Shown piece by piece: positions 1 through 64,000 of a DNA stretch of 64,000 nt; the first letter of the stretch is position 1; each line of letters begins with the position of its first letter. The notes below the pieces were generated by a model that searched no databases, was not told where the DNA came from, and was given only the letters and a program-made list of their open reading frames with translations. Location: positions 1 to 64,000 of the forward strand of contig JAKVAQ010000015.1 of assembly GCA_022447665.1 (NCBI GenBank). The letters run 5' to 3'. This DNA is from Crocinitomicaceae bacterium. Its GTDB lineage: Bacteria > Bacteroidota > Bacteroidia > Flavobacteriales_D > Crocinitomicaceae. The position numbers and the translations under genes were made by a program.

Positions 1-1
1 G

Positions 2-58
2 AACATGGGGTTCAAAAAGAAAGATGTGCTGGTTCATTATATCAAGAAGATAGGCTAG
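2..58 (+). CDS. C-terminal end of an unidentified gene (partial)
   Basis: An open frame enters from the left edge and stops at TAG 56-58. It encodes 18 residues rich in lysine (ending HYIKKIG). A second frame is also open here, so the coding frame is uncertain. Too little is left to name a family. The terminator at 185-220 could serve this gene. Confidence 0.3.
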   Translation, partial: NMGFKKKDVLVHYIKKIG

Positions 59-184
59 GCTCGGTTTCGTTTTTACTTGATTTCAGAAATTATATCAGCA
101 GCATCTAAACTTCGAATTACAGGATAATCCTTGTATAAAAAGATTGCCTATTAATCTATGAGTAGCTATTGATAGCCATGAATA

Positions 185-220
185 AAAAAAAGGGGAGAAC
201 GACACGATCTCCCCTTTTTT
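185..220. terminator. bidirectional intrinsic terminator
   Basis: A-run, then GGGGAGA (192-198), a 9-nt loop, TCTCCCC (208-214) and a T-run (215-220). The symmetrical A and T runs let it act on both strands. It lies between the partial gene at the left edge and the 3' end of the minus-strand lipoprotein gene that stops at 236. Confidence 0.8.
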
Positions 221-235
221 GAGACAATCAAGTAA

Positions 236-1628
236 CTAGTTACTTTGCCCTAGGATTGTTTCGTATCCACTTCCGCTCTTAGTAGCGGTATAGGTAGCAA
301 TGTATTTACTTCCATTGCCTGCAATACCAACTCTGTCCGAAGAGGCGCTTCTACTAACTTTACTCTGGACAGAAGCAGCGACCGAGCTTCCCGAAATTTG
401 TACTTCTGAAAAGTATACCTCGTATGGTGAAGTTTGTGTGGCCCAAATTAGTCCATATGAACTTCCAGGTGTCTTCACTACTAAGTCATGGTAAATTGAA
501 ACTTCATTCATATAAGGGTTAGAGATAAGTAATGAGTTGTCTACTGCATCAAAAAGGTCCGTTGCTTCGCTTGCAGAAGTTATGTTTTCGCTGGCGTCAC
601 ATCTTGCAAATTGAATAGCAGGTACTCCAGTAACTGGCTCTGCATTGCCAATTTGTACTTTTCTGAAATCTCGCCAGGTAATGGCGAATCCAGATCCGTC
701 AGCTACAATTCTAGGTTGTTGTACTTCCAATCCATCAGCAGGTATTAAGGTCTTTGCACTTGTAACGATTGTTCCGCTTGCATCCACCGTCACAAAATTT
801 TATGGATCTTCCGTTTCCGCTTCCAACCATATAAACTACTCCAAAAACTCCAGCGCTTGAGTTCCAAGCAATGTCTGGGAACAATGCGTCTGAATCGCCT
901 ACAGATAGTTCAATGCCGGTTTGCGTGCTGCCCGCAGCTGGGCTTACTGTGGGGCTAGAGGCACTCACATCAACAGTTTTGAATCGAATTGAAGAAGTTG
1001 TGCTTGTTCCAGAACTTGAATGGTACACAATACTAATAATTCCACTTCCGTTTGCTTCCATTTTTGGGTAACGCGGACGCTCATTGGTGTAATTAAAAGG
1101 TCCTTCTATGTCAAAAACAGAGCCAGTCATATCTCCAGGAGTAAAAACCTTTCCTTTTAAACCATAATCGCTTGACTGGGCATGAACATGAGCAGTCATG
1201 TATTTGTCTGCAGAACTAGAATAAGCTAAGTTAGGATCAACATCGGTTGCGCTAGAAATCGTTCCCGTGTTATCAACGGCAGTTCCCGAAGCACCATCAG
1301 CTGTGAATGATGCTGTTAATCCTACGAACTTTAACTCGCACGGACTAGGGCTTTCTGCCCAAAGAACACCTGAATTTGAGCCGTTCAATACGATTTGAGG
1401 AAATTCTTGTGATTTACTTGATGCTATTAGTGTATTCGTAGTAAAAGTTGGACTAGCGATAGCTTGATCGCCTTCAGTTGGTGTAGCGTATGTACACGAG
1501 CCGTCATCGTTTTTTGCACTTTCGCCATGATTTTCAGCAGTAGGATCTGTGCAACCTTCTTTTTTACAAGAGGCTAAAACTAATCCTCCAACTAGAAGCA
1601 TTAAACTCAATTTTTCTAGGGACTTCAT
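236..1628 (-). pseudogene. surface lipoprotein, interrupted by a frameshift
   Basis: Starts at ATG 1628 with a lipoprotein signal peptide; the lipobox LASC places the lipidated cysteine at residue 21. Directly after it is a short cysteine motif (GCTDPTAEN...DDGSCTY), which recurs in surface proteins of marine Bacteroidota. The rest is about 430 residues of beta-rich, Ser/Thr/Gly-rich sequence with repeated phrases such as 'ANGSGI..I.Y' and 'ADGSGFAITW', suggesting a propeller-like fold (inference). The reading frame breaks at the AAAATTTT run (794-801). Upstream the protein reads GNGRSIKF; removing one T then gives VTVDASGTIVTSAKTL, which continues in the second frame to TAG at 236. The gene is therefore either a recent frameshift mutant or an assembly error. 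No close functional family is recognised. Confidence 0.75.
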
Positions 1629-1855
1629 AATTTTTCTTTTTTGATTAATTATGACTCGAAAGTATTGCTGTTGTTGGGTTTTTGGAAATTAAATAAGTGA
1701 ATCACTGGATTTTTTGAGTGAAGCCACTATTCTTCTAAATATTCACTTTTGGTTTATTAATCTCTTAAACTGATAGATTATTTTCTCAATCTGCTTGCTA
1801 TCACTCATCTATTTAAGTATATTTATCGTCATTGTTTAGGAAAAAACGCTTAATC

Positions 1856-1862
1856 AAAAGGA
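1856..1862 (+). promoter_or_regulatory. ribosome binding site of the giant repeat protein
   Basis: AAAAGGA ends 6 nt before the ATT codon at 1869. In this frame a stop (TAA at 1851-1853) lies just upstream and no ATG, GTG or TTG occurs before the signal peptide. The site therefore supports initiation at an ATT triplet (1863, 1866 or 1869). Confidence 0.45.
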
Positions 1863-1868
1863 ATTATT

Positions 1869-4800
1869 ATTAGGATTAAAATCATACTGACCCTCTTCTT
1901 AATTTGCCTATTTGGCCTAGGTTATTCTCAGGTTACTTGGGATGGAGGAGCTGGTACGAATAACTGGAACGATGCGGCAAACTGGAATCCAGACGGGGTT
2001 CCAGGAGATGATAACGATGTTGTAATTAATGGCGATGATGTTGGTGGTAATATAACTGTGGATTTCTCTGTTACTGACTCTTGTAGGTCTTTACAAATGA
2101 TTACTGACAACGCAAACGGTCGTTCTGTATCTCTAAATATTCTTAGTGGTTCGCGACTGGGTATTCGTGTCGACATGAACATGGACGACAGGAATAACAA
2201 TACCAATACGGTTGCTGTAACTGTTTCTCAGGCTTCGCAATTAATTGTAGGTGGTAATCTTGAAATGGATAAAGACAATGGTGATCAAAACGGTAACGAT
2301 ATGACCATTACAGTGTCTGATGATTCGAGGGTTGATGTTATTGGTAATTTATCGCTGATCTGTACTGAAGGAAATCCAGACAATGATTTCGGTATTACGT
2401 TAACGGAGAATTCAATATTCAATGCGAATTCGGTTTCAGGAACTTTGAATGATGATATCCAAGGTATTTCACTTATTAGCTTAAATGCTACTGGTGTAGC
2501 CGGTGATGCTGCTATTTTTAATGTGACCAACGATTTTGATTTAGATGTTGCAGGTAATCAATTTGATATTGAATTTGATTTGGATTACAGCGCTCAGCTT
2601 ATTGTTGGAAATGATTTTAATGTTTCGGCGAATGGAAATGATGATGGCAGAAACTATCGATGGCATTTGGATCGTGACGCTTTGATCAATGTTGGAAACG
2701 ACTTTGTAGTTAATGCACGTCCACGAAGCAATGGGGATATTGAATTTCATTTGAATCAAACCACTGCTGGTGCATTAGGGGCGCAAATAATTGTTGGGAA
2801 CAATATCTCATGGTCTAATAACGCAGACAATGACGGTAGAAATCTAGAGGTGTTCTTAGCTGATGACGCCTTGATTGATGTTGAGGGAGATTTTGCCATT
2901 GATATGGATGGTTCAGGAAGCAACGAAGATCTTCTTATTCAATTGGCTGATAATGCTGTTATCGATGTTGAAGGTAATATTGATTGGATTGTCAACGATG
3001 GAGATAATGTTGACTTCCGATTAACAATGAATGATCAAGCTCAAATTCTGGCCGGTGATGCCGTTACCGATGTTTTTAGTGTTGATATGATTAACGGATG
3101 TGGGGAGTTCAGAATCTTTATGAATGAAGATGCGACGATAAATGCTGCGGGAGATATTGATTTCGATTATGATGGTGATTTAACCTCTGCCATACAAATG
3201 AACCAGACCGCTGCAGGTACAGGTTTAGATGCGCGAATTCTTTGTGGAAGGGATTTTTCATGGGGTGCAATTGATGGAGATGACTTTGAAATAAGAATGA
3301 GTGAAGATGCATTTATAGATGTCGAAGGCACTTTTCTATTCTCAGCAACGGGTACAGACGGTGATGATGATGATCAAGAGTTTGTTTTGAATGATAACGC
3401 GCTAATTGATGTTGAAGATGGTATGAGTTTTACCATTAATGATAATAGTAGAGTGGACCTAAGATTTGATTTAACGGATAATGCTCAAATCTTGTGTGGT
3501 AATGCTTTGGGAGAAGATTTCACGGTGAATATGCAAAATGGTCCTGGCGAGTTTGATATTGAGCTGGATGGGGATGCGTTGCTAAACGTTGCTGGAGATT
3601 TTGATTTAACCCATGATGGTGACGAGCCTATACGTATTCATTTGAACGAAAATACTGCAGGTGTAGGTGCTGATGCCCAGTTTTTAGTGGGTGAAAATTT
3701 TACAATATCCCAAGTCGATGGAGATCAATGTCAAATCTTTTTGAATGAGGGAGCTGATATAATTATACCTGGTGACTTAACTACAACGCATAGTAATATA
3801 GATGATGGTGGCGATGATATAACCTTCGATTTGGCAAATACTTCAGCTATAGATGTGGGGGGAAGTTTTACAACCACACTCAATGATGATTCTGGAGTTG
3901 ATATCAATCTATTCTTATCTGGAACCTCAGAGCTGAACGTAGGTGATGCAATTACAGACTCACTTTATCTAGGCATTTTAAATGGAGCAACAATCTTCAT
4001 TCGAATGGATGATTCTCCTGTGATCAATGTAACAGGGAATATTCAATTGCAACAAGAAGATGATGATGATAATGATCAGATTCAGGTTTACCTAAATCAA
4101 ACCACGAGTGGGGCTGGAGTTGATGCTGTAATTAATGCTGGAGGATACTTTTATTCAAACATGTCTGATGATGCAGGACGGACCGAGTTTTTATTAGATG
4201 CAGATGCTGAATTAAATATAGGTACTGATTTTATTGTTGATCATATAGGAACTAGAGAAGTGCGAATATATTTGAATAATACCGCCGATGGTGATGCGGC
4301 CGATGTGCAAATAAGCATCGGGGATGATTTTATCATCACGAATGCGGATGGTGAGGATTTGCAAATTTTCTTGCGTCAAGATGCCGACATAATTGTTTCT
4401 GACGATTTTGAAATCAATGCATCAAATCAAGATGGGAACAACGATGATATTGATATCGAGCTTGCGAACAATTCATCTGTAGATGTGGATGGAAGTTTTA
4501 CAGTTGTCGAAAATGACAACTCTAATATTGATATTGTTTTGGATATGAATGGTACGTCAACTTTTAATGTTGGAACTACAATAGCGGATACAATGTATTT
4601 AACCATTGAGGATGGATCGGTTATTCGAATTGATTTAGATGATGATGCCACGTTAGATGTTTCAGGAAGATTACATCTGCACAATCAAGATGCTGGCAAT
4701 GGCGACAACATCGAAGTAGATCTTAATCAAAACTCAGCGACCGAAACAAATGATGCTCGCTTAAATGTAGGAAACGATATGTGGTTTATTATTGACAATG

Positions 4801-7800
4801 CTGCAGTTGGAGGAGAGGTTGATTTATTGATAGATCACGATGCACAAGTCAATATTACAGGTGATTTAAGAATTGATCAAAACGGTGATGGTAACATAGA
4901 TATATGGTTAAATGAGGCCTTTGATGGGGGAGCACTTGATGCTCAACTAGTAGTTTCTGAAGATGTGATAATTAATAAAACGGATGGTGATTTAGGAAGA
5001 ATTTTCCTTGATCAAGGTTCTCTATTTGATGTAGAAGGTGATTTTACTTATTTGGCCTCTAATATGGATGGAGATGATGATGATCAAGAAATTCAACTTG
5101 AAGGAAGCAGTCAATTAGATGTTGAGGGTGACTTTCTGTTTCAAATGAACGATGCTTCAAGAGTAGATCTTCGAGTAGACATGAGCGGAACTTCGCAATT
5201 TACCGTTGGTACCACTGTAGCCAACACTACAACATTTAATGTGATTAACGGATACGAGATTGATGTTGAGATTGATGAAGATGCGAGTTTCAGTGTTTCT
5301 GGTGATGTTATAATGAATAAAGCAGGGAATGAAGAGATTCTAATTCACCTAAATCAGATTGTAGATGGTTCAGCTGCAGACGCTCAGTTTAACATTGCAC
5401 GAGATTTGATAATGACTAAAACGGATGGCGACCAGGTACAGGTCCATGGGAATGATGGTTCGGATTTAATTATTGGGAGAAATCTTTCTATTACAACTTC
5501 TAATACGGATGATAATGGGGATGATGTGCGATTCTTTTTTGGTGATAATGCTGATCTAACCGTAGGTGGTGATTTTACTGCTGTTCTAAACGAGAACCCT
5601 GGCAGATTGGTTGATTTATTCATTAGAGCAGATAGTAACGCAGTTATAGATATTGCTGGTGATGTAGATATTGATTTGACAAATGCTGAAGATCTTGAGT
5701 TAACCTTAAACAGTTCTGGACAGTTCAATTGTACCAACTTTAATATGGGTAATACCACAGGAAGTAGAGGGGTTTATTTTGATTTAAACGGGAATGGTGC
5801 TTTCAATGCATCTGGAAACTTTAGGTCTGAAAACCTGAGTACAACAAATACGCCTACTGCTACATCTATTCGTATTGATGAAGATGCTAGTTTAACAACT
5901 GGTGGAGATTTTGAATTGATCCATAATGGAAATGACGATTGCCTAATCTGCTTAAACCAGAATGTTGCAGGAACAACTACAGATGCACGGTTAATTATTG
6001 GTGGAGATTTCATTGTGGACAAAGACGAGGGAGATGATCTAAACATGTTAGTGAACGAGGATGCTCAGGTAACTGTCGCAGGAAATCTAACTTGGGATTA
6101 TGGAGACACTGAAGGTACCAATGATGGACTCAGAATTCGTTTAGATGATAATAGCGCGGTCGATATTGAGGGTTCATTGAATATTAATTATAACAACTCA
6201 ACCGCGGGAGGTGTAGAGCCATTTGAACTAACCTTAAACAATACCTCTCGTTTCGATGTTGGTCCTGCTGCAGGTCCTTATACTATAGAGTCAGCAACTT
6301 TTATTTTTGCAGCTGGTGGGAATGTTCAGGGAAGAATGAACGGTACCTCTCAAATGAATGTTTACGGTGATTTAGTTTTTACAAAGCAAGATGTTGATGA
6401 TTGGAATTTTAGAATGAATAATGCCGATGGAACCAATGCAGAGTTAAATGTGTTTAATGATCTTGTTCTGGATAACGTGGATGATGATGAAATTATGGAC
6501 TTTGAGTTGAATCAAGATGCTACCTTAGATGTTGATGGGAATATTGATATTACTGGAGCGCTTTCAGCAGGTAAAATTGAACTAGAATTAAACAATACCT
6601 CAGAAATTCAAATTGAGGGTAATTTTCTGCGTAATCCAACACCGAATAAGTTTGGGATTTTAGACTGTAATGGTGCTTCTGAAGTAGAATATGATGGTGT
6701 TACCAATACGCAGCTTTTCGCTGAGGACGCAGGCGATGGAGGAGACTTTTTTGATTATCAAAACGTAACTGTAAACAATACCTTTGGAACATCTCCTCAA
6801 ATTACAATGGAAGGTCTTGCTACTGTTCATACGGGTGTTACTTTTGTTGATGGGGTTGTTGCAACTACATTAACAGATATTCTAGTTTTTGACAACGATG
6901 CGACTTCTACTGGTCCCTCAGATGTGTCTCATGTTGATGGTTGGGCAAGAAAGATTGGAGATGATGCTTTTGAATTTCCGGTTGGCGATATTGGTGTGTT
7001 TAGACCGATTTCAGTTTCAGCGCCTGGTGCAACTGCGGATCAATTTAGGGCGATTTATACAAGTGTTGATCCGAATGAAGATGGTTTTGACGATTCCGCT
7101 ATTGACCCAACAATAGATCATATAAGTAATTGTGAGTACTGGGAATTAGAGTTAGAAAACGGTACTCCAACAGTAAGCGTTACACTTAGTTATAAAGATT
7201 TTGATCCAAGTCGTGGGTGTAGTGGCGTTGTTTTTCAGCCAGATTTACTCGTCTCTCGTTGGGATGGTGCTGTCTGGCGTGATGAAGGGAATGGTGCAAC
7301 TGCTGGAATCCCTTCTGACGGCACAGTTACTTCTGCTGGAGGTATTTCTACTTTTTCACCTTTCACACTGGCTTCTACTACGCCAATCAATCCATTGCCA
7401 ATAGAGTTGCTTTCTTTTCAGGCAACAGCTCAAGATGATCATGTTCTTTTAGAATGGGTAACGGCATCAGAAAGAGATAATGATTATTTCACAATAGAGC
7501 GTTCAATTGATGGAATCAATTTTGAAGATGTTGGAGTTGTTGATGGTGCAGGAAATTCGAGCGTGACACTGGAATATGATTTAATAGATCCGAACCCTTA
7601 TTTAGGTTGGTCTTACTACCGCCTAAAGCAAACCGATTATAATGGTGAATTTTCATATTCAGAACCAGATGCTGTTTATTTTGGAACAGAATCTGAATTC
7701 ACGATCTATCCGAATCCACTTCTTAAGTCTGGGCAAGAATTAACCATTATTTCAAACTTTGAAATTAATGACAAAACTTCAATTATTGTAATGGATGCTA

Positions 7801-7949
7801 AAGGGACTGTTGTTAGTCAGAATGTGCAACGAACTTACTTAGGTGACCGAACTAAGCTCATTAACCTTTCGCTTTCTCATGGTGTGTATTTTATCTCCAT
7901 TACTCGTCCAAATGGTGAGGTAGTTACCGCAAAACTTGTGGTGATTTAA
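1869..7949 (+). CDS. giant Asp/Asn-rich repeat surface protein with T9SS C-terminal domain
   Basis: About 2026 residues if read from the ATT at 1869. A clear signal peptide (RIKIILTLFLICLFGLGYSQ) comes before the GTG at 2058, which is the first conventional start and would delete it. The mature N-terminus (WDGGAGTNNWNDAANWNPD...VPGDDNDVVI) is the opening motif common in repeat adhesins of this phylum. Then follow about 1500 residues of acidic beta-strand repeats of the type 'D.A.IDVEGDF......DG.D..I.LN', with almost no Lys or Arg, suggesting a calcium-stabilised beta-helix or beta-roll (inference). Near the end is a domain starting LPIELLSFQA and containing LEWVTASERDNDYFTIERS, typical of Bacteroidota secreted proteins. 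Last comes a type A sorting domain (FTIYPNPL...). It is probably exported by the T9SS and held on the surface as an adhesin or coat protein. The start codon is the main uncertainty. Confidence 0.85.
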   Translation: MRIKIILTLFLICLFGLGYSQVTWDGGAGTNNWNDAANWNPDGVPGDDNDVVINGDDVGGNITVDFSVTDSCRSLQMITDNANGRSVSLNILSGSRLGIRVDMNMDDRNNNTNTVAVTVSQASQLIVGGNLEMDKDNGDQNGNDMTITVSDDSRVDVIGNLSLICTEGNPDNDFGITLTENSIFNANSVSGTLNDDIQGISLISLNATGVAGDAAIFNVTNDFDLDVAGNQFDIEFDLDYSAQLIVGNDFNVSANGNDDGRNYRWHLDRDALINVGNDFVVNARPRSNGDIEFHLNQTTAGALGAQIIVGNNISWSNNADNDGRNLEVFLADDALIDVEGDFAIDMDGSGSNEDLLIQLADNAVIDVEGNIDWIVNDGDNVDFRLTMNDQAQILAGDAVTDVFSVDMINGCGEFRIFMNEDATINAAGDIDFDYDGDLTSAIQMNQTAAGTGLDARILCGRDFSWGAIDGDDFEIRMSEDAFIDVEGTFLFSATGTDGDDDDQEFVLNDNALIDVEDGMSFTINDNSRVDLRFDLTDNAQILCGNALGEDFTVNMQNGPGEFDIELDGDALLNVAGDFDLTHDGDEPIRIHLNENTAGVGADAQFLVGENFTISQVDGDQCQIFLNEGADIIIPGDLTTTHSNIDDGGDDITFDLANTSAIDVGGSFTTTLNDDSGVDINLFLSGTSELNVGDAITDSLYLGILNGATIFIRMDDSPVINVTGNIQLQQEDDDDNDQIQVYLNQTTSGAGVDAVINAGGYFYSNMSDDAGRTEFLLDADAELNIGTDFIVDHIGTREVRIYLNNTADGDAADVQISIGDDFIITNADGEDLQIFLRQDADIIVSDDFEINASNQDGNNDDIDIELANNSSVDVDGSFTVVENDNSNIDIVLDMNGTSTFNVGTTIADTMYLTIEDGSVIRIDLDDDATLDVSGRLHLHNQDAGNGDNIEVDLNQNSATETNDARLNVGNDMWFIIDNAAVGGEVDLLIDHDAQVNITGDLRIDQNGDGNIDIWLNEAFDGGALDAQLVVSEDVIINKTDGDLGRIFLDQGSLFDVEGDFTYLASNMDGDDDDQEIQLEGSSQLDVEGDFLFQMNDASRVDLRVDMSGTSQFTVGTTVANTTTFNVINGYEIDVEIDEDASFSVSGDVIMNKAGNEEILIHLNQIVDGSAADAQFNIARDLIMTKTDGDQVQVHGNDGSDLIIGRNLSITTSNTDDNGDDVRFFFGDNADLTVGGDFTAVLNENPGRLVDLFIRADSNAVIDIAGDVDIDLTNAEDLELTLNSSGQFNCTNFNMGNTTGSRGVYFDLNGNGAFNASGNFRSENLSTTNTPTATSIRIDEDASLTTGGDFELIHNGNDDCLICLNQNVAGTTTDARLIIGGDFIVDKDEGDDLNMLVNEDAQVTVAGNLTWDYGDTEGTNDGLRIRLDDNSAVDIEGSLNINYNNSTAGGVEPFELTLNNTSRFDVGPAAGPYTIESATFIFAAGGNVQGRMNGTSQMNVYGDLVFTKQDVDDWNFRMNNADGTNAELNVFNDLVLDNVDDDEIMDFELNQDATLDVDGNIDITGALSAGKIELELNNTSEIQIEGNFLRNPTPNKFGILDCNGASEVEYDGVTNTQLFAEDAGDGGDFFDYQNVTVNNTFGTSPQITMEGLATVHTGVTFVDGVVATTLTDILVFDNDATSTGPSDVSHVDGWARKIGDDAFEFPVGDIGVFRPISVSAPGATADQFRAIYTSVDPNEDGFDDSAIDPTIDHISNCEYWELELENGTPTVSVTLSYKDFDPSRGCSGVVFQPDLLVSRWDGAVWRDEGNGATAGIPSDGTVTSAGGISTFSPFTLASTTPINPLPIELLSFQATAQDDHVLLEWVTASERDNDYFTIERSIDGINFEDVGVVDGAGNSSVTLEYDLIDPNPYLGWSYYRLKQTDYNGEFSYSEPDAVYFGTESEFTIYPNPLLKSGQELTIISNFEINDKTSIIVMDAKGTVVSQNVQRTYLGDRTKLINLSLSHGVYFISITRPNGEVVTAKLVVI
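2751..6010 (+). repeat. higher-order protein repeats inside the giant gene
   Basis: A landmark motif of the form LNQ-T-AG--DA-I-VG--F recurs nine times, its Leu (or Met) codon at 2751, 3198, 3642, 4092, 4272, 4722, 4908, 5349 and 5952. The spacings are 447, 444, 450, 180, 450, 186, 441 and 603 nt. This gives a super-repeat of about 149 residues, with extra units of about 60 residues inserted twice. Smaller rungs of about 25-30 residues fill each unit. The repeats are diverged at DNA level, so this is an old array. Confidence 0.75.
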
Positions 7950-8021
7950 GTCAAAAATTCTTCTAAAATTATAAGCTGTTCGCATAATTTTTATAATGTG
8001 AATTGATCTATTATTAGTTAT

Positions 8022-8053
8022 AAATCGCGCTCATCAAGAGCGCGATTTTTTTT
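8022..8053 (+). terminator. intrinsic terminator of the giant gene
   Basis: Perfect 11-bp stem AAATCGCGCTC / GAGCGCGATTT with a 5-nt loop, followed by a T-run to 8053. It separates the giant gene from the mraZ promoter region. Confidence 0.9.
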
Positions 8054-8094
8054 GTTAATAACTCGAACAGTTTTCAACAATTATTTAATCAACT

Positions 8095-8109
8095 ACCACT
8101 TTTTACCAC
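8095..8109 (-). promoter_or_regulatory. second MraZ-type box pair (inverted orientation)
   Basis: ACCAC at 8095-8099 and 8105-8109, i.e. two GTGGT boxes on the minus strand with the same 10-bp period as the array at 8204-8228. The matching pentamer and period suggest an auxiliary MraZ operator upstream of the promoter. This is inference from spacing alone. Confidence 0.45.
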
Positions 8110-8166
8110 TAAGGATGTGCAGCCATAAAACCCCAATATTATTAGGATATATGTAACTATTTTCTT

Positions 8167-8174
8167 TACATTTG
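8167..8174 (+). promoter_or_regulatory. -7 promoter element of the dcw operon
   Basis: TACATTTG matches the Bacteroidota consensus TAnnTTTG exactly. Transcription would begin about 5-7 nt downstream, leaving a leader of roughly 85 nt that carries the MraZ boxes. No clear -33 TTG is visible. Apart from the terminator, this element and the two box clusters, nothing else was recognised between 7950 and 8265. Confidence 0.6.
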
Positions 8175-8203
8175 TTATTAGTTGTAGAAGAAGTTATTAA
8201 CAA

Positions 8204-8228
8204 GTGGTCATTTAGTGGTAATTTGTGG
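8204..8228 (+). promoter_or_regulatory. MraZ operator: three GTGGT direct repeats
   Basis: GTGGT at 8204-8208, 8214-8218 and 8224-8228, exactly one helical turn apart. MraZ proteins are known to bind arrays of short GTG-containing direct repeats with about 10-bp period upstream of their own gene. The position downstream of the -7 element and just before mraZ fits autorepression of the whole dcw operon. Confidence 0.8.
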
Positions 8229-8265
8229 TAATCTTCTCTTTATTTTTACATCCGATTAATAGTTG

Positions 8266-8745
8266 ATGGCAAATTTGGTAGGTGAATATGAGTGCAAGCT
8301 TGATGCGAAAGGTCGCTTCTTGTTTCCTGTTGCTTTAAGGAAGCAAATTGCGAGTTCAACGCCAGAACGTTATGAGGATGGGGTGTTTATGGTGAACAAA
8401 GGGTTTGAGAATTGCTTAACCATTTATCCGATGCATGAATGGGATAAAGTTTCGAGTAAGATTTCAAAACTCAATCTTTTTAAGCCTAAAAACCGAATGT
8501 TCTACAGGCTCTTTCATCAGGGTGCTAAAGAACTTAATCTCGATAAAACAAATCGACTTTTAATCCCAACAGCGCTAATGGAGCGCATAGGTTTAAAAAA
8601 GGACATTATGCTAACTGCTTATAATGACCGCGTCGAAGTTTGGGATCGAGAGGAATACATGGCATTGATGAATGAAAACATGTCTGATTTCGCTGACCTA
8701 GCCGATGAGGTTATGGGCGAAATTGATGACGTGGATGATAAATAA
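8266..8745 (+). CDS. mraZ: transcriptional regulator MraZ
   Basis: 159 residues from ATG 8266; a TTG three bases earlier is the alternative. The protein begins MANLVGEYECKLDAKGRFLF, the first of two SpoVT/AbrB-like DNA-binding repeats. The second is around residues 80-125 (ELNLDKTNRLLIPTALMERI). Length is normal for the family. MraZ forms ring oligomers that bind tandem GTG-type boxes and control the division and cell-wall cluster; three such boxes lie 38-62 bp upstream. The 3' end overlaps rsmH by 11 nt, so the two are translationally linked. MraZ heads the operon, as it does in most bacteria. Confidence 0.95.
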   Translation: MANLVGEYECKLDAKGRFLFPVALRKQIASSTPERYEDGVFMVNKGFENCLTIYPMHEWDKVSSKISKLNLFKPKNRMFYRLFHQGAKELNLDKTNRLLIPTALMERIGLKKDIMLTAYNDRVEVWDREEYMALMNENMSDFADLADEVMGEIDDVDDK

Positions 8746-9640
8746 CTATCATGATCCTGTACTGCTGAAAGAGTCGCTTGACGGCTTAGATATTCAGGGC
8801 GACGACGTGATAGTAGACGTGACTTTTGGTGGTGGAGGTCATTCCCGTGAAATTTTAAATCTACTCTCCAACAAGGGCTTGTTGTTGGCTTTTGATCAGG
8901 ATAATGAAGCATTGGAAAATCAATGGGATGACGAGCGATTGCTTATCGCTCCTTCCAACTTCAGGTTCCTAATCAATTTCGTTAAGTTCTTTGATGTTTT
9001 TCCTGTAGATGGAGTTCTAGCAGATTTAGGAGTTTCATCTCATCAATTCGATATACCAGAAAGAGGGTTTTCAATTAGGAATTCTGGCGATCTAGACATG
9101 AGAATGAACCAAGATAGCAGTCTTACGGCTGCGAGGGTGGTGAATCAATATCAAGAAAAAGATCTCTATAGAATCTTCAATAATTATGCTGACATCAAAA
9201 ATGTCAAGCGATTAGTTAAGCATTTACAATCTTCTCGAAAGAATAGAAAAATCAATACTACTGGAGAGTTGGTGGGTGTCTTAGAGACGATTGCTCCTGG
9301 TAAAAGAGAGAATCAGTTTTACGCGCAAGTTTTTCAAGCGATAAGGATTGAGGTGAATGATGAGATGGGGGCGCTAAGAGATATGCTTCATCAAACAGCA
9401 AAAGCAATTCGGCCTGGGGGCAGATTGGTGGTGATTTCATATCACTCTATCGAAGATCGAATGGTGAAGAATTTTATTAGAACAGGAAATGTTGATGGCA
9501 AAGAGGAGAAGGATATATACGGAAATAACAATGCTGCTTTTAAAGCAATAACGAAAAAACCAATTATACCAACAGATGAGGAGATTGAAAGAAATCCTCG
9601 TGCAAGAAGTGCAAAAATGAGAGTGGCTGAAAAATTATGA
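8735..9640 (+). CDS. rsmH: 16S rRNA m4C1402 N4-methyltransferase RsmH
   Basis: 301 residues from ATG 8735, which gives the family N-terminus MINNYHDPVLLKESLD. An upstream ATG at 8705 would add ten atypical residues. The SAM-binding glycine loop GGGGHS is at residues 32-37, and VLADLGVSSHQFD and RPGGRLVVISYHSIEDR are further family signatures. RsmH methylates N4 of C1402 in the decoding centre of 16S rRNA. It overlaps mraZ by 11 nt and its TGA overlaps the ATG of the next gene (ATGA). It is the usual second gene of the dcw cluster. Confidence 0.97.
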   Translation: MINNYHDPVLLKESLDGLDIQGDDVIVDVTFGGGGHSREILNLLSNKGLLLAFDQDNEALENQWDDERLLIAPSNFRFLINFVKFFDVFPVDGVLADLGVSSHQFDIPERGFSIRNSGDLDMRMNQDSSLTAARVVNQYQEKDLYRIFNNYADIKNVKRLVKHLQSSRKNRKINTTGELVGVLETIAPGKRENQFYAQVFQAIRIEVNDEMGALRDMLHQTAKAIRPGGRLVVISYHSIEDRMVKNFIRTGNVDGKEEKDIYGNNNAAFKAITKKPIIPTDEEIERNPRARSAKMRVAEKL

Positions 9641-10068
9641 GCGGAAACGAATTCATTGAAAAAGAAGAGCTAGCCGAGATTGAGGAGCTGGAGACCAAAA
9701 AAAAGAAAAAAGAAAAGGTCAAAAAGAAGCGACAGGGGAATAGAATTTTGGTGCAGTTAATGAATGGAGAATTCCTGTCAAAAGACAACTTCATTGGCAA
9801 TCTGCCTTTTCTGTTCTATATCGGTTTCCTCATGGTTGTGCTGATTGGTTGGGGTTACTACGGTGAAACAGTAACCAAGCAAGAGGTACAATTGAAAAAA
9901 GAATTAGGAGAATTGAATTCAGAGTATTTCACTTTGGGTTCAGAGTACAATACCCGACGTGGACGACGCCAAACAGCAGATAGATTGGTTGGAACTGGAG
10001 TGCACGAAAGTACAATTTCACCACGAAAAATAAGAATACCAAAATACGTGTTTCACAAGGATGAGTGA
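9637..10068 (+). CDS. ftsL: FtsL-like cell division protein
   Basis: 143 residues. A charged cytoplasmic tail with a Lys-rich stretch (residues 21-32) is followed by one membrane helix (about 56-75). Then comes a short periplasmic helix with heptad character (KQEVQLKKELGELNSEYFTL). This is the bitopic layout of FtsL, which links FtsQ to the FtsWI synthase in the divisome. Primary sequence similarity to proteobacterial FtsL is low, as is normal in Bacteroidota, so the call rests on topology plus position between rsmH and ftsI. It overlaps both neighbours (4 nt and 8 nt). Confidence 0.85.
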   Translation: MSGNEFIEKEELAEIEELETKKKKKEKVKKKRQGNRILVQLMNGEFLSKDNFIGNLPFLFYIGFLMVVLIGWGYYGETVTKQEVQLKKELGELNSEYFTLGSEYNTRRGRRQTADRLVGTGVHESTISPRKIRIPKYVFHKDE

Positions 10069-12151
10069 TAACAAAAAACGAAACCAAAAGGTCTATTTGA
10101 TCTACTTCATTATTGCCATTTTCATGGTGGTGGTGGTATTTCGTGTGGTTAACATTCAGTATGGTGATGTGGTACAGGTTAATCCTTTCGATAGTACAGC
10201 TACTGATGAAATGCCTACCCGTTATGATTCCATTGCGCCTTTGCGTGGAAGGATTTTGTCTGACGATGGTTCCGATTTAGTGACATCTATTCCGCTTTAT
10301 GATTTGCATATTGACCTTACGGTGCCGAAAGACAAGTTGTTCAATGAGAATGTTGATTCGCTTGCATACTACTTGGCGAATACCTTTCCTGAAAAAACAG
10401 AGGCGGAATGGTTGACTGATTTAAAAGATAGTCGTCAGCGAGAAAATCAATACTTCAAAATAAAAAATAAAGTAAAGTATGAAGTCCGCAATAAGGTGCG
10501 TGAGTTTCCAATTCTAAGAGAGAGAAAATATAAAGGTGGATTTATTGAAGAGAAACATTCAAAACGTCAATTACCATGGGGGTTGTTAGCGCAACGAACG
10601 CTGGGGTATAAGCGAGATGGTATACGACCGGTTGGCTTAGAGGGTGGTTTTGATAAATACCTTTCGGGTGAGCATGGTCTAGTGCTTAAACAATATGTTA
10701 ATGGAGGTTGGAAGCCAATTGGTGCTGATTATGTGAAGGATCCAATTGATGGTGCGGACGTGGTTACAACAATTAATATTGATATTCAAGATGTTGCAGA
10801 AAACGAGTTGAAAACTCAGCTTGAGGCCCAGAGTGCAGTTCATGGTTCGGTTATCGTAATGGAAGTAAAAACAGGCTTCGTTAAAGCGATTGCCAATTTG
10901 ACCAAGGGTCAAGATGGTGGTTACTACGAAACATATAACCATGCTATCGGAACTAAATCAGATCCAGGGTCTACGTTTAAGTTGGCATCTTTGATGGCAC
11001 TATTAGAAGATGGTAGGGCGGATATTACTGATACGGTTAAGGCATACGGGAAATATACATTCTACGATCATACCATTACAGATTCAAGACCACAGGGTTA
11101 TGGTAAAATATCCCTTCAAAATGCTTTTGAGGTGTCTTCAAATGTTTTTTCAAAAGTGGTGTATGATGCTTATTACTCTGACGCGCAAAAATTTGTGGAT
11201 CGCCTTCGCACATTTGGTTTAGGTGATACATTGGGGATTGATATCGCAGGAGAGCCAATCCCGGTTTTGAAAAACAGAAGTGACGATTCATGGAGTGGGA
11301 TTACGTTGGCGCAGATGGCCATTGGTTATGAGGTGGAAATTACTCCACTTCAAACCCTAGTCTTGTACAATGCAGTGGCTAATAATGGAGAAATGTTACG
11401 TCCTCAATTCGTTAAAGAAATACGTAAAAACGGACAATCAATTAAACGTTTTGAAAAGGATGTTTTGAACGAGAAAATCTGTTCCGATGTCACACTGGAA
11501 AAGGTGAAGCTTTGTCTAGAAGGAGTTGTTAAAAGGGGAACTGGTAGAAATCTTCAATCGGCCAACTTTGATATTGCTGGCAAAACAGGAACTGCGAAAT
11601 TGGTAAACTCTAACCGTGGTTATGGCGACGATTACCAAGCATCATTTGCTGGGTATTTTCCAGCAGACGACCCACAGTATTCGTGCATAGTTGTAATTGC
11701 CGGTCCAACGAAACAAATCTATGGTGCAGAAGTTTCGGGTACGGTGTTCGCAGCTATAGCGAATAAGGTCTATTCCTCATCACTGGGGTATCATAAGTCA
11801 ATCAATTTAGAAGAACCAACAGTGGCAGATCTTCCACAGGTTAAATATGGAAACGTTGCTGCGTTGACTACTGCTCTTGCCAAAACAAGAACGAGTTACA
11901 ATAACAATACCAATGGAAGTGAATACGTGGTTGGAATTTCTTCAGAAAACAAGGTCGATTTACAGCCTCGAATTATTGCTGAGAGTGGTGTTCCGAATGT
12001 GAAAGGAATGGCTGTGAACGATGCTGTTTACATACTTGAAAATAAAGGTTTAATAGTGCGCCTAGAAGGCAGTGGTGCGGTTTCTCAACAAATTCCTGCA
12101 GCTGGACAACCGATACAAGAAGGTTCAATCATCAAACTCATATTGAATTAG
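10061..12151 (+). CDS. ftsI: septal peptidoglycan transpeptidase FtsI (PBP3) with PASTA domain
   Basis: 696 residues with one N-terminal membrane helix (about 11-30), a dimerisation domain, and a transpeptidase domain. The active-site motifs are intact: STFK with Ser304, SSN at 359-361, and KTG at 508-510. The last 50 residues (VPNVKGMAVNDAVYILENKG...) form a PASTA domain, usual in Bacteroidota FtsI but absent from E. coli PBP3. The enzyme cross-links septal peptidoglycan together with FtsW, encoded further down the operon. ATG 10061 has AAGG directly upstream and overlaps ftsL by 8 nt. Confidence 0.96.
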   Translation: MSDNKKRNQKVYLIYFIIAIFMVVVVFRVVNIQYGDVVQVNPFDSTATDEMPTRYDSIAPLRGRILSDDGSDLVTSIPLYDLHIDLTVPKDKLFNENVDSLAYYLANTFPEKTEAEWLTDLKDSRQRENQYFKIKNKVKYEVRNKVREFPILRERKYKGGFIEEKHSKRQLPWGLLAQRTLGYKRDGIRPVGLEGGFDKYLSGEHGLVLKQYVNGGWKPIGADYVKDPIDGADVVTTINIDIQDVAENELKTQLEAQSAVHGSVIVMEVKTGFVKAIANLTKGQDGGYYETYNHAIGTKSDPGSTFKLASLMALLEDGRADITDTVKAYGKYTFYDHTITDSRPQGYGKISLQNAFEVSSNVFSKVVYDAYYSDAQKFVDRLRTFGLGDTLGIDIAGEPIPVLKNRSDDSWSGITLAQMAIGYEVEITPLQTLVLYNAVANNGEMLRPQFVKEIRKNGQSIKRFEKDVLNEKICSDVTLEKVKLCLEGVVKRGTGRNLQSANFDIAGKTGTAKLVNSNRGYGDDYQASFAGYFPADDPQYSCIVVIAGPTKQIYGAEVSGTVFAAIANKVYSSSLGYHKSINLEEPTVADLPQVKYGNVAALTTALAKTRTSYNNNTNGSEYVVGISSENKVDLQPRIIAESGVPNVKGMAVNDAVYILENKGLIVRLEGSGAVSQQIPAAGQPIQEGSIIKLILN

Positions 12152-13614
12152 TGAAAGAATTACAAGATATATTATATAAAGTAGAGCTCGTCGAAGTGGC
12201 GGGTCAGTTAAATCGCTCTATTAATAGTATTCATTTTGATTCTCGTCAAGTGGAATCGAATGATCTTTTTGTGGCGATAAAAGGAGAGGTGGCGGATGGG
12301 CATGATTTCATCCAAAAAGCTATTGACTTAGGTGCGTCAGTAGTGGTTTGTGAAAATAAACCTGAGGGTGTTGATGAGGGAGTGACCGTAATAGTGGTTA
12401 AAGAATCTTCCAAAAGCTTGGCTCAAATTGCAGCTAATTACTATGATAATCCTTCAGAGTTTATCAATATGGTGGGGATTACCGGTACTAACGGTAAAAC
12501 TACTACTACAACCTTGTTGCATAACCTCTTTATGGGGTTAAATGCCAAATCAGGATTAATTTCTACGGTAGTCAATAAGATTGGAGAAGAAGAAATTCCT
12601 GCTACCCATACTACCCCAAATCCAATTGAGCTAAATCGTCTTTTAAAAAAGATGGTTGATGAGGGTTGTGAGTATTGCTTTATGGAGGTGAGTTCTCACG
12701 CGATTGTGCAGCGTCGTGTTTACGGAATCAATTTTAATATTGGAATCTTCTCAAATATCTCCCATGATCACTTGGATTACCACAAGACATTCAAAGAGTA
12801 TATAAAGGCGAAACAAGGATTGTTTGATGCTCTTTCATCACAAGCAATTGCGCTTACCAATATCGATGATAGAAATGGAATGGTAATGGTGCAAAACACC
12901 AAAGCCAAAGTGAAAACATTTGCCTTAAAATCAATGGCTGACTATAAGGTGAAGATTCTAGAAAATGCCATTTCAGGATTGGTGCTTAACATCAATAATC
13001 ATGAGGTATGGACAAAGCTCGTTGGTGATTTCAATGCCTATAATATTTTAACAGTTTATGCTGTTGCTATGGAGTTTGAATTGGACGAAATGGAGACGCT
13101 ACGAGTACTAAGTGAGCTTGCGCCAGTTGAAGGTCGATTTGAGCAGTTTGTGTCGCCTTCGAACATTATTGGAATAGTTGATTATGCACACACACCTGAT
13201 GCTCTTGAAAATGTATTAGAGACCATTGGTAAAATCAGAACCAGAAATGAACAGGTAATCACAATTGTTGGTTGCGGAGGAGATAGAGATGCGGCTAAGC
13301 GGCCTGTAATGGCGGATATTGCTAGTAAATTGAGTGATAAAGTGATCCTTACTTCAGATAATCCAAGAAGTGAAGATCCAGATCAAATAATTCGTGAAAT
13401 GCAAGCGGGTGTTCCTGCTGAACGTACGGCCAAAGTTCTTTCAATAACGAATAGAGAAGAGGCAATTAAAGTAGCCTGCTCTCTAGCCCAAACAAACGAT
13501 TATATACTTGTGGCCGGAAAAGGTCACGAAACCTACCAAGAAATTGCAGGTGTTAAATACGATTTTGACGACCTCGATATCCTTATAACCACCCTTAAAT
13601 CCCTTAATAAGTAA
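12151..13614 (+). CDS. murE: UDP-MurNAc-L-Ala-D-Glu:meso-diaminopimelate ligase MurE
   Basis: 487 residues, starting with GTG whose first base is the last base of the ftsI stop. The ATP-binding loop GTNGKT is at residues 112-117. The motif DNPR at 403-406, followed by SEDP, is the diagnostic signature of enzymes that add meso-diaminopimelate rather than lysine. It therefore catalyses the third amino acid addition of the peptidoglycan stem. The stop overlaps the start of mraY by one base. Confidence 0.96.
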
Positions 13615-14852
13615 TGTTATATTATCTATTTACATATCTCGATGAACTAGGTTTTCCAGGAGCTGGCTTGTTCGATTATATTTCCTTCCGTGCAGCAATG
13701 GCAATTATTACATCGCTATTGATTTCAATGGTATTCGGGGGTAGAATTATTAACTACTTGCGCAAACTTCAAATTGGTGAAACGGTTCGTGATTTAGGTT
13801 TGGAAGGTCAAAAGCAAAAAGAGGGCACTCCAACCATGGGAGGGCTTATCATTTTGGCATCTGTCATTATTCCTACGCTCCTGTTTGCAAAGCTCGAGAA
13901 TATCTATGTGATTATTATGCTCGTTGCAACGGTAATGCTTGGCTTAATTGGGTTTATAGATGATTATATCAAAGTATTTAAGAAAAACAAAGAAGGTTTA
14001 GCTGGGAGATTTAAGGTGGCTGGCCAATTATTGGTCGGGATTTTTGTTGGATCAATGCTCTATTTTCATCCTGATGTAATGGTGCATGAAGAGGTTCCGG
14101 CGGATGTGGTAATTCCTAATGCGGTGGATGTATCCGATCGTCATGTTTCAGATAATGAAGGAACAAAATGGGTGGAGACCAAGGATATGACCACAACGAT
14201 TCCTTTTGTAAAAGGGAATGAATTCAATTATAACTGGTTGATTGGTGATATGGATAAAAGCTATGGCTGGATTCTATTTATTCCTCTAGTGATTTTCATA
14301 GTTATAGCTGTTTCTAATGGTGCCAACATGACGGATGGATTGGATGGTCTAGCTACTGGAACATCTGCAATTATCGGTATAGCCCTAGCCATATTCGCAT
14401 ACGTGTCAGGGCACGTAGAATTTGCTGATTATCTGAATGTCATGTATATCCCTTACTCAAGTGAGCTGGTGATTTTTATATCTGCGTTCATGGGGGCGTG
14501 CATTGGTTTCTTATGGCATAATTCATATCCAGCTAAAGTGTTTATGGGTGATACAGGAAGTTTGGCGATTGGAGGTATTATAGCGGTTTTCGCTATAGTA
14601 GTTCGGAAGGAGCTTTTAATTCCTGTGCTCTGCGGAATCTTCCTGGTTGAAAACCTATCAGTAATGATGCAAGTGGGCTGGTTCAAATACACTAAAAAGA
14701 AATACGGCGAAGGTCGAAGAATATTTAAGATGGCGCCTTTGCACCATCACTATCAAAAACTCGGAATGCACGAATCTAAAATCGTTTCGCGCTTTTGGAT
14801 TGTAGGAGTGATCCTAGCAGTAATAACGATTGTAACACTAAAACTAAGATAA
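13614..14852 (+). CDS. mraY: phospho-MurNAc-pentapeptide transferase MraY
   Basis: 412 residues, longer than the roughly 360 of E. coli MraY. Family signatures are present: GTPTMGG near residue 75, FIDDYIK with the catalytic aspartate pair, [15 protein letters not shown], and the HHH-type motif ([12 protein letters not shown]) near the C-terminus. About ten membrane helices are expected. The extra length is a hydrophilic insert after the helix ending near residue 155 (HEEVPADVV...DMTTTIPF). The enzyme moves phospho-MurNAc-pentapeptide to undecaprenyl phosphate, making lipid I at the inner membrane. Confidence 0.96.
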
Positions 14853-14863
14853 AATTAATCAAG

Positions 14864-14890
14864 GTCACTGAGCCTGTCGAAGTACTGGAG
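14864..14890. repeat. dispersed intergenic repeat between mraY and murD
   Basis: GTCACTGAGCCTGTCGAAGT resembles the CACTGAGCCTGTCGAAGTG family of short palindromic repeats found between genes in many genomes. Related, more degenerate sequence lies between ftsA and ftsZ (21969-22057). It is the only non-overlapping stretch in this part of the operon. Confidence 0.6.
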
Positions 14891-14903
14891 ACTGTAAGTA
14901 AAC

Positions 14904-16247
14904 ATGAGTAAAACTTTCAAAAATATCGCAATTCTAGGAGCTGGAGAAAGTGGTGTAGGTGCTGCTCTATTAGCAAAGGCTAAAGGCTTTCCATGCTTCG
15001 TTTCTGATCGCGGTGAAATCAAAGAAGATTTCAAAAGTGAAATGGAAGCGAATGGAATTGAATATGAAGAAGGAAAACACTCAGAGGAACGAATTTTAGA
15101 AGCTGACTTAATTATTAAAAGTCCCGGAATTCCTGAGAAAGTAGACTTGATACAAGCAGCATTAAAAAAGGGTATTCCTGTGATCTCTGAAATAGAGTTT
15201 GCAGGGTATTATACCGATAAGAAAATGATTTGTATTACCGGTAGTAATGGTAAAACAACGACTACTATGTTGGTGCATCATATTCTTGATAAAGCAGGAG
15301 TTAAAGCTTCTTTAGCTGGAAATATAGGCTATTCTCTGGCGCGCCAAGTAGTTGAGGACAAGTCAGACTATTATGTTCTAGAATTGAGCTCATTTCAGTT
15401 GGATGGAATGACAGAGTTCAAGCCCTATATCTCAATTTTAATGAATATCACACCTGATCACCTAGACAGGTATGATTATAAAATGCAGAATTATGTCAAT
15501 TCAAAATTCCGCATTACCCAAAATCTAGGTAAAGACAATTGGTTCATTTATAACGCAGATGACCCAATCATTCAAGCAGAGCTTTCTAAAAGAGAGTTTG
15601 ACTGTAATATGGCGCCCTTCTCCATAGAAAAGGAAGAAGGGATGACCGGATTCTTAAGCAACAAACAAATCAATATACAACTTAATCCCGTTTTAATTAT
15701 GTCGATTCACGATTTATCGCTCAAGGGCAAACACAATGCCCAAAACTCTTTGGCAGCTGGTATAGCGTCAAAAATTATTGAAATCAGAAACGAGAACATT
15801 AGAGAGTCTCTTTCAGATTTTAAAAATGTAGAACATCGTTTAGAATTCGTTGCCAAAGTCAATGGTATTGAATTCATCAACGATTCAAAAGCAACGAATG
15901 TAAACTCAGTTTGGTTTGCGCTTGAAAGTATGATGAACAAGACCGTTTGGATTGTTGGTGGTGTAGACAAAGGAAATGACTACGACTCTCTGAAGCCTTT
16001 GGTTCAAGAAAAAGTGGAAGCAATCATTTGTTTAGGTAAAGACAATGCAAAGATCAAGTCTTCTTTTGGAGGATTGGTTGAAAATATAGCTGAAGCTGAT
16101 ACTGCTATGGAGGCTGTGGCTCTTGCTTACCGCTTTGCAAAACAAAACCAAACAGTACTTCTCTCTCCTGCATGTGCAAGTTTTGATTTATTCGAAAACT
16201 ATGAGGATAGAGGAAACCAATTTAAAAGAGCTGTACGCTCATTATAA
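14904..16247 (+). CDS. murD: UDP-MurNAc-L-alanine:D-glutamate ligase MurD
   Basis: 447 residues. An N-terminal Rossmann domain (ILGAGESGVGAALLAKAKG) binds UDP-MurNAc-L-Ala. The ATP loop GSNGKTTTT has its lysine at residue 117. The C-terminal domain carries FINDSKATN and LSPACASFDLFENYEDRG, both typical of MurD. It adds D-glutamate, the second residue of the stem peptide. A 51-nt spacer containing a dispersed repeat separates it from mraY; ftsW follows after 15 nt. Confidence 0.96.
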   Translation: MSKTFKNIAILGAGESGVGAALLAKAKGFPCFVSDRGEIKEDFKSEMEANGIEYEEGKHSEERILEADLIIKSPGIPEKVDLIQAALKKGIPVISEIEFAGYYTDKKMICITGSNGKTTTTMLVHHILDKAGVKASLAGNIGYSLARQVVEDKSDYYVLELSSFQLDGMTEFKPYISILMNITPDHLDRYDYKMQNYVNSKFRITQNLGKDNWFIYNADDPIIQAELSKREFDCNMAPFSIEKEEGMTGFLSNKQINIQLNPVLIMSIHDLSLKGKHNAQNSLAAGIASKIIEIRNENIRESLSDFKNVEHRLEFVAKVNGIEFINDSKATNVNSVWFALESMMNKTVWIVGGVDKGNDYDSLKPLVQEKVEAIICLGKDNAKIKSSFGGLVENIAEADTAMEAVALAYRFAKQNQTVLLSPACASFDLFENYEDRGNQFKRAVRSL

Positions 16248-16262
16248 ACTAAATATACTTAG

Positions 16263-17435
16263 TTGAAAGAGGTCTTTAAATATCTTAAAGGAGACCGAAA
16301 TATTTGGGTGCTCGCAATTTTGCTAGGAGTCATCTCAGTGGTTTCGGTGTTTAGCTTTATTCCCATCTTGGTGAAGGTGAAGGGACTTAGCTATTCCTAT
16401 CTCTTTTTTAAACATTTCTTTCTTCTTGTTCTAGGTTTCGTGATTATGTTCTTAGTGCACTTGGTGCCCATGAAAGTCTTCTCACGACTCTCTAAGATTA
16501 TATTTTATGTTTCCATTATCCTTTTGCTGTTAACCATGCTCATTGGGGAGTCGGTGAACGGTGCAGACCGATGGTTGAAAATTCCATTTGTACCATTCTC
16601 TTTTCAAACTTCCGATTTTGCTAAGCTTGCTCTAATTGTGTATCTATCACGACAGCTTGTGAAGCGCAAGGATCAATTCAAAGAATTCTCTGTAATTGCT
16701 CGCTACATTTTACTGCCGATAGGAATTACCATGTTCCTTATTTTGCCTTCTAACCTATCTACCGCTGCCTTAGTAGGGGTTTTTTGTTTTGTTATGTTGA
16801 TTTTGGCAAAATTTCCATGGAAATGGATTGGTCTGTCCGTAGGTTCTGTAGTAGCACTTTTCTTATTGCTCTTAATGATTGCTAAAGTTCAACCAGATGT
16901 ATTGCCACGTGTTGAAACTTGGAGAATGCGATTGGTGAGGATGTTTAGTGACGAGTCTGATCCTAAAGAGAACATGCAGGCCACGAATGCATTGATAGCA
17001 ATAAAGAATGGTGCAATTACCTTTGATCATCCATTGCCAAAAGGGCCGGGAAACGGTGTGTTGAAGCACTATATACCCGAAGCCTATGCAGATTTCTATT
17101 TTGCGGCAATGATTGAAGAGGGGGGGCTGCCAATGGGAATAGTCATCATTATGCTTTACATGTGGCTCTTGTATCGTTTCATTCGAGTCGCCTTGAAAAC
17201 TGAAAATGAGTTTGCCTTTTACATGGTTATGGGAATAAGTATTATGCTCATTTCTCAGGCATTGGTAAACATGATGGTGAGTACGAAACTAATGCCTGTA
17301 ACAGGGCAAAATATGCCGCTTCTGAGTATGGGAGGTACTTCTGCTTGGTTTACTTGTATTGCATTCGGGATGGTGCTAGCGGTAAGTAGAGAATCAAATA
17401 AAGAAACTATAGAAACGTCAAATGAGCTTGAATAA
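16263..17435 (+). CDS. ftsW: septal peptidoglycan glycosyltransferase FtsW (SEDS family)
   Basis: 390 residues from a TTG start at 16263; there is no ATG near the N-terminus and the first membrane helix follows within 20 residues. About ten membrane helices are visible. SEDS signatures include NGADRWLKIP, FQTSDFAKLALIVYLSRQL and the C-terminal TGQNMPLLSMGGTS. FtsW polymerises lipid II at the septum with FtsI as its partner. The gene overlaps murG by 14 nt. Confidence 0.95.
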   Translation: MKEVFKYLKGDRNIWVLAILLGVISVVSVFSFIPILVKVKGLSYSYLFFKHFFLLVLGFVIMFLVHLVPMKVFSRLSKIIFYVSIILLLLTMLIGESVNGADRWLKIPFVPFSFQTSDFAKLALIVYLSRQLVKRKDQFKEFSVIARYILLPIGITMFLILPSNLSTAALVGVFCFVMLILAKFPWKWIGLSVGSVVALFLLLLMIAKVQPDVLPRVETWRMRLVRMFSDESDPKENMQATNALIAIKNGAITFDHPLPKGPGNGVLKHYIPEAYADFYFAAMIEEGGLPMGIVIIMLYMWLLYRFIRVALKTENEFAFYMVMGISIMLISQALVNMMVSTKLMPVTGQNMPLLSMGGTSAWFTCIAFGMVLAVSRESNKETIETSNELE

Positions 17436-18525
17436 GGTTATTATATCAGGTGGTGGGACGGGAGGACATATCTATCCTGCTATTGCTATTGCCAATAAAA
17501 TTAAAGAACGCAATCCTGATTGCGAGATTTTATTTGTCGGAGCAGAGGGTAAAATGGAAATGGAGAAAGTTCCAAAAGCTGGCTACAAAATAGTTGGTTT
17601 ACCTATACGTGGACTTCAGCGTAAATTGACATTTAAAAACCTCGCGGTTCCATTCAGGCTGCTTTCAAGTTTATGGAAAGCAAAACGAATAATAAAAGAT
17701 TTTAAGCCAGATGCAGCCATTGGTGTTGGTGGGTATGCAAGTGCTGCGGTATTGCGAAAAGCTTCTGGGCTCAAAGTTCCTACATTGCTCCAAGAGCAAA
17801 ACTCATATCCTGGTGTGACCAACAAATTACTTTCTAAAAAGGCGCAAAAAATATGTGTTGCCTATGAAGGCTTAGAGCAGTTTTTCCCAAGAGAGAAAAT
17901 TGTACTTACGGGCAATCCTGTTCGTAAAGAGGTGGCTGAAATTGAAGGGAAAAAGAAAATAGCAATAGAACATTTTGGATTAAAGGAAGGGAAAAAGACA
18001 ATCCTCATTATTGGTGGTTCGCTTGGAGCAAGAACGCTAAATGAAAGCGTAAAACATCGTTTCGAAGCATTGGTCAAGGCAGATGTTCAAGTGATTTGGC
18101 AATGCGGTAAGTTCTACTTTGAAGAGTTGAAAAAATTCATGGCAGAGAATCCTAATGAGAATATTTATTTATCAGATTTTGTTTACGAAATGGACCTTGC
18201 CTACGCGGCAGCAGATGTTATTCTGTCGCGGGCAGGTGCGTTATCTATTTCTGAACTATGCCTCATAGGTAAACCCGCTATTTTGGTGCCTTCACCGAAT
18301 GTTTCTGAAGACCATCAAACGAAAAATGCAATGGCATTGGTAAATAAGAATGCTGCAGTCTTAGTGAAAGATTTAGAAGCGAGAGATGTCCTCATTCCAA
18401 AAGCTCTTGAATTATTGAATAATTATACGGATGCTCAAAATTTAGGAAAGCAAATCTTAAAGATGGGCTTCCCAAATGCGGCTGATTTAATCGTGGACGA
18501 AATCGAGAAATTGAAGAAAGGATGA
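17422..18525 (+). CDS. murG: UDP-GlcNAc:lipid I N-acetylglucosaminyltransferase MurG
   Basis: 367 residues. The glycine loop GGGTGGHIYPA is at about residues 10-20, followed by IGVGGYASAAVL, LQEQNSYPGVTNK and the C-terminal donor-binding stretch SRAGALSISELCLIGKPAILVP. It is a GT28-family peripheral enzyme that adds GlcNAc to lipid I on the inner face of the membrane to give lipid II. It starts inside the end of ftsW and its TGA lies within the run of ATGs that begins murC. Confidence 0.96.
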   Translation: MSLNKVIISGGGTGGHIYPAIAIANKIKERNPDCEILFVGAEGKMEMEKVPKAGYKIVGLPIRGLQRKLTFKNLAVPFRLLSSLWKAKRIIKDFKPDAAIGVGGYASAAVLRKASGLKVPTLLQEQNSYPGVTNKLLSKKAQKICVAYEGLEQFFPREKIVLTGNPVRKEVAEIEGKKKIAIEHFGLKEGKKTILIIGGSLGARTLNESVKHRFEALVKADVQVIWQCGKFYFEELKKFMAENPNENIYLSDFVYEMDLAYAAADVILSRAGALSISELCLIGKPAILVPSPNVSEDHQTKNAMALVNKNAAVLVKDLEARDVLIPKALELLNNYTDAQNLGKQILKMGFPNAADLIVDEIEKLKKG

Positions 18526-19886
18526 TGATGATGAACCAGTTCCATACGGTTTATTTTATTGGTATCGGTGGAATCGGTATGAGTGCTCTTGCACGCTATT
18601 TTTCAGCGATGGGTAAGAAGGTCTTGGGCTATGATAAAACAAGCTCCGTTCTGACCAAATCATTAGAATCTGAGGGAATTGAAGTGCATTATGAAGATTG
18701 GGGAAGTGAGGTTTTAAATAAGGTGGATAAGGAGTCAACTCTTGTGATTTATACGCCGGCAGTGCATAAAAAATTTGGTGAATTATTAGCCGTACAAGAA
18801 GGAGGGTATGAAGTGGTGAAGAGGGCAAAAGCACTTGGGATTATATCGCACGAATTTACAACTTACGCAGTGGCGGGCACCCATGGAAAAACTACTACTA
18901 CATCCATTTTGGCGCATGTGCTGAGTCTTTCAGATGAAGGGTGCAATGCATTTATAGGAGGTATTTCATCCAATTTTAATTCGAATTGTGTCATAAATGA
19001 AAACTCTAAACGTGTAGTTCTTGAAGCAGATGAATTCGATCGTTCATTTTTGACACTTAGACCCAATTATTCTATCATTACTTCAATAGATGCTGATCAT
19101 CTAGATATCTATGGTGATGGTTCTGCATTAGAGGATTCATTTAATGATTTCGCGACATTAACCAATCCTGAAGGAGCGCTAATTATCGAGCATAAGTCGG
19201 TTTCAAAAATCAGGACAGAGAGAAGAGTGATTACCTATGGTAGTGATGCAGGTGAGTATCAATTAAAGAACTATCATTTCAAAGAGGGTAAAGTATACTT
19301 CGATGTTGTTGTGGGTGATGCTAAATACAATGAGTTGGAATTTGGAATCCCTGGCCGGCATAATGCAGAGAATGCTACAGGAGTTTTTGCGCTGTGCATG
19401 CAAATAGGTGTTCCGTTAGAGATTGTAAGGGAGGGTTTTAAAACGTATAAAGGAGTTAAACGACGGTTCGAATATCACATTAGAACTGAGAATCAAGTGA
19501 TGATCGATGATTATGCCCATCATCCAACTGAAATAGCAGCCTTCCTTTCTGCGGTGAAAGAACTTTATCCTGATAAGAAAATAACTGCTGCGTTCCAGCC
19601 ACACTTATTCTCTAGAACGCAGGATTTTATGGATGATTTTGCAGAGTCATTGAGTATGGTAGATGAATTGTATTTATTACCTATATATCCAGCACGTGAG
19701 CTTCCAATTCCAGGAGTTACTAGTGAGGTTTTGTTGGATAAAATAGGGCTGGAGAATAAACACATGAGTTCCAAGGCTACCCTCGCTGCAGATATGAAAG
19801 CGGTCAACCCAGAACTCTGTCTAATTCTTGGCGCTGGAGATATTGATACCTGTGTTATTCCTGTTAAAGAAGCCTTAGAGTCATGA
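18522..19886 (+). CDS. murC: UDP-MurNAc:L-alanine ligase MurC
   Basis: About 454 residues. N-terminal nucleotide-binding loop (IGIGGIGMSALARYF), ATP loop GTHGKTTTT with its lysine near residue 123, then EADEFDRSFL, FGIPGRHNAENA and MIDDYAHHPTEI, all family signatures. It catalyses the first step of stem-peptide synthesis. Four ATG codons stand in tandem (18522, 18525, 18528, 18531), so the exact start cannot be chosen. They overlap the murG stop. The 3' end overlaps ftsQ by 4 nt (ATGA). Confidence 0.96.
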   Translation: MMMMNQFHTVYFIGIGGIGMSALARYFSAMGKKVLGYDKTSSVLTKSLESEGIEVHYEDWGSEVLNKVDKESTLVIYTPAVHKKFGELLAVQEGGYEVVKRAKALGIISHEFTTYAVAGTHGKTTTTSILAHVLSLSDEGCNAFIGGISSNFNSNCVINENSKRVVLEADEFDRSFLTLRPNYSIITSIDADHLDIYGDGSALEDSFNDFATLTNPEGALIIEHKSVSKIRTERRVITYGSDAGEYQLKNYHFKEGKVYFDVVVGDAKYNELEFGIPGRHNAENATGVFALCMQIGVPLEIVREGFKTYKGVKRRFEYHIRTENQVMIDDYAHHPTEIAAFLSAVKELYPDKKITAAFQPHLFSRTQDFMDDFAESLSMVDELYLLPIYPARELPIPGVTSEVLLDKIGLENKHMSSKATLAADMKAVNPELCLILGAGDIDTCVIPVKEALES

Positions 19887-20671
19887 AGAACTGGTTGAGA
19901 AGCATATTGTGGTTGGGCTTTGCTGTTGGCTTATGGGTGTTGCTCATTTGTGTGAATAATGCGCAAGAAAATAAGGTAATTGGTTTACCGACGCTTGATA
20001 TTGAGTTGATTGATGATATGAAGTTTCTGACCGCAGAGAATCTTATGGAACGGTTAGAAACTAGAGACTTAGTTGCTGACTCAATGACCTATTCTCAGGC
20101 TGATATTAATGAAATAGAAACGTTTATTCGTGAAATGCCAGAAGTGAAAAAGGTTCAGGTGTTTACTTACGTCTCTGGGAAGTGGGTGATCGATGTAAAG
20201 CTCAGAAAACCATTGGTTAGGATCTTTAATCGTGACGGTTCGAGTTGTTACTTGGATGAAGATGGAACGTTGATGCCTTTATCGCGAAATTATGCTGCTC
20301 ATGTGATTACTGTAAATGGAAATATTAATGAGACGGATTACTCGAAAACAGTAGAAAACATAATCAACAATGACAGTTTGAAAACTAATGAAATACTGGA
20401 TGATTTGTACGCCATTTCAACCTATGTTTGTTCAGATGAGTTCTCATCGGCTCAAATCACGCACATCTATATTAATGAATATGATGAGTTTGAACTTATA
20501 CCTAGAGTCGGTGATCAACGCATTATGTTCGGCGACGCTAGTCATGTTGAAGGGAAGATGAAGAAGTTAGAATGGTTTTATACTGAGGGAATCTCCAGAA
20601 GTGGTTGGAGCCAGTATGATACCATAAACATAATGTATAAGAGCCAAGTGGTGTGCTCACATAGAAATTAA
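19883..20671 (+). CDS. ftsQ: cell division protein FtsQ/DivIB
   Basis: 262 residues: short cytoplasmic tail, one membrane helix (about 7-25) and a periplasmic region. The region includes a POTRA-like stretch (EMPEVKKVQVFTYVSGKWVIDVKLRKPLVRIFN) and YLDEDGTLMPL, the FtsQ pattern in Bacteroidota. FtsQ joins FtsL and other late proteins to the divisome. Overall similarity to E. coli FtsQ is weak, but topology and position between murC and ftsA are decisive. It overlaps murC by 4 nt and lies 13 nt before ftsA. Confidence 0.9.
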   Translation: MKNWLRSILWLGFAVGLWVLLICVNNAQENKVIGLPTLDIELIDDMKFLTAENLMERLETRDLVADSMTYSQADINEIETFIREMPEVKKVQVFTYVSGKWVIDVKLRKPLVRIFNRDGSSCYLDEDGTLMPLSRNYAAHVITVNGNINETDYSKTVENIINNDSLKTNEILDDLYAISTYVCSDEFSSAQITHIYINEYDEFELIPRVGDQRIMFGDASHVEGKMKKLEWFYTEGISRSGWSQYDTINIMYKSQVVCSHRN

Positions 20672-20684
20672 GAATTACAAGATT

Positions 20685-21968
20685 ATGTCTGAAATTATAG
20701 TAGGGTTAGATATTGGAACAACGAAAATCGCTTGTATTGTTGGTCGCCGCACTGAACACAACAAGATAGAGATTTTAAGTATGGGTAAAGCCGAGAGTGT
20801 TGGCGTTACTCGTGGTGTTGTTTCAAATATTGAGAAAACAGTACAGTCAATAAAAACGGCTGTAGAACAAGCACAAGAAAGAGTGGTTGATGGCAAGCTG
20901 AATATTCAGGTAGTGAATGTTGGTATTGCAGGACAACACATTAATAGCTTGCAGCATAGAGGTATGCTTATGCGTGATAATCTTGATACAGAGATTTCGC
21001 AAGCAGATATCGATGCCCTGATTGAAGACATGTACAAATTGGTAATGCAGCCTGGAGAAGAAATAATCCATGTATTACCGCAGGAATATATTGTAGACAA
21101 CGAGCAGGGAATTAAAGACCCAATTGGAATGGCGGGTATTCGTTTAGAGGCGAACTTCCACATCATTACTGGTCAAATTGCTGCTGCTAAGAACATTAAA
21201 AAATGTGTTGACAAACCAGGTCTAGAGGTCGATGAAATGATTCTTGAGCCTTTAGCATCTTCAGAAGCTGTATTGAGCGATGAAGAAAAAGAAGCTGGTG
21301 TAGTATTGGTTGATATCGGAGGTGGTACAACTGACATTGCAATTTTCCAAGATGGAATTATTCGTCACACAGCTGTAATTCCTTTCGGTGGAAACATCAT
21401 TACAGAAGATATAAAAGAAGGATGCACAATCATGAAGCGTCAGGCCGAGTTGCTTAAAGTGAAGTTTGGTTCAGCTTTAGCTTCTGAGTCGCAAGACAAT
21501 GAGATTGTTTGTATTCCTGGATTACGCGGAAGAGAGCCAAAAGAGATTTCAGTAAAAAATCTAGCGGCAATCATTCAAGCACGTATGGAAGAAATCATCG
21601 AGCACGTGTATTACGAAATTAGAAACTCGGGTTACGAGAAAAAGTTAATTGGTGGTATTGTAGTTACAGGTGGTGGTGCACAGTTAAAGCACATCACCCA
21701 GTTGTTCGAATATATCACAGGTATGGATGCTAGAATTGGTTATCCAAATGAACACTTGGCCCCTTCAACAATGGTAGAAAATATTACAAGTCCGATGTAC
21801 GCAACCGGAATTGGACTTGTAATTAAAGGGTTCCAGAATATAGACAGGAATTCAACTGTTGATGCAAGCAAATATGGAGCGGCGAAAAACCACTCTACTA
21901 AAACTAAAGGTAGCTTCTTTGAAAAAATTCTTTCGAAAGGAAGAACATGGTTCGAAGAAGAAGATTAA
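20685..21968 (+). CDS. ftsA: cell division protein FtsA
   Basis: 427 residues, an actin-fold ATPase. Phosphate-binding loops are visible: IVGLDIGTTKIACIVG at the N-terminus and VVLVDIGGGTTDIAIF near residue 207. The adenosine motif GIVVTGGGAQLKHI is near residue 325. The C-terminus ends in an amphipathic helix (SFFEKILSKGRTWFEEED) that would anchor FtsA, and through it FtsZ, to the inner membrane. A 142-nt repeat-containing spacer separates it from ftsZ. Confidence 0.96.
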   Translation: MSEIIVGLDIGTTKIACIVGRRTEHNKIEILSMGKAESVGVTRGVVSNIEKTVQSIKTAVEQAQERVVDGKLNIQVVNVGIAGQHINSLQHRGMLMRDNLDTEISQADIDALIEDMYKLVMQPGEEIIHVLPQEYIVDNEQGIKDPIGMAGIRLEANFHIITGQIAAAKNIKKCVDKPGLEVDEMILEPLASSEAVLSDEEKEAGVVLVDIGGGTTDIAIFQDGIIRHTAVIPFGGNIITEDIKEGCTIMKRQAELLKVKFGSALASESQDNEIVCIPGLRGREPKEISVKNLAAIIQARMEEIIEHVYYEIRNSGYEKKLIGGIVVTGGGAQLKHITQLFEYITGMDARIGYPNEHLAPSTMVENITSPMYATGIGLVIKGFQNIDRNSTVDASKYGAAKNHSTKTKGSFFEKILSKGRTWFEEED

Positions 21969-22057
21969 CCCTTCGAGAGCCTCAGGGACCGAAGAAAAAC
22001 TAAAACATTATAGGTGGCTGAGATGGTTATTGAGCTAGTCGAAATACTGTCGAAGCC
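21969..22057. repeat. composite dispersed repeat between ftsA and ftsZ
   Basis: Holds CTTCGAGAGCCTCAGGGACC, then GGTGGCTGAG and TTGAGCTAGTCGAAATACTG followed by TCGAAGCCCC. These are fragments of the same TTGAGC-TGTCGAA repeat family as the copy at 14864. Several self-complementary segments could fold in the mRNA between ftsA and ftsZ. Confidence 0.55.
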
Positions 22058-22110
22058 CCGCAAATAAAAAACATTGCTATTCGGTGTAGCAAATAAATAA
22101 AAAGAGAGTT

Positions 22111-23733
22111 ATGGAATTTGATTTACCAAAAGACCAATCTTCAATCATCAAGGTTATTGGTGTTGGAGGAGGCGGTGGGAACGCAGTAAACCACATGTAT
22201 AGTAAAGGTATTAAAGGGGTGGACTTTGTTGTTTGTAATACAGACCAACAAGCACTTGATATTAGCCCGGTTCCGTTGAAAATTCAGTTAGGTACAAGTC
22301 TTACTGAAGGTAGAGGAGCTGGAGCAATGCCTGAAATCGGTAAAAATGCTGCCATCGAAAACATTGACGACATTAGAGATATTCTAGGGTCAAATACTAA
22401 AATGGTATTTATCACTGCTGGAATGGGTGGTGGTACCGGTACTGGTGCTGCACCTGTGATCGCTAAAATTGCCAAGGAAATGGGAATACTTACAGTAGGT
22501 ATTGTTACTGTTCCATTCTCTTTTGAAGGTAGAAAGCGTAGGGAGCAAGCAGAAGAAGGTCTTGATAATCTTCGTAAAAACGTAGATACGTTACTTGTGA
22601 TCAATAATGATCGTTTAAGAGAGATGTTCGGAAACCTTTCGTTAGGTTCAGCATTTGCTCAAGCGGATGAAGTTTTGGCAACTGCGGCTAAAGGAATCGC
22701 TGAAGTAATCTCGGTAACAGGTGTAATAAACGTTGACTTTAACGATGTAAATACTGTAATGCGCGACTCAGGCGTTGCGATCATGGGATCGGCAATGGCA
22801 GATGGAGATGGAAGAGCTATGGAAGCTGTTAGAAATGCATTGTCATCACCATTATTGAACGATAACGATATTCAGGGTGCGAAATACGTACTTCTTAACA
22901 TTACTTACGGAGATCAAGAAATCCTTATGGATGAGATTGGTGAAATCACCGATTACATTCAGGATGAGGCTGGATCAACTGCTGATGTTATTTGGGGACA
23001 CGGCTACGATGAAACACTTGGAGATGCGATTACGGTTACCTTAATAGCAACTGGATTTAAAACCTCTCCAGTAACAGGTTTTGAAAAAGCACCTGAGAAA
23101 ACGGTTAGAAGCATTGAAGAAAATGTGGCTACCGTAATTGAAAGTCCAATTGAATCTCCTACTCAACCAACAAACACGGTTGAAACCGATTTGAAATCAA
23201 ACTGGACTGTAAATAAAGTTGAAGAAGTTGAGGAAGAAAGAGAAGCAGAGCCATTCTTGATCGTTAAGGAAGAGCCTGAAGCTCAGACGGAAATTAACTG
23301 GGAGTTAAAGTCTGAAGAGAAATCGATAAATGAAGTTGAAGGTAAAGATGCTTCGACTCCGCTCAACACAGGAGAAGACGAGGAGGTAATACGTCACTTC
23401 TTAACTGACGATCTTGAAGAAAAGGTGAATGAAACACCAACTTCAGTTGAGTCTACAAAGACTATTCTTAGTGCTGAGGAACAACAAAGGAAAGCTCAAG
23501 AACGTTTAGAAAGAATTCAAGAATACACTTCTAAGCTGAAATCATCTTCTGGTCTTAACGATTTGGAAAACGAACCGGCTTACAAGCGTAAGAACGTAAA
23601 CTTGAAAGATGTTGAACATTCATCAGAGGAGAAAATGTCTAAGTTTTCTTTGAATGAAGAAACAGATCATAATGGTCAAAAAAATATAGGATTGAAAGAC
23701 AACAACTCTTTCCTACACGATAATGTAGACTAA
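22111..23733 (+). CDS. ftsZ: cell division GTPase FtsZ
   Basis: 540 residues. The GTPase core (about 1-330) carries the tubulin signature GGGTGTGAAP at about 107-116 and VNVDFNDVNTVM. After it comes a long acidic, low-complexity linker (about 330-520, rich in Glu). The C-terminal peptide ends NNSFLHDNVD, a form I associate with flavobacterial FtsZ and not the E. coli-type tail. FtsZ polymerises into the Z-ring; the tail would bind FtsA from the gene upstream. It is the last gene of the cluster and is followed by a terminator. Confidence 0.97.
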   Translation: MEFDLPKDQSSIIKVIGVGGGGGNAVNHMYSKGIKGVDFVVCNTDQQALDISPVPLKIQLGTSLTEGRGAGAMPEIGKNAAIENIDDIRDILGSNTKMVFITAGMGGGTGTGAAPVIAKIAKEMGILTVGIVTVPFSFEGRKRREQAEEGLDNLRKNVDTLLVINNDRLREMFGNLSLGSAFAQADEVLATAAKGIAEVISVTGVINVDFNDVNTVMRDSGVAIMGSAMADGDGRAMEAVRNALSSPLLNDNDIQGAKYVLLNITYGDQEILMDEIGEITDYIQDEAGSTADVIWGHGYDETLGDAITVTLIATGFKTSPVTGFEKAPEKTVRSIEENVATVIESPIESPTQPTNTVETDLKSNWTVNKVEEVEEEREAEPFLIVKEEPEAQTEINWELKSEEKSINEVEGKDASTPLNTGEDEEVIRHFLTDDLEEKVNETPTSVESTKTILSAEEQQRKAQERLERIQEYTSKLKSSSGLNDLENEPAYKRKNVNLKDVEHSSEEKMSKFSLNEETDHNGQKNIGLKDNNSFLHDNVD

Positions 23734-23760
23734 TCAATTAGTACCAAATTATCTACTTTG

Positions 23761-23790
23761 AATCCCGGCTGAAAAGTCGGGATTTTTTTT
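23761..23790 (+). terminator. terminator of the dcw operon
   Basis: AATCCCGGCT, loop GAAA, AGTCGGGATT (one G-T pair), then a T-run to 23790. It begins 27 nt after the ftsZ stop. Confidence 0.9.
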
Positions 23791-23880
23791 GTAATCATTA
23801 TTATTCCTAGCGGTATATGAAGTTTCTGTGAACAGAAGTAGAATTTCTCGGTTAATCTCATGTACATCCATCGGATCAAC

Positions 23881-23888
23881 TAAATTTG
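23881..23888 (+). promoter_or_regulatory. -7 promoter element of yqeY
   Basis: TAAATTTG is an exact TAnnTTTG match 17 nt before the ATG at 23906, downstream of the dcw terminator. No convincing -33 TTG was found. Confidence 0.5.
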
Positions 23889-23905
23889 TGTAAAAGATTA
23901 AAATC

Positions 23906-24352
23906 ATGAGCTTAACAGACAGAATCAATCAAGACATTAAAGAAGCAATGAAAGCTAAGGACAAGGAGAAATTAGCTGCATTGCGTGATATTAAAGCTAA
24001 GCTTCTTTTAGAGGCAACTAGCGGTGCGGGTGAAGTAGATGAGGCTGTTGAGAATAAAGTTGTCTTAAAACTGCACAAACAACGTGTAGATTCAATTAAA
24101 ATTTACGAGGAGCAAGGAAGAGATGATCTAGCAAAGGATGAAATCTTCCAGGCTAAAATAATCGAAGCTTATCTTCCGCAGATGATGGGTGAAGACGAAG
24201 TGAGAAAAATCGTTCAAGAGAAAATTGCTGCTGTTGGAGCTAGCGGTCCTGGCGATATTGGAAAGGTAATGGGACCATTAATGGGACAGCTTAATGGTAA
24301 AGCCGATGGTAAAATGATCTCTACCATCGTAAAAGAAGAATTGAACAAGTAG
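23906..24352 (+). CDS. yqeY: GatB/YqeY domain protein
   Basis: 148 residues, the full length of the YqeY family. N-terminal helical part MSLTDRINQDIKEAMKAKDK; C-terminal part contains YLPQMMGEDEV and GDIGKVMGPLMGQLNGKADG, which resemble the tRNA-binding tail of GatB. The family is thought to interact with tRNA or amidotransferases, but its exact role is not settled. It has its own putative promoter after the ftsZ terminator. lnt starts 9 nt downstream and is probably co-transcribed. Confidence 0.93.
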   Translation: MSLTDRINQDIKEAMKAKDKEKLAALRDIKAKLLLEATSGAGEVDEAVENKVVLKLHKQRVDSIKIYEEQGRDDLAKDEIFQAKIIEAYLPQMMGEDEVRKIVQEKIAAVGASGPGDIGKVMGPLMGQLNGKADGKMISTIVKEELNK

Positions 24353-24354
24353 TA

Positions 24355-24364
24355 CACCGCGGTG
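24355..24364. promoter_or_regulatory. 10-bp palindrome covering the lnt start codon
   Basis: CACCGCGGTG is perfectly self-complementary and contains the GTG start of lnt (24362-24364). It leaves no room for a Shine-Dalgarno sequence. It could affect initiation or be chance. Confidence 0.35.
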
Positions 24365-25987
24365 CAAATCAAATTTGGTAAACTTTTTATTTTAATTGTT
24401 CTAAGTGCCTTTGCACTTGGTTTCAGTTACCCCTTTACAGGGGGGCTATTTCCGCTTGCTTTTGTTGCATTTGTGCCACTGCTAATTTTTAATTTTCAGC
24501 TCGATAGAGAAGAGTTTGAGATCGGCTGGGCGAAAAGATTCTTCCTTCGTTTTGGAGTTAATTATCTCTACTTCGTTATTTACAATGTTATTACTACTTG
24601 GTGGATTTACTGCGCTTCGGAAGCGGGAGCATATATGGCCTTCTTAGCGAATTCCATATTAATGACATTGCCATTTTTCTTCACAGGATTTTGCCGCAGA
24701 ATTTTAGGTGAATGGAAAGGTTTACTGGCCTTTTTTGTAATGTGGATGAGTTTTGAGCACTTACATTTCTATTGGGAATTGTCTTGGCCATGGCTAAATT
24801 TAGGGCACGTGCTAGGAACACAACCTTACCTAATTCAATGGTATGAATATTCTGGTGTAATGGGAGGTACCATGTGGATTTTACTGGTGAACATATTTAT
24901 TTATGTACTTATCAGAAACCTCTATTTCCGCAAGGAATCCCGCACCATTCAATTTCCTTTATTCCTACTCTTAGGAGCTACTGTGCTTATTCCGATTATT
25001 TCTTCATTAATCATTTACGGAACTTATGAAGAAAAAGAAGATCCAGTGAACATTGTGGTTGTGCAACCAAATATTGATTCTAACCACGAAAAGTTTGTAT
25101 GGCCTGCGAAAATGCAACTTGATATCTTATTTGAGGAAGCTACGCCACTTTTAGATGATAATGTAGATTTAATCGTTTGCCCTGAAACGGCGATTACGGA
25201 GTCTTTAAATGAAGGGAATTTAGAGATTCAGAATCCCATCGTATATATCAAGAACTTCCTTGCACAGCATAACAATGTGCCTATGCTAATTGGTGGAGAT
25301 AGTCATGCCTACTATGATGAGCCAGCCTCTTCGGCCTCCATACCTTACAAAGATCAATGGTACGAGAATTATAATACGGCTTTTATGATTGACCCCACGC
25401 AACCTACTCAAACGTATCGCAAGGCTAAGCTGGTTATGGGAGGTGAACGAATTCCGTTTATTGATTATTTCTCATTCTTAAAGGACTATTCTGTTTCTCT
25501 TGGAGGGTCCTCAGGAATGTTAGGTGCGGGAAGTGAAGTAAAGAATTTTTCGGCGAGCGGGTTAAATTTTGCACCCCTTATTTGTTATGAATCTGTGTAT
25601 GGTGATTATGCTTCTTATTTCACAAGAAAAGGAGCCGATATATTATGTGTAATTACCAATGATGGCTGGTGGAGAGATACTCCAGGGTATAAGCAACACA
25701 GAGCCTTTTCTCAGATTAGAGCCATTGAAAATCGACGTTCTATGGCGCGCTCTGCCAATACAGGAATTTCTTGTTTTATTGACCAACGTGGAGATATCAT
25801 TTCTGAATTGTTGTGGGATGAAAGAGGTGCAATTAAAGCGAATCTGAACCGTAATACTGAATTCACCTTTTTCGTGAAATATGGAGATATCATAGGACGA
25901 TTATCAATTTTTATAACGCTCGCCATGTTGCTCTATTCAATCACCGTAATGGTCAAAAGAGGAACAAACCCTGGATTCGGGAAATGA
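24362..25987 (+). CDS. lnt: apolipoprotein N-acyltransferase Lnt
   Basis: 541 residues from GTG 24362. An N-terminal membrane domain of about six helices is followed by a periplasmic nitrilase-type domain and a final membrane helix. The catalytic triad is visible: Glu275 in CPETAI, Lys354 in YRKAKLV, and Cys408 in LICYES. Lnt adds the third acyl chain to the N-terminal cysteine of lipoproteins, which this window encodes in number. The start overlaps a 10-bp palindrome. Confidence 0.94.
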   Translation: MQIKFGKLFILIVLSAFALGFSYPFTGGLFPLAFVAFVPLLIFNFQLDREEFEIGWAKRFFLRFGVNYLYFVIYNVITTWWIYCASEAGAYMAFLANSILMTLPFFFTGFCRRILGEWKGLLAFFVMWMSFEHLHFYWELSWPWLNLGHVLGTQPYLIQWYEYSGVMGGTMWILLVNIFIYVLIRNLYFRKESRTIQFPLFLLLGATVLIPIISSLIIYGTYEEKEDPVNIVVVQPNIDSNHEKFVWPAKMQLDILFEEATPLLDDNVDLIVCPETAITESLNEGNLEIQNPIVYIKNFLAQHNNVPMLIGGDSHAYYDEPASSASIPYKDQWYENYNTAFMIDPTQPTQTYRKAKLVMGGERIPFIDYFSFLKDYSVSLGGSSGMLGAGSEVKNFSASGLNFAPLICYESVYGDYASYFTRKGADILCVITNDGWWRDTPGYKQHRAFSQIRAIENRRSMARSANTGISCFIDQRGDIISELLWDERGAIKANLNRNTEFTFFVKYGDIIGRLSIFITLAMLLYSITVMVKRGTNPGFGK

Positions 25988-26104
25988 CAGTTTCTGTGTC
26001 ATAATTACCTCCTTACAGCTACCAATTTTACTGAAATCTGACACCTTGGCGGGTTCTTGTCAATGGCAATCTTTTTGTAATCATCCCTTTGAGTAAAATT
26101 AGTT

Positions 26105-26647
26105 ATGACAACACAAGACGAAAACAACGAGGAATTACAAGATAATCTTGAAAACGAAACACAAGATCAAGTAAACGCTGATGCAGAAGAAACAACTGAA
26201 GAAACAGTTGAAGAAGTGGATGAATTGCAAGCGTTGAACGACAAGTACATTCGTTTATATTCTGATTTCGACAATTATAGAAAACGTACCATCCGTGAAA
26301 AGGCTGATATAATTAGCTCGGCTAGTGGAGAGGTAATAAAAGATTTATTGGGGATAATGGACGACTTTGAGCGTGCAATTGCTAATAATGAAAACGTAGA
26401 GGATGTAGATAGTTTGAAGGAAGGCTTCAAATTGATTTATCATAAAATGGAAACCTTCTTGACAGGCAAAGGAGTTGAACATTTAGAAGCCAAAGAGAAA
26501 GTATTCGATCCGGAAATTCATGAGGCGGTGACAAATATTCCTGCTCCAACAGACGAATTGAAAGGGAAAGTGGTGGATGTAATTGAAAAAGGATATACCC
26601 TTAAGGGCAAAATTTTACGTCACCCAAAAGTTGTTGTAGGGCAATAG
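26105..26647 (+). CDS. grpE: nucleotide exchange factor GrpE
   Basis: 180 residues. The N-terminus is very acidic and disordered, followed by a long coiled coil (about 35-90, containing YSDFDNYRKRT) and the C-terminal beta domain (VFDPEIHEAVTNIP, VIEKGYTLKGKILRHPKVVVG). GrpE releases ADP from DnaK. It sits directly before dnaJ, separated by a 94-nt spacer with repeats. dnaK itself is not in the window. No CIRCE operator was seen upstream. Confidence 0.95.
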   Translation: MTTQDENNEELQDNLENETQDQVNADAEETTEETVEEVDELQALNDKYIRLYSDFDNYRKRTIREKADIISSASGEVIKDLLGIMDDFERAIANNENVEDVDSLKEGFKLIYHKMETFLTGKGVEHLEAKEKVFDPEIHEAVTNIPAPTDELKGKVVDVIEKGYTLKGKILRHPKVVVGQ

Positions 26648-26662
26648 AGAAATGCCAAATTT

Positions 26663-26726
26663 ATTCCTCCTTTGGAGGGGAATGAGCTACCGCGGAATAG
26701 GTAGCGACAAACGGGGGAGGTCCCTG
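26663..26726. repeat. palindromic intergenic repeat between grpE and dnaJ
   Basis: Two hairpins in a row: ATTCCTCC-TTT-GGAGGGGAAT (26663-26683) and CTACC-8 nt-GGTAG (26687-26704), followed by GGGGGAGGT. This looks like a dispersed short repeat and is much more GC-rich than its surroundings. Confidence 0.55.
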
Positions 26727-26741
26727 GTATAAAATTTTAAA

Positions 26742-27866
26742 ATGAGCAAAAGAGATTTTTACGACATATTAGGAGTAAGCAGAAGTGCAGATGAGAAGGA
26801 GATTAAAAAGGCCTACAGAAAGATTGCATTAAAATATCACCCCGATAAGAATCCGGATGATAAAGAAGCGGAGGAAAAATTTAAAGAAGCTGCCGAAGCA
26901 TATGAGGTCTTGAGTGATCCTAATAAAAAAGCACGTTATGATCAATTTGGTCATGACGGATTAAGAGGTGGAGCAGGAGGAGCCGGTGGTGGTTTCGGTG
27001 GAATGAACATGGAAGATATATTTGACCAGTTTGGTGATATCTTCGGTGGAGCCTTTGGCGGTGGTGGAAGAAGAAGTAGAGGAGGCCAGCGAGTTGCACG
27101 TGGATCTGACTTAAGAATTAAAATCAAGCTGAACCTAAAGGAAGTCCAAGAAGGAGTTAAAAAGAAGATCAAGGTTAATAAGCTTGTTAATGCAGAAGGC
27201 GTTACTTATAAAACGTGTACTACTTGTGGAGGAACAGGTCGTGTAATGCGCGTAACGCAAACGCCTTTTGGAGCTATGCAAACCCAAAGTACATGTAATG
27301 CATGTCAAGGCTTAGGTAAAATTATTGACAAACGTCCTTCAGGAGCAGATCATCAAGGGTTAAAACGAAACGAGGAAGTCGTTGAAATTAATATTCCAGC
27401 TGGTGTAGAAGAAGGAATGCAACTTAAGGTCGGTGGTAAAGGAAACGCAGGTCCTTTTAATGGGGTGCCAGGTGATCTTTTAGTAGTGATTGAAGAAGAA
27501 AAGCACGAAAACCTAAAAAGAGATAGTGAAAACCTTCATTATGAAGCGTATGTGAGTTTTGCAGATGCTGCTTTAGGTTCAACTATTGAGGTACCATTGG
27601 TTGATGGCAGAGCCAAGGTGAAGATTGAGCCAGGTACACAATCAGGGAAAATGCTGCGCTTAAAAGGAAAAGGATTGCCTTCTGTAAATAGTTACGGAAC
27701 GGGTGATTTATATGTGCATCTGAATGTGTGGACGCCTAGAAAACTTAACTCTGAAGAAAGAGAGATTTTAGAAGGATTAAGAGATAATGATAATTTCAAA
27801 CCAAACCCTGGTGGGAAAGATCAAGGATTCTTCTCTAAAATGAAGGAGTTTTTTCACGGGAGGTAA
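26742..27866 (+). CDS. dnaJ: chaperone DnaJ with a single zinc centre
   Basis: 374 residues. The J domain (1-70) has the HPD motif ([10 protein letters not shown]). A Gly-rich linker is at about 75-118, then the zinc region and two C-terminal substrate-binding domains. Canonical DnaJ has four CxxCxGxG motifs; here only two remain, CTTCGGTG and CNACQGLG. They correspond to motifs 2 and 3, so zinc centre II is kept, and centre I (motifs 1 and 4) is replaced by non-cysteine sequence. The protein is otherwise full length. It stimulates DnaK ATPase and delivers substrates. It ends one base from the convergent cobC gene. Confidence 0.94.
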
Positions 27867-27867
27867 G

Positions 27868-28434
27868 CTACTTTGAGACACTTAATAACGAATCGAATTC
27901 TCGCGACTGACCTAAATTGAATTTGAAATTCTCATGAAATTTGACTGGAATTCTGTAGAGATTTTTTAGCGGGAATTCAAGAAAGTAAGCCCAGAAACAT
28001 CGAATGACTCCGCCATGAGTTACGATTAAAACTTTTTTGTGATTCGTTTTTCGCAATTCCTCAATGAAATCGGATATGCGCAAATACATTTGATTTAAAG
28101 TCTCTCCATTGTTTGGCGAAACGTGAACAAAATCTTTCATCCATTTACCCAATTCATTCTGATTGATTTCATCCCATAATTTTCCCTCCCAATCCCCGAA
28201 ATTCAACTCAAGTAAACGATTATCCGTTAAAACTTCTTTTCGATTCAACTCTTCTGCCAACCGCGTGCATCTGTCTTTAGGACTAGAAAATACAGCGTCG
28301 TATTTATCCTCTACGAGTCCCTCCATTTTTATTAAGTCCTGATCAAAACTTGCAGATAAAGGCACATCGAGTTGCCCGTAACAGCGATTTTTATCAAAAT
28401 CAATTGGTGTATGTCTGATTAAATGAATTTCCAT
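27868..28434 (-). CDS. cobC: alpha-ribazole phosphatase CobC (histidine phosphatase family)
   Basis: 188 residues from ATG 28434; longer readings from upstream run back into cobS and are unlikely. MEIHLIRHTPID carries the catalytic RH motif in the RHT form seen in cobalamin phosphatases. SSPKDRC, ELNFGDWEG and VTHGGVIRCF complete the histidine phosphatase signatures. It removes the 5' phosphate of alpha-ribazole phosphate or cobalamin phosphate in lower-ligand assembly. The start lies inside the end of cobS (16-nt overlap), supporting this role over a general phosphoglycerate mutase. Confidence 0.85.
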   Translation of the reverse strand: MEIHLIRHTPIDFDKNRCYGQLDVPLSASFDQDLIKMEGLVEDKYDAVFSSPKDRCTRLAEELNRKEVLTDNRLLELNFGDWEGKLWDEINQNELGKWMKDFVHVSPNNGETLNQMYLRISDFIEELRKTNHKKVLIVTHGGVIRCFWAYFLEFPLKNLYRIPVKFHENFKFNLGQSREFDSLLSVSK

Positions 28435-29201
28435 AAGCCAATAAAAGTCAATAAGCAAACTAATTCTCCTAATTGTTCCACCGCACCTAAACAATCTCCT
28501 GTGTAGCCATCGATCCATTTTTCAAAATACCTTTTACTCAGAAAGTAGAGTAGAAACAATGGCAGAAGAACAATGCTAATTTTCCATTCGAACCACATCA
28601 ATACGGCCAAAGGCATCAATCCAAATATATACGATCCTAGAATTTCTTTCATACCATGCGCTTTGGCAATTGGTTTTGCTTTACTCTTTTCGTCTTCTCT
28701 GGAATATTCTGAAGTAAATACGATATTAACTGCGGTTAATCGTGATAATGAATGATATCCAATAAAGAGAATTAAAAGAATTAAAGGGTCTTGGAATTTC
28801 TGAACCAAAAGTACCAAAGCCATGAATTTAAGTAGGAATAATAGAATTAAAGCTATTGCACCGAAGGCTCCAATCTGACTATCCTTCATGATGTTCAAAA
28901 TATCTGATTTACTCCATCCTCCCCCAAATCCGTCAAAAACATCAGCCAAACCATCTTCATGAAACGCACCAGTTATTAGTACTCCTCCAATCAGGGAAAA
29001 TATGACTGCTATAAAAGGGTCAAAAACAAAGCAGGCTCCAAAATAGAGTAAAAAGGAAACCCCACCGACTATCCATCCCATTAATGGAAAATATCTAGTT
29101 GCCTTATTAATATAATCCGGACTATGGTCTATGTTCTTAGGGCAAGGAATTCTTGTGTAAAACATTAAGGCAGTAAAAAATATCCGTATTTCTTCTTTCA
29201 T
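28419..29201 (-). CDS. cobS: adenosylcobinamide-GDP ribazoletransferase CobS
   Basis: 260 residues, a membrane enzyme with about six helices. Signatures: FYTRIPCP near the N-terminus, GAFHEDGLADVFDGFGGG with its acidic catalytic residues, and a C-terminal GYTGDCLGAVEQL. It joins adenosylcobinamide-GDP and alpha-ribazole(-phosphate) to make cobalamin(-phosphate). It follows cobT by 3 nt and overlaps cobC, a clear three-gene operon. Confidence 0.94.
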   Translation of the reverse strand: MKEEIRIFFTALMFYTRIPCPKNIDHSPDYINKATRYFPLMGWIVGGVSFLLYFGACFVFDPFIAVIFSLIGGVLITGAFHEDGLADVFDGFGGGWSKSDILNIMKDSQIGAFGAIALILLFLLKFMALVLLVQKFQDPLILLILFIGYHSLSRLTAVNIVFTSEYSREDEKSKAKPIAKAHGMKEILGSYIFGLMPLAVLMWFEWKISIVLLPLFLLYFLSKRYFEKWIDGYTGDCLGAVEQLGELVCLLTFIGLWKFI

Positions 29202-29204
29202 TAT

Positions 29205-30206
29205 TCAGACTTTATTACTGACGCCCGCACTTTCAAAACTGGCCATTTCATTTAAGAAGTTTACTGCACTCTCAATAATCGGATATGCTAGTGCGCAACC
29301 TGTGCCTTCACCTAGGCGTAAACCAAGATTTAGGATCGGTTTTGCATTTAAATATTCAAGTAATAATTGGTGTCCTTTTTCATCGCTTTGATGGCAGAAT
29401 AATGCATTCTCCATAATTCGGGGATTCGTTTTATACGCCGCAAGAAAAACTGCAGAAGCAATAAATCCATCCACAAGAATTAGCATATTCTTTTCATATG
29501 CCTTGAGCATAGCACCATACATCTGTGCCATTTCAAAACCGCCAAAAGTCGAAAATATTTCTTCCACAGTTTTGAGTGGCCCATGTAATTGTTTAGCTTT
29601 TTTTAAAATTCGGATTTTCTCTTCTAATTGTTCAGTGTTAATTCCTGTTCCTTTACCTACACAATCTTCAACAGAATAATCACATAAATAACTCATTAGC
29701 ATAGCCGAAGAAGATGTGTTTCCTATGCCCATTTCTCCGAATCCAATAATATTGGATCTATTCCCTGCTAATTCTTCAACTAGATTACTCCCTTTAAGTA
29801 CACAGCTGTTGAATTCTTCGATACTCATTGCCTTTTCTCTGTCAAAAGATTTAGTACCGTAACTTTCTTTATTTTGAATTAATAAGCTTCTTTCATCAAA
29901 GTCATAGTTTACACCTGCATCCACAATGTGGAGCTTTAAATTATGCTGTTTACTAAAAACGTTAATTGCGGCTCCTCCTCCAAGAAAATTTAACACCATT
30001 TGAAATGTTACCTCTTGAGGGTAAGCGCTAACCCCAGAATTGGCAATACCATGATCTCCTGCAAATACTATCTTCAAAGGGTTTTTTAAAGAAGGAGTTA
30101 AAGTGTTCTGAACGTTACCAATTTTATAAGCAATTCTCTCGAGCATGCCTAATGCCCCAATGGGCTTTGTTTTTAGGTCAATCTTTTTTTGCAGCTGGTC
30201 TTGCAT
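29205..30206 (-). CDS. cobT: nicotinate-nucleotide:dimethylbenzimidazole phosphoribosyltransferase CobT
   Basis: 333 residues. N-terminal TKPIGALGMLE, then VFAGDHGIANSGVSAYPQEV, GFGEMGIGNTSSSAML, and C-terminal LRLGEGTGCALAYPII with the catalytic glutamate. It activates the lower-ligand base as alpha-ribazole phosphate for cobalamin. cobU is not found here, so GDP activation of cobinamide must be encoded elsewhere. The set fits cobinamide salvage or late de novo synthesis. Confidence 0.95.
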   Translation of the reverse strand: MQDQLQKKIDLKTKPIGALGMLERIAYKIGNVQNTLTPSLKNPLKIVFAGDHGIANSGVSAYPQEVTFQMVLNFLGGGAAINVFSKQHNLKLHIVDAGVNYDFDERSLLIQNKESYGTKSFDREKAMSIEEFNSCVLKGSNLVEELAGNRSNIIGFGEMGIGNTSSSAMLMSYLCDYSVEDCVGKGTGINTEQLEEKIRILKKAKQLHGPLKTVEEIFSTFGGFEMAQMYGAMLKAYEKNMLILVDGFIASAVFLAAYKTNPRIMENALFCHQSDEKGHQLLLEYLNAKPILNLGLRLGEGTGCALAYPIIESAVNFLNEMASFESAGVSNKV

Positions 30207-30234
30207 ACTTGGGTTAATGAGTTGATTTTTTTGG

Positions 30235-30242
30235 CAAATTTA
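30235..30242 (-). promoter_or_regulatory. -7 promoter element of cobT
   Basis: Read on the minus strand this is TAAATTTG, an exact TAnnTTTG match, 28 nt before the cobT ATG. No -33 TTG is obvious. The 148-nt gap to phoX holds no recognisable B12 riboswitch. Confidence 0.45.
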
Positions 30243-30354
30243 ATCAATGAATTTTGCTAACTATTTTTAGGCATCAATTTTTGCAGAGAACAGTGAACTT
30301 TTAATATTGTTCAGAGTTCATAAATGATTCCAGTAGAATTTATTCAATGCAATT

Positions 30355-32034
30355 CTAAACCTTTCCCTCAATTTTATTGAGTTGATTCATCTTCTCAATT
30401 AAGTCCCCTTTAATGGCCACTACTGATGGTTTAGGAATATTATCTTCATCAAACGGCCAAAGGCTGGTAGGATTATTAAGATCTGAAGTCTGTTCTCCAG
30501 GATGCTGAACACTAAGGAATAATGTTTTACCATCCGGAGCAAACCATGGACCGGTAAATTCAGCATCTCTTGGTGCAGACGCCACACGAACCACGCGTCC
30601 TTCATCCTCACCGAATCTAGGAATTACAAAAAGGCTATTATTTTTAAACGGCATATATGGTCCATCTTCTATATTCATTGCACTTCCGGACATATCTGTC
30701 GTAAACCATAGATTTCCAGATAAGTCAAAAGCTAAATTATCAGGACAAGAAAACCCGTTGTCTTCTCCACCTGCTAAATACACTGAAGATTCAAAAGTCA
30801 ATGAATCATAAGCGCCTTCTGTTTCTTCTATTTTTAGAATTGTACCATGAAAATCACCTTTTCCTTTGTTATTGGTAAGTGCTACAAAAACGTTCCCCGT
30901 AATTGGATCTATTTCAATGTCTTCTGGCCTGTTCAGTTCAGTTGCACCAAGAAGTTTCGCAGCTTCACGCACACGAATCAGTACTTCTGTTTGATCTGTA
31001 AATTTTTCTTGCAAAATGGGCTGAGTTTCCCAATCTAAAGAAATCCACTTACCGTTTTCTGTGTCGGCAACATACAAGGTTCCATCTTTAAGTGAATTTG
31101 GCTCAGAAGAGATAAACTTATAAAGGTGTTCATCATTTGAATCATCACCTGAATAAGCCACAACTCTTTCATCCTCTAATTGGAATAATGTACAACATTC
31201 ATGTGCAAATCTGCCAAGAGCAACATGTTTTTGAGCCTTCCCGTCTTTTGGATCAATTTCAACTACCCATCCATAATGTTCAGGAGGATAATCATAATAC
31301 TTTTCCCAACCGTAAAAGCTGTCTATATGCCTAACACTTCCATCTTCTTCATAAACACTTTCGCCATAACATATATCGTAATTCTCTTCACATGTAAGAA
31401 ATGTTTTCCAAGGAGTGATACCGCCAGAACAATTGTTATTTGTGCCTATAGCAATACTGGCACCTTTAATTGGAGTATCCCAATTGAAACTCATTTCTGT
31501 TTTAGCTGTGATTCTTCTATTGTGAGGATCGTTTTGAACAACTTCCCATTTTCCATCAATCTCTTTTATTCTAACGATAGAACCTCCAACATTATACATC
31601 TCTTTATCTACCTGCGCTATTGTTCGCGCCTGATTTATGTCCGTATAATCATAATCAGAAACAAAAAGAGAGTTGATGTATTCATGATTCACCCAGAGTA
31701 ATCCATCTTTTGGATTATCATCATCTAAAGGAATAAAGCAGGTAAAATCACAATTAAAACCAAAAGAATCCTCATCAGATATTTTATCACCCCATTTAAG
31801 GAGTGTGCTGTAATTTAAACCATTAGTAAGTAGCAAATCATCGATATCTGATGCTGCGAGGTGTTCTAATACAAAGTCTTTCAATTTATTCAATTGATCA
31901 TTTGTTAGATCCTCAAGGATGGGTGTGCTATTGTTTCCACAAGCTACTAAAAACGAGGGTGCAATTGCCGCTCCCAAACCAACTTTTCCTAAAAATGAAA
32001 TGAATTCTGTACGACTATACTTTTTTGCCTGCAT
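30355..32034 (-). CDS. PhoX-like alkaline phosphatase (DUF839), lipoprotein
   Basis: 559 residues. The N-terminus SRTEFISFLGKVGLGAAIAP...LVAC resembles a signal peptide ending in a lipobox, with Cys32 as the likely lipidated residue. The remainder is a DUF839/PhoX beta-propeller: LLWVNHEYIN near residue 114, GGITPWKTFLTCEENYD near 208, FAHECCTLFQLED, and ELNRPEDIEIDPITGNVFVALTNN with acidic metal-binding residues. PhoX enzymes use calcium and iron to hydrolyse phosphate monoesters at the cell surface. Phosphatase activity is inferred; some DUF839 proteins are uncharacterised. Adjacent cobTSC is on the same strand but separated by 148 nt. Confidence 0.85.
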   Translation of the reverse strand: MQAKKYSRTEFISFLGKVGLGAAIAPSFLVACGNNSTPILEDLTNDQLNKLKDFVLEHLAASDIDDLLLTNGLNYSTLLKWGDKISDEDSFGFNCDFTCFIPLDDDNPKDGLLWVNHEYINSLFVSDYDYTDINQARTIAQVDKEMYNVGGSIVRIKEIDGKWEVVQNDPHNRRITAKTEMSFNWDTPIKGASIAIGTNNNCSGGITPWKTFLTCEENYDICYGESVYEEDGSVRHIDSFYGWEKYYDYPPEHYGWVVEIDPKDGKAQKHVALGRFAHECCTLFQLEDERVVAYSGDDSNDEHLYKFISSEPNSLKDGTLYVADTENGKWISLDWETQPILQEKFTDQTEVLIRVREAAKLLGATELNRPEDIEIDPITGNVFVALTNNKGKGDFHGTILKIEETEGAYDSLTFESSVYLAGGEDNGFSCPDNLAFDLSGNLWFTTDMSGSAMNIEDGPYMPFKNNSLFVIPRFGEDEGRVVRVASAPRDAEFTGPWFAPDGKTLFLSVQHPGEQTSDLNNPTSLWPFDEDNIPKPSVVAIKGDLIEKMNQLNKIEGKV

Positions 32035-32189
32035 GTATGATTCTTTTGAATAAAATAGGGGTTAAACTATAGCTAACTAGGTTACAATAAAGATAGTTGT
32101 TTTCATTCAAAAATTTTACTCGTAATTATCAAAACACAGGAATCTTTCATGAGATTATGGACGCTATGGGGTGGATGGAGAAGAAGTAA

Positions 32190-32672
32190 TTAAGGCATAT
32201 ACGTCGTAGGACTAAATTGTGCAAACTTTATACTTGCCGTTACTCCGAATTGGTAATCTTGAATAAACTCATTTAAAAGCCGTTTAAATTCAGCTTGTTG
32301 TGCAGGAGAGGGCTGATATTCAGGCTTTCCTAAAAAATTAAAAAGGAAATAATCAATACCGCCATCTGCACTAAAGTAAATTCTATTGTAGCATGGGGTG
32401 CGTTTCTCCCAAACAAACTCGTTCTCCGCTAGGAAATTTCCGAACTCCTGCAGTAGTTGAATGTAAGCGCTTTGTAAAGAATCTTGTTCCTGAGCTGTTT
32501 TAAAAACAGCTAATGAAGTGTCCACATGCACAGCACTTTTATAAACGCTGTCAAGATGGGGGAGGGTGAGACCATGATCCTCCGCCTCTTGAAAAGTCAT
32601 GCCCAAGTGTTGTGCCCGAGAACTTACGGATACAACTATAAAAATGAAGAGCAAAAGAACTCGTTTGAACAT
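32190..32672 (-). CDS. secreted hypothetical protein
   Basis: 160 residues with a Sec signal peptide (MFKRVLLLFIFIVVSVSSRAQ, cleavage about residue 21). The mature part is predominantly helical with two short aromatic stretches, NRIYFSADGGIDYFLFNF and FKRLLNEFIQDYQF. It contains one cysteine and no known catalytic motif. I do not recognise a named family. It is the last gene downstream of the sigma-factor cassette and may belong to its transcription unit. Confidence 0.75.
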   Translation of the reverse strand: MFKRVLLLFIFIVVSVSSRAQHLGMTFQEAEDHGLTLPHLDSVYKSAVHVDTSLAVFKTAQEQDSLQSAYIQLLQEFGNFLAENEFVWEKRTPCYNRIYFSADGGIDYFLFNFLGKPEYQPSPAQQAEFKRLLNEFIQDYQFGVTASIKFAQFSPTTYMP

Positions 32673-32741
32673 TAGAATGAATTTTAAACCTTATCTTAAA
32701 GATAACGATTTATGTCTCTCAATAATTCTGTCCTTGAAAGA

Positions 32742-32993
32742 CTAGCCTTTAATCACATCAAAGAAATCTAAGATAATTAGTGTGATCCCAATAAATGATT
32801 GAGCTAAAACCAACACTTTATAACCACGTTTTAAATCATGCCATTTAGTTTCTCCAAAAGGTGAAAAAGCTAACGCTAAACATAAACTACAACCTGCCCA
32901 TCCAACATCCGTAAAAACGGTGAGAAAAAGAATGGAATTGAGGGTAAAAATCAAGTAGAGCCATTTACCTGTGTCGAGTGAAATTGTTTTCAT
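32742..32993 (-). CDS. small membrane protein
   Basis: 83 residues with two hydrophobic helices (about 10-45 and 60-80) and a short charged loop (GETKWHDLKRGYK). No family recognised. It lies 36 nt downstream of the four-helix membrane protein and on the same strand as the sigma factor, so it may be part of that operon. Confidence 0.65.
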   Translation of the reverse strand: MKTISLDTGKWLYLIFTLNSILFLTVFTDVGWAGCSLCLALAFSPFGETKWHDLKRGYKVLVLAQSFIGITLIILDFFDVIKG

Positions 32994-33028
32994 AATCTTT
33001 TATTTGATTAGTAACAATAACCTTCACT

Positions 33029-33634
33029 TTATTGCAGATCTTTTTCTACTTTTTTGAAGGTTTCGTAAATGGTTTTAATGCGATTTAAGTGACGTCCGTA
33101 TAGGCGCTGAATATACTTTGTTCCAAGCCAAATTAAAATCAAAAGAAAGGGAATAGAAATACCGGCTAAAAATAAGATCTTGTAAATATCAAGTTCTTCT
33201 GTTTTTAAAGGGATGTACAATCCAAAGAGGAAACCAATAGGCATGAATATGAATAGAAGAAACCGCATTCGTTTAACGTACCTGGTCAGAATATTGACTT
33301 TGGCCTCTAAAGATGATTTGAGGTCAAGTTCTTGAATGGATTTTAAGCGGTCAAAATAACCCTTATACTCGTAAAGACTAGCAAATAAAGCAGCAATCAT
33401 TGTTACTAACATAAGCCAAAATTCAGTGGAACCAATTTCAAACGTAAATGGGGAAATTACGGCTACTACAATAGAAAGGAATCCTTCAACTAGTATATTT
33501 CGCTTTATCGCAGAGAAAACATCGTTGCTTTGCTGTGTAACTATTTTTCTTTGATTCGCTAAGACCTTGTTTTTATGATCGTCCTCGCGTTGAGAACCTT
33601 GTTCCCATATTTCAAACAATTCATTATCCTTCAT
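33029..33634 (-). CDS. four-helix membrane protein, candidate regulator of the adjacent ECF sigma factor
   Basis: 201 residues. A charged cytoplasmic N-terminus of about 48 residues (MKDNELFEIWEQGSQREDD...) precedes two pairs of membrane helices (about 50-88 and 124-170) and a basic C-terminal tail. Its start overlaps the end of the sigma-70 family gene by 11 nt, the usual arrangement of a sigma factor and its membrane anti-sigma factor. No zinc anti-sigma motif (HxxxCxxC) is present. The role as regulator is inference from overlap and topology. Confidence 0.7.
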   Translation of the reverse strand: MKDNELFEIWEQGSQREDDHKNKVLANQRKIVTQQSNDVFSAIKRNILVEGFLSIVVAVISPFTFEIGSTEFWLMLVTMIAALFASLYEYKGYFDRLKSIQELDLKSSLEAKVNILTRYVKRMRFLLFIFMPIGFLFGLYIPLKTEELDIYKILFLAGISIPFLLILIWLGTKYIQRLYGRHLNRIKTIYETFKKVEKDLQ

Positions 33635-34115
33635 TTTCCAACGTCTTAATTAATTCAAAAAGCTTCTTTTTAATTCTATTAATTTTCGCTCCTACATTAG
33701 TAGCAGTTATTCCTAGAATTTCAGAAATCTCCTTGTAACTTTTTTTATCCAAATAGAGCAAGATTACTGACCTGTCGTTCTTTTCTAATTCTCTTACTGC
33801 GCGCAAGAGAAGCTCTATTCTTTCTTCCAATTCATTTTCCGAATCATCTTGAACTTGATCCATTTTTTGATGACCAGAAGAGAAGTTTTTATTCCGCGTT
33901 TTTTGATTTCTACTGTAAGTAAGAGAAGTGTTTAGGGCAACACGGTAAACCCAAGTGGAAAGTTTTGAATCCCCTTCAAATGATTTAAGTCCTTTCCAAA
34001 TATTAATGAGGCACTCTTGGTATAAATCATCAAAGTCTTCATCGTCAGCGTAAGCACGGCATATTTTAAACAATATGCCGTGATGCGCTTGTATGATGTC
34101 TTCAATTGTGCTCAT
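33624..34115 (-). CDS. ECF-type RNA polymerase sigma factor
   Basis: 163 residues. Region 2 is at about 10-75 (ILFKICRAYADDEDFDDLYQECLINIWKGL...STWVYRVALN). Region 4 is at about 105-155 (LEKNDRSVILLYLDKKSYKEISEILGITATNVGAKINRIKKKL) with a clear helix-turn-helix. Length is typical for extracytoplasmic function sigma factors. It would redirect RNA polymerase to an envelope-related regulon, which cannot be read from the sequence. It overlaps the following membrane-protein gene. Confidence 0.93.
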   Translation of the reverse strand: MSTIEDIIQAHHGILFKICRAYADDEDFDDLYQECLINIWKGLKSFEGDSKLSTWVYRVALNTSLTYSRNQKTRNKNFSSGHQKMDQVQDDSENELEERIELLLRAVRELEKNDRSVILLYLDKKSYKEISEILGITATNVGAKINRIKKKLFELIKTLENEG

Positions 34116-34136
34116 TTTAATGTGCCGACAAAGTAT

Positions 34137-35003
34137 TTAGTCTAAAATAGGTTCAACGGTATATCCTTTGGCTCTTAGCAAGTTGATTAAACCATTTTCA
34201 CCTGATAAATGTGCAGTACCTACCGCGAAAAAAGTGGTTTGTTTCTTCGCATTTTTAATAATGGGTTTAATCCAGCTTTTGTTTCGGTTATCCAGCAAAT
34301 CTTCCTTTAAGGTCAAGAATTCAGGCGACTCTGCAGTAGAGTTTAAAAAGTAATTGATGTCTTCATTTTCATATGCTTCCATCATTCCTACCAAATCGGC
34401 TTTCATTTCATCTAATTCTAAAATGTATTTATTCACCCATGATATTTGTTCGGCCACCGCAACTTGATCAAAAATTCCTATCTGATCCTGCAGTTCTTCA
34501 AGTCCATAAATTTCCCATTTTTGTTCCTGTGCATACCCTATCAGTTCAGCCTCAATAGAAACTGTGTTTTCACATTCAAAACAACTGTTGGTGATTAAAG
34601 AGATTAATCCAAAAGGCTTCATAATTCCAAACTGCGTCATATCAGCATCATAATTCGCCTTTAGAAATGAGTTTAAGGTGTCCAGTTGCTCTTGTTCAAA
34701 TTGATCAGATATGTTGGCCATATCGGGATTTAACATAACGGTTTGCGCATTTAAGGAAAATTGAGGGTCATCCATATCTAACTCTAAAAAGAGCTGTGAA
34801 GATTTTCCTAGAGCCTCTTTAACTTTTGGTTTAAACTCAAAACTATCTGCACAAATTTTATGCATGGTTCCATATAAGTAGGATTCTTGTTTAAGGTTCT
34901 TTCCTGAGATTTTCCATAATAGTGAATTTGAATCTTGGCCATACGAAAACAGTGTAATGACCATTATGAAAATCGTTGTAATAGTTCTTGTTAGTTTCAT
35001 CAT
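34137..35003 (-). CDS. TraB/GumN family protein, secreted
   Basis: 288 residues with a signal peptide (about 1-23, ending FSYGQ). The TraB/GumN fold is recognised by SYLYGTMHKICADSF near the N-terminus, LFLELDMDDP, a central acidic helix pair, and C-terminal FFAVGTAHLSGENGLINLLRAKGYTVEPI. Related proteins are metalloprotease-like and some inhibit or cleave signalling peptides; function here is unknown. Two ATGs stand in tandem at the start. It lies 21 nt upstream of the sigma factor gene on the same strand. Confidence 0.88.
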   Translation of the reverse strand: MMKLTRTITTIFIMVITLFSYGQDSNSLLWKISGKNLKQESYLYGTMHKICADSFEFKPKVKEALGKSSQLFLELDMDDPQFSLNAQTVMLNPDMANISDQFEQEQLDTLNSFLKANYDADMTQFGIMKPFGLISLITNSCFECENTVSIEAELIGYAQEQKWEIYGLEELQDQIGIFDQVAVAEQISWVNKYILELDEMKADLVGMMEAYENEDINYFLNSTAESPEFLTLKEDLLDNRNKSWIKPIIKNAKKQTTFFAVGTAHLSGENGLINLLRAKGYTVEPILD

Positions 35004-35096
35004 TAAATATTTTAGCTGATAGGTAACGGTCGAACTTGATTTATTACAAAAAATGATGAAATAATTTTTAAGGCACTGGTTATTAGTTTGATAAAT

Positions 35097-35507
35097 TTAT
35101 TGTTGATAACAACATTCTGGAGTTATTACTGTTCCCACATGCAACGGAAAAGTAAATTGCGTTCGAATAGGTTGGCCATTTTTATATGCTGGAACCCAAC
35201 CTGTTGAATTTTCTAGAAGTGAAACTAAATTATCGTCCCAATCACCATTTTTATTGACAGGTAGTTCTACTTTGGAAGCAGTTCCGTTTATTTCAATTGT
35301 AAGTATAAAAAACGCTGTACCTGGACATTTGCATTTTGATGAAGCAATGATTTCTTGAATTCTTTTATTTAAAGCGCTATTTGGTTTTGGTAATGAATCT
35401 ACAGATACTTCGAAACCGTAACTATATTCTAGAGTGTCGGCGCTTTGAGCAAAGGTAGTGCTTGAAAAAATTAGCAACAGAAAAATGAAAATATTTCGGT
35501 GATTCAT
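35097..35507 (-). CDS. secreted protein with TonB C-terminal-like domain
   Basis: 136 residues from ATG 35507, with a signal peptide cut near residue 20 (TTFAQ). The mature part resembles the TonB C-terminal fold without a membrane anchor: CKCPGTAFFILTIEINGTASKVE, GWVPAYKNGQPIRTQFTFPLHV. The pattern '(W)xPA..NGxPV...FxxPi' is typical of energy-transducer TonB tails. Free periplasmic TonB-like domains are common in Bacteroidota and poorly understood. Cys pairs (KCKC, ECC) may form disulfides. Confidence 0.72.
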   Translation of the reverse strand: MNHRNIFIFLLLIFSSTTFAQSADTLEYSYGFEVSVDSLPKPNSALNKRIQEIIASSKCKCPGTAFFILTIEINGTASKVELPVNKNGDWDDNLVSLLENSTGWVPAYKNGQPIRTQFTFPLHVGTVITPECCYQQ

Positions 35508-35524
35508 CAAGAATCCTTTTTTTA

Positions 35525-35890
35525 CTAAGATACTTTTTCTGCATGGGCAATTAAATGATCCATAGACACATACTCAAGTGCTTTTTCGGCACAGGCTTCT
35601 AAAATAACTTTGGGAGCAACACCATTTTCATAAGCTTCTTTCCAGCGCAGTGCACATAAACACCATTTGTCCCCAGGTTTCAAACCAGGAAATTGATATT
35701 CTGGTCTCGGTGTGATTAGGTCATTTCCAGCTGCACGTGAAAATTCTAAAAACTCTTTCGTCATTATAGCACATACAACATGCCGTCCAGTATCCGAATC
35801 GTCGGTTCTGCATAATCCATCTCTGAAGTATCCTGTCATAGGTTCATAACAACAGGGGATTAAATCTTCTCCGAATATATTTTTGCTCAT
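35525..35890 (-). CDS. DUF2237 family protein
   Basis: 121 residues, the usual length of the family. It carries N-terminal MTGYFRDGLCRTDDSDTGRHVVCA and GLKPGDKWCLCALRWKEA, which define DUF2237, and it is rich in conserved cysteines (seven). No catalytic role is established. It has no signal peptide, so it is cytoplasmic. It is followed 14 nt downstream by the TonB-like gene. Confidence 0.88.
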   Translation of the reverse strand: MSKNIFGEDLIPCCYEPMTGYFRDGLCRTDDSDTGRHVVCAIMTKEFLEFSRAAGNDLITPRPEYQFPGLKPGDKWCLCALRWKEAYENGVAPKVILEACAEKALEYVSMDHLIAHAEKVS

Positions 35891-35931
35891 AGACCAATTT
35901 TTATTTCAGAACAAGGAAAATATGTAATAGT

Positions 35932-36372
35932 TTATCTTCTATAAAAGATGTAATCAGTAATAATTGGCTCAACACCAACACTTCTTAGCTTCGCTAATAG
36001 TTGTCCGCGATGATGCGTAAAATGATTACCTACATGATATAAGATCTCTTGAACCGTGCTTCCAAATTGGTCTCCCTTTGAATTGGCGTATGCGATTTTC
36101 CGCTTCAAATCTTCTTCTTCCAATATTTGCAAGGTGGTCTTGTAATTCTCCTTGTCAAAAGTAATGCAATCCCGCAAAGGGCTTATTTTAAACACTTCAA
36201 CAGGAGTTCCTCCTAAGATTCTGGCGTTCCAAATTTGTTGAGCGTTTAAGGAATGAGAGATCAATAAATGAATTTTTTCAGTTAGTTGATTATCATTTTC
36301 TATGAGGTGATGAATCATCTTCTGATTTACCACATGGTGAAATTCAAATATATCTTCAAAAAAGGCTTTCAT
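35932..36372 (-). CDS. DinB family protein
   Basis: 146 residues forming a four-helix bundle of the DinB/YfiT type. His residues that could form the metal triad are seen near the N-terminus (FEFHHVVNQ), at SHSLNAQQIWNARILG, and in the final motif VGNHFTHHRGQLLAKLRSVG. Members act as metal-dependent thiol transferases or hydrolases; the substrate is unknown. The ATG lies one base from the stop of the disrupted gene upstream. Confidence 0.88.
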   Translation of the reverse strand: MKAFFEDIFEFHHVVNQKMIHHLIENDNQLTEKIHLLISHSLNAQQIWNARILGGTPVEVFKISPLRDCITFDKENYKTTLQILEEEDLKRKIAYANSKGDQFGSTVQEILYHVGNHFTHHRGQLLAKLRSVGVEPIITDYIFYRR

Positions 36373-36373
36373 T

Positions 36374-36757
36374 CTATTCTTTTGTTACAGGTATGCCGTC
36401 CTTAAATTCTTGTTTAAAGTCTATAGATCCTTCTTGCTTATAATAAATCCATTCACCGATTTCCATGTCATCTTTGGTCTTTCCTTCTTTCCAAACTTGG
36501 CCGTTATCATAATACCAAATCCATGCACCTTGCTTTAAACCGTTTTTATATTTTCCTTTAGCCTGGATAGTACCATTTTCGTGGAAAGCGATGAATTTGC
36601 CATGGAGTTTTCCATTTTTTAGTTTTCCTTTTTGTCATAGTTTTCCAGATTTATAATTCTTGGTCCAAGGTCCATTAGATTGTTCTTCTTGGGCGAATAC
36701 AAATCCGGTGAAAAATATCATTATTAGTATGGCCAGTCTCATCGTTATAATTTTCAT
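36374..36757 (-). pseudogene. secreted MORN/YwqK-like repeat protein, interrupted by an in-frame TGA
   Basis: Read from ATG 36757: signal peptide MKIITMRLAILIMIFFTGFVFA, then NGPWTKNYKSGKL, a TGA at 36637-36635, and continuing in the same frame QKGKLKNGKLHGKF, GTIQAKGKYKNGLKQGAWIW, YYDNGQVWKEGKTKDD up to TAG at 36374. The repeat 'G.....YKNG..QG.W..Y..NG' is the YwqK/MORN type, where a tryptophan (TGG) is expected at the stop (GKLWQKG). A single G-to-A change explains it. It is followed directly by the DinB gene. It was probably functional until recently, or this is a sequencing error. Confidence 0.8.
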
Positions 36758-36825
36758 TTGCCTGAATCAGTGGGTATATGACTTAAAGCTAAGGAATTAA
36801 ACTAGAATTCTTTGGTTTCTTAAGA

Positions 36826-37680
36826 TTATAGTATGGCCACTTTCTCAAAGAAGTAATTCCCTACGTTTACAACATAAACTCCAGAATTAAGGAAGTCTAA
36901 TTCAAGAAATGATACGCCCGACCCTAGTTGCTCATTGTACATTAATTGTCCATTCAAATTATAAATCGAAAGCGGTAACGATTCCTTGGTTTCAAATTGA
37001 ATCCAATTAGGCCCCTTAGTGAAGCGAATTTCGTGTTCAATTGGATTTACAGATAGAGTCTCACATGTACTAGGGTTATCGTAGTTTAAGGAATAATCAA
37101 CATCTAATGAATCGGTGTACTCACCGTCATACAAGCAAAGATTAAATCCAAGTTCAAACGAACTCATAACAGGTCTAAAGAATCCATTTACACTACCCAT
37201 TCCTTCTATCCATGTATCCTCAGCTCCTCCAGTTCCATCAGACCAATGAAAAGTGCGTTTCGGAACACCTAAGAAATTTGTTGTTGTAATACTATCCAAA
37301 TATAAAGGCTCATATCCTGGGTAGGCAGCGCCTACTTCTAAATTAAAATCATACATCTCAACCAATGTATCGCCCTCGTGAGAGTGGCCTAATCCAAAAC
37401 CAATTGTATTGATACCCTGATAAATTACTTTTCCTGCATCGATTCTAACGAGTCCAACTAAATCAGAACTTCCATTAACTAAACTCTTCCACTGATGGCC
37501 CAAAGTGTCAACTGTAACATTGAGCATTTCACATGAATATCCTCCATATTCAATGTCAAAAATTCCATAGGTCCAGGTTTTAACATTCCAGTAAGCCGAG
37601 TTGTTTGCAAAAGTTGTGTCGTCTTGTGCTTGAGTAAATGAGCCTGTTAGTAGTAGCAAGATTAAAGTATAGTTTTTCAT
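36826..37680 (-). CDS. T9SS-sorted secreted protein, unknown function
   Basis: 284 residues from ATG 37680 (an upstream in-frame start would precede the signal peptide MKNYTLILLLLTGSFTQAQ). The mature part is a beta-rich domain with GFGLGHSHEGDTLVEMYDFNLEVG and KRTFHWSDGTGGAEDTWIEGMG, seen in many Bacteroidota secreted proteins next to sorting domains. The last about 75 residues (SVNPIEHEIRF...LSIYNLNGQLMYNE...LNSGVYVVNVGNYFFEKVAIL) form the type A C-terminal sorting domain. Likely exported through the outer membrane by the T9SS. Confidence 0.85.
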   Translation of the reverse strand: MKNYTLILLLLTGSFTQAQDDTTFANNSAYWNVKTWTYGIFDIEYGGYSCEMLNVTVDTLGHQWKSLVNGSSDLVGLVRIDAGKVIYQGINTIGFGLGHSHEGDTLVEMYDFNLEVGAAYPGYEPLYLDSITTTNFLGVPKRTFHWSDGTGGAEDTWIEGMGSVNGFFRPVMSSFELGFNLCLYDGEYTDSLDVDYSLNYDNPSTCETLSVNPIEHEIRFTKGPNWIQFETKESLPLSIYNLNGQLMYNEQLGSGVSFLELDFLNSGVYVVNVGNYFFEKVAIL

Positions 37681-37733
37681 AAGTACGGATCTATACTTTA
37701 TCACGTACTTGATAAGAAATGGGTTGGAGTTTT

Positions 37734-38114
37734 TTACTTCTTCTCCTCCCGTAAAATCTTCTCCATTTTGCGACCTTTAGCCAATTCATCAATTAGCTTT
37801 TCCATTCGTCTACAATCACGGTAAATCCAAAATTCTTCTGAGATATCTTCAATTCTATACCCGCAAACTACGCCTTTAATCAAATGGGCATTGTCATTCA
37901 TAGTTGCGCCCTCGAAAAAATCACCAAAACTTCCAGTACTACCAATGTAGCCATCTAAAATGCTTTATTCATACCCAGTAATCCACTTAATAACTGTATC
38001 CAGTTCTTCTTTGGTTCTACCATGCTTTTCAATTCTATTAAGATAATGCGGATAGATTGATCCGAAGTTCAATTGAGCTATTTGCTCGTTTTTTTTTGCG
38101 GTAACTTCTGCCAT
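37734..38114 (-). pseudogene. DUF2200 family protein, interrupted by an in-frame TAA
   Basis: From ATG 38114 the frame reads QIAQLNFGSIYPHYLNRIEK, HGRTKEELDTVIKWITGYE, then TAA at 37967-37965. It continues in frame as SILDGYIG, NAHLIKGVVCGYRIEDISEE and LIDELAKGRKMEKILREEKK, stopping at 37734. Together this is a complete DUF2200 protein of about 126 residues, whose family usually has Gln at the interrupted position (CAA to TAA). A single base change or sequencing error accounts for it. Confidence 0.85.
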
Positions 38115-38176
38115 GATTAAAATCTTTGGATTCAGTTAAAGTTAATCAATGACGTTGATTTCTACAAATGCTAAGA

Positions 38177-38878
38177 CTAGTCAGGATTCTGAACTAATGC
38201 ACCACATCCTTTTCTGCGTTTACCAGTTTCCCAAGCCCAGATGACGCCTAACATTATGGTGGTGTTTTTGGCACCTTCATTAAACACCACATTGCTTTGG
38301 CCGGTTCCATCATTGTAGAAATAATCACTTTGAAAATAACTTAATCCAGAATAGTCAATTCTCAAAAAACTGGTAAGCATTTCTCCATAATACCGTAAAC
38401 CAAGGTTTACTCCAGCATTTAAATGATTCGGGTCTTTAAGATCATAAGTTGAAACAGAATATTCCTCTTTTCTAGAATGACGTTTATAAATCCTATCGTT
38501 CAAAGTATAAGTTCCAAAAACGCCCGTTGTTATTTCTAATTTTTCAATGAGTCTAAGCTCAGTAGTGATCTCCAGCCTAACTCTGTCTTGTAAAACATTC
38601 AGCGACATGTCGTTTCGAGGTTTGGCTCTATTAATATCTCTCCAATAAAAGATTTGTGGAATTAAGCTAAAGGCAGATTTCTTAAATCTAATTCTCTGTT
38701 CGTATCCAAACTTCTGTGAATACCCAATGGCATTTGATTCCGAACTTGGAATTAAATTATTGATTCCAAAGCCAAATGTTAAACCATGATAACGACGTAC
38801 GTGTAAATGTTCAACACTTAAAGATTGTCCAAAAGAAATACCTTGGTAAAGTAAGAAGAGTATAAATAGGGCGCGCAT
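38177..38878 (-). CDS. putative outer membrane beta-barrel protein
   Basis: 233 residues from ATG 38878 (a GTG immediately upstream is possible). A signal peptide (ends ISFGQ) is followed by alternating amphipathic strands such as YHGLTFGFGINNL, SAFSLIPQIFYWRD, HLNAGVNLGLRYYGEML and NTTIMLGVIWAWE. This suggests a small 8-10 stranded barrel with periplasmic cleavage after residue about 18. No specific family recognised. It stands alone, with a 200-nt spacer downstream containing only the DUF2200 remnant. Confidence 0.7.
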   Translation of the reverse strand: MRALFILFLLYQGISFGQSLSVEHLHVRRYHGLTFGFGINNLIPSSESNAIGYSQKFGYEQRIRFKKSAFSLIPQIFYWRDINRAKPRNDMSLNVLQDRVRLEITTELRLIEKLEITTGVFGTYTLNDRIYKRHSRKEEYSVSTYDLKDPNHLNAGVNLGLRYYGEMLTSFLRIDYSGLSYFQSDYFYNDGTGQSNVVFNEGAKNTTIMLGVIWAWETGKRRKGCGALVQNPD

Positions 38879-38922
38879 CACGTGGGTGTTAGCGATTTAA
38901 TAACGTAGAATTGATCTGTTTC

Positions 38923-39111
38923 TTATGCTAGCCCTTCGTAAATTCCGATTTTTTCAGCAACAAATTTTGGAGTAATGGTTGTGCTTCGGAAGCGCTCCTC
39001 GATTATTGGTCTGCTTTTGTCTCCATCTTTCCAAATTCGGAGTTGTACTTCTGGGTACTTTGTTTCCTTGACAATCCAAGCGTAGCTAATTTTGTTCACT
39101 ACATATATCAC
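38923..39111 (-). CDS. small protein of unknown function
   Basis: 62 residues from a GTG start at 39111; an internal GTG four codons later is also possible. Sequence is soluble and charged (KDGDKSRPIIEERFRS). It has codon use like its neighbours and lies 16 nt downstream of the STM3941-type gene on the same strand. No family recognised; it could be a spurious frame. Confidence 0.5.
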   Translation of the reverse strand: MIYVVNKISYAWIVKETKYPEVQLRIWKDGDKSRPIIEERFRSTTITPKFVAEKIGIYEGLA

Positions 39112-39127
39112 GAACCTTTTTCTTCAT

Positions 39128-39679
39128 TTATGAATTTGGTGTTTGACCTTTCGCTTTTTCAAATTCAGTACTGATGATTTCTAACAGCTCCTCATAGCTA
39201 ATTTTTAAGCGGGACGAGACAATCATTAATGGAGAGCCATGAAATTTGTACACTTTCATCATGGATGTGTACATCATTTTTTTTGCCTGATTGATATACT
39301 TTTCTGGTTTATTCGTGAGAAGTACAATGGATTTAATAGGTCCATTTTTCGATTTCTTAATTCCTGTAATATCTTTCCAATCAATGAGTTCGGGGTAAGT
39401 GGCATTTGAAAAATCAGTAATTCCATTTTCATCTATAAGCAAGCCTACTTTATTTCTGAACCATTTTATTGCAAGTGGAATGGAAAGTCCAAGACCAATA
39501 GCCGCTGCAGCAATTGCTATTGTTCTAATAGTTTCGGGTGTATTATATTTTGAAGTTTTAGTAATGAATGTTTCAGGAGATATGATGGCAACAATTGCAC
39601 TCACAGCTATTACCAACAATAGAATAATTGGTATTAGCGTTTTCGTTTTGCTAAAAGGAATTTCAACTTTATTAGACAT
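39128..39679 (-). CDS. STM3941-like membrane protein
   Basis: 183 residues. A short basic N-terminus (VEIPFSKTKT) is followed by two membrane helices (about 16-35 and 50-70) and a cytoplasmic domain: GLLIDENGITDFSNATYPELIDWKDITGI, SPLMIVSSRLKISYEELLEII. This pattern fits the STM3941 family, also written as PH-like membrane proteins, of unknown role. The downstream small gene may be translated with it. Confidence 0.75.
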   Translation of the reverse strand: MSNKVEIPFSKTKTLIPIILLLVIAVSAIVAIISPETFITKTSKYNTPETIRTIAIAAAAIGLGLSIPLAIKWFRNKVGLLIDENGITDFSNATYPELIDWKDITGIKKSKNGPIKSIVLLTNKPEKYINQAKKMMYTSMMKVYKFHGSPLMIVSSRLKISYEELLEIISTEFEKAKGQTPNS

Positions 39680-39768
39680 AATTTATGATTCTTGCTAAGA
39701 CTAAAGTTAGCCTTTTTGGTTTTTTAATACAGGCAAACCTACATGCCTTAGATTTCGTGTATATTAAT

Positions 39769-40191
39769 ATGCCGAAATCCTTTATTCTTTCTGTCTTATT
39801 TTCAGTCGTTCTTTTTTCATGTAAGAAGGACGAACCTAGTACCAGTTCTCACAATGGACAACCATTAGGAACGACACAGCCTGTTTATGATGGATTTGAG
39901 TTAGATCTTTATGTGTATGATACTTTAGGAGAACCTATGGAAGGAGTTTTAGTCCAAGGGGTGGATTTCCCAAGCAATGGTAGAGTTTGCGGTAATGGTA
40001 TGGATGACTTTACAACGGACAGCGTTGGTCATATCCTGTATTGCGTGATGTATGGACGTCCATATGGTGGAGCCACTCAAGAACCAGATAGCCAAAAATT
40101 CGCTTTGACACATGATGGCTTAATAAATGAAATCACTTTCGAAGTATTACTATATAACACGACGACCTATAATCATGACTTTGAATTTTAA
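39769..40191 (+). CDS. lipoprotein with carboxypeptidase-regulatory-like domain
   Basis: 140 residues from ATG 39769, which yields a proper lipoprotein signal (MPKSFILSVLFSVVLFSC, lipidated Cys18). The longer reading from 39685 adds a non-signal stretch. The mature part looks like one Ig-like carboxypeptidase D regulatory fold: ELDLYVYDTLGEPMEGVLVQG, TDSVGHILYCVMYG. Such domains occur in Bacteroidota surface proteins, often attached to receptors; here it stands alone. Function unknown. Confidence 0.7.
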   Translation: MPKSFILSVLFSVVLFSCKKDEPSTSSHNGQPLGTTQPVYDGFELDLYVYDTLGEPMEGVLVQGVDFPSNGRVCGNGMDDFTTDSVGHILYCVMYGRPYGGATQEPDSQKFALTHDGLINEITFEVLLYNTTTYNHDFEF

Positions 40192-40220
40192 GTCAAGTGG
40201 AAAATGACAACTTCGAAGGT

Positions 40221-41027
40221 CTAGAAGAAATAATTCCCGGCCTCTTTAGAGTTAATGACCATTACCGGAACACCATCTTTATTGGTAATTAAGTTTTGTG
40301 CGAATGTATCGAACTGAGGTAATAAACTATCCGAGTGATAAGCAAAAGCAATAAGGTTTGCGCCTTCCTTTTTAGCATAGTTGACGATATCTCCAGCATA
40401 ACCCTTCTTTTTGTCAAGTACGGTAGATTTATGGGCTATATTATGCTCTTTGAATTGCTTCACTAAAAGTCCTGCATGTACTGCTGTAGTTAACTTAACC
40501 CCAGAATCAATTTTCTTTTCAGAAACAACGTGTACTTCTGATTTTACCATTTCTGCGATCCCTGACACTACCTGCTCTATCTGTAAACTCTCTTGCGATT
40601 CGTCAATTGGAACGACAATCTTGCTTAAATCCATTCCTTTAGAGTCATCTTGAACTACTAGAAAAGGAACGTGTGTACTCGTAATTACTTTAATGGCGAA
40701 ACTACCAAAGAGCTTTTGCATGCCTTTGGCTCCATGAGTTCCCATAACTATTATACGAGAATGTAATTCTGCAGCCTTTGCAGCAATCTCAGTGTAAATA
40801 TGTCCTGTTATACAATGTGCCTTTAGCTCTACGCCAGCAGGTTTTTCCACCCTTCCTATAATACCTTCAAGCTTGGCTAAGCTTTTTTTAATTTCCTTCT
40901 TGTCTTTTACAATATGAAGTACATCAACGTTAGCGTCAATTACTGTAGCTAAATTCATAGCATACTTTACCGCGTTATCTGCTACGTGCGTAAAATCATG
41001 AGGTACTAAAAGAGATCGTTTCGACAT
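40221..41027 (-). CDS. tandem universal stress protein
   Basis: 268 residues with two UspA domains. The first (about 1-140) ends in the ATP-binding motif MGTHGAKGMQKLFGSFA (G-2x-G-9x-G/S). The second (about 145-260) is more diverged and ends FAYHSDSLLPQFDTFAQN, without an intact loop. Usp proteins bind ATP and respond to stress; the target is unknown. It is convergent with the lipoprotein gene at its 3' side, and a terminator lies upstream. Confidence 0.9.
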   Translation of the reverse strand: MSKRSLLVPHDFTHVADNAVKYAMNLATVIDANVDVLHIVKDKKEIKKSLAKLEGIIGRVEKPAGVELKAHCITGHIYTEIAAKAAELHSRIIVMGTHGAKGMQKLFGSFAIKVITSTHVPFLVVQDDSKGMDLSKIVVPIDESQESLQIEQVVSGIAEMVKSEVHVVSEKKIDSGVKLTTAVHAGLLVKQFKEHNIAHKSTVLDKKKGYAGDIVNYAKKEGANLIAFAYHSDSLLPQFDTFAQNLITNKDGVPVMVINSKEAGNYFF

Positions 41028-41122
41028 AACTTTTGAGATTAGTGTAGGGTAAATTTAGAAAAAAAGCATTGCCTTACACTTTCCATGATACCCAAGTTTT
41101 GCACTTTTCAATAATGATAGAC

Positions 41123-41158
41123 AAAAAAAGCCCTGAAGCATTGATGCAACAGGGCTTT
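41123..41158 (-). terminator. intrinsic terminator of the lectin/PKD gene
   Basis: On the minus strand: AAAGCCCTG, an inner hairpin (GCATCAATGC), CAGGGCTTT, then a U-run. The gene on this strand stops at 41178, 20 nt upstream. Confidence 0.85.
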
Positions 41159-41177
41159 CTCAATAAAGTCTTTTTTA

Positions 41178-42800
41178 TTATTTCTTAATCAGTTTTTTAA
41201 TACCAATCATTTCACCTTTCTGGATTTCTAATAAATAGATTCCAGACTCAACAAATGAAATGTCAATTGAGGTGTTATCCGAGTTCGATTCTGTAAGAAC
41301 TACTTTTCCTTGAAGATCAGTAATCGTAATCGTGTATTCTCCTTCACCCTGAATTTCAAATGCTCCGTTTGAAGGGTTCGGATAAACGGTAAATCCAAAT
41401 TCTTCAATATCTGTAATTCCTACTTGAGAGGCAACTTGGAAAGTAATGGTATAGGTACATCCGTTAGCATCTGTAATCGTTACTTCATACGGCCCAGCAT
41501 CTAGACCAGACACGTCTTCTGTTGTTTCCCCATTATCCCATAGGAAGGTATAAGGAGCGGTTCCGCCAGAAGGTGTTAAATCAATACTTCCTGAACTTCC
41601 ACCGGCATCCATAATTGTAGTTGCTGTAGCACTTAGAGCAGCAGGCTCTTCGACCAATACAGAATCAGTTCCAATACATCCATCGTCATCGGTAACCACA
41701 ACAGTATAATACATTGTTCCGCTTAATCCAGTAATCGCAGCTGTTGTTGATGCTGCTCCATCATCCCATAAATAAGTCCAAGGACCAGTTCCTGTTGAAG
41801 CTGTTACTTCAGCGGATCCGTCTCCGTCACCATTACAGGTAACGTTTGTGGAATCCATTGTTAAACTCAATGAATCCAAAACAGTAATCGTAGTTTGGTA
41901 GTCAGAAGTACATCCACTAGGATCCGTAATCGTTAGTTCAACGTCATAAGTACCTGGCGATGTATAAGAATGAGATGGGTTTTCACTGTTATCAATTGGT
42001 GAACCATCGTCAAAATTCCATGACCATGACCAGTCATTTAAGTCTGAAGCAGAGGCGTCTGTAAATGCCACTGGCAAACCTGGACAAACCGATGCATCAT
42101 CTGCAGTGAAGTAAGCCGTTCTATCAAAACAAACCGCTGAGTAATTGTGAATACCACCGGTACTTCCAGTCCATCCCCAATGTACATTCGGATCTCCAGT
42201 AGGAGAACCTGTGATTTCATTTACAAGATCAATAGTTGTAGTCATTTCAGCAGTTCCATCTACTAATACTGTTAATAGATTAACTGCAGGCACCCACAAA
42301 ATTTGAACATCGTGCCAGTCACCATCTTCCAAGTTAGGAAGAGCGATTGGAGCAACAACGTTGTGATTGTTTTCACCATTGGAGTTCAAAGCAATATGAT
42401 CAGCAGCGATATCAGATGAACCACCAGCTGGATCAATTCCGGCTCCCGAATCAAACATATCAAACTCAATTCCTACTGAATTTGGTATTCCTTTATATCC
42501 AAGACCATTACCTCCACTAAATACAGGATGTCCGTATTCAGTTCCAGATTGTAATACGAACATTAATCCATCAGCACCCCATAAATCCGCATCACCGAAG
42601 TAAACGTTGAATTCGAAATTGAAATCTTCAGTTAAATCAATAGTTTGTGGACTCCAGATTTTTGAGTTCTGATCAAAAACTGGGAGGGACATTCGATAAC
42701 AATTACAAGGAAGTGAATCATGAGCTGCTCCGTCTATTGTCATTTGACCTAAGCTCAGTGAACTGGCGATTATTGCGCCAAAAAGTAAAATTCGTTTCAT
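41178..42800 (-). CDS. L-type lectin / PKD / SprB-repeat protein with T9SS domain
   Basis: 540 residues with a signal peptide (ends LSLGQ). The first 210 residues resemble an L-type (legume-like) lectin fold: FNFEFNVYFGDADLWGADGLMFVLQ, VGIEFDMFDSG, DIAADHIALNSNGE, DWHDVQILWVPAVNLLTVLVDG. Next is a PKD domain (WNFDDGSP...YTSPGTYDVELTITD), then two SprB-type repeats (TCNGDGDGSAEVTASTG.. and GGSSGSIDLTPSGG.., each with YLWD/FLWDNG), and the type A sorting domain (FTVYPNPSNGAFEI). Probably a secreted glycan-binding protein. The terminator at 41123-41158 follows it. Confidence 0.85.
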   Translation of the reverse strand: MKRILLFGAIIASSLSLGQMTIDGAAHDSLPCNCYRMSLPVFDQNSKIWSPQTIDLTEDFNFEFNVYFGDADLWGADGLMFVLQSGTEYGHPVFSGGNGLGYKGIPNSVGIEFDMFDSGAGIDPAGGSSDIAADHIALNSNGENNHNVVAPIALPNLEDGDWHDVQILWVPAVNLLTVLVDGTAEMTTTIDLVNEITGSPTGDPNVHWGWTGSTGGIHNYSAVCFDRTAYFTADDASVCPGLPVAFTDASASDLNDWSWSWNFDDGSPIDNSENPSHSYTSPGTYDVELTITDPSGCTSDYQTTITVLDSLSLTMDSTNVTCNGDGDGSAEVTASTGTGPWTYLWDDGAASTTAAITGLSGTMYYTVVVTDDDGCIGTDSVLVEEPAALSATATTIMDAGGSSGSIDLTPSGGTAPYTFLWDNGETTEDVSGLDAGPYEVTITDANGCTYTITFQVASQVGITDIEEFGFTVYPNPSNGAFEIQGEGEYTITITDLQGKVVLTESNSDNTSIDISFVESGIYLLEIQKGEMIGIKKLIKK

Positions 42801-42902
42801 GGTAAAGTTCTTAAGGTTAACTTCTGAAACGGAAATTACTTTAAAAAGTTGGGTTTTATTCAGCTTTTCGTGTGAACGGCAAAAATTCTAGAATGTTTAG
42901 AC

Positions 42903-44114
42903 TTAGTTTTGTCCAATGTTTTGGTGCAGAATAGTTTGTGTTGGGAATGCCATATCAAGACCTTCTGCATTGAATCTTTTTAAGATATCTAAATTCATCA
43001 CCGACTGGGTTTCAAGAATATCAGCTTCTTTTCTAATGTAGTAGATGAATAGTATTCCTAGCGAGAAGTCACCGAATGCATTGAAGCTTACAAGTATTTC
43101 ATCTTCAATAATGTCAACGTGATCTTTTCCAATTTCCTTCAATAATTCTAGCGATCGTTCCATTTGTTCTGGCGTCGTATCGTAAGTCAAACCAAGGTTT
43201 AAAACTACTTTACGCGTAGGCTCCATGTCTACATTCTCGACTGGGTTTTCTGAGAACTGGCAGTTCGGAACTGTTACTTGACGTCCTTCCAAGGTAGTTA
43301 TACGCGTGCTTCTGATTCCAATTTCTTTTACAAAACCATCAATCCCGTTAATCTTAATTCTTTCCCCAATTTTAAATGGTTTGTCGGCAAAGATCATTAT
43401 TCCACCAAAGAAGTTTTTTACGGTATCCTGTGCAGCAAGTGCAAAGGCTAAACCACCAATCCCTAAACCGGCAATAACGGCTCCCACATTGAAACCTGCA
43501 TTGTTAAAGGCGATGACAATACCAAGTACCCAAATAATGGCTTTTAATCCTTTTCTGAAGATCGGTAAAAGTTGATCGTCTAGGTCTGATTCCGTCTTTT
43601 CCGTCATTGGAACAACATACTCTTCAATGAGAGCGTCAATTGTTCTAATGATTAACCACGTGATATTAACTACGATTAGGAATCCGAATAAATGATGGAA
43701 GAAGTTCTCCCAATATGGGTAAGGAATTACTTTACCAGAAGAAACAGCGTCAAAACTAGTAAGGGTGGTGTCAACCGCTTTTTCAACGATTTCGGGGTCT
43801 GGAGCAAAGCCCGTTTTTTCCATTAAAATTTCTGAGTACTCTTCACGAGTAATCATACTTTTTGCAAATTTTAAACGAGTAATAGCATACCAAATACCAT
43901 AAAGAATTAAACCAAACACCACGGGTTCCTCAACCTTATCTACTAGAATATCATCTAGTTTAGTTTTGGTTTTTTCCGTTAACTTTTTTACAACCGTTTT
44001 AGAAAACCAATACAAGACTTTTGCGGCCACAATCGCGCCTAATATGATCCCCAAGGAAATCGCATAATCAAGAATTGTATTACCGTAATAAAGTTTATCC
44101 CAAAATTCGCCCAT
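42903..44114 (-). CDS. mechanosensitive channel, MscS family
   Basis: 403 residues. About four N-terminal helices are followed by the pore-forming TM3 (GAVIAGLGIGGLAFALAAQDTVKNFFGGIMIFADKPFKIGERI) and the cytoplasmic beta and alpha-beta domains. Residues AGLGIGGLAFALAAQ are the Gly/Ala zip of MscS. The channel opens under membrane tension to release osmolytes. A -7 element (44133-44140) lies 18 nt upstream. N-terminal region is longer than E. coli MscS and carries a large loop of about 60 residues. Confidence 0.93.
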   Translation of the reverse strand: MGEFWDKLYYGNTILDYAISLGIILGAIVAAKVLYWFSKTVVKKLTEKTKTKLDDILVDKVEEPVVFGLILYGIWYAITRLKFAKSMITREEYSEILMEKTGFAPDPEIVEKAVDTTLTSFDAVSSGKVIPYPYWENFFHHLFGFLIVVNITWLIIRTIDALIEEYVVPMTEKTESDLDDQLLPIFRKGLKAIIWVLGIVIAFNNAGFNVGAVIAGLGIGGLAFALAAQDTVKNFFGGIMIFADKPFKIGERIKINGIDGFVKEIGIRSTRITTLEGRQVTVPNCQFSENPVENVDMEPTRKVVLNLGLTYDTTPEQMERSLELLKEIGKDHVDIIEDEILVSFNAFGDFSLGILFIYYIRKEADILETQSVMNLDILKRFNAEGLDMAFPTQTILHQNIGQN

Positions 44115-44132
44115 AACTCAGTAGTTTGATGA

Positions 44133-44140
44133 CAAATATA
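44133..44140 (-). promoter_or_regulatory. -7 promoter element of the MscS gene
   Basis: On the minus strand TATATTTG, exact TAnnTTTG match, 18 nt before the ATG. No -33 element was found at normal spacing. Confidence 0.5.
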
Positions 44141-44164
44141 AAAATAGGAAGTAAAAACTTGGGG

Positions 44165-44782
44165 TTATTCAATGATTCCTTGCTGGTGTAGCGCTGAAAT
44201 AAAGACTGGTATGAACAATACGGCTAATCTATATTCAATAGGATTTGAACTCACGAATTCGCCGTAACCCCTCCATTGATCGAAGTCTTCAGAGAAATTT
44301 GTATTCATATCCAAAACATCGGTTCCACCTATAAACACATCCCAATTATCCCAATCTTCAGAGAAGGAGGTTTGAACATCGGCATGCCAAGAAGAGCCCA
44401 TATCGTCAATGTCCCAATTGTCCCAATTCTCTGAAAAAGAAGTACGCATCTGAATGGTATAGTCAGACGTTATTAAACTCCAATTATCCCAATCTTCAGA
44501 AAAGCTCGTTCGTATATCTCCGTTGAGACCAGGCAGTGAAAAATCCCAATTGTCCCAATCTTCAGAAAATGATGTTCGCACTGTTATAATGGTGTCTGGA
44601 ATTTCAACACGCCAGTTATCCCAATCTTCAGAAAAGTTTGTGTACATGCTGGCATCTGCAGATGGGGGAGTCCAAGTTCCTCCGCCTCCTGTTCCTCCTG
44701 TTCCACCGCTTGGTGTTGGGGCCGGATCTTTAGCACAACCGGTTAAGAATAGAAGAGAAATTATCAGGACGAAATGTTTCAT
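44165..44782 (-). CDS. lipoprotein with six FSEDWDNW repeats
   Basis: 205 residues. Lipoprotein signal MKHFVLIISLLFLTGC (Cys16), then a Gly/Pro linker, then six tandem units of 22-24 residues: each begins with TxFSEDWDNW (or NFSEDFDQW in the last) and ends in a variable hydrophobic strand. The C-terminal about 30 residues (EYRLAVLFIPVFISALHQQG) include a hydrophobic segment of about 20 residues. No family is recognised. Tryptophan-rich WDNW cores with acidic residues suggest a repetitive beta structure on the outer membrane surface. Position between the MscS gene and other secreted proteins gives no clue to function. Confidence 0.8.
   Translation of the reverse strand: MKHFVLIISLLFLTGCAKDPAPTPSGGTGGTGGGGTWTPPSADASMYTNFSEDWDNWRVEIPDTIITVRTSFSEDWDNWDFSLPGLNGDIRTSFSEDWDNWSLITSDYTIQMRTSFSENWDNWDIDDMGSSWHADVQTSFSEDWDNWDVFIGGTDVLDMNTNFSEDFDQWRGYGEFVSSNPIEYRLAVLFIPVFISALHQQGIIE
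44270..44640 (-). repeat. tandem repeat array encoding FSEDWDNW units
   Basis: The DNA segment reading (on the plus strand) TCCCAATTATCCCAATCTTC and its near-identical copies recurs at about 44340, 44412, 44480, 44544 and 44611, with a diverged copy near 44270. The period is roughly 66-72 nt. Conservation is concentrated on the motif codons, while the bases between vary. Confidence 0.75.
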
Positions 44783-44955
44783 GATAGAAAATTACAACGG
44801 AATGGTGAATTCAACAAAATTATTTAGGGAAAGCCGATGTTTTTATAGTGAACGAGTTAAGGGGCATATCCGGTTGAAGTTTCATCTGGAACGGTTCTAA
44901 GCTCCGGTGAATTAAGCGTCAATTGTCTAAATTTTCGATACTGAAGACCACTTTT

Positions 44956-45291
44956 CTAATTATCTTTCGAATTGGTGCTGACGTAGTATTTCTTTTCATA
45001 AAGGCGCACATCAAATTCATTTTTAATCTCAGCTTCACTATCATATCCATGAGATGAAGTGCAAGTAATAACTGAGTAGACAAGGGTGTCTCCCTTTTTT
45101 AAAGTAAGAATATTTTCCTCCAATATTAGGTTTGGAAAAGATACTTTTTCGTGAATTGCAAAATGGTATGCTTCGCAATGCGTAGTTCCACTATCCGGCG
45201 TTCCTCCGAGCATTGTGGAGGTTTGGAGAAAGTAATTCTCAACTGGTGCTGTTTGAACAGTTAAAGAAAATAAAAGACTAAAAATCAGCAT
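44956..45291 (-). CDS. small secreted hypothetical protein
   Basis: 111 residues with a short signal peptide (MLIFSLLFSLTVQTA). The mature part has two cysteines (THCEAYHF, VITCTSS) that may be disulfide-linked and a central strand-rich stretch (LILEENILTLKKGDTLVYSVITC). No family recognised. It is followed upstream-to-downstream by a 173-nt non-coding gap before the FSEDWDNW gene, in which nothing else was found. Confidence 0.6.
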   Translation of the reverse strand: MLIFSLLFSLTVQTAPVENYFLQTSTMLGGTPDSGTTHCEAYHFAIHEKVSFPNLILEENILTLKKGDTLVYSVITCTSSHGYDSEAEIKNEFDVRLYEKKYYVSTNSKDN

Positions 45292-45332
45292 GTTTAGGTT
45301 TTACACTAAACTAATAAATTTCTTGAACTGAT

Positions 45333-46718
45333 TTATCGAGTGAATTTGTAGACCTTGGTTTCTTTTGTTTTTCTGTTATCTTCTAGTAATACTTGATAGT
45401 CTTCGTAATTAAATATTGAAATGAAACTGTCACCCCCATTTTGAATAGACCAATCATATGCATTGTCTTTATAACCTGAAGACCTTTCTCCCCATGAATT
45501 TTTCTTAGGCTTAGTGAACACTCTCATTGAATTTTCAAATGGTCTTACGAAACTATCGTAATAGACATTATATTCATAAATACGTTCTATTTTTAGATCA
45601 GGAGAAATGACTATTCCATATCTAAGTACAGATTCCGTTTCGGTTCCATACCCTCTTAAAATTAGTAATGTATATCCTTCGTTTATTGGATCCTCTACAA
45701 AGTTTACGAGAAGTAATTCGCCCAAATTTTTAATTTTACTAGTAACTCCAGAAATTTCTAAGAATTTTTCCATTAGGTTTTCCGAATTCGAAGTGCCATT
45801 TTTGATAGTAATGCTTTCTAGTGGAGACTTTCTTTTGAAATTAATTCCTTCGAACTCATGTTGGTTTAGATATAACTGATACTTCTCCTTGTCATAATCC
45901 GTGTAGATTTGGGCAATCTTGTTAGGAATTATTTTTTCTTCTGGATTAAGTTCTTCATATTGAGTTTCAAAAGAACCTGTAGTTGTATTTATTTTGTAAT
46001 GCACAAGTTCTTGTTTTACGACTTTTGATATACTTTCAGTTGTCTTTCCCTTCTTATCATAACTTACAATGCTGGAGAAATGCGATGTGTTTTGTTCTGA
46101 GCCTCTGTAAAACCAGTAATTATTGTAATCTGTATCATTATGGTGATGAGGTAAGTCATGATTGTATAAGACTTCATTAAGTTCAATGTCAAATACATAC
46201 AAGTGATAATAAATTATCAAAGTGTTCATGTAAGGATTAACAGTTCCGGATGTTGAAGTACCAAGAAAATAAACTTTGTCATCGTAAATTTCGATAACTG
46301 TGCCGCCTCTAACTGCTTTAATATCAGAAAAGATGATTTCTTTTTTATTTCCTTCATAGTCGATTCTAATTAGTTTAGACAAGACTTTATCATTTTTAAA
46401 AGTCATGCTATATTGAAAAACGAAAATGTAGTTCTCATTAGCATTCCAGGTAAAATAGTTATTGGACCCTAAACCTTCAAGCAAGTCCAATTCTAATTCC
46501 CATTCTTTTTCAAATTCAGAATTAAATAATTGGATTTTATTACTCTCCCTCCTTAGTATTTTGTCACCAAGTACTTTTTTATATTCTATTTGAACGTTGA
46601 TTACGTTTATAGGATTTGAGATTTCAAGATTATTATCGACCTTCTTAGAAAAAGAGTAATCTTGAGAGATTGAAATGTTTGTCGTTACTATAAGAACGAT
46701 GAGAAGAAATTTATTCAT
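45333..46718 (-). CDS. secreted hypothetical protein, possible beta-propeller
   Basis: 461 residues with a signal peptide (MNKFLLIVLIVTTNISISQ). The mature part is a series of beta-strand pairs with phrases such as YFTWNANENYIFVFQYSMTF, IYDDKVYFLGTSTSG and YTLLILRGYGTETESVLRYG, which would fit a propeller. No catalytic signature or sorting domain is visible. An exact TAnnTTTG element (46732-46739) lies 13 nt upstream of the ATG, giving a very short leader. Function unknown. Confidence 0.7.
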   Translation of the reverse strand: MNKFLLIVLIVTTNISISQDYSFSKKVDNNLEISNPINVINVQIEYKKVLGDKILRRESNKIQLFNSEFEKEWELELDLLEGLGSNNYFTWNANENYIFVFQYSMTFKNDKVLSKLIRIDYEGNKKEIIFSDIKAVRGGTVIEIYDDKVYFLGTSTSGTVNPYMNTLIIYYHLYVFDIELNEVLYNHDLPHHHNDTDYNNYWFYRGSEQNTSHFSSIVSYDKKGKTTESISKVVKQELVHYKINTTTGSFETQYEELNPEEKIIPNKIAQIYTDYDKEKYQLYLNQHEFEGINFKRKSPLESITIKNGTSNSENLMEKFLEISGVTSKIKNLGELLLVNFVEDPINEGYTLLILRGYGTETESVLRYGIVISPDLKIERIYEYNVYYDSFVRPFENSMRVFTKPKKNSWGERSSGYKDNAYDWSIQNGGDSFISIFNYEDYQVLLEDNRKTKETKVYKFTR

Positions 46719-46731
46719 TTGGGCTTTTCTT

Positions 46732-46739
46732 CAAAGATA
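46732..46739 (-). promoter_or_regulatory. -7 promoter element of the 45333-46718 gene
   Basis: TATCTTTG on the minus strand, 13 nt before the ATG. Confidence 0.5.
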
Positions 46740-46817
46740 TAATAATTTCCCCTTGTTAAATGAATAATACAATTTATCGTTGCCCTTTAAAGAGTGGGCA
46801 TTTTTCAATTTTTTTCC

Positions 46818-48698
46818 TTAGTTCGTGTCTCTAAAACGTAAATGGATTTCCGCCCCATTGGAAGGAGATTTGTACTCTAGTTTCCCATTAAACTGTTCCA
46901 TCATTATCTGAATGAGTTCGCTTCCAAAAGAGGTTTTGAATGTTGCAGTATCGATTCCGGTCCCATTGTCCTTATAGATGAGTAAATACTCGTTTCCTAT
47001 TTTCTTTAAATCAATAGATATTTTAGGTTGCTCAACGCTGCCATTAAAACCGTGCTTAACTGAATTTGTAATAAGTTCATTCGTGGAAATACCTAAACCT
47101 ATCATTGTGTTTATGCCTAGTTTATCAACTTCAGAAGAAATATGGTAGTTTATTCTTTTATCCATTCCAGTATGTTGCAGAGCCCTTGTAAGCTTATTGA
47201 AGTAGTTTTCAGGAGTGATGTCTGAAAAGGATTCTTCTTTATATAGTATTTGATGTACTTCGGCCATAGACTGTATTCTATTTACTGCACTTTCAAAAGC
47301 AGCTTGAATAACCTCATTCTCCTCTTCATTGGCCTGAAGACTCAATAAACTACAAACGATTTGAAAATTATTTTTTACCCGGTGATGAATCTCTTGGAGA
47401 AGTATTTTACGCTCTTCACTTTGTTTTCGAATCCGCTTGTTCTTTTCACTGACCTGTTTAATTACCCTTCGCTGGAAAATGGCGAATATTATGATCAAGA
47501 GAGAAATCAATAAAATACCGTAAAACAAGATTTCTCGTTGACGGTTTTTCGCTTGAGATATGGCCAATTTGGAATCACTCTCTTTTATTGCGAGTTCTTT
47601 TTCAATTAAATATTGATACTCCAGCTCTTTTCGAAGCGCACTTACTTTAAGGTCAACATTATAGAGACTATCCTTTAATTGCACGTACTTTTCAAAGAAT
47701 TCAAAAGCCGATGAATCATCCTTTTGCGCTCTTTTTACATCGGTAAGCGCTTCATAGGCTCGAAGTAAAGGTTGGCTTTGATCTGCCTTTAGCGCAAATT
47801 CGTAAGAAAGCTGAGCAAATTCAGAAGCCTTGTCAAGCTCTCTTATACGCACAAATGTTTTGGCCAGCTTTCCATAGGTTAGTGAAATCCAACTATCAAT
47901 TCCCAAGTCAACAAACATATCGATTGACGTGAATAGGTAATCAATCCCAACTTCAATACTATCTTCGAACTCAAGACAATAAATCTGTCCAATATTACTA
48001 TAAGTCAGCGCACATCCCAATAAATTATTATGTTCAATACTTAGGTCTAAAGACTTTAAATGAAGTTCTACGGCCTTATTAAAGTCACCTTTATTTCTAT
48101 TTATAACGGCTAAATCATTCAATGCTAAAGCATGCAAATCATGATGATTTGTGTTTTTTACGGAGTCATAACACATGGTCAGGTATAGTTCGGCTTTTTC
48201 AAAATCTTCTTGCTGATAGTAATTTGCTCCCATGTTCGAATACACCCAAGCATAATCTTCGCTTTTTCCTACACCCTCCAATAACCGTAGACTTTCGTAA
48301 TAATAATCCATAGAACGCATGAGGTTGCCTTTTGACATTTCTATTTGTCCGAGACCATTAATTCCTTCTGCGTAAGAGCGTTTGTACTCATCTCTTATTT
48401 TTTTTGAAAGGCTGGAGTTGAACATTCGATTAAAAGAAAATTCAAGTCTCAACTTGTTATACTTCGGCCAAATGTTATCGTTATTGATTTCTTCGGAGAG
48501 ATAATTCAGTATTTCTAGCTCTTTTTCTTCAGATGAGGTGCTTTTATAGATTTCAAGAACTGAGTCCATAGATGCTTTCTCGATAGGAGTGACTACACTG
48601 GCTTCTAATGAATCTACTAAATAAAATTCTTTATCCAGAAAATTCTGACCAGTAACCGCATACGCTGATAAAAAGAGAAAAAAAATAAGTTGTTTCAC
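46818..48698 (-). CDS. TPR-containing sensor histidine kinase (HisKA_2 type)
   Basis: 626 residues from GTG 48698, which gives the signal peptide MKQLIFFLFLSAYAVTG; a TTG seven codons upstream is possible. The extracellular part (about 20-385) holds TPR repeats (GNLMRSMDYYYESLRLLEG, EDFEKAELYLTMCYDS, GDFNKAVELHLKSLDLSIEHNN). A membrane helix is at about 390-412. The kinase part has LLQEIHHRVKNNFQIVCSLLSLQ with phospho-acceptor His near 438, and an HATPase domain (N box ISTNELITNSVKHGF, G box DNGTGID). No receiver domain is attached. The partner regulator is not adjacent. Confidence 0.9.
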   Translation of the reverse strand: MKQLIFFLFLSAYAVTGQNFLDKEFYLVDSLEASVVTPIEKASMDSVLEIYKSTSSEEKELEILNYLSEEINNDNIWPKYNKLRLEFSFNRMFNSSLSKKIRDEYKRSYAEGINGLGQIEMSKGNLMRSMDYYYESLRLLEGVGKSEDYAWVYSNMGANYYQQEDFEKAELYLTMCYDSVKNTNHHDLHALALNDLAVINRNKGDFNKAVELHLKSLDLSIEHNNLLGCALTYSNIGQIYCLEFEDSIEVGIDYLFTSIDMFVDLGIDSWISLTYGKLAKTFVRIRELDKASEFAQLSYEFALKADQSQPLLRAYEALTDVKRAQKDDSSAFEFFEKYVQLKDSLYNVDLKVSALRKELEYQYLIEKELAIKESDSKLAISQAKNRQREILFYGILLISLLIIIFAIFQRRVIKQVSEKNKRIRKQSEERKILLQEIHHRVKNNFQIVCSLLSLQANEEENEVIQAAFESAVNRIQSMAEVHQILYKEESFSDITPENYFNKLTRALQHTGMDKRINYHISSEVDKLGINTMIGLGISTNELITNSVKHGFNGSVEQPKISIDLKKIGNEYLLIYKDNGTGIDTATFKTSFGSELIQIMMEQFNGKLEYKSPSNGAEIHLRFRDTN

Positions 48699-48802
48699 TA
48701 CGTTTTGTGTGGACTCCAATATACTAAAAAGTAAGGGGAGGGTGTAACTAGTGAAACAAGGTAAACCTGAAAGGTTGTTAAAGAGGCATTTAGCTTATGG
48801 TC

Positions 48803-49612
48803 TTACGGGAGATATAAAGTCATTGTATCAAGCATAAACGCACCGAAATAACCAACTACGTTTTCACTTCCTTCTAAATTAGTCACAGGGTTACTTGGTA
48901 CTGCTGAGAAAGGACTTTGATCCGCAGCGTTTGCCCATGAAAACAGATAAGTGTAGTTCGCCTCGTCGAAAGAAGAAAGCGTTACTTTGATATTATTTGA
49001 ATCACCTACCACTAATGGAGTGGCAAAAAATGGTGCTTGTACTTGTTCCCCATTTCCCAATTGATCATTTCCAATATAGAAATTGTTGTCGAGGTCACCA
49101 TTTATCTCTGGACGCACTCTATAGTAATTTTCTTGCGTCACATCATCAGTGAATACATAAAATAAGAAGTAAGTAGAATCTTCTTGTCCGAATCCAGCTG
49201 GTGGATTGACTAAATAAGGTAATGAATCCAATTTAGGGATTGACGGAGATGTTGAGGTGGAGGTTATCGTTTCTCCATCCACTGTAACCATTAAATCATA
49301 GGTTGTATTTGGTAAAGCTTGGAAAGTAGGTAAAACATATCTTCCTGGAGTGCCAGACTCTTCATTGAATACGTAAACAATTCCGGCTTCATCTTCAACA
49401 GAAACAGAGGCACCAGATACCTTTTCGAAATTAGTTCCGCCATATAGGTTAACTGATTTTGATATAAGAATATAGCTTTCTCCAAGGTAGTTATTTAAAA
49501 CCCCTTCAATAACAAGTTGTTGAGGGGCATCTTCAACATCTATAGTGATTTCCTTTTCGCACGCTGGTAGTACAAGAAATGTTACTGCAATTATTAATAG
49601 TAATCTTTTCAT
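48803..49612 (-). CDS. DUF4249 lipoprotein (partner of TonB receptor)
   Basis: 269 residues. Lipoprotein signal MKRLLLIIAVTFLVLPAC (Cys18), followed by EKEITIDVEDAPQQLVIEGVL, the family opening, and two Ig-like beta domains (ASVSVEDEAGIVYVFNEES, GRYVLPTFQALPNTTYDLMV). DUF4249 lipoproteins accompany CarboxypepD_reg TonB receptors and are believed to assist in substrate capture. It lies 3 nt downstream of the receptor gene, one operon. Confidence 0.92.
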   Translation of the reverse strand: MKRLLLIIAVTFLVLPACEKEITIDVEDAPQQLVIEGVLNNYLGESYILISKSVNLYGGTNFEKVSGASVSVEDEAGIVYVFNEESGTPGRYVLPTFQALPNTTYDLMVTVDGETITSTSTSPSIPKLDSLPYLVNPPAGFGQEDSTYFLFYVFTDDVTQENYYRVRPEINGDLDNNFYIGNDQLGNGEQVQAPFFATPLVVGDSNNIKVTLSSFDEANYTYLFSWANAADQSPFSAVPSNPVTNLEGSENVVGYFGAFMLDTMTLYLP

Positions 49613-49615
49613 GTC

Positions 49616-51979
49616 TTAAAATTTAAAGTTGAATGCAATTGATGGAATGAATTTGAATAAGGCGATTTGAGTAGCAGTAGTTACACCTGTTTCAGGATCA
49701 GTATTGAAGTTGATTGAATAAGCATTCTCACGTCCATATAGGTTATACACTGAGAAGTTCCAGCTTGATTCAAATTTCTTCGGCACTTCTTTTTCCTCGC
49801 CGGTATCTGCGTCAATAATAGTCTTCATTTTCTTATTGTAGAGTGTTACTCCAATATCGGCTCTGTGGTAATCTGGGAATCTATACCCATTTCTCTCAGA
49901 GAAATAGTTTACAATTTGCCCATCAATTTCATATTTAGCAGTTGGGAAAGTAACGGCGTTGCCGGTATAATACACCCAAGTACCAGAGATAGTGAGACGT
50001 TCGTTTAAATTGTAAATACCAACAATTGAAATATCATGGGTACGGTCTTGACGTGCCGCGTACCATTCTCCATTATTAATTCCGTCGATTTGTGTTTCGG
50101 TTCTAGCTAAAGTATAGGATAACCAACCTGAGAATTTACCTTTTCTTTTTCTCAATAGAAACTCTACTCCATAAGCTCTTCCAATCCCATAAAGTAAATC
50201 ACCTTCTACCGTAGGGTTAAGGTTTACTTCTGCTCCATCTCTATAGTCAACAACGTTTTGCATGTGTTTGTAATATACTTCTGTACTGAACTCATACATA
50301 TTTTCTTTAAAATTCCTGAAGTAACCTAGCGAGCCTTGATCAGCAATTCCTGGACGAATATTGTTACTTGAAGGCATCCAAACATCTGTAGGAGCACTTG
50401 CTGCAGAATTTGATAGTAGGTGAAGATATTGGTACGTTCTACCCGCTGATGCTTTTAATGAACTTTGCTCATCTAATAACAGGGACATTGAAATTCTAGG
50501 AGCAAGACCATGGTAGGTCACAATATTATCCCACTTGCCATAGTATAATGTATTTTCTATTTCACCGGCGTCCGTGAAAATATAAACCGAATCCTGATCC
50601 GATGCCCCCAACTGAGTAAAGCTAGAATAGCGAAGGCCGTAAATCAAGTTCAGACGTTTGCCAACTTTTTGCTCATTTTGAATATAAGCCGCGGTCTCAA
50701 CTGAATATCTATTTGGGATATCATCTACTTGGAAATCGAATCCGGTAGTTTCAATTTCTCCAGGTCTGAAGTTATGGAAAATCCCATTCACTCCAAATTT
50801 CAGTGTATTGTTGCTATTTAAGTAATAATCAAAGTCCTTTTTGATATTGATGTCCTGAATCTCTGATCCTATTTCGAATTGTTGATCTTCTGAACCAAAT
50901 TTAATTTTGTAGTTGTACTGGCTAAAAATCACGGACAAGTTTCCGAATAACTTGTCAGAGTACAGGTGATTCCAACGCATTGTTCCTGTTGCATTTCCCC
51001 AATCAAACCCAAATTGATCTGAGAATCCAAATTTGTCTCTTCCGAAATAACCTGAAACAAAAATTCTATCTTTTTTACCAATCCTATAATTCGCTTTGGC
51101 GTTCAAATCATAAAAATATAAGACTGAGTTCTGCGCATTTTCATTGTCCGAGAACGCTAAAAACAAATCTGCATAAGTTCGTCTACCTGATAATATGAAC
51201 GAACCTTTATCTTTCACAATAGGCGACTCAATAGTAAGTTTACTTGAAATTAATCCTATACCTCCACTCGCAGAGAATTTCTTAGAGTTACCATCTTTCA
51301 TTTTTATATCCATTACAGATGATAGTCTTCCTCCGAACTCAGCAGGCGGAGTTCCCTTATATAGTTTAACATCTTTTAAAGCATCTGAGTTGAATACAGA
51401 GAAAAATCCAAGCAGGTGAGATGCATTATAAACTGGTGCCTCATCCAATAATATCAAGTTTTGGTCTGCGCCACCTCCACGAACAAAGAATCCTGCGTTA
51501 CCTTCTCCTGCTGATTTTACTCCAGGAAGAAGTTGCATGGTTTTCAAAACATCCTTTTCTCCAAACAATACAGGCACGTTCTCGATATCTTTCATGGTTA
51601 TCTTTTCAACGCCCATTTCACCAGAGGTAATATTCTCATCTTCTTTAACTGCGGTTACCGTTACTTTTTCAAAAACCTTTCCCTCTGGCGCCATTTCAAT
51701 GTCTTTCGTAATGTCTCCTGTGAGCTCAATTGTTTCTTCAAAATCTGCGAAAGAAATGCTTTTGTAGAGTAATGTATACGTTCCTTTTGGTAGCGTTAAA
51801 GAGTAAAATCCATAAACATTGGTAATTGCACCAGTGCCTGGTAGCTCTTTGACAAGGATTCGTGCTCCAATAATATCTTCACCTGTTTCAGAGTCTCTTA
51901 AATTTCCTGAAATGGTATAGTCCTGTGCTAGAATTCCGTAGCTAAGCAGGGTTAATGATAGGAAGGCGAGTAGTTTCAT
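49616..51979 (-). CDS. TonB-dependent outer membrane receptor with CarboxypepD_reg-like domain
   Basis: 787 residues, signal peptide ending GILAQ. An N-terminal regulatory domain (ISGNLRDSETGEDIIGARILV...YGFYSLTLPKG) is followed by the plug (VPVLFGEKDVLKTMQLLPGVKSAGEGNAGFFVRGGGADQNLILLDEAPVYN) and a 22-stranded barrel ending in FKF. The receptor would import a substrate through the outer membrane using TonB energy; which substrate cannot be read. It forms an operon with the DUF4249 lipoprotein, and a divergent LytS/LytTR pair starts 200 nt away. Confidence 0.93.
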   Translation of the reverse strand: MKLLAFLSLTLLSYGILAQDYTISGNLRDSETGEDIIGARILVKELPGTGAITNVYGFYSLTLPKGTYTLLYKSISFADFEETIELTGDITKDIEMAPEGKVFEKVTVTAVKEDENITSGEMGVEKITMKDIENVPVLFGEKDVLKTMQLLPGVKSAGEGNAGFFVRGGGADQNLILLDEAPVYNASHLLGFFSVFNSDALKDVKLYKGTPPAEFGGRLSSVMDIKMKDGNSKKFSASGGIGLISSKLTIESPIVKDKGSFILSGRRTYADLFLAFSDNENAQNSVLYFYDLNAKANYRIGKKDRIFVSGYFGRDKFGFSDQFGFDWGNATGTMRWNHLYSDKLFGNLSVIFSQYNYKIKFGSEDQQFEIGSEIQDINIKKDFDYYLNSNNTLKFGVNGIFHNFRPGEIETTGFDFQVDDIPNRYSVETAAYIQNEQKVGKRLNLIYGLRYSSFTQLGASDQDSVYIFTDAGEIENTLYYGKWDNIVTYHGLAPRISMSLLLDEQSSLKASAGRTYQYLHLLSNSAASAPTDVWMPSSNNIRPGIADQGSLGYFRNFKENMYEFSTEVYYKHMQNVVDYRDGAEVNLNPTVEGDLLYGIGRAYGVEFLLRKRKGKFSGWLSYTLARTETQIDGINNGEWYAARQDRTHDISIVGIYNLNERLTISGTWVYYTGNAVTFPTAKYEIDGQIVNYFSERNGYRFPDYHRADIGVTLYNKKMKTIIDADTGEEKEVPKKFESSWNFSVYNLYGRENAYSINFNTDPETGVTTATQIALFKFIPSIAFNFKF

Positions 51980-52172
51980 AATATGCTAAACAATTCAATT
52001 TGCAATATGTTGCGAATTTGTACAATAAATCCATTAGCGGCTGATCATTTTCAATTAAATCATCAAAAACTTCAATGAAAGGTACAATGTCTTGAACTGA
52101 GGATGTATTTCTGTTTTGTTGAATAAATACTTGATTTGATTGATTGAGAAACACTACACTGAATCTCCTTCC

Positions 52173-52180
52173 TATTTTTG
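52173..52180 (+). promoter_or_regulatory. -7 promoter element overlapping the start region of lytS-like kinase
   Basis: TATTTTTG ends 5 nt before the GTG at 52186, so transcription would start at or very near the start codon (leaderless mRNA). No -33 TTG at normal distance. Confidence 0.4.
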
Positions 52181-52185
52181 TATCC

Positions 52186-53202
52186 GTGAAAAGGTATGTA
52201 CAATATTCGCTACTAGCTTGGGTCTTCTTCGCCGGAGTTATTTTATGGCTAATTACTGGTTTAAGTGATTTCAATACAGCCTCGATACGAACCTCGAGTT
52301 TTGTAGTACCTCAAATTATCTTGTTCTATTTAAATCTTAACTGGTTGGGTCCAAGATTTAATTCGGGTCCAATCAAAGCGAATTATTTGATAATTCTGTT
52401 GGCATTAATAGCTATTCATGTTTTATGTTTTGCACCTCTTGATATGTGGTTGGATGAATATTACCCAATCGACATTCGCTCAATTCAAGATCGTCCTACC
52501 ATATTTATCATTTTTGGAAGGTTTATGTCTTCTATACCGCCATTAATTATCTCGGCATTGATATGGAAATCTTATTTACTCCAGAAACAAAGTGAGGAGA
52601 GTTTAGAGTTGAAGAATAAAATGCTTCATGCCGAAACCAAGGCGTTAAAAGCACAAATAAACCCTCATTTCTTATTTAACTCATTAAACAATATTTATTC
52701 CTTGACTCAAATGAAATCGGATAAGGCTGGAGATGCCATTCTGAGTTTATCGGAGATGTTACGATTTGTAACATATGAAAGCCAGAAAGATTTTGTTAGT
52801 TTGGATGATGAGGTTCAGCAAATAGAGAATTTTATATCTCTCCAAAAATTAAAGGATGACGACCAATCCAACATTAGAATTGGTCTTCCAGAAGATAGGG
52901 GGCAGTATAAGATTGCTCCTATGCTCCTTCTTCCACTCATAGAAAATGCGTTTAAGCATTCAAATATTGAAAATAAGGAGGAAGGATATATTGCTTTTGA
53001 AATGAGGTTGGAGAAAAATGAACTTGTCTTTGAGCTCAAGAATTCGCGTGCTTGCGCTACAGTGAAGAAAGATAATGTAGGTGGTGTTGGTCTTGAAAAC
53101 GTTAAAAAAAGATTAGCTTTAATCTACCCAGAAAAACATACGCTTGGTGTAAATGAAACGCCAAGTGCGTACGAATTGAATCTTAGAATTAATTTAGACT
53201 AG
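52186..53202 (+). CDS. LytS-type sensor histidine kinase
   Basis: 338 residues from GTG 52186 (VKRYVQYSLLAWVFF); an earlier TTG (52144) would add 14 residues. Four membrane helices (about 5-150) precede the His_kinase domain with the acceptor motif ALKAQINPHFLFNSLNNIY and an HATPase domain (LLPLIENAFKHSN, GVGLENVKKRL). It should phosphorylate the LytTR regulator whose ATG directly abuts its stop. Together they form a classic LytS/LytR-type system. The signal is unknown; its divergent neighbour is the TonB receptor operon. Confidence 0.92.
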   Translation: MKRYVQYSLLAWVFFAGVILWLITGLSDFNTASIRTSSFVVPQIILFYLNLNWLGPRFNSGPIKANYLIILLALIAIHVLCFAPLDMWLDEYYPIDIRSIQDRPTIFIIFGRFMSSIPPLIISALIWKSYLLQKQSEESLELKNKMLHAETKALKAQINPHFLFNSLNNIYSLTQMKSDKAGDAILSLSEMLRFVTYESQKDFVSLDDEVQQIENFISLQKLKDDDQSNIRIGLPEDRGQYKIAPMLLLPLIENAFKHSNIENKEEGYIAFEMRLEKNELVFELKNSRACATVKKDNVGGVGLENVKKRLALIYPEKHTLGVNETPSAYELNLRINLD

Positions 53203-53889
53203 ATGAAATGTATTATTGCAGATGATGAGCAGTTAGCTCGTAATCTTATTGAATCTTATGTGGCAAAAATTCCCTTTTTGGAGCTTGTTGCTTCTTGCAA
53301 AAATGGGATAGAGGCAAATAAGATTTTAATGAGCGAGGAGATTGACCTATTAATAACTGATATTCAAATGCCGGAGTTGTTGGGCACTGATTTAGTGAAG
53401 GCGCTAAAGAATCCTCCAATGGTAATTTTTACAACGGCTTATGAGGAGTATGCTTTAGAAGGATTTGAATTGAGCGCTGTGGATTATTTACTTAAGCCAT
53501 TTTCTTTTGAACGATTCCTAACCGCAGTTAACAAAGCCAAGGATTTTAAAGGTGAAAATGTATACAAAGATCTTTCAGTAAAAAAGGATTTCATCACTAT
53601 TAAAGCTGATCATAAATTATACCGTGTAACATTTTCTGAAATACGTTTTATTGAGGGACAAAGAGAGTATGTTTCATTCCATACAAATGAGGGAAGAATA
53701 ACGGCCTTAATGTCTTTAAAATATTTAGAAGAAAATTTACCTGTTGACTCATTTATTCGCTGTCATAAATCGTATATAGCAAATAAGAATAAGGTAGTCG
53801 CCCTTGAAGATAATTCGTTGAAAATTGGCGACAAATTAATTCCGATTGGGCAAAGCTATAAAGAGAAAGTTATAGCTGAAGTGTTCTAA
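53203..53889 (+). CDS. LytTR-family response regulator
   Basis: 228 residues. Receiver domain 1-115 with phospho-acceptor Asp53 (LLITDIQMPELLGTDL), Thr in VIFTTAYEEYALEG and Lys in YLLKPFSFERF. LytTR DNA-binding domain at about 130-228 (IRFIEGQREYVSFHTNEGRITALMSLKYLEE, FIRCHKSYIANKNKV). It is translated without gap after the kinase. LytTR proteins bind repeats near promoters; target sites could include the divergent TonB receptor operon (inference). Confidence 0.94.
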   Translation: MKCIIADDEQLARNLIESYVAKIPFLELVASCKNGIEANKILMSEEIDLLITDIQMPELLGTDLVKALKNPPMVIFTTAYEEYALEGFELSAVDYLLKPFSFERFLTAVNKAKDFKGENVYKDLSVKKDFITIKADHKLYRVTFSEIRFIEGQREYVSFHTNEGRITALMSLKYLEENLPVDSFIRCHKSYIANKNKVVALEDNSLKIGDKLIPIGQSYKEKVIAEVF

Positions 53890-53949
53890 AAAAAGAAGAA
53901 GCCTTAACTATTATGCTAAGACTCCTTCACTAACCTATGTTAACCTTAC

Positions 53950-55626
53950 TTATTGAACAGTGAACTTTACGATTTGTTCGCTATTACCTTCTTTTATTTT
54001 GGCAATGTAAAGTCCGCTTTCCAATTCTGTTACGTCTAACACTCCGTTAGACCCTATGATTTGTGTACTAACTACCGCACCTGTCGTGTTGAATAAGGTT
54101 ACAGACGCGCTATTTTGAATTCCACTAATATTGATTACATCAGTAGCTGGGTTCGGGAAAACTCCAAAGTTTACAGCCATTTCTTCGATTGAAGCAAATG
54201 CTACTGGTAATTCTACCATTGCTCCTCCCGCTGGAAGTGCAACCCATAATCCGAATGCTGGTCCATCAGAGTTTACTGTTGGATCAACGAATCCACTTGC
54301 ACATACAACGATTGCAGCGTCAGTTAATCCTAATGTTGCTAATGGAGCAGAATATGAGAATAATACTGAAGATCCCATATCATCTTTTACTTGGATGATG
54401 TAATCTGCAGTTGCTAATTCTAAATAATCAGCGTCGAATTCTCCGTATGAAATATTGTCTACTAAGTTTCCAGCTGTTGCTTCATCAATATCTACTGTTG
54501 GAGCATCTGTACTTCCGTGGTATACTAATACGTCAGTGTTTCCAGTTGTAGAAGCACCTTCTCTACCCATTGCGAATACGTCAAGAGCAAATCCTACTGA
54601 AGGAGAATATCCCATAGTACTAACTTGACCGTTTGCAATAGCTACATAAGTTTCGTTTGAAGCTAATGTAACAGGAATTGCAAATAAAGTATCATCAGCA
54701 TCTGTACTACCTGCAAGAGCGAAACCGATCATGTGATCAACTTCTGACAAAACTGGTACATAAGCACTAGCATTTCTGAAAGAGAACGCTGGTAATAATA
54801 GTTCATCATTTAAATAAACATCTACAGAAGCTACAGCAGCGTCAGCAGAGTTGTGAATCACCTGAAGTTTAGCTTCAGATTCTGGTAATTCAATTAAGTC
54901 ACCACCTTCCGGTAAAGCAACCCATAAACCGAATTCTTCACCGTCATCATTAACTGACGGATCTAAGAATCCACTTGCTAGAACTACGATTGCTGAATCA
55001 GCTAAACCTAATGTAGCTAATGGAGCTTGGTAACTTTTAACTACATCACCACCAGTAGTTGTAACGTTTAATGTGTAATCAGCATTTGCTAGTTCTAGGT
55101 AATCATCATCGAATTCACTCCATGAAATTGCTGGAACAATAGTTCCTGCTCCTACCGCATCAATATTAACAGTTGGTGCATCAGTTGCTCCGTGGAATAC
55201 TAATACGTCAGTTTCACCTGCTTCAGCTGATTCTTCACGACCATATGCTGCTACATATAAATTAAACGGGGCAGCAGTTGATGCTGGAGAATAATCAGAA
55301 CCAGTTGTATAAATTCCATTTGCAACCACTACATATGTCATACCTGCTGTAAAAGTAACAGGAACAGTAGCGAAAGCGTCTGAAGCCATTGTTGAACCTG
55401 GTCCAGCGATTCCAACTGTGATTGGAACGCCTGCTGGTAAGTCCTGATATGGAGTAGCTGTTCTAAATTCAAAGTCATCTTCTAAAAGATCTGAATTTGC
55501 CCAGATATCTACAGTCTCTGCCGCTGCATCTGCTGAGTTGTGGATGATTTGCACTCGTGCAGTTTGCGCCGAGGCTAGATTAGCCGCTCCTAAAAGGGCT
55601 AATAATGATAGAGTAACTTTTTTCAT
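53950..55626 (-). CDS. DUF4397 tandem-domain secreted protein with T9SS domain
   Basis: 558 residues, signal peptide ending NLASAQ. Two long homologous units (about 22-255 and 256-480), each starting QxIHNSADAA (DUF4397) and each containing an inner echo, HGATDAPTVNID and HGSTDAPTVDID. So four related half-units. The last about 75 residues (VNFGVFPNPATDVINISG...LESGLYIAKIKEGN) are the type A sorting domain. DUF4397 domains are surface beta-sandwiches of unknown function. A 24-bp near-perfect palindrome lies 27 nt upstream of the ATG. Confidence 0.9.
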   Translation of the reverse strand: MKKVTLSLLALLGAANLASAQTARVQIIHNSADAAAETVDIWANSDLLEDDFEFRTATPYQDLPAGVPITVGIAGPGSTMASDAFATVPVTFTAGMTYVVVANGIYTTGSDYSPASTAAPFNLYVAAYGREESAEAGETDVLVFHGATDAPTVNIDAVGAGTIVPAISWSEFDDDYLELANADYTLNVTTTGGDVVKSYQAPLATLGLADSAIVVLASGFLDPSVNDDGEEFGLWVALPEGGDLIELPESEAKLQVIHNSADAAVASVDVYLNDELLLPAFSFRNASAYVPVLSEVDHMIGFALAGSTDADDTLFAIPVTLASNETYVAIANGQVSTMGYSPSVGFALDVFAMGREGASTTGNTDVLVYHGSTDAPTVDIDEATAGNLVDNISYGEFDADYLELATADYIIQVKDDMGSSVLFSYSAPLATLGLTDAAIVVCASGFVDPTVNSDGPAFGLWVALPAGGAMVELPVAFASIEEMAVNFGVFPNPATDVINISGIQNSASVTLFNTTGAVVSTQIIGSNGVLDVTELESGLYIAKIKEGNSEQIVKFTVQ

Positions 55627-55652
55627 AATGTAAAATTTTTGTTTACGCCTTC

Positions 55653-55676
55653 AATAACATGTTGCAACATATTATT
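55653..55676. promoter_or_regulatory. 24-bp near-perfect palindrome upstream of the DUF4397 gene
   Basis: AATAA-C-ATGTTGCAACAT-A-TTATT: the central 12 bp are perfectly palindromic and the flanking 5-bp arms match too, with a single mismatch pair. It lies 27 nt before the ATG at 55626, a typical operator position. Confidence 0.5.
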
Positions 55677-55731
55677 GTTTAACGAAACATATAAAAAAGT
55701 TAAATAAACAGTCTAATTAACTGATAATCAT

Positions 55732-56478
55732 CTATATAAATTTGTTCAAAAGTTCTGTTTTTTTCGAGATTTTGTGCAAGTGAGCATTGGTTCTGAGCTC
55801 ATTTATAGAATCTAAATGACGCATATGATGACAATCACTGCCAATTACTTCAATCCAATTACGATTAATTAAATCTTGCCCCATTTTTTTCACCTGAGGC
55901 CCATATTGACCCGATAGAGAATTAATATTTAGTTGAAAATTTGTACCTCTATTTCTTAAGTCTTCTAGCGTATCCCATTCATTAAAATAGAAGGGATATC
56001 GTTCAACGTGAGCAAGTATTGGTTTATACCCTCCCGTTATTAAGCTAAAGATTACTTCTTTAATTCGTGTGGGTGGATTTTGAAAGGATAGCTCAAAGAG
56101 GATATAGTTATCTCCGAAAGTTAATAAGTTGTTTTTGGCAATAAGGTCTTCGAAATAATCATCCAAATAATATTCTGCTGCCGCTTCAATTTCAATTTCT
56201 AACCCTTCTTTTTCAATTGCTGATTTCACTTCTGCTAGTCCCGACAGAATAATTTCTGGCGTGTTTCTGTAAAAATCACTCATCACGTGAGGAGTAGTGA
56301 TTACCTTAGAGTATCCCAACTCTTGAAACCTTTTAAGCAGTGCAATTGATTCCTCCAAAGATTTAGAACCGTCATCAATACCAGGTATAAGATGGCTATG
56401 CAAATCAGTTTTTAAAACGCTCAAGTCAAGAGGTTCAAGTTTGGGTTCTGATTTGAATATGCGTTTAAAGAAGTTCAT
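55732..56478 (-). CDS. CpsB/CapC-type PHP phosphatase
   Basis: 248 residues. PHP-domain metal motifs: TDLHSHLIPGIDDG near 22-35, ITTPHVMSDFY near 65, PILAHVERYPFYF near 150 and GSDCHHMRH near 215. Proteins of this family in Gram-positive bacteria are tyrosine phosphatases that control capsule synthesis; in Bacteroidota they are common and may act on exopolysaccharide assembly kinases. No capsule genes are adjacent, so its target is uncertain. Confidence 0.88.
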   Translation of the reverse strand: MNFFKRIFKSEPKLEPLDLSVLKTDLHSHLIPGIDDGSKSLEESIALLKRFQELGYSKVITTPHVMSDFYRNTPEIILSGLAEVKSAIEKEGLEIEIEAAAEYYLDDYFEDLIAKNNLLTFGDNYILFELSFQNPPTRIKEVIFSLITGGYKPILAHVERYPFYFNEWDTLEDLRNRGTNFQLNINSLSGQYGPQVKKMGQDLINRNWIEVIGSDCHHMRHLDSINELRTNAHLHKISKKTELLNKFI

Positions 56479-56524
56479 TTGTGTAAATTTACGCTTTCAC
56501 TTGCTATTCTGAAAACAAATAAGA

Positions 56525-57598
56525 ATGAACAAAGCATTAATTTTCCTTTTTTTTACGAGCACTCTTTCTTTTGCTCAGAACAATTTAACTCTTGATTATT
56601 CAACTGCTGAGAAGTTCTCTGCCTTACCGCTTGAATGTATTGAAGTAGAGTATCCCAATAAGCTAGGGCAAGTTCTAGAAAATGATAATCAACTTCAATC
56701 TCCCAAAGATTTACATCCAATTTTTTATGGCTGCTTTGACTGGCACTCTTCGGTTCACGGTCATTGGCTATTGATTTCAGTACTAAATAAATTTCCTGAT
56801 ACTGACTTAGCAAAAAAGATCAAGCCTTTAATGGAAAAGCAGTTTACGGTCTCTAATGTGCAAAAAGAACTTCTTTATTTCCAACCAAAGCTGAATAAGA
56901 GTTTTGAAAGGACTTATGGTTGGGCTTGGCTATTAAAATTGCAGTTAGAAATGTTGTTGAGCAAGGATGACGATGTTCTTAGATGGGCTAAAAATTTACA
57001 ATCCTTAGTAGATCAGATTGAAGCCTCATATATGGAGTTTTTGCCAAAAATGGTTTACCCTATTCGAGTAGGTGAGCATACAAACACCGCTTTTGGACTC
57101 AGTTTAGCTCTCGATTATTCACGAATTACAGGTCACAAGGATTTTGAAAAAGTAATTCAAACTTCAGCTATGAATTTCTATGCAGAGGACAAAGGATGCC
57201 CAATTACATGGGAACCGAGTGGATTTGATTTTATTTCTCCTTGTTTGCAAGAGGCAGAGCTAATGAGTAAAATAATGTCAGAAAAAGATTTTCAAAAATG
57301 GTTTAAGGAATTCATGCCATGTGTATTTGAGAAAAATTTTGACCTATCTCCAGGTCAGGTAATTGACAGAACGGATGGCAAATTAGTCCACCTTGATGGT
57401 TTGAATTTTTCGAGAGCATGGTGTTTATATGGTATAGCCACAAAGCTACCTAAGCAAAAAGAATTACTTGTAGGTATTGGGGATAAGCATATTGAAGCTT
57501 CTATGGATGAGGTAGTAAACAGTGATTACATGGGGTCTCACTGGTTAGCTAGTTTCCTTGTGTATGCTTTAACTGAGCGTGAAGAAGTTAAAAATTAA
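56525..57598 (+). CDS. DUF2891 family protein, secreted
   Basis: 357 residues with a signal peptide (MNKALIFLFFTSTLSFA). The DUF2891 domain fills the mature part: LHPIFYGCFDWHSSVHGHWLL near residue 65, YGWAWLLKLQLEM near 120, RVGEHTNTAFGLSLALDY near 182 and DYMGSHWLASFLVYALT at the end. The helical layout is that of an (alpha/alpha) barrel like glycoside enzymes, but its activity is not known. It converges with the cysteine desulfurase gene with a 4-nt overlap of the 3' ends. Confidence 0.9.
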   Translation: MNKALIFLFFTSTLSFAQNNLTLDYSTAEKFSALPLECIEVEYPNKLGQVLENDNQLQSPKDLHPIFYGCFDWHSSVHGHWLLISVLNKFPDTDLAKKIKPLMEKQFTVSNVQKELLYFQPKLNKSFERTYGWAWLLKLQLEMLLSKDDDVLRWAKNLQSLVDQIEASYMEFLPKMVYPIRVGEHTNTAFGLSLALDYSRITGHKDFEKVIQTSAMNFYAEDKGCPITWEPSGFDFISPCLQEAELMSKIMSEKDFQKWFKEFMPCVFEKNFDLSPGQVIDRTDGKLVHLDGLNFSRAWCLYGIATKLPKQKELLVGIGDKHIEASMDEVVNSDYMGSHWLASFLVYALTEREEVKN

Positions 57599-58734
57599 GC
57601 AGTAACGTTCTGTTCTACTACAAGCTTTACAACTTTTGAGAGAGCAAAATCAATGTCTTCTTTAGTTGTGTAGCGGCTAAAAGAAAAACGAACATTAGGT
57701 CTATTGGTGTCCGCATCAATTCCTCTCAAAACGTGTGATCCGGTATTTGAACCAGAAGTACAAGCACTACCTCCAGAACAAGCAACCCCTTCAATATCCA
57801 TTAAGAAAAGGAACATAGATTTGTTTTCAAAGTCTGGTAAACAAACATTCAGAACGGTGTATAAACTTTTGTTAGGATCAGTTTCTCCATGAAAATTAAC
57901 GCCAGGAACTTGCTCTTTCAATTGAGCAATCATGTATTGCTTTAGTTCAGAAACATGTTTTTCATGACCTTCTACGTCTTCATAGGCCAAATCCATAGCT
58001 GCATTCAATCCAGCAATACCTGAAATGTTTTCTGTTCCTCCACGTTTTCCTCTTTCTTGAGATCCACCTTGAATAATAGGATTTACATTTAAACCTTTAT
58101 TAACGTATAAGAAACCAATTCCTTTTGGTCCATGAAACTTATGCGCTGAACAAGTAATGAAGTCACAACCCATTTCTTTTACATCCATGTTATAATGTCC
58201 CATAGTCTGAACCGTGTCGGAATGAAAGTAAGCATTATACTTTCTGCAAAGCTCGCTCACCCTTTTAATGTCGAGCAAAGTTCCAATTTCATTATTGGCG
58301 TGCATTAAAGAGACTAGGGTAGGTTTACCATCTTTCAGTAACTCTTCTAGTTGAATGTAATCTGGATTTCCTTTTTTACATAAGTTAAGCGCTACAAACT
58401 CAGTTTCTGCGTGAGCATCGATAGTATGGCCAACGGCATGATGCTCAATACTTGTAGAAATAATTCTTGTTACACCAAGGTCCTTTACAGCAGAATTAAT
58501 GGCCATATTATCGGCCTCAGTACCTCCCGATGTAAAAATTATTTCTGCGGGAGCTGCATTTATGTGAGCACCAATATTTCTCCTCGCGTTTTCAATAATG
58601 GCTTTCGCCTCTCTTCCGAACCTGTGAGTTGAAGATGGGTTTCCAAAGTTATTGGTAAGTACATCAGTCATTGCCTTAATAACTTCAGGCGCCATTGGTG
58701 TAGTGGCAGCATTATCTAAGTAAACGCGTTGCAT
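57595..58734 (-). CDS. cysteine desulfurase (IscS/NifS family)
   Basis: 379 residues. PLP-enzyme features: N-terminal VYLDNAATTPMAPEV, SGGTEADNMAI, HSDTVQTMGH, the PLP lysine Lys199 in SAHKFHGPKG, and the catalytic cysteine Cys325 in GGSACTSGSN. It removes sulfur from L-cysteine for Fe-S clusters or tRNA thiolation. No Fe-S scaffold gene is adjacent, so iscS versus tRNA-dedicated role is not decided. A promoter with TTG and TATTTTTG at proper spacing lies upstream. Confidence 0.92.
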   Translation of the reverse strand: MQRVYLDNAATTPMAPEVIKAMTDVLTNNFGNPSSTHRFGREAKAIIENARRNIGAHINAAPAEIIFTSGGTEADNMAINSAVKDLGVTRIISTSIEHHAVGHTIDAHAETEFVALNLCKKGNPDYIQLEELLKDGKPTLVSLMHANNEIGTLLDIKRVSELCRKYNAYFHSDTVQTMGHYNMDVKEMGCDFITCSAHKFHGPKGIGFLYVNKGLNVNPIIQGGSQERGKRGGTENISGIAGLNAAMDLAYEDVEGHEKHVSELKQYMIAQLKEQVPGVNFHGETDPNKSLYTVLNVCLPDFENKSMFLFLMDIEGVACSGGSACTSGSNTGSHVLRGIDADTNRPNVRFSFSRYTTKEDIDFALSKVVKLVVEQNVTA

Positions 58735-58750
58735 GGGACAGATTTTTCAG

Positions 58751-58781
58751 CAAAAATAGCTCAAATAATGAGAAAATTCAA
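58751..58781 (-). promoter_or_regulatory. promoter of the cysteine desulfurase gene
   Basis: On the minus strand: TTG (58781-58779), 20-nt spacer, TATTTTTG (58758-58751), 16 nt before the ATG at 58734. Both consensus elements are present. Confidence 0.6.
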
Positions 58782-58838
58782 GTGAATTTAACGGGTAAAT
58801 GATCTTAAATAATTCGTGTTGAGAATCCAAGAAAGGTG

Positions 58839-59864
58839 TTACTCACGAGGTCTAAATAGACTAATTTTTTGCAAGAGTCTATCGAAGACATAGTATTGAG
58901 CAACAACTACTTCTCCATCATTTAGAACTAACCAGAGTCTATCTCTATCCCATTTTAAAGGAGTACCATCGAGATCCATTTTATAATAGTCCATCCACTT
59001 TTTATAACAAGCTACTCGGTTTCTTTCACCATTTTTTAGCGTTACATCGATTATGGTTTGAGGTTTTTCTTTTCTTAGAGAATCCATTTGTCTTTCATCT
59101 AATATGTAATTCGGATGTTCGAAGTGGATTTTTTTATAGCCCAAAAGGTAATTTCTTACAGATGCAGTATCAAAGTGAGGAACATTATTTGGCCCATTGT
59201 ATAACTGGAACTTATTTTGGTCTAAGGCTTGAATAATGAATGAATTTTGTGCACTATCCGTGTATGTAATGGATACCGATTGGATGTTTTCAGGACGGTA
59301 ATCAAATACATTCGTACAAACGAATTCTCTAGGATCGGTGATGAATCGTGTTTTTAAACTCCCATGCATTGTAGGTAAATACATAATGAAAGGCTCTGGA
59401 GATTTTCCTTTTACAGGATCCTTAAGTAACATGTATGTACCGTAATGATCTGGTGTAGGATTTCCGATATACCAAGTTTTAGCGAGTTCTCCTTTTAAAT
59501 AGATTTCTACTTTTTTATGGTGAACCGTGATGTTTTTATTTACCGTCTCAATAGCATTTTTTGGAACAGGCCCCTTTACCTTAATGTGTCTTATGGTTTC
59601 AAGCATGGTTTGCACTAAATGTTGTTGTATACATTCAGCCTCTTCGCTCACCCATACTGATCCTTCTCGTTTAATCCTTACTTCTCCGCCATAGGTATCC
59701 GATAGAATGATCTTATCAATATTGGCAGTGTCTTCAACTGCGAAGTCAGATAATGCTTCGTTTGATAAGGATGAATTTTCCTTGGATGAATTTAATTGAA
59801 TAGCAAGGATTACAAGTCCACCAAGGACGAGTAATATTAAAATTGTCTTGAGGTTCTTTTTCAT
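58839..59864 (-). CDS. DUF4340 family protein, gliding ABC-operon accessory
   Basis: 341 residues. One N-terminal membrane helix (about 7-24), then periplasmic beta-sheet DUF4340 units: DKIILSDTYGGEVRIKREGSVWV, ENIQSVSITYTDSAQNSFIIQ, and LWLVLNDGEVVVAQYYVFDRLL. DUF4340 proteins accompany GldF/GldG-like ABC transporters with an auxiliary substrate domain. It is separated by 2 nt from gldG, so it is co-transcribed with gldFG. Function unknown. Confidence 0.85.
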   Translation of the reverse strand: MKKNLKTILILLVLGGLVILAIQLNSSKENSSLSNEALSDFAVEDTANIDKIILSDTYGGEVRIKREGSVWVSEEAECIQQHLVQTMLETIRHIKVKGPVPKNAIETVNKNITVHHKKVEIYLKGELAKTWYIGNPTPDHYGTYMLLKDPVKGKSPEPFIMYLPTMHGSLKTRFITDPREFVCTNVFDYRPENIQSVSITYTDSAQNSFIIQALDQNKFQLYNGPNNVPHFDTASVRNYLLGYKKIHFEHPNYILDERQMDSLRKEKPQTIIDVTLKNGERNRVACYKKWMDYYKMDLDGTPLKWDRDRLWLVLNDGEVVVAQYYVFDRLLQKISLFRPRE

Positions 59865-59866
59865 AA

Positions 59867-61615
59867 TTAATTTTTGGCGTACTTCATTCTACGCATTATT
59901 ATTTGAAAAAGGGCTAGAAGTAGGATTGCAAGAAGTGGAACAAAAATATTGATGAAAGACCACATTGTGCGTTCCTCAACAATCTTTTTAGTGTTCAACA
60001 TTCTAAAAGATATTGTCTTCGATCTAAGGTCAAGTAGACTATTGTCGCCTAATAAATAATCCATCGAATTCAGAATGAAATCTAGGTTGCTGTATTGCTT
60101 TCTTGGAATTTGATTTTGTGGAATGAAATGCTCATAGTCAATGGGAAGTGGGTATGGCACTAATTGATCCCCATTTTTTCTTGAGTCAACTAAATTTTGA
60201 ATGATATCACCATCCGAAACCACCATCATTCTATTGTAATCTGACTTAAACTTGGTTTCGAAATCGGGCGAATTTAAAAATGCATCTGAAATAATATGTT
60301 CAAACGGACTTGAGAATCGTCCTTCTAACAATACAGCAACTGGGTAGGAGCCATTTTGAGGATTGTTAAAATCAGGCTTTTGGTTAGCTTCAGGCACCGC
60401 CACGTTGAAACTAATACGCGCTGGTGATTTGTAATAGATGGAATTAGGTGAGGTTCTTAAAATTACTGTTTTGCTCACTGCTGTATCACTTTCATTTACT
60501 GGGTCAGCAGTAGAAGCATAATTCCCACGAATAGGGTCGAGGTTGCTCGTAATTAAGTGTTTTTCTGGTTGAAACTTAGGTGTAAAATACCAAGGGAAGA
60601 AGTTGTCAAAGAAGGGTAAATATACGGGTCCGCAATTCTCATCCAAAACCATATTTGTATTTAATCGAACTCCGTACTTGTAGATCATGTCTTTTTCAAT
60701 GTTCAAGTCTTTTGGAAGTCCAAATGTCAAACCACTTGAATAAAGAGAGTCAAGATTTGGATCCATTGGATCGATGAACCACATTACACGGCCACCATTC
60801 ATAATGAATTGGTCAATCACAAATTTGTCTTTTTCATTAAAGCGTTCAGTGGGTTTGGCAACAATCAGAGCATCGAACTCCTCTAGAGCGCTTATTTGTC
60901 CGTCAATAGTAACGTTATCAACTGAATAATGCTTCGCAAGACCTTGGCGCGCGTCAAATGTTTGATAATCATTTAACTCACCATGGCCTTGAAGAAAGCC
61001 AATACTCTTTTTTTCTTTTGTAGTTACTCGTCTTATGGCATCAATGATTTTATACTCTAATGAATTGATTACTCCGTCGGCAAGATTTCTTGTGTCTTCT
61101 CCATCAACAATACTCGACTTATTCAAAAACTGTATATAATCAACTGTAGAGCCTTGGTACTCAATTAAAGCTCCCGGCCAAAAAATTCTTTCTTGAATTC
61201 CATTGTTTTCTATTACGCTTACAGTAGTTGGTCGTAATCCATCGTCGTGTAAACCTTTCTGAACCTCATAGTTGAACTCCTCATCCTCGTCACCATTCGG
61301 ATCAATAAACTCATATTGAATTTTATCACCAGCGTAAACAATGAACTCATCTAGTTTTTCCTGAATCGCGTTTCGAATCTTTTTTAAGTCAGCGGGTAAG
61401 TCACCATCTAAATAAATCCTAAAATAGATGCGATCATTAAAACGCTCATCATCTTGCAACATTTCTTTCGTAGACTCAGAAAGAGAATAACGATCATCCT
61501 CCGTCATATCGAACCTCCCGAACATGAACGACATAATGTAGTTCACCACAAAGATGATGGCTACAATTCCAGCAAAGTTTATGATGTCTCTTTTATATGT
61601 AGATGACTTTTTCAT
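59867..61615 (-). CDS. gldG: gliding motility ABC transporter auxiliary protein GldG
   Basis: 582 residues. A short N-terminal membrane helix (about 12-31, FAGIVAIIFVVNYIMSFMF), a large periplasmic domain with the ABC-type uncharacterised transporter motif (SIGFLQGHGELNDYQ, DALIVAKPTERFNEKDKFVIDQFIMNGGRVMWFIDPM), and a C-terminal membrane helix (IFVPLLAILLLALFQIIMRR). Together with GldF and the ATPase GldA (not in this window) it forms the gliding transporter. It lies 1 nt from gldF. Confidence 0.9.
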   Translation of the reverse strand: MKKSSTYKRDIINFAGIVAIIFVVNYIMSFMFGRFDMTEDDRYSLSESTKEMLQDDERFNDRIYFRIYLDGDLPADLKKIRNAIQEKLDEFIVYAGDKIQYEFIDPNGDEDEEFNYEVQKGLHDDGLRPTTVSVIENNGIQERIFWPGALIEYQGSTVDYIQFLNKSSIVDGEDTRNLADGVINSLEYKIIDAIRRVTTKEKKSIGFLQGHGELNDYQTFDARQGLAKHYSVDNVTIDGQISALEEFDALIVAKPTERFNEKDKFVIDQFIMNGGRVMWFIDPMDPNLDSLYSSGLTFGLPKDLNIEKDMIYKYGVRLNTNMVLDENCGPVYLPFFDNFFPWYFTPKFQPEKHLITSNLDPIRGNYASTADPVNESDTAVSKTVILRTSPNSIYYKSPARISFNVAVPEANQKPDFNNPQNGSYPVAVLLEGRFSSPFEHIISDAFLNSPDFETKFKSDYNRMMVVSDGDIIQNLVDSRKNGDQLVPYPLPIDYEHFIPQNQIPRKQYSNLDFILNSMDYLLGDNSLLDLRSKTISFRMLNTKKIVEERTMWSFINIFVPLLAILLLALFQIIMRRMKYAKN

Positions 61616-61616
61616 A

Positions 61617-62348
61617 CTACCACTTTCTTGAGCGTAAAACTAAATTGGTTGACATTATAAAAACTACGATAAAAGAAATAAAATATACTAAGTCTCTCGT
61701 ATCTATTACCCCACGTTGTATAGATTCATAATGCTCCATTATTCCAATGTTTCTGAACACAATGTCCAAACCTCCAAATTGGCTATAAACCGCCAACATA
61801 TCTAATCCTAAAAACAAGAACCAGCAAAAGAACACTGAAATAATGAATGCTACAATTTGGCTCGTTGTGATACTCGAAGCAAAAATCCCTACGGCTACCA
61901 AACAAGCCCCTACAAGTAATAAACCAATGTAAGAGGTGAATGTTGCACCATCGTCCACAATACCAACAGGTTCTCCCAATAAGTGAACAGTTAGGTAATA
62001 AATAAGAGTAGGTAAAATTGAGATTAAAACCAGCGTTACACCAGCTAGGTACTTTGCTAAAATAATAGTCAAGTCACTTACAGGTTTTGTGAAGAGTAAT
62101 TCTATTGTACCGGTTCTCTTCTCCTCAGAAAAAGAACGCATGGTAATCGCAGGTATTAAGATGATCAGGATAATTGGGCTAATTCCAAAAAAAGCACGTA
62201 GGTCGGCTACGCCACCATCTAAAATGTTGGTTTCATAAGCGAATACCCATAAGAATAAGCTATTAAGTACAAGGAAAATACCGATAAAAATATACCCGAT
62301 AATTGAACTTAAAAAACTGCGGAGCTCCTTTAAATAGAGTGCTTTCAT
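61617..62348 (-). CDS. gldF: gliding motility ABC transporter permease GldF
   Basis: 243 residues with six membrane helices. The ABC2-type permease motif ELRSFLSSIIGYIFIGIFLVLNSLFLW is at the N-terminus and PAITMRSFSEEKRTGTIELLFTKPVSDLTIILAKYLAG near residue 75, the coupling helix region. GldF is required for gliding in Flavobacterium johnsoniae; loss prevents movement. A promoter TAnnTTTG lies 10 nt upstream of the ATG, giving a short leader. Confidence 0.92.
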   Translation of the reverse strand: MKALYLKELRSFLSSIIGYIFIGIFLVLNSLFLWVFAYETNILDGGVADLRAFFGISPIILIILIPAITMRSFSEEKRTGTIELLFTKPVSDLTIILAKYLAGVTLVLISILPTLIYYLTVHLLGEPVGIVDDGATFTSYIGLLLVGACLVAVGIFASSITTSQIVAFIISVFFCWFLFLGLDMLAVYSQFGGLDIVFRNIGIMEHYESIQRGVIDTRDLVYFISFIVVFIMSTNLVLRSRKW

Positions 62349-62358
62349 AATCTAACTT

Positions 62359-62366
62359 CAAAAATA
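62359..62366 (-). promoter_or_regulatory. -7 promoter element of gldF
   Basis: On the minus strand TATTTTTG, 10 nt before the ATG; a TTTG lies 23 nt further upstream at 62393-62390, slightly long for a -33 box. Confidence 0.5.
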
Positions 62367-62547
62367 ACGGTTATGGATCGTTTGGTTAACAAATTGCCAT
62401 CAATTTTTATTCATATTTTAATGTGTCTAAGTTCTAAGGGAGTTCGAGGAAATCCGAGATTCTCCGCTTTAAGGTGATTGAGAATGATATCTTAACTTCG
62501 TTACTCGTCCAAACCCTCATTCAAAAATCTAGTTCAAAATTTGCTAA

Positions 62548-62575
62548 TTGAACAATGCGATTTGTGATATCTTTG
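62548..62575 (+). promoter_or_regulatory. promoter of the DUF4293 gene (near-leaderless)
   Basis: TTG (62548-62550), 17-nt spacer, TATCTTTG (62568-62575), then the ATG only 4 nt later at 62580. Transcription should start at or within a few bases of the start codon. Confidence 0.65.
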
Positions 62576-62579
62576 CGTT

Positions 62580-63083
62580 ATGATTCAACGTATTCAAACA
62601 ATTTATTTAGGATTAGCATTTGTATGTATGGTGCTACTCTTAGTTTTTCCCATTTTTTCCATTTCAATTACGAGTGAAATTGTAGAAGACTCGAGCGCAG
62701 TATTTGGTCCGTATGGCATCATGTCTGCAGAAGGTAGTCAAGATGAATTTCCAATGTATCTGGTGTATATATCGCTATCCCTAATTACGTTGATGGGTAT
62801 TCTTATGTTTAAGAATAGAAAAAGGCAATTGGCCATTACCCGCTTTAATTTTATTCTTCACCTAATTTTAGTTTTTGTGGTATATGCGGTTTATTTCTTG
62901 GGAAGAAGTGGATTGGAAGAAGGTCTGAAAGAAAAAGATCCTTTATTGGCCGATATTCAGGTGAAATTTGGCATGGATGTTGGCTTTTTTTTGGTAATAC
63001 CGGCGATGGTTTTTGTTTACCTGGCCATTCGCGGAATCAAAACCGACATTAAGTTAACTCAAATGACAGAGAGGTTACGTTAG
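62580..63083 (+). CDS. DUF4293 membrane protein
   Basis: 167 residues with four membrane helices (about 7-27, 60-77, 86-105, 135-155). The opening MIQRIQTIYLGLAFVCM is the family signature. DUF4293 is restricted to Bacteroidota and of unknown function. It has no ribosome binding site if the promoter at 62548-62575 is used. The ABC-F gene begins 1 nt after its stop and is likely co-transcribed. Confidence 0.9.
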   Translation: MIQRIQTIYLGLAFVCMVLLLVFPIFSISITSEIVEDSSAVFGPYGIMSAEGSQDEFPMYLVYISLSLITLMGILMFKNRKRQLAITRFNFILHLILVFVVYAVYFLGRSGLEEGLKEKDPLLADIQVKFGMDVGFFLVIPAMVFVYLAIRGIKTDIKLTQMTERLR

Positions 63084-63084
63084 T

Positions 63085-64000
63085 ATGAATTATCTCTCAG
63101 TAGAAAATCTAAGTAAGAGTTTTGGTATTCGTACCATTTTTAAGGACATCACCTTTGGTATAGACAAAGGAAATAAGGTAGCTATCGTCGCGAAAAATGG
63201 TCAAGGAAAGACAACGCTACTAAATATTTTGTCGGGCTTAGATGCAGCAGATTCTGGAAGATTGGTGTATCGAAATGGTATAAAGGTTGATCATTTAGAA
63301 CAGGCAGAAAATTTCAAAACTAATCGAAGTATTTTCGAAGAGGTTGTAGACACGGATACTGAAGAAACAAGAGCCATTTCAATGTATGAGAAAGCGCTAC
63401 TTAACCCTGAAGATACTGAAGCTTATGAAGCCGCGTTTGAGAAAATGAATGCTACGAATGCTTGGGATTATGAGGTTAAGGTGAGCACGATTCTTTCCCA
63501 ATTGGGTTTTACAGATAAGCATCAGAAATTAGACGAGTTATCTGGAGGTCAAAAAAAGAGGGTAGCTCTAGCCAAGGTCTTGATCAATGAACCGGATATC
63601 ATGATTCTCGATGAGCCAACGAATCACTTGGATTTGGATATGATTGAGTGGTTAGAGGCTTATTTGTCTAAGTCAGAGGCTACGATTATTATGGTAACGC
63701 ATGATCGTTACTTTCTTGAGGTGGTTTGTGATACGATTCTTGAGTTGGAAGATCATACTTTGTACAAATACGAAGGAAATTTCTCTTACTATTTGCAGAA
63801 GAAAGCAGAACGAGAAGAAATTTTGAAAGCCACAATTTCAAAGGCCAAAAACCTTATGCGTACGGAATTGGAATGGATAAGACGTCAACCTAAGGCACGA
63901 GGAACCAAGCAGAAAGCGAGGGTAGATGCATTTGATGGTTTAAAGGCTACTGCTACTCAAAAGATTAAGAAGGATGAGATGGAGATCCCAGTATTGATGG
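63085..64000 (+). CDS. ABC-F family ATPase (Uup-like), truncated by the window edge
   Basis: First 305 residues only; no stop before the edge. Walker A is AKNGQGKT (residues 36-43, Ala in place of the first Gly, common in Bacteroidota). The signature LSGGQKKRVALAKVL starts near residue 152, followed by Walker B IMILDEPTNHLDLD and the H-loop MVTHDRYFLE. The linker helix rich in Lys/Arg (RTELEWIRRQPKARGTKQKAR) before the second ABC domain marks ABC-F proteins, which act on ribosomes as translation or antibiotic-resistance factors. Start at ATG 63085. Confidence 0.92.
   Translation, partial: MNYLSVENLSKSFGIRTIFKDITFGIDKGNKVAIVAKNGQGKTTLLNILSGLDAADSGRLVYRNGIKVDHLEQAENFKTNRSIFEEVVDTDTEETRAISMYEKALLNPEDTEAYEAAFEKMNATNAWDYEVKVSTILSQLGFTDKHQKLDELSGGQKKRVALAKVLINEPDIMILDEPTNHLDLDMIEWLEAYLSKSEATIIMVTHDRYFLEVVCDTILELEDHTLYKYEGNFSYYLQKKAEREEILKATISKAKNLMRTELEWIRRQPKARGTKQKARVDAFDGLKATATQKIKKDEMEIPVLM

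Follow-up and report, generated by a model that had tools for sequence, protein, structure and literature searches.

Gliding adhesins of the SprB type are giant repetitive cargo of the T9SS, as the protein described here appears to be, and the RTX beta-roll is likewise an Asp/Gly-rich solenoid with which it may share, hypothetically, stabilisation by cations. EtpA, the two-partner secreted adhesin of enterotoxigenic E. coli, is a three-sided parallel beta-helix of ~50 rungs with nested super-repeats, as is predicted for the protein studied here. A published account of it (PMC11463764) describes three 228-residue repeats and a partial one with nine rungs each, ~54 strands, a length of ~25 nm and an N-terminal TPS secretion domain.

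The window analysed was a stretch of 64,000 nucleotides from a Crocinitomicaceae bacterium, in which nt 1869-7949 of the + strand encode a strongly acidic repeat protein of ~2,000 residues in a single stop-free frame of ~2,030 codons. In contrast to EtpA, with which it shared 13% identity, the protein carries a T9SS C-terminal domain, and no TPS/haemagglutination activity domain was found in Pfam at E <= 1. The earlier note had set the repeat apart from cadherin, SprB and RTX, and this was upheld: there was no Pfam cadherin or SprB match at E <= 1, the library used detected the SprB repeat (PF13573) in the neighbour at 41178-42800 but not in this protein, and unlike RTX proteins it had no GGxGxD in 1,500 residues and ends in the T9SS domain. 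The features of the gene are given below, with residue 1 at nt 1872.

1869..1931, + strand: signal-peptide-like N-terminus (..RIKIILTLFLICLFGLGYSQ), a hydrophobic stretch by eye, apparent ATT start
1932..2150, + strand: N-terminal lead-in (VTWDGGAGTNNWNDAANWNPDGVPGDDNDVVI..), by eye
2151..6671, + strand: rung array, ~51 predicted beta-helix rungs of ~30 aa, array end approximate
2751..3197, + strand: superunit 1, rungs A-B-C-D-E, 149 aa (landmark and rung order)
3198..3641, + strand: superunit 2, ABCDE, 148 aa (landmark and rung order)
3642..4091, + strand: superunit 3, ABCDE, 150 aa (landmark and rung order)
4092..4271, + strand: insertion of two rungs, 60 aa, with an A-like landmark and, by eye, an E-like second rung, both rungs rated by class HMMs as weak A only (2-3 bits)
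4272..4721, + strand: superunit 4, ABCDE, 150 aa (landmark and rung order)
4722..4907, + strand: two-rung insertion, A + E, 62 aa (landmark and rung classes)
4908..5348, + strand: superunit 5, ABCDE, 147 aa (landmark and rung order)
5349..5951, + strand: 201-aa variant with seven rungs: A, B and C, then three of other types, then E
5952..6413, + strand: superunit 6, ABCDE, 154 aa (rung order)
6414..6938, + strand: final rungs of the helix and its conserved C-terminal end
6939..7388, + strand: conserved C-terminal module, borderline ZU5/GAIN/FIIND-like predicted fold (AF2 pLDDT 91.4)
7704..7943, + strand: T9SS type A C-terminal sorting domain (PF18962, TIGR04183)
8022..8048, + strand: weak terminator-like hairpin 3' of the gene, 11 pairs and a T tract

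The reading frame is open from nt 1854 and its earliest ATG, GTG or TTG is the GTG at 2058, while the ATT at 1869, preceded by AAAAGGA, begins the signal-peptide-like stretch. Since the N-terminus has no canonical start codon, a sequence error or poor expression of the gene may apply. Lead-ins of the form W..W..P..DDV resembling that of the repeat protein were recognised by eye in L012, L013 and L019-L021, and a Pfam search of nt 1872-2750 returned no match at E <= 0.01. The gene sits directly upstream of mraZ/rsmH and is itself preceded by a gene with a broken frame. The hairpin is weak evidence of a terminator because 4 such sites occurred in the region against 3.7 expected.

Nine copies of the landmark LNQ..G...DAQI were located, starting at residues 294, 443, 591, 741, 801, 951, 1013, 1160 and 1361 (nt 2751, 3198, 3642, 4092, 4272, 4722, 4908, 5349 and 5952), and the recounted spacings of 447, 444, 450, 180, 450, 186, 441 and 603 nt agreed exactly with those of the earlier note; a stricter single landmark pattern found just 5 of the 9. 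The ~149-residue unit that it had proposed was confirmed and consists of five distinct rungs whose constant order, A-B-C-D-E, was computed directly, with six complete units in the repeat protein and two in L040 as classified by HMMs trained on these same units. The description of half-sized insertions needed refinement, as the 180- and 186-nt pieces are two rungs (60 and 62 residues) and not half a unit, and the 201-residue spacing is a seven-rung variant unit. An 'IDVEGDF' rung was recognisable in a looser form (27 occurrences) but not in the strict form [IV][DN]V[EGA]G[DN][FLI], which occurred only twice, while the extreme Asp/Asn content was borne out (15.5% Asp and 10.9% Asn over residues 25-1560, with D+E = 301 vs K+R = 52).

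The base period was the rung of ~30 residues. Similarity autocorrelation over residues 61-1560 reached z 8.5 at lag 210, 7.0 at lag 30 and 5.6 at lag 148, compared with a maximum z of 4.5 across all lags in 200 shuffles, and the strongest higher-order lag was 210 (5+2 rungs) in two analyses and 148 in another. A chain of 52 rung motifs, with starts spanning residues 63-1577 and the earliest ones weak, scored 503, and none of 200 shuffles exceeded 383; the scoring used a pattern derived from the protein itself and a permitted spacing of 24-36. Six columns were invariant in the unit alignment, five Gly and one Asn.

An AlphaFold2 (AF2) model of three of the six units (nt 2745-4097), built on an input alignment of 8 rows of which one overlapped the target itself, predicted a solenoid with three strands per rung (pLDDT 87.8, pTM 0.89). 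The model contained 45 strands including 15 four-residue PB1 strands at a spacing of 26-33, so that the beta-rung solenoid suggested earlier was supported by the predicted regular stacking of three-strand rungs, and rung geometry did repeat across the three consecutive units. The top structural match by VIA-align was EtpA (8vbb, Z 28.5, rmsd 2.9, 371 residues) followed by Vag8 (Z 24.3), with tailspikes, pertactin and others scoring lower. Foldseek against the PDB gave 66 matches, none of them significant at E <= 0.001 and the best being 7koh (E 0.029), and the fold comparison therefore depends on AF2 and the VIA re-examination of 80 Foldseek candidates. The repeat region is predicted to form one long three-sided parallel beta-helix of ~50 turns in blocks of five turns; that it runs on without a break, how long it is overall and its handedness are what we infer.

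No Pfam or NCBIfam repeat family scored above its curated cut-off. Inside the repeats the whole protein matched only two Pfam entries, GEVED at 15.4 bits (E 0.033, cut-off 24.4) and DUF6188 (E 0.099), and single units gave weak, mixed matches, of which Gp5_C was the best (E 0.0014, 1/8) and others were to the AIDA stalk (E 0.017, 1/8) and DUF4402 (2/8). A PDB sequence search returned no match at E <= 0.1, and no description of the repeat was found by title or abstract opening in the open-access PMC literature. The protein seems to add a branch to a type of surface fibre that is already known, and not to found a kind of its own. It yields a clean, uncurated repeat family from which HMMs of the rung and of the five-rung module can be derived.

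The C-terminal module was present in the repeat protein and 79 other Bacteroidota loci (L040-L118), all of which align and which were recovered and selected only through this module. A whole-unit HMM built from the repeat protein alone identified nearly full-length ABCDE units, at least one in each, in only three of them: L040 (E 3.1e-68), L045 (E 3.1e-27) and L048 (E 4.1e-21). Matches weaker than ~1e-5 (L046, L051, L078, L081 and L110 among them) were not counted because the best reversed decoy reached E 2.3e-4. Single-rung HMMs, also from the repeat protein only, placed adjacent pairs in order in 3/3 cases in L040, 1/5 in L045, 0/1 in L048 and 0/24 in L041-L044. The loci L040-L045 and L048 are the Crocinitomix relatives whose rung order was examined.

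At the family level the unit profile matched 9 of 240 genomes, at the order level 9 of 399 and in a phylum sample 2 of 395, the source genome being counted in each. The matches in G092, G164, G175, G289, G305 and G794 were weak and partial (E 4.5e-5 to 7.7e-4), those in G092 and G289 being different, non-acidic solenoids by eye. A contig scan with the repeat region gave 93 pattern matches and 0 confirmed relatives.

Export by the T9SS, as the earlier note proposed, was supported by the sorting domain, computed directly at 31 bits for PF18962 (cut-off 27) and 32.6 bits for TIGR04183 (cut-off 23), and by SprA encoded in the same genome (TIGR04189, 2409 bits). A T9SS type A tail was detected at E <= 0.001 in 73 of the 79 C-termini scanned, repeat protein included.

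Nested periodicity extended to other proteins with the shared module. A super-period of z >= 7 was found in 37 of 65 testable proteins, repeat protein included, the set comprising those whose region upstream of the module is 200 residues or longer (15 of 80 rows were shorter and left out); the 37 are not independent cases because near-relatives and several same-genome loci are included, and at least two of them (L078 and L089) owe the super-period to other N-terminal domains by eye. Thirteen of the 37 had a top lag of 163-165 or double that. Some of the 65 sequences were inspected, and the super-periods of the relatives are known from sequence. The earlier view of the nested periodicity held as regards cadherin, SprB and RTX but not as something unusual for the architecture, given the nine-rung repeats of EtpA and the 37 of 65 proteins. 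Nested super-repeats are suggested to be a common way for Bacteroidota to build large exported repeat proteins. Asp content was 1.5-8.4% in the 35 super-period proteins besides the repeat protein and L040, and 15.6-17.8% in the upstream regions of L041-L044; by upstream region the repeat protein ranked fifth of 65 for both Asp and net charge.

These results make it likely that the protein is a T9SS-exported surface or released fibre composed of signal peptide, lead-in, ~50-rung helix, C-terminal module and sorting domain. Each ~30-residue rung would comprise three strands, PB1 'AxIDV', PB2 'xFxIxx' and PB3 'xIxIxL', with a hydrophobic interior and turns outside rich in Asp, Asn and Gly, and five rung types in fixed order would make the 149-residue module. 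An additional loop on the A rung (LNQ..G...DA), together with a lengthened loop between PB1 and PB2 on the D rung, would give a surface pattern that recurs every five rungs. The array may have grown by duplication of whole modules and two-rung pieces, and the fibre would measure ~25 nm if its rung pitch equals that of other beta-helices. By analogy with EtpA, it would most likely act as a multivalent, polyanionic adhesin or surface spacer, with the sorting domain presumably removed, the fibre located at the cell surface and adhesion as its putative role.

Acidity invites a possible, if on balance unlikely, reading in which the helix is loaded with calcium or another divalent cation, Asp stacked in the turns binding cations that stiffen the fibre, or the fibre serving as a cation reservoir. 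In the AF2 model Asp made up 23.1% of 208 loop residues vs 11.1% of 243 strand residues (Gly and Asn being 19.7% and 13.9% of the loops), and it recurred in 6 of 15 rungs at each of positions -2 and -3 before PB1. DGD occurred 11 times where chance predicts 3.4, a count reached in none of 500 shuffles, but DxDxD, at 9 against 5.5, was equalled in 54 of 500 shuffles, the classical calcium motifs were at chance in 1,500 residues (GGxGxD 0, DxNDN 0, DxDxDG 1 vs 0.5) and the AF2 output places no metals. A general link only is provided by a report on Cytophaga hutchinsonii, in which T9SS mutants are defective in Ca2+ acquisition (PMC7906972). High acidity may instead be a lineage trait, because L041-L044 share it and the five-rung order was not recovered in them.

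Among the structural neighbours listed, polysaccharide-active enzymes are numerous (AlgE4, Z 19.9; polygalacturonase, 18.4; HK620 tailspike, 17.6; PL6 lyases, 14.5-16.0), which would fit a lyase, epimerase or tailspike-like depolymerase with its active site on the A-rung loops. We regard such an enzyme as improbable: no Pfam or NCBIfam enzyme family exceeded its cut-off, and the units repeat at 22-45% identity with only the Gly and Asn columns invariant. Tailspikes also belong to the same fold class, but capture of a phage tail fibre or tailspike by the chromosome is scarcely credible and was largely refuted by a tblastn search of 50,697 phage records without a match at E <= 1e-5, by viral contigs with 4 pattern matches and 0 confirmed relatives, and by the T9SS domain and mraZ/rsmH context. 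The missing ATG/GTG/TTG and the frame-broken upstream gene could point to an assembly repeat artefact or a decaying gene, which is very unlikely given the length of the stop-free frame and the nearly full units in other assemblies; the units of the protein are just 24-45% identical to one another and so are not assembler-made copies.

Sequence searches of Pfam, NCBIfam and the PDB gave no consistent match to the C-terminal module. Its predicted structure compared with FIIND (7crw, Z 8.1, rmsd 3.6, 122 residues), the BAI3 GAIN domain (Z 8.1, 131 residues) and ankyrin ZU5 (Z 7.0), and equally with the unrelated 4wa0 (8.8) and SepA (8.5), both in the helix part, and Candida Awp1 (7.5), whose match covers most of the model. 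Foldseek listed CD97 at a probability of 0.91 but E 0.095, and none of its 201 matches reached E <= 0.001. A relationship with the ZU5/GAIN autoproteolytic superfamily is a possibility raised by this fold prediction together with the F|S-P motif, which reads TF|SP at nt 7353-7361 in the repeat protein. The occurrence of ZU5 in bacteria is in itself no novelty, since such domains have already been described in toxins and large surface proteins of bacteria (PMC3482391). A wider proposal, which we hold to be rather improbable, is that Bacteroidota possess a large class of T9SS-displayed modular beta-helix fibres whose C-terminal module is a ZU5/FIIND-like autoprotease; many would self-cleave at SF|SP, as NLRP1/CARD8 do at SF|S, leaving the fibre held non-covalently and sheddable under force or a signal, and the repeat protein would be a polyanionic branch with the catalytic His replaced by Glu and its fibre fixed. 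The pairing of the F|S motif with a catalytic His was absent in the repeat protein, which has Glu at the aligned position. Among the 80 module proteins, FS was present in 59, His in 36 and both in 33.

The landmark LN(Q/E/N)...G...DA begins at residues 294, 443, 591, 741, 801, 951, 1013, 1160 and 1361 of the giant acidic repeat protein (numbered from nt 1872), and these nine mapped starts reproduce exactly all eight spacings claimed in the earlier note. Autocorrelation over residues 61-1560 gave z scores of 8.5 at lag 210, 7.0 at lag 30 and 5.6 at lag 148 relative to a shuffled maximum of 4.5, with the rung of approximately 30 residues being the base unit of the array. Fifty-two rung motifs, including ALIDVEGDFA and AVIDVEGNID, were placed at spacings of 26-36 residues, the first ones weakly, by a chain search that permitted spacings of 24-36 and used a scoring pattern derived from the protein itself. 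The 149-residue period consists of rung types A-B-C-D-E in fixed order, a series that is complete six times in this protein and twice in a Crocinitomicaceae relative (L040), and pairwise identity among these units was 22-45%. The landmark loop sits on the A rung and the PB1-PB2 loop is longer in the D rung. Each of the insertions of 60 and 62 residues amounts to two rungs, and the 201-residue unit contains seven. No branch of a unit tree received strong support; the giant protein's final unit tended towards the pair from L040 (80/84).

Three consecutive units (nt 2745-4097) were predicted by AlphaFold2 from an eight-row alignment, one row of which overlapped the target, as three strands per rung (pLDDT 87.8, pTM 0.89) with fifteen four-residue PB1 strands 26-33 residues apart, a prediction that supports the beta rungs proposed in the earlier note. 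Foldseek alone gave no significant PDB match to this model, the best being antigen 43 (E 0.029). Among 80 Foldseek candidates compared with VIA-align 2, EtpA was the top match (Z 28.5, rmsd 2.9 over 371 residues) followed by Pontibacter CsgA (24.6, but rmsd 9.6), Vag8 (24.3) and a tailspike (21.6). In its published description EtpA forms a three-sided beta-helix of some 25 nm, each face having about 54 strands, with repeats of 228 residues that comprise nine rungs (PMC11463764). Rungs are nested in modules in both proteins, of 228 residues and nine rungs there and of 149 residues and five rungs here, and because EtpA has such repeats the nesting is a known design.

A profile of six units from the giant protein and two from a relative (L012) matched 9 of 240 family genomes, 9 of 399 order genomes and 2 of 395 in the phylum sample, the source genome being counted each time. 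An HMM of the giant protein's units only (best reversed decoy E 2.3e-4) found nearly full units in L040 and in two MAGs titled Bacteroidales (L045 and L048), and partial units in L041-L044 and L089. High Asp content is common to the giant protein (15.3%) and L041-L044 (15.6-17.8%). Scanning for the C-terminal module (nt 6939-7388) returned 121 encoding stretches, from which 79 loci were kept, every title being Bacteroidota. A super-period of z ≥ 7 (largest shuffle z 4.5) occurred in 37 of the 65 proteins, of 80, in which 200 or more residues precede the module, a count from sequence that includes near-relatives; together with EtpA this weakens the suggestion that the nesting is unusual. Thirteen of the 37 had a super-period of 163-165 or its double. 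By eye, those of L078 and L089 stem from other N-terminal domains; a tandem array of 136-residue period is followed by a very short form of this helix (a handful of rungs, by eye) and the same module, showing variation in rung number.

A type A T9SS sorting domain at the C-terminus scored above both curated cut-offs and SprA is encoded in the genome, which is consistent with the predicted T9SS export. The genome holds at least 150 sorting-domain matches including this one (150 of 208 candidates were scored and all 150 matched), and the domain was found at E ≤ 0.001 in 73 of 79 C-termini, comprising the giant protein and 78 of the loci, L118 being cut short by the end of its contig. As had been proposed, common adhesin repeats were not detected: Pfam gave neither an SprB repeat nor a cadherin match at E ≤ 1, and a motif search found no RTX motif. 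A TPS domain was likewise absent from the Pfam matches at that threshold. The protein looks like an uncurated new example of a known fibre type. Judging from the EtpA-like architecture, export signal and repeat display, it would most likely serve as a multivalent polyanionic surface fibre acting as an adhesin or spacer. Calcium loading of this fibre is possible, as Asp-rich turns recur across rungs and DGD is enriched (11 vs 3.4; 0 of 500 shuffles), although recognised calcium motifs were at chance level.

The region of nt 6414-7421 was modelled by AlphaFold2 from 25 sequences with a pLDDT of 91.4, and its first part prolongs the helix. Model residues 176-325 compared with ZU5/GAIN/FIIND domains gave Z scores of 8.1 for NLRP1 FIIND, 8.1 for BAI3 GAIN, 7.4-7.5 for CD97 and 7.0 for ankyrin ZU5, values near 8 being borderline by the tool's own note. 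Other folds scored as high, including 4wa0 (8.8) and SepA (8.5) over the helix part and Candida Awp1 (7.5), whose match spans most of the model. Foldseek gave CD97 a probability of 0.91 but an E of 0.095, with 0 of 201 matches at E ≤ 0.001. The predicted module, shared with the 79 loci, bears a borderline structural resemblance to ZU5/GAIN/FIIND domains. Pfam matches among 25 members were inconsistent (DUF5881 in one, best E 0.00072; YdcK solenoid in three, best 0.084), NCBIfam had none among five members scanned, and a PDB sequence search with the module gave nothing below E 0.9.

A conserved F-S-P lies directly ahead of the module's last strand. The F and S occurred together in 59 of 80 proteins; 36 carried His in a column upstream of them and 33 had both, of which 23 had a His-to-FS distance of 24 residues; the association gave a Fisher p of 9.5e-4 with relatedness ignored. 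The cleavage-site serine of human NLRP1 is number 1213. Rat NLRP1 is reported to be cut between F968 and S969 with H942, 27 residues away, being catalytic, and human P1214 adjoins the cleavage site (PMC8081665), while cleavage of CARD8 and NLRP1 is placed at SF/S (PMC3210808). The giant protein has TF|SP with Glu at the His column, and its autocleavage is therefore not predicted.

The giant gene occupies an open frame on the + strand at nt 1854-7949, in which the first ATG/GTG/TTG is at nt 2058. A signal-peptide-like stretch, RIKIILTLFLICLFGLGYSQ, lies upstream of this codon adjoining an ATT at 1869. None of the three usual codons is present at the N-terminus; in the stretch 1863-1875 this ATT, preceded by AAAAGGA, resembles the start, which would mean initiation at a rare AUU or else an error in the sequence. 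The genes mraZ and rsmH (mraW) are directly downstream (8263-9640), separated by the following feature:

8022-8048, terminator-like hairpin between the giant gene and mraZ/rsmH

A lipoprotein-like gene (MKSLEKLSLMLLVGGLVLASCKKEGC..) on the - strand at 236-1628, with no Pfam match at E ≤ 0.01, is broken up over two frames that overlap (735-1628 and 236-793), which suggests a frameshift or sequencing error. A lipoprotein-like ORF of 205 aa at 44165-44782 (- strand) also had no Pfam match at E ≤ 0.01 and by eye carries six (T)(S/N)FSE(D/N)(W/F)D(N/Q)W copies about 25 residues apart. A T9SS cargo at 41178-42800 (- strand) with a legume-type lectin, PKD and SprB repeats is a candidate adhesin.
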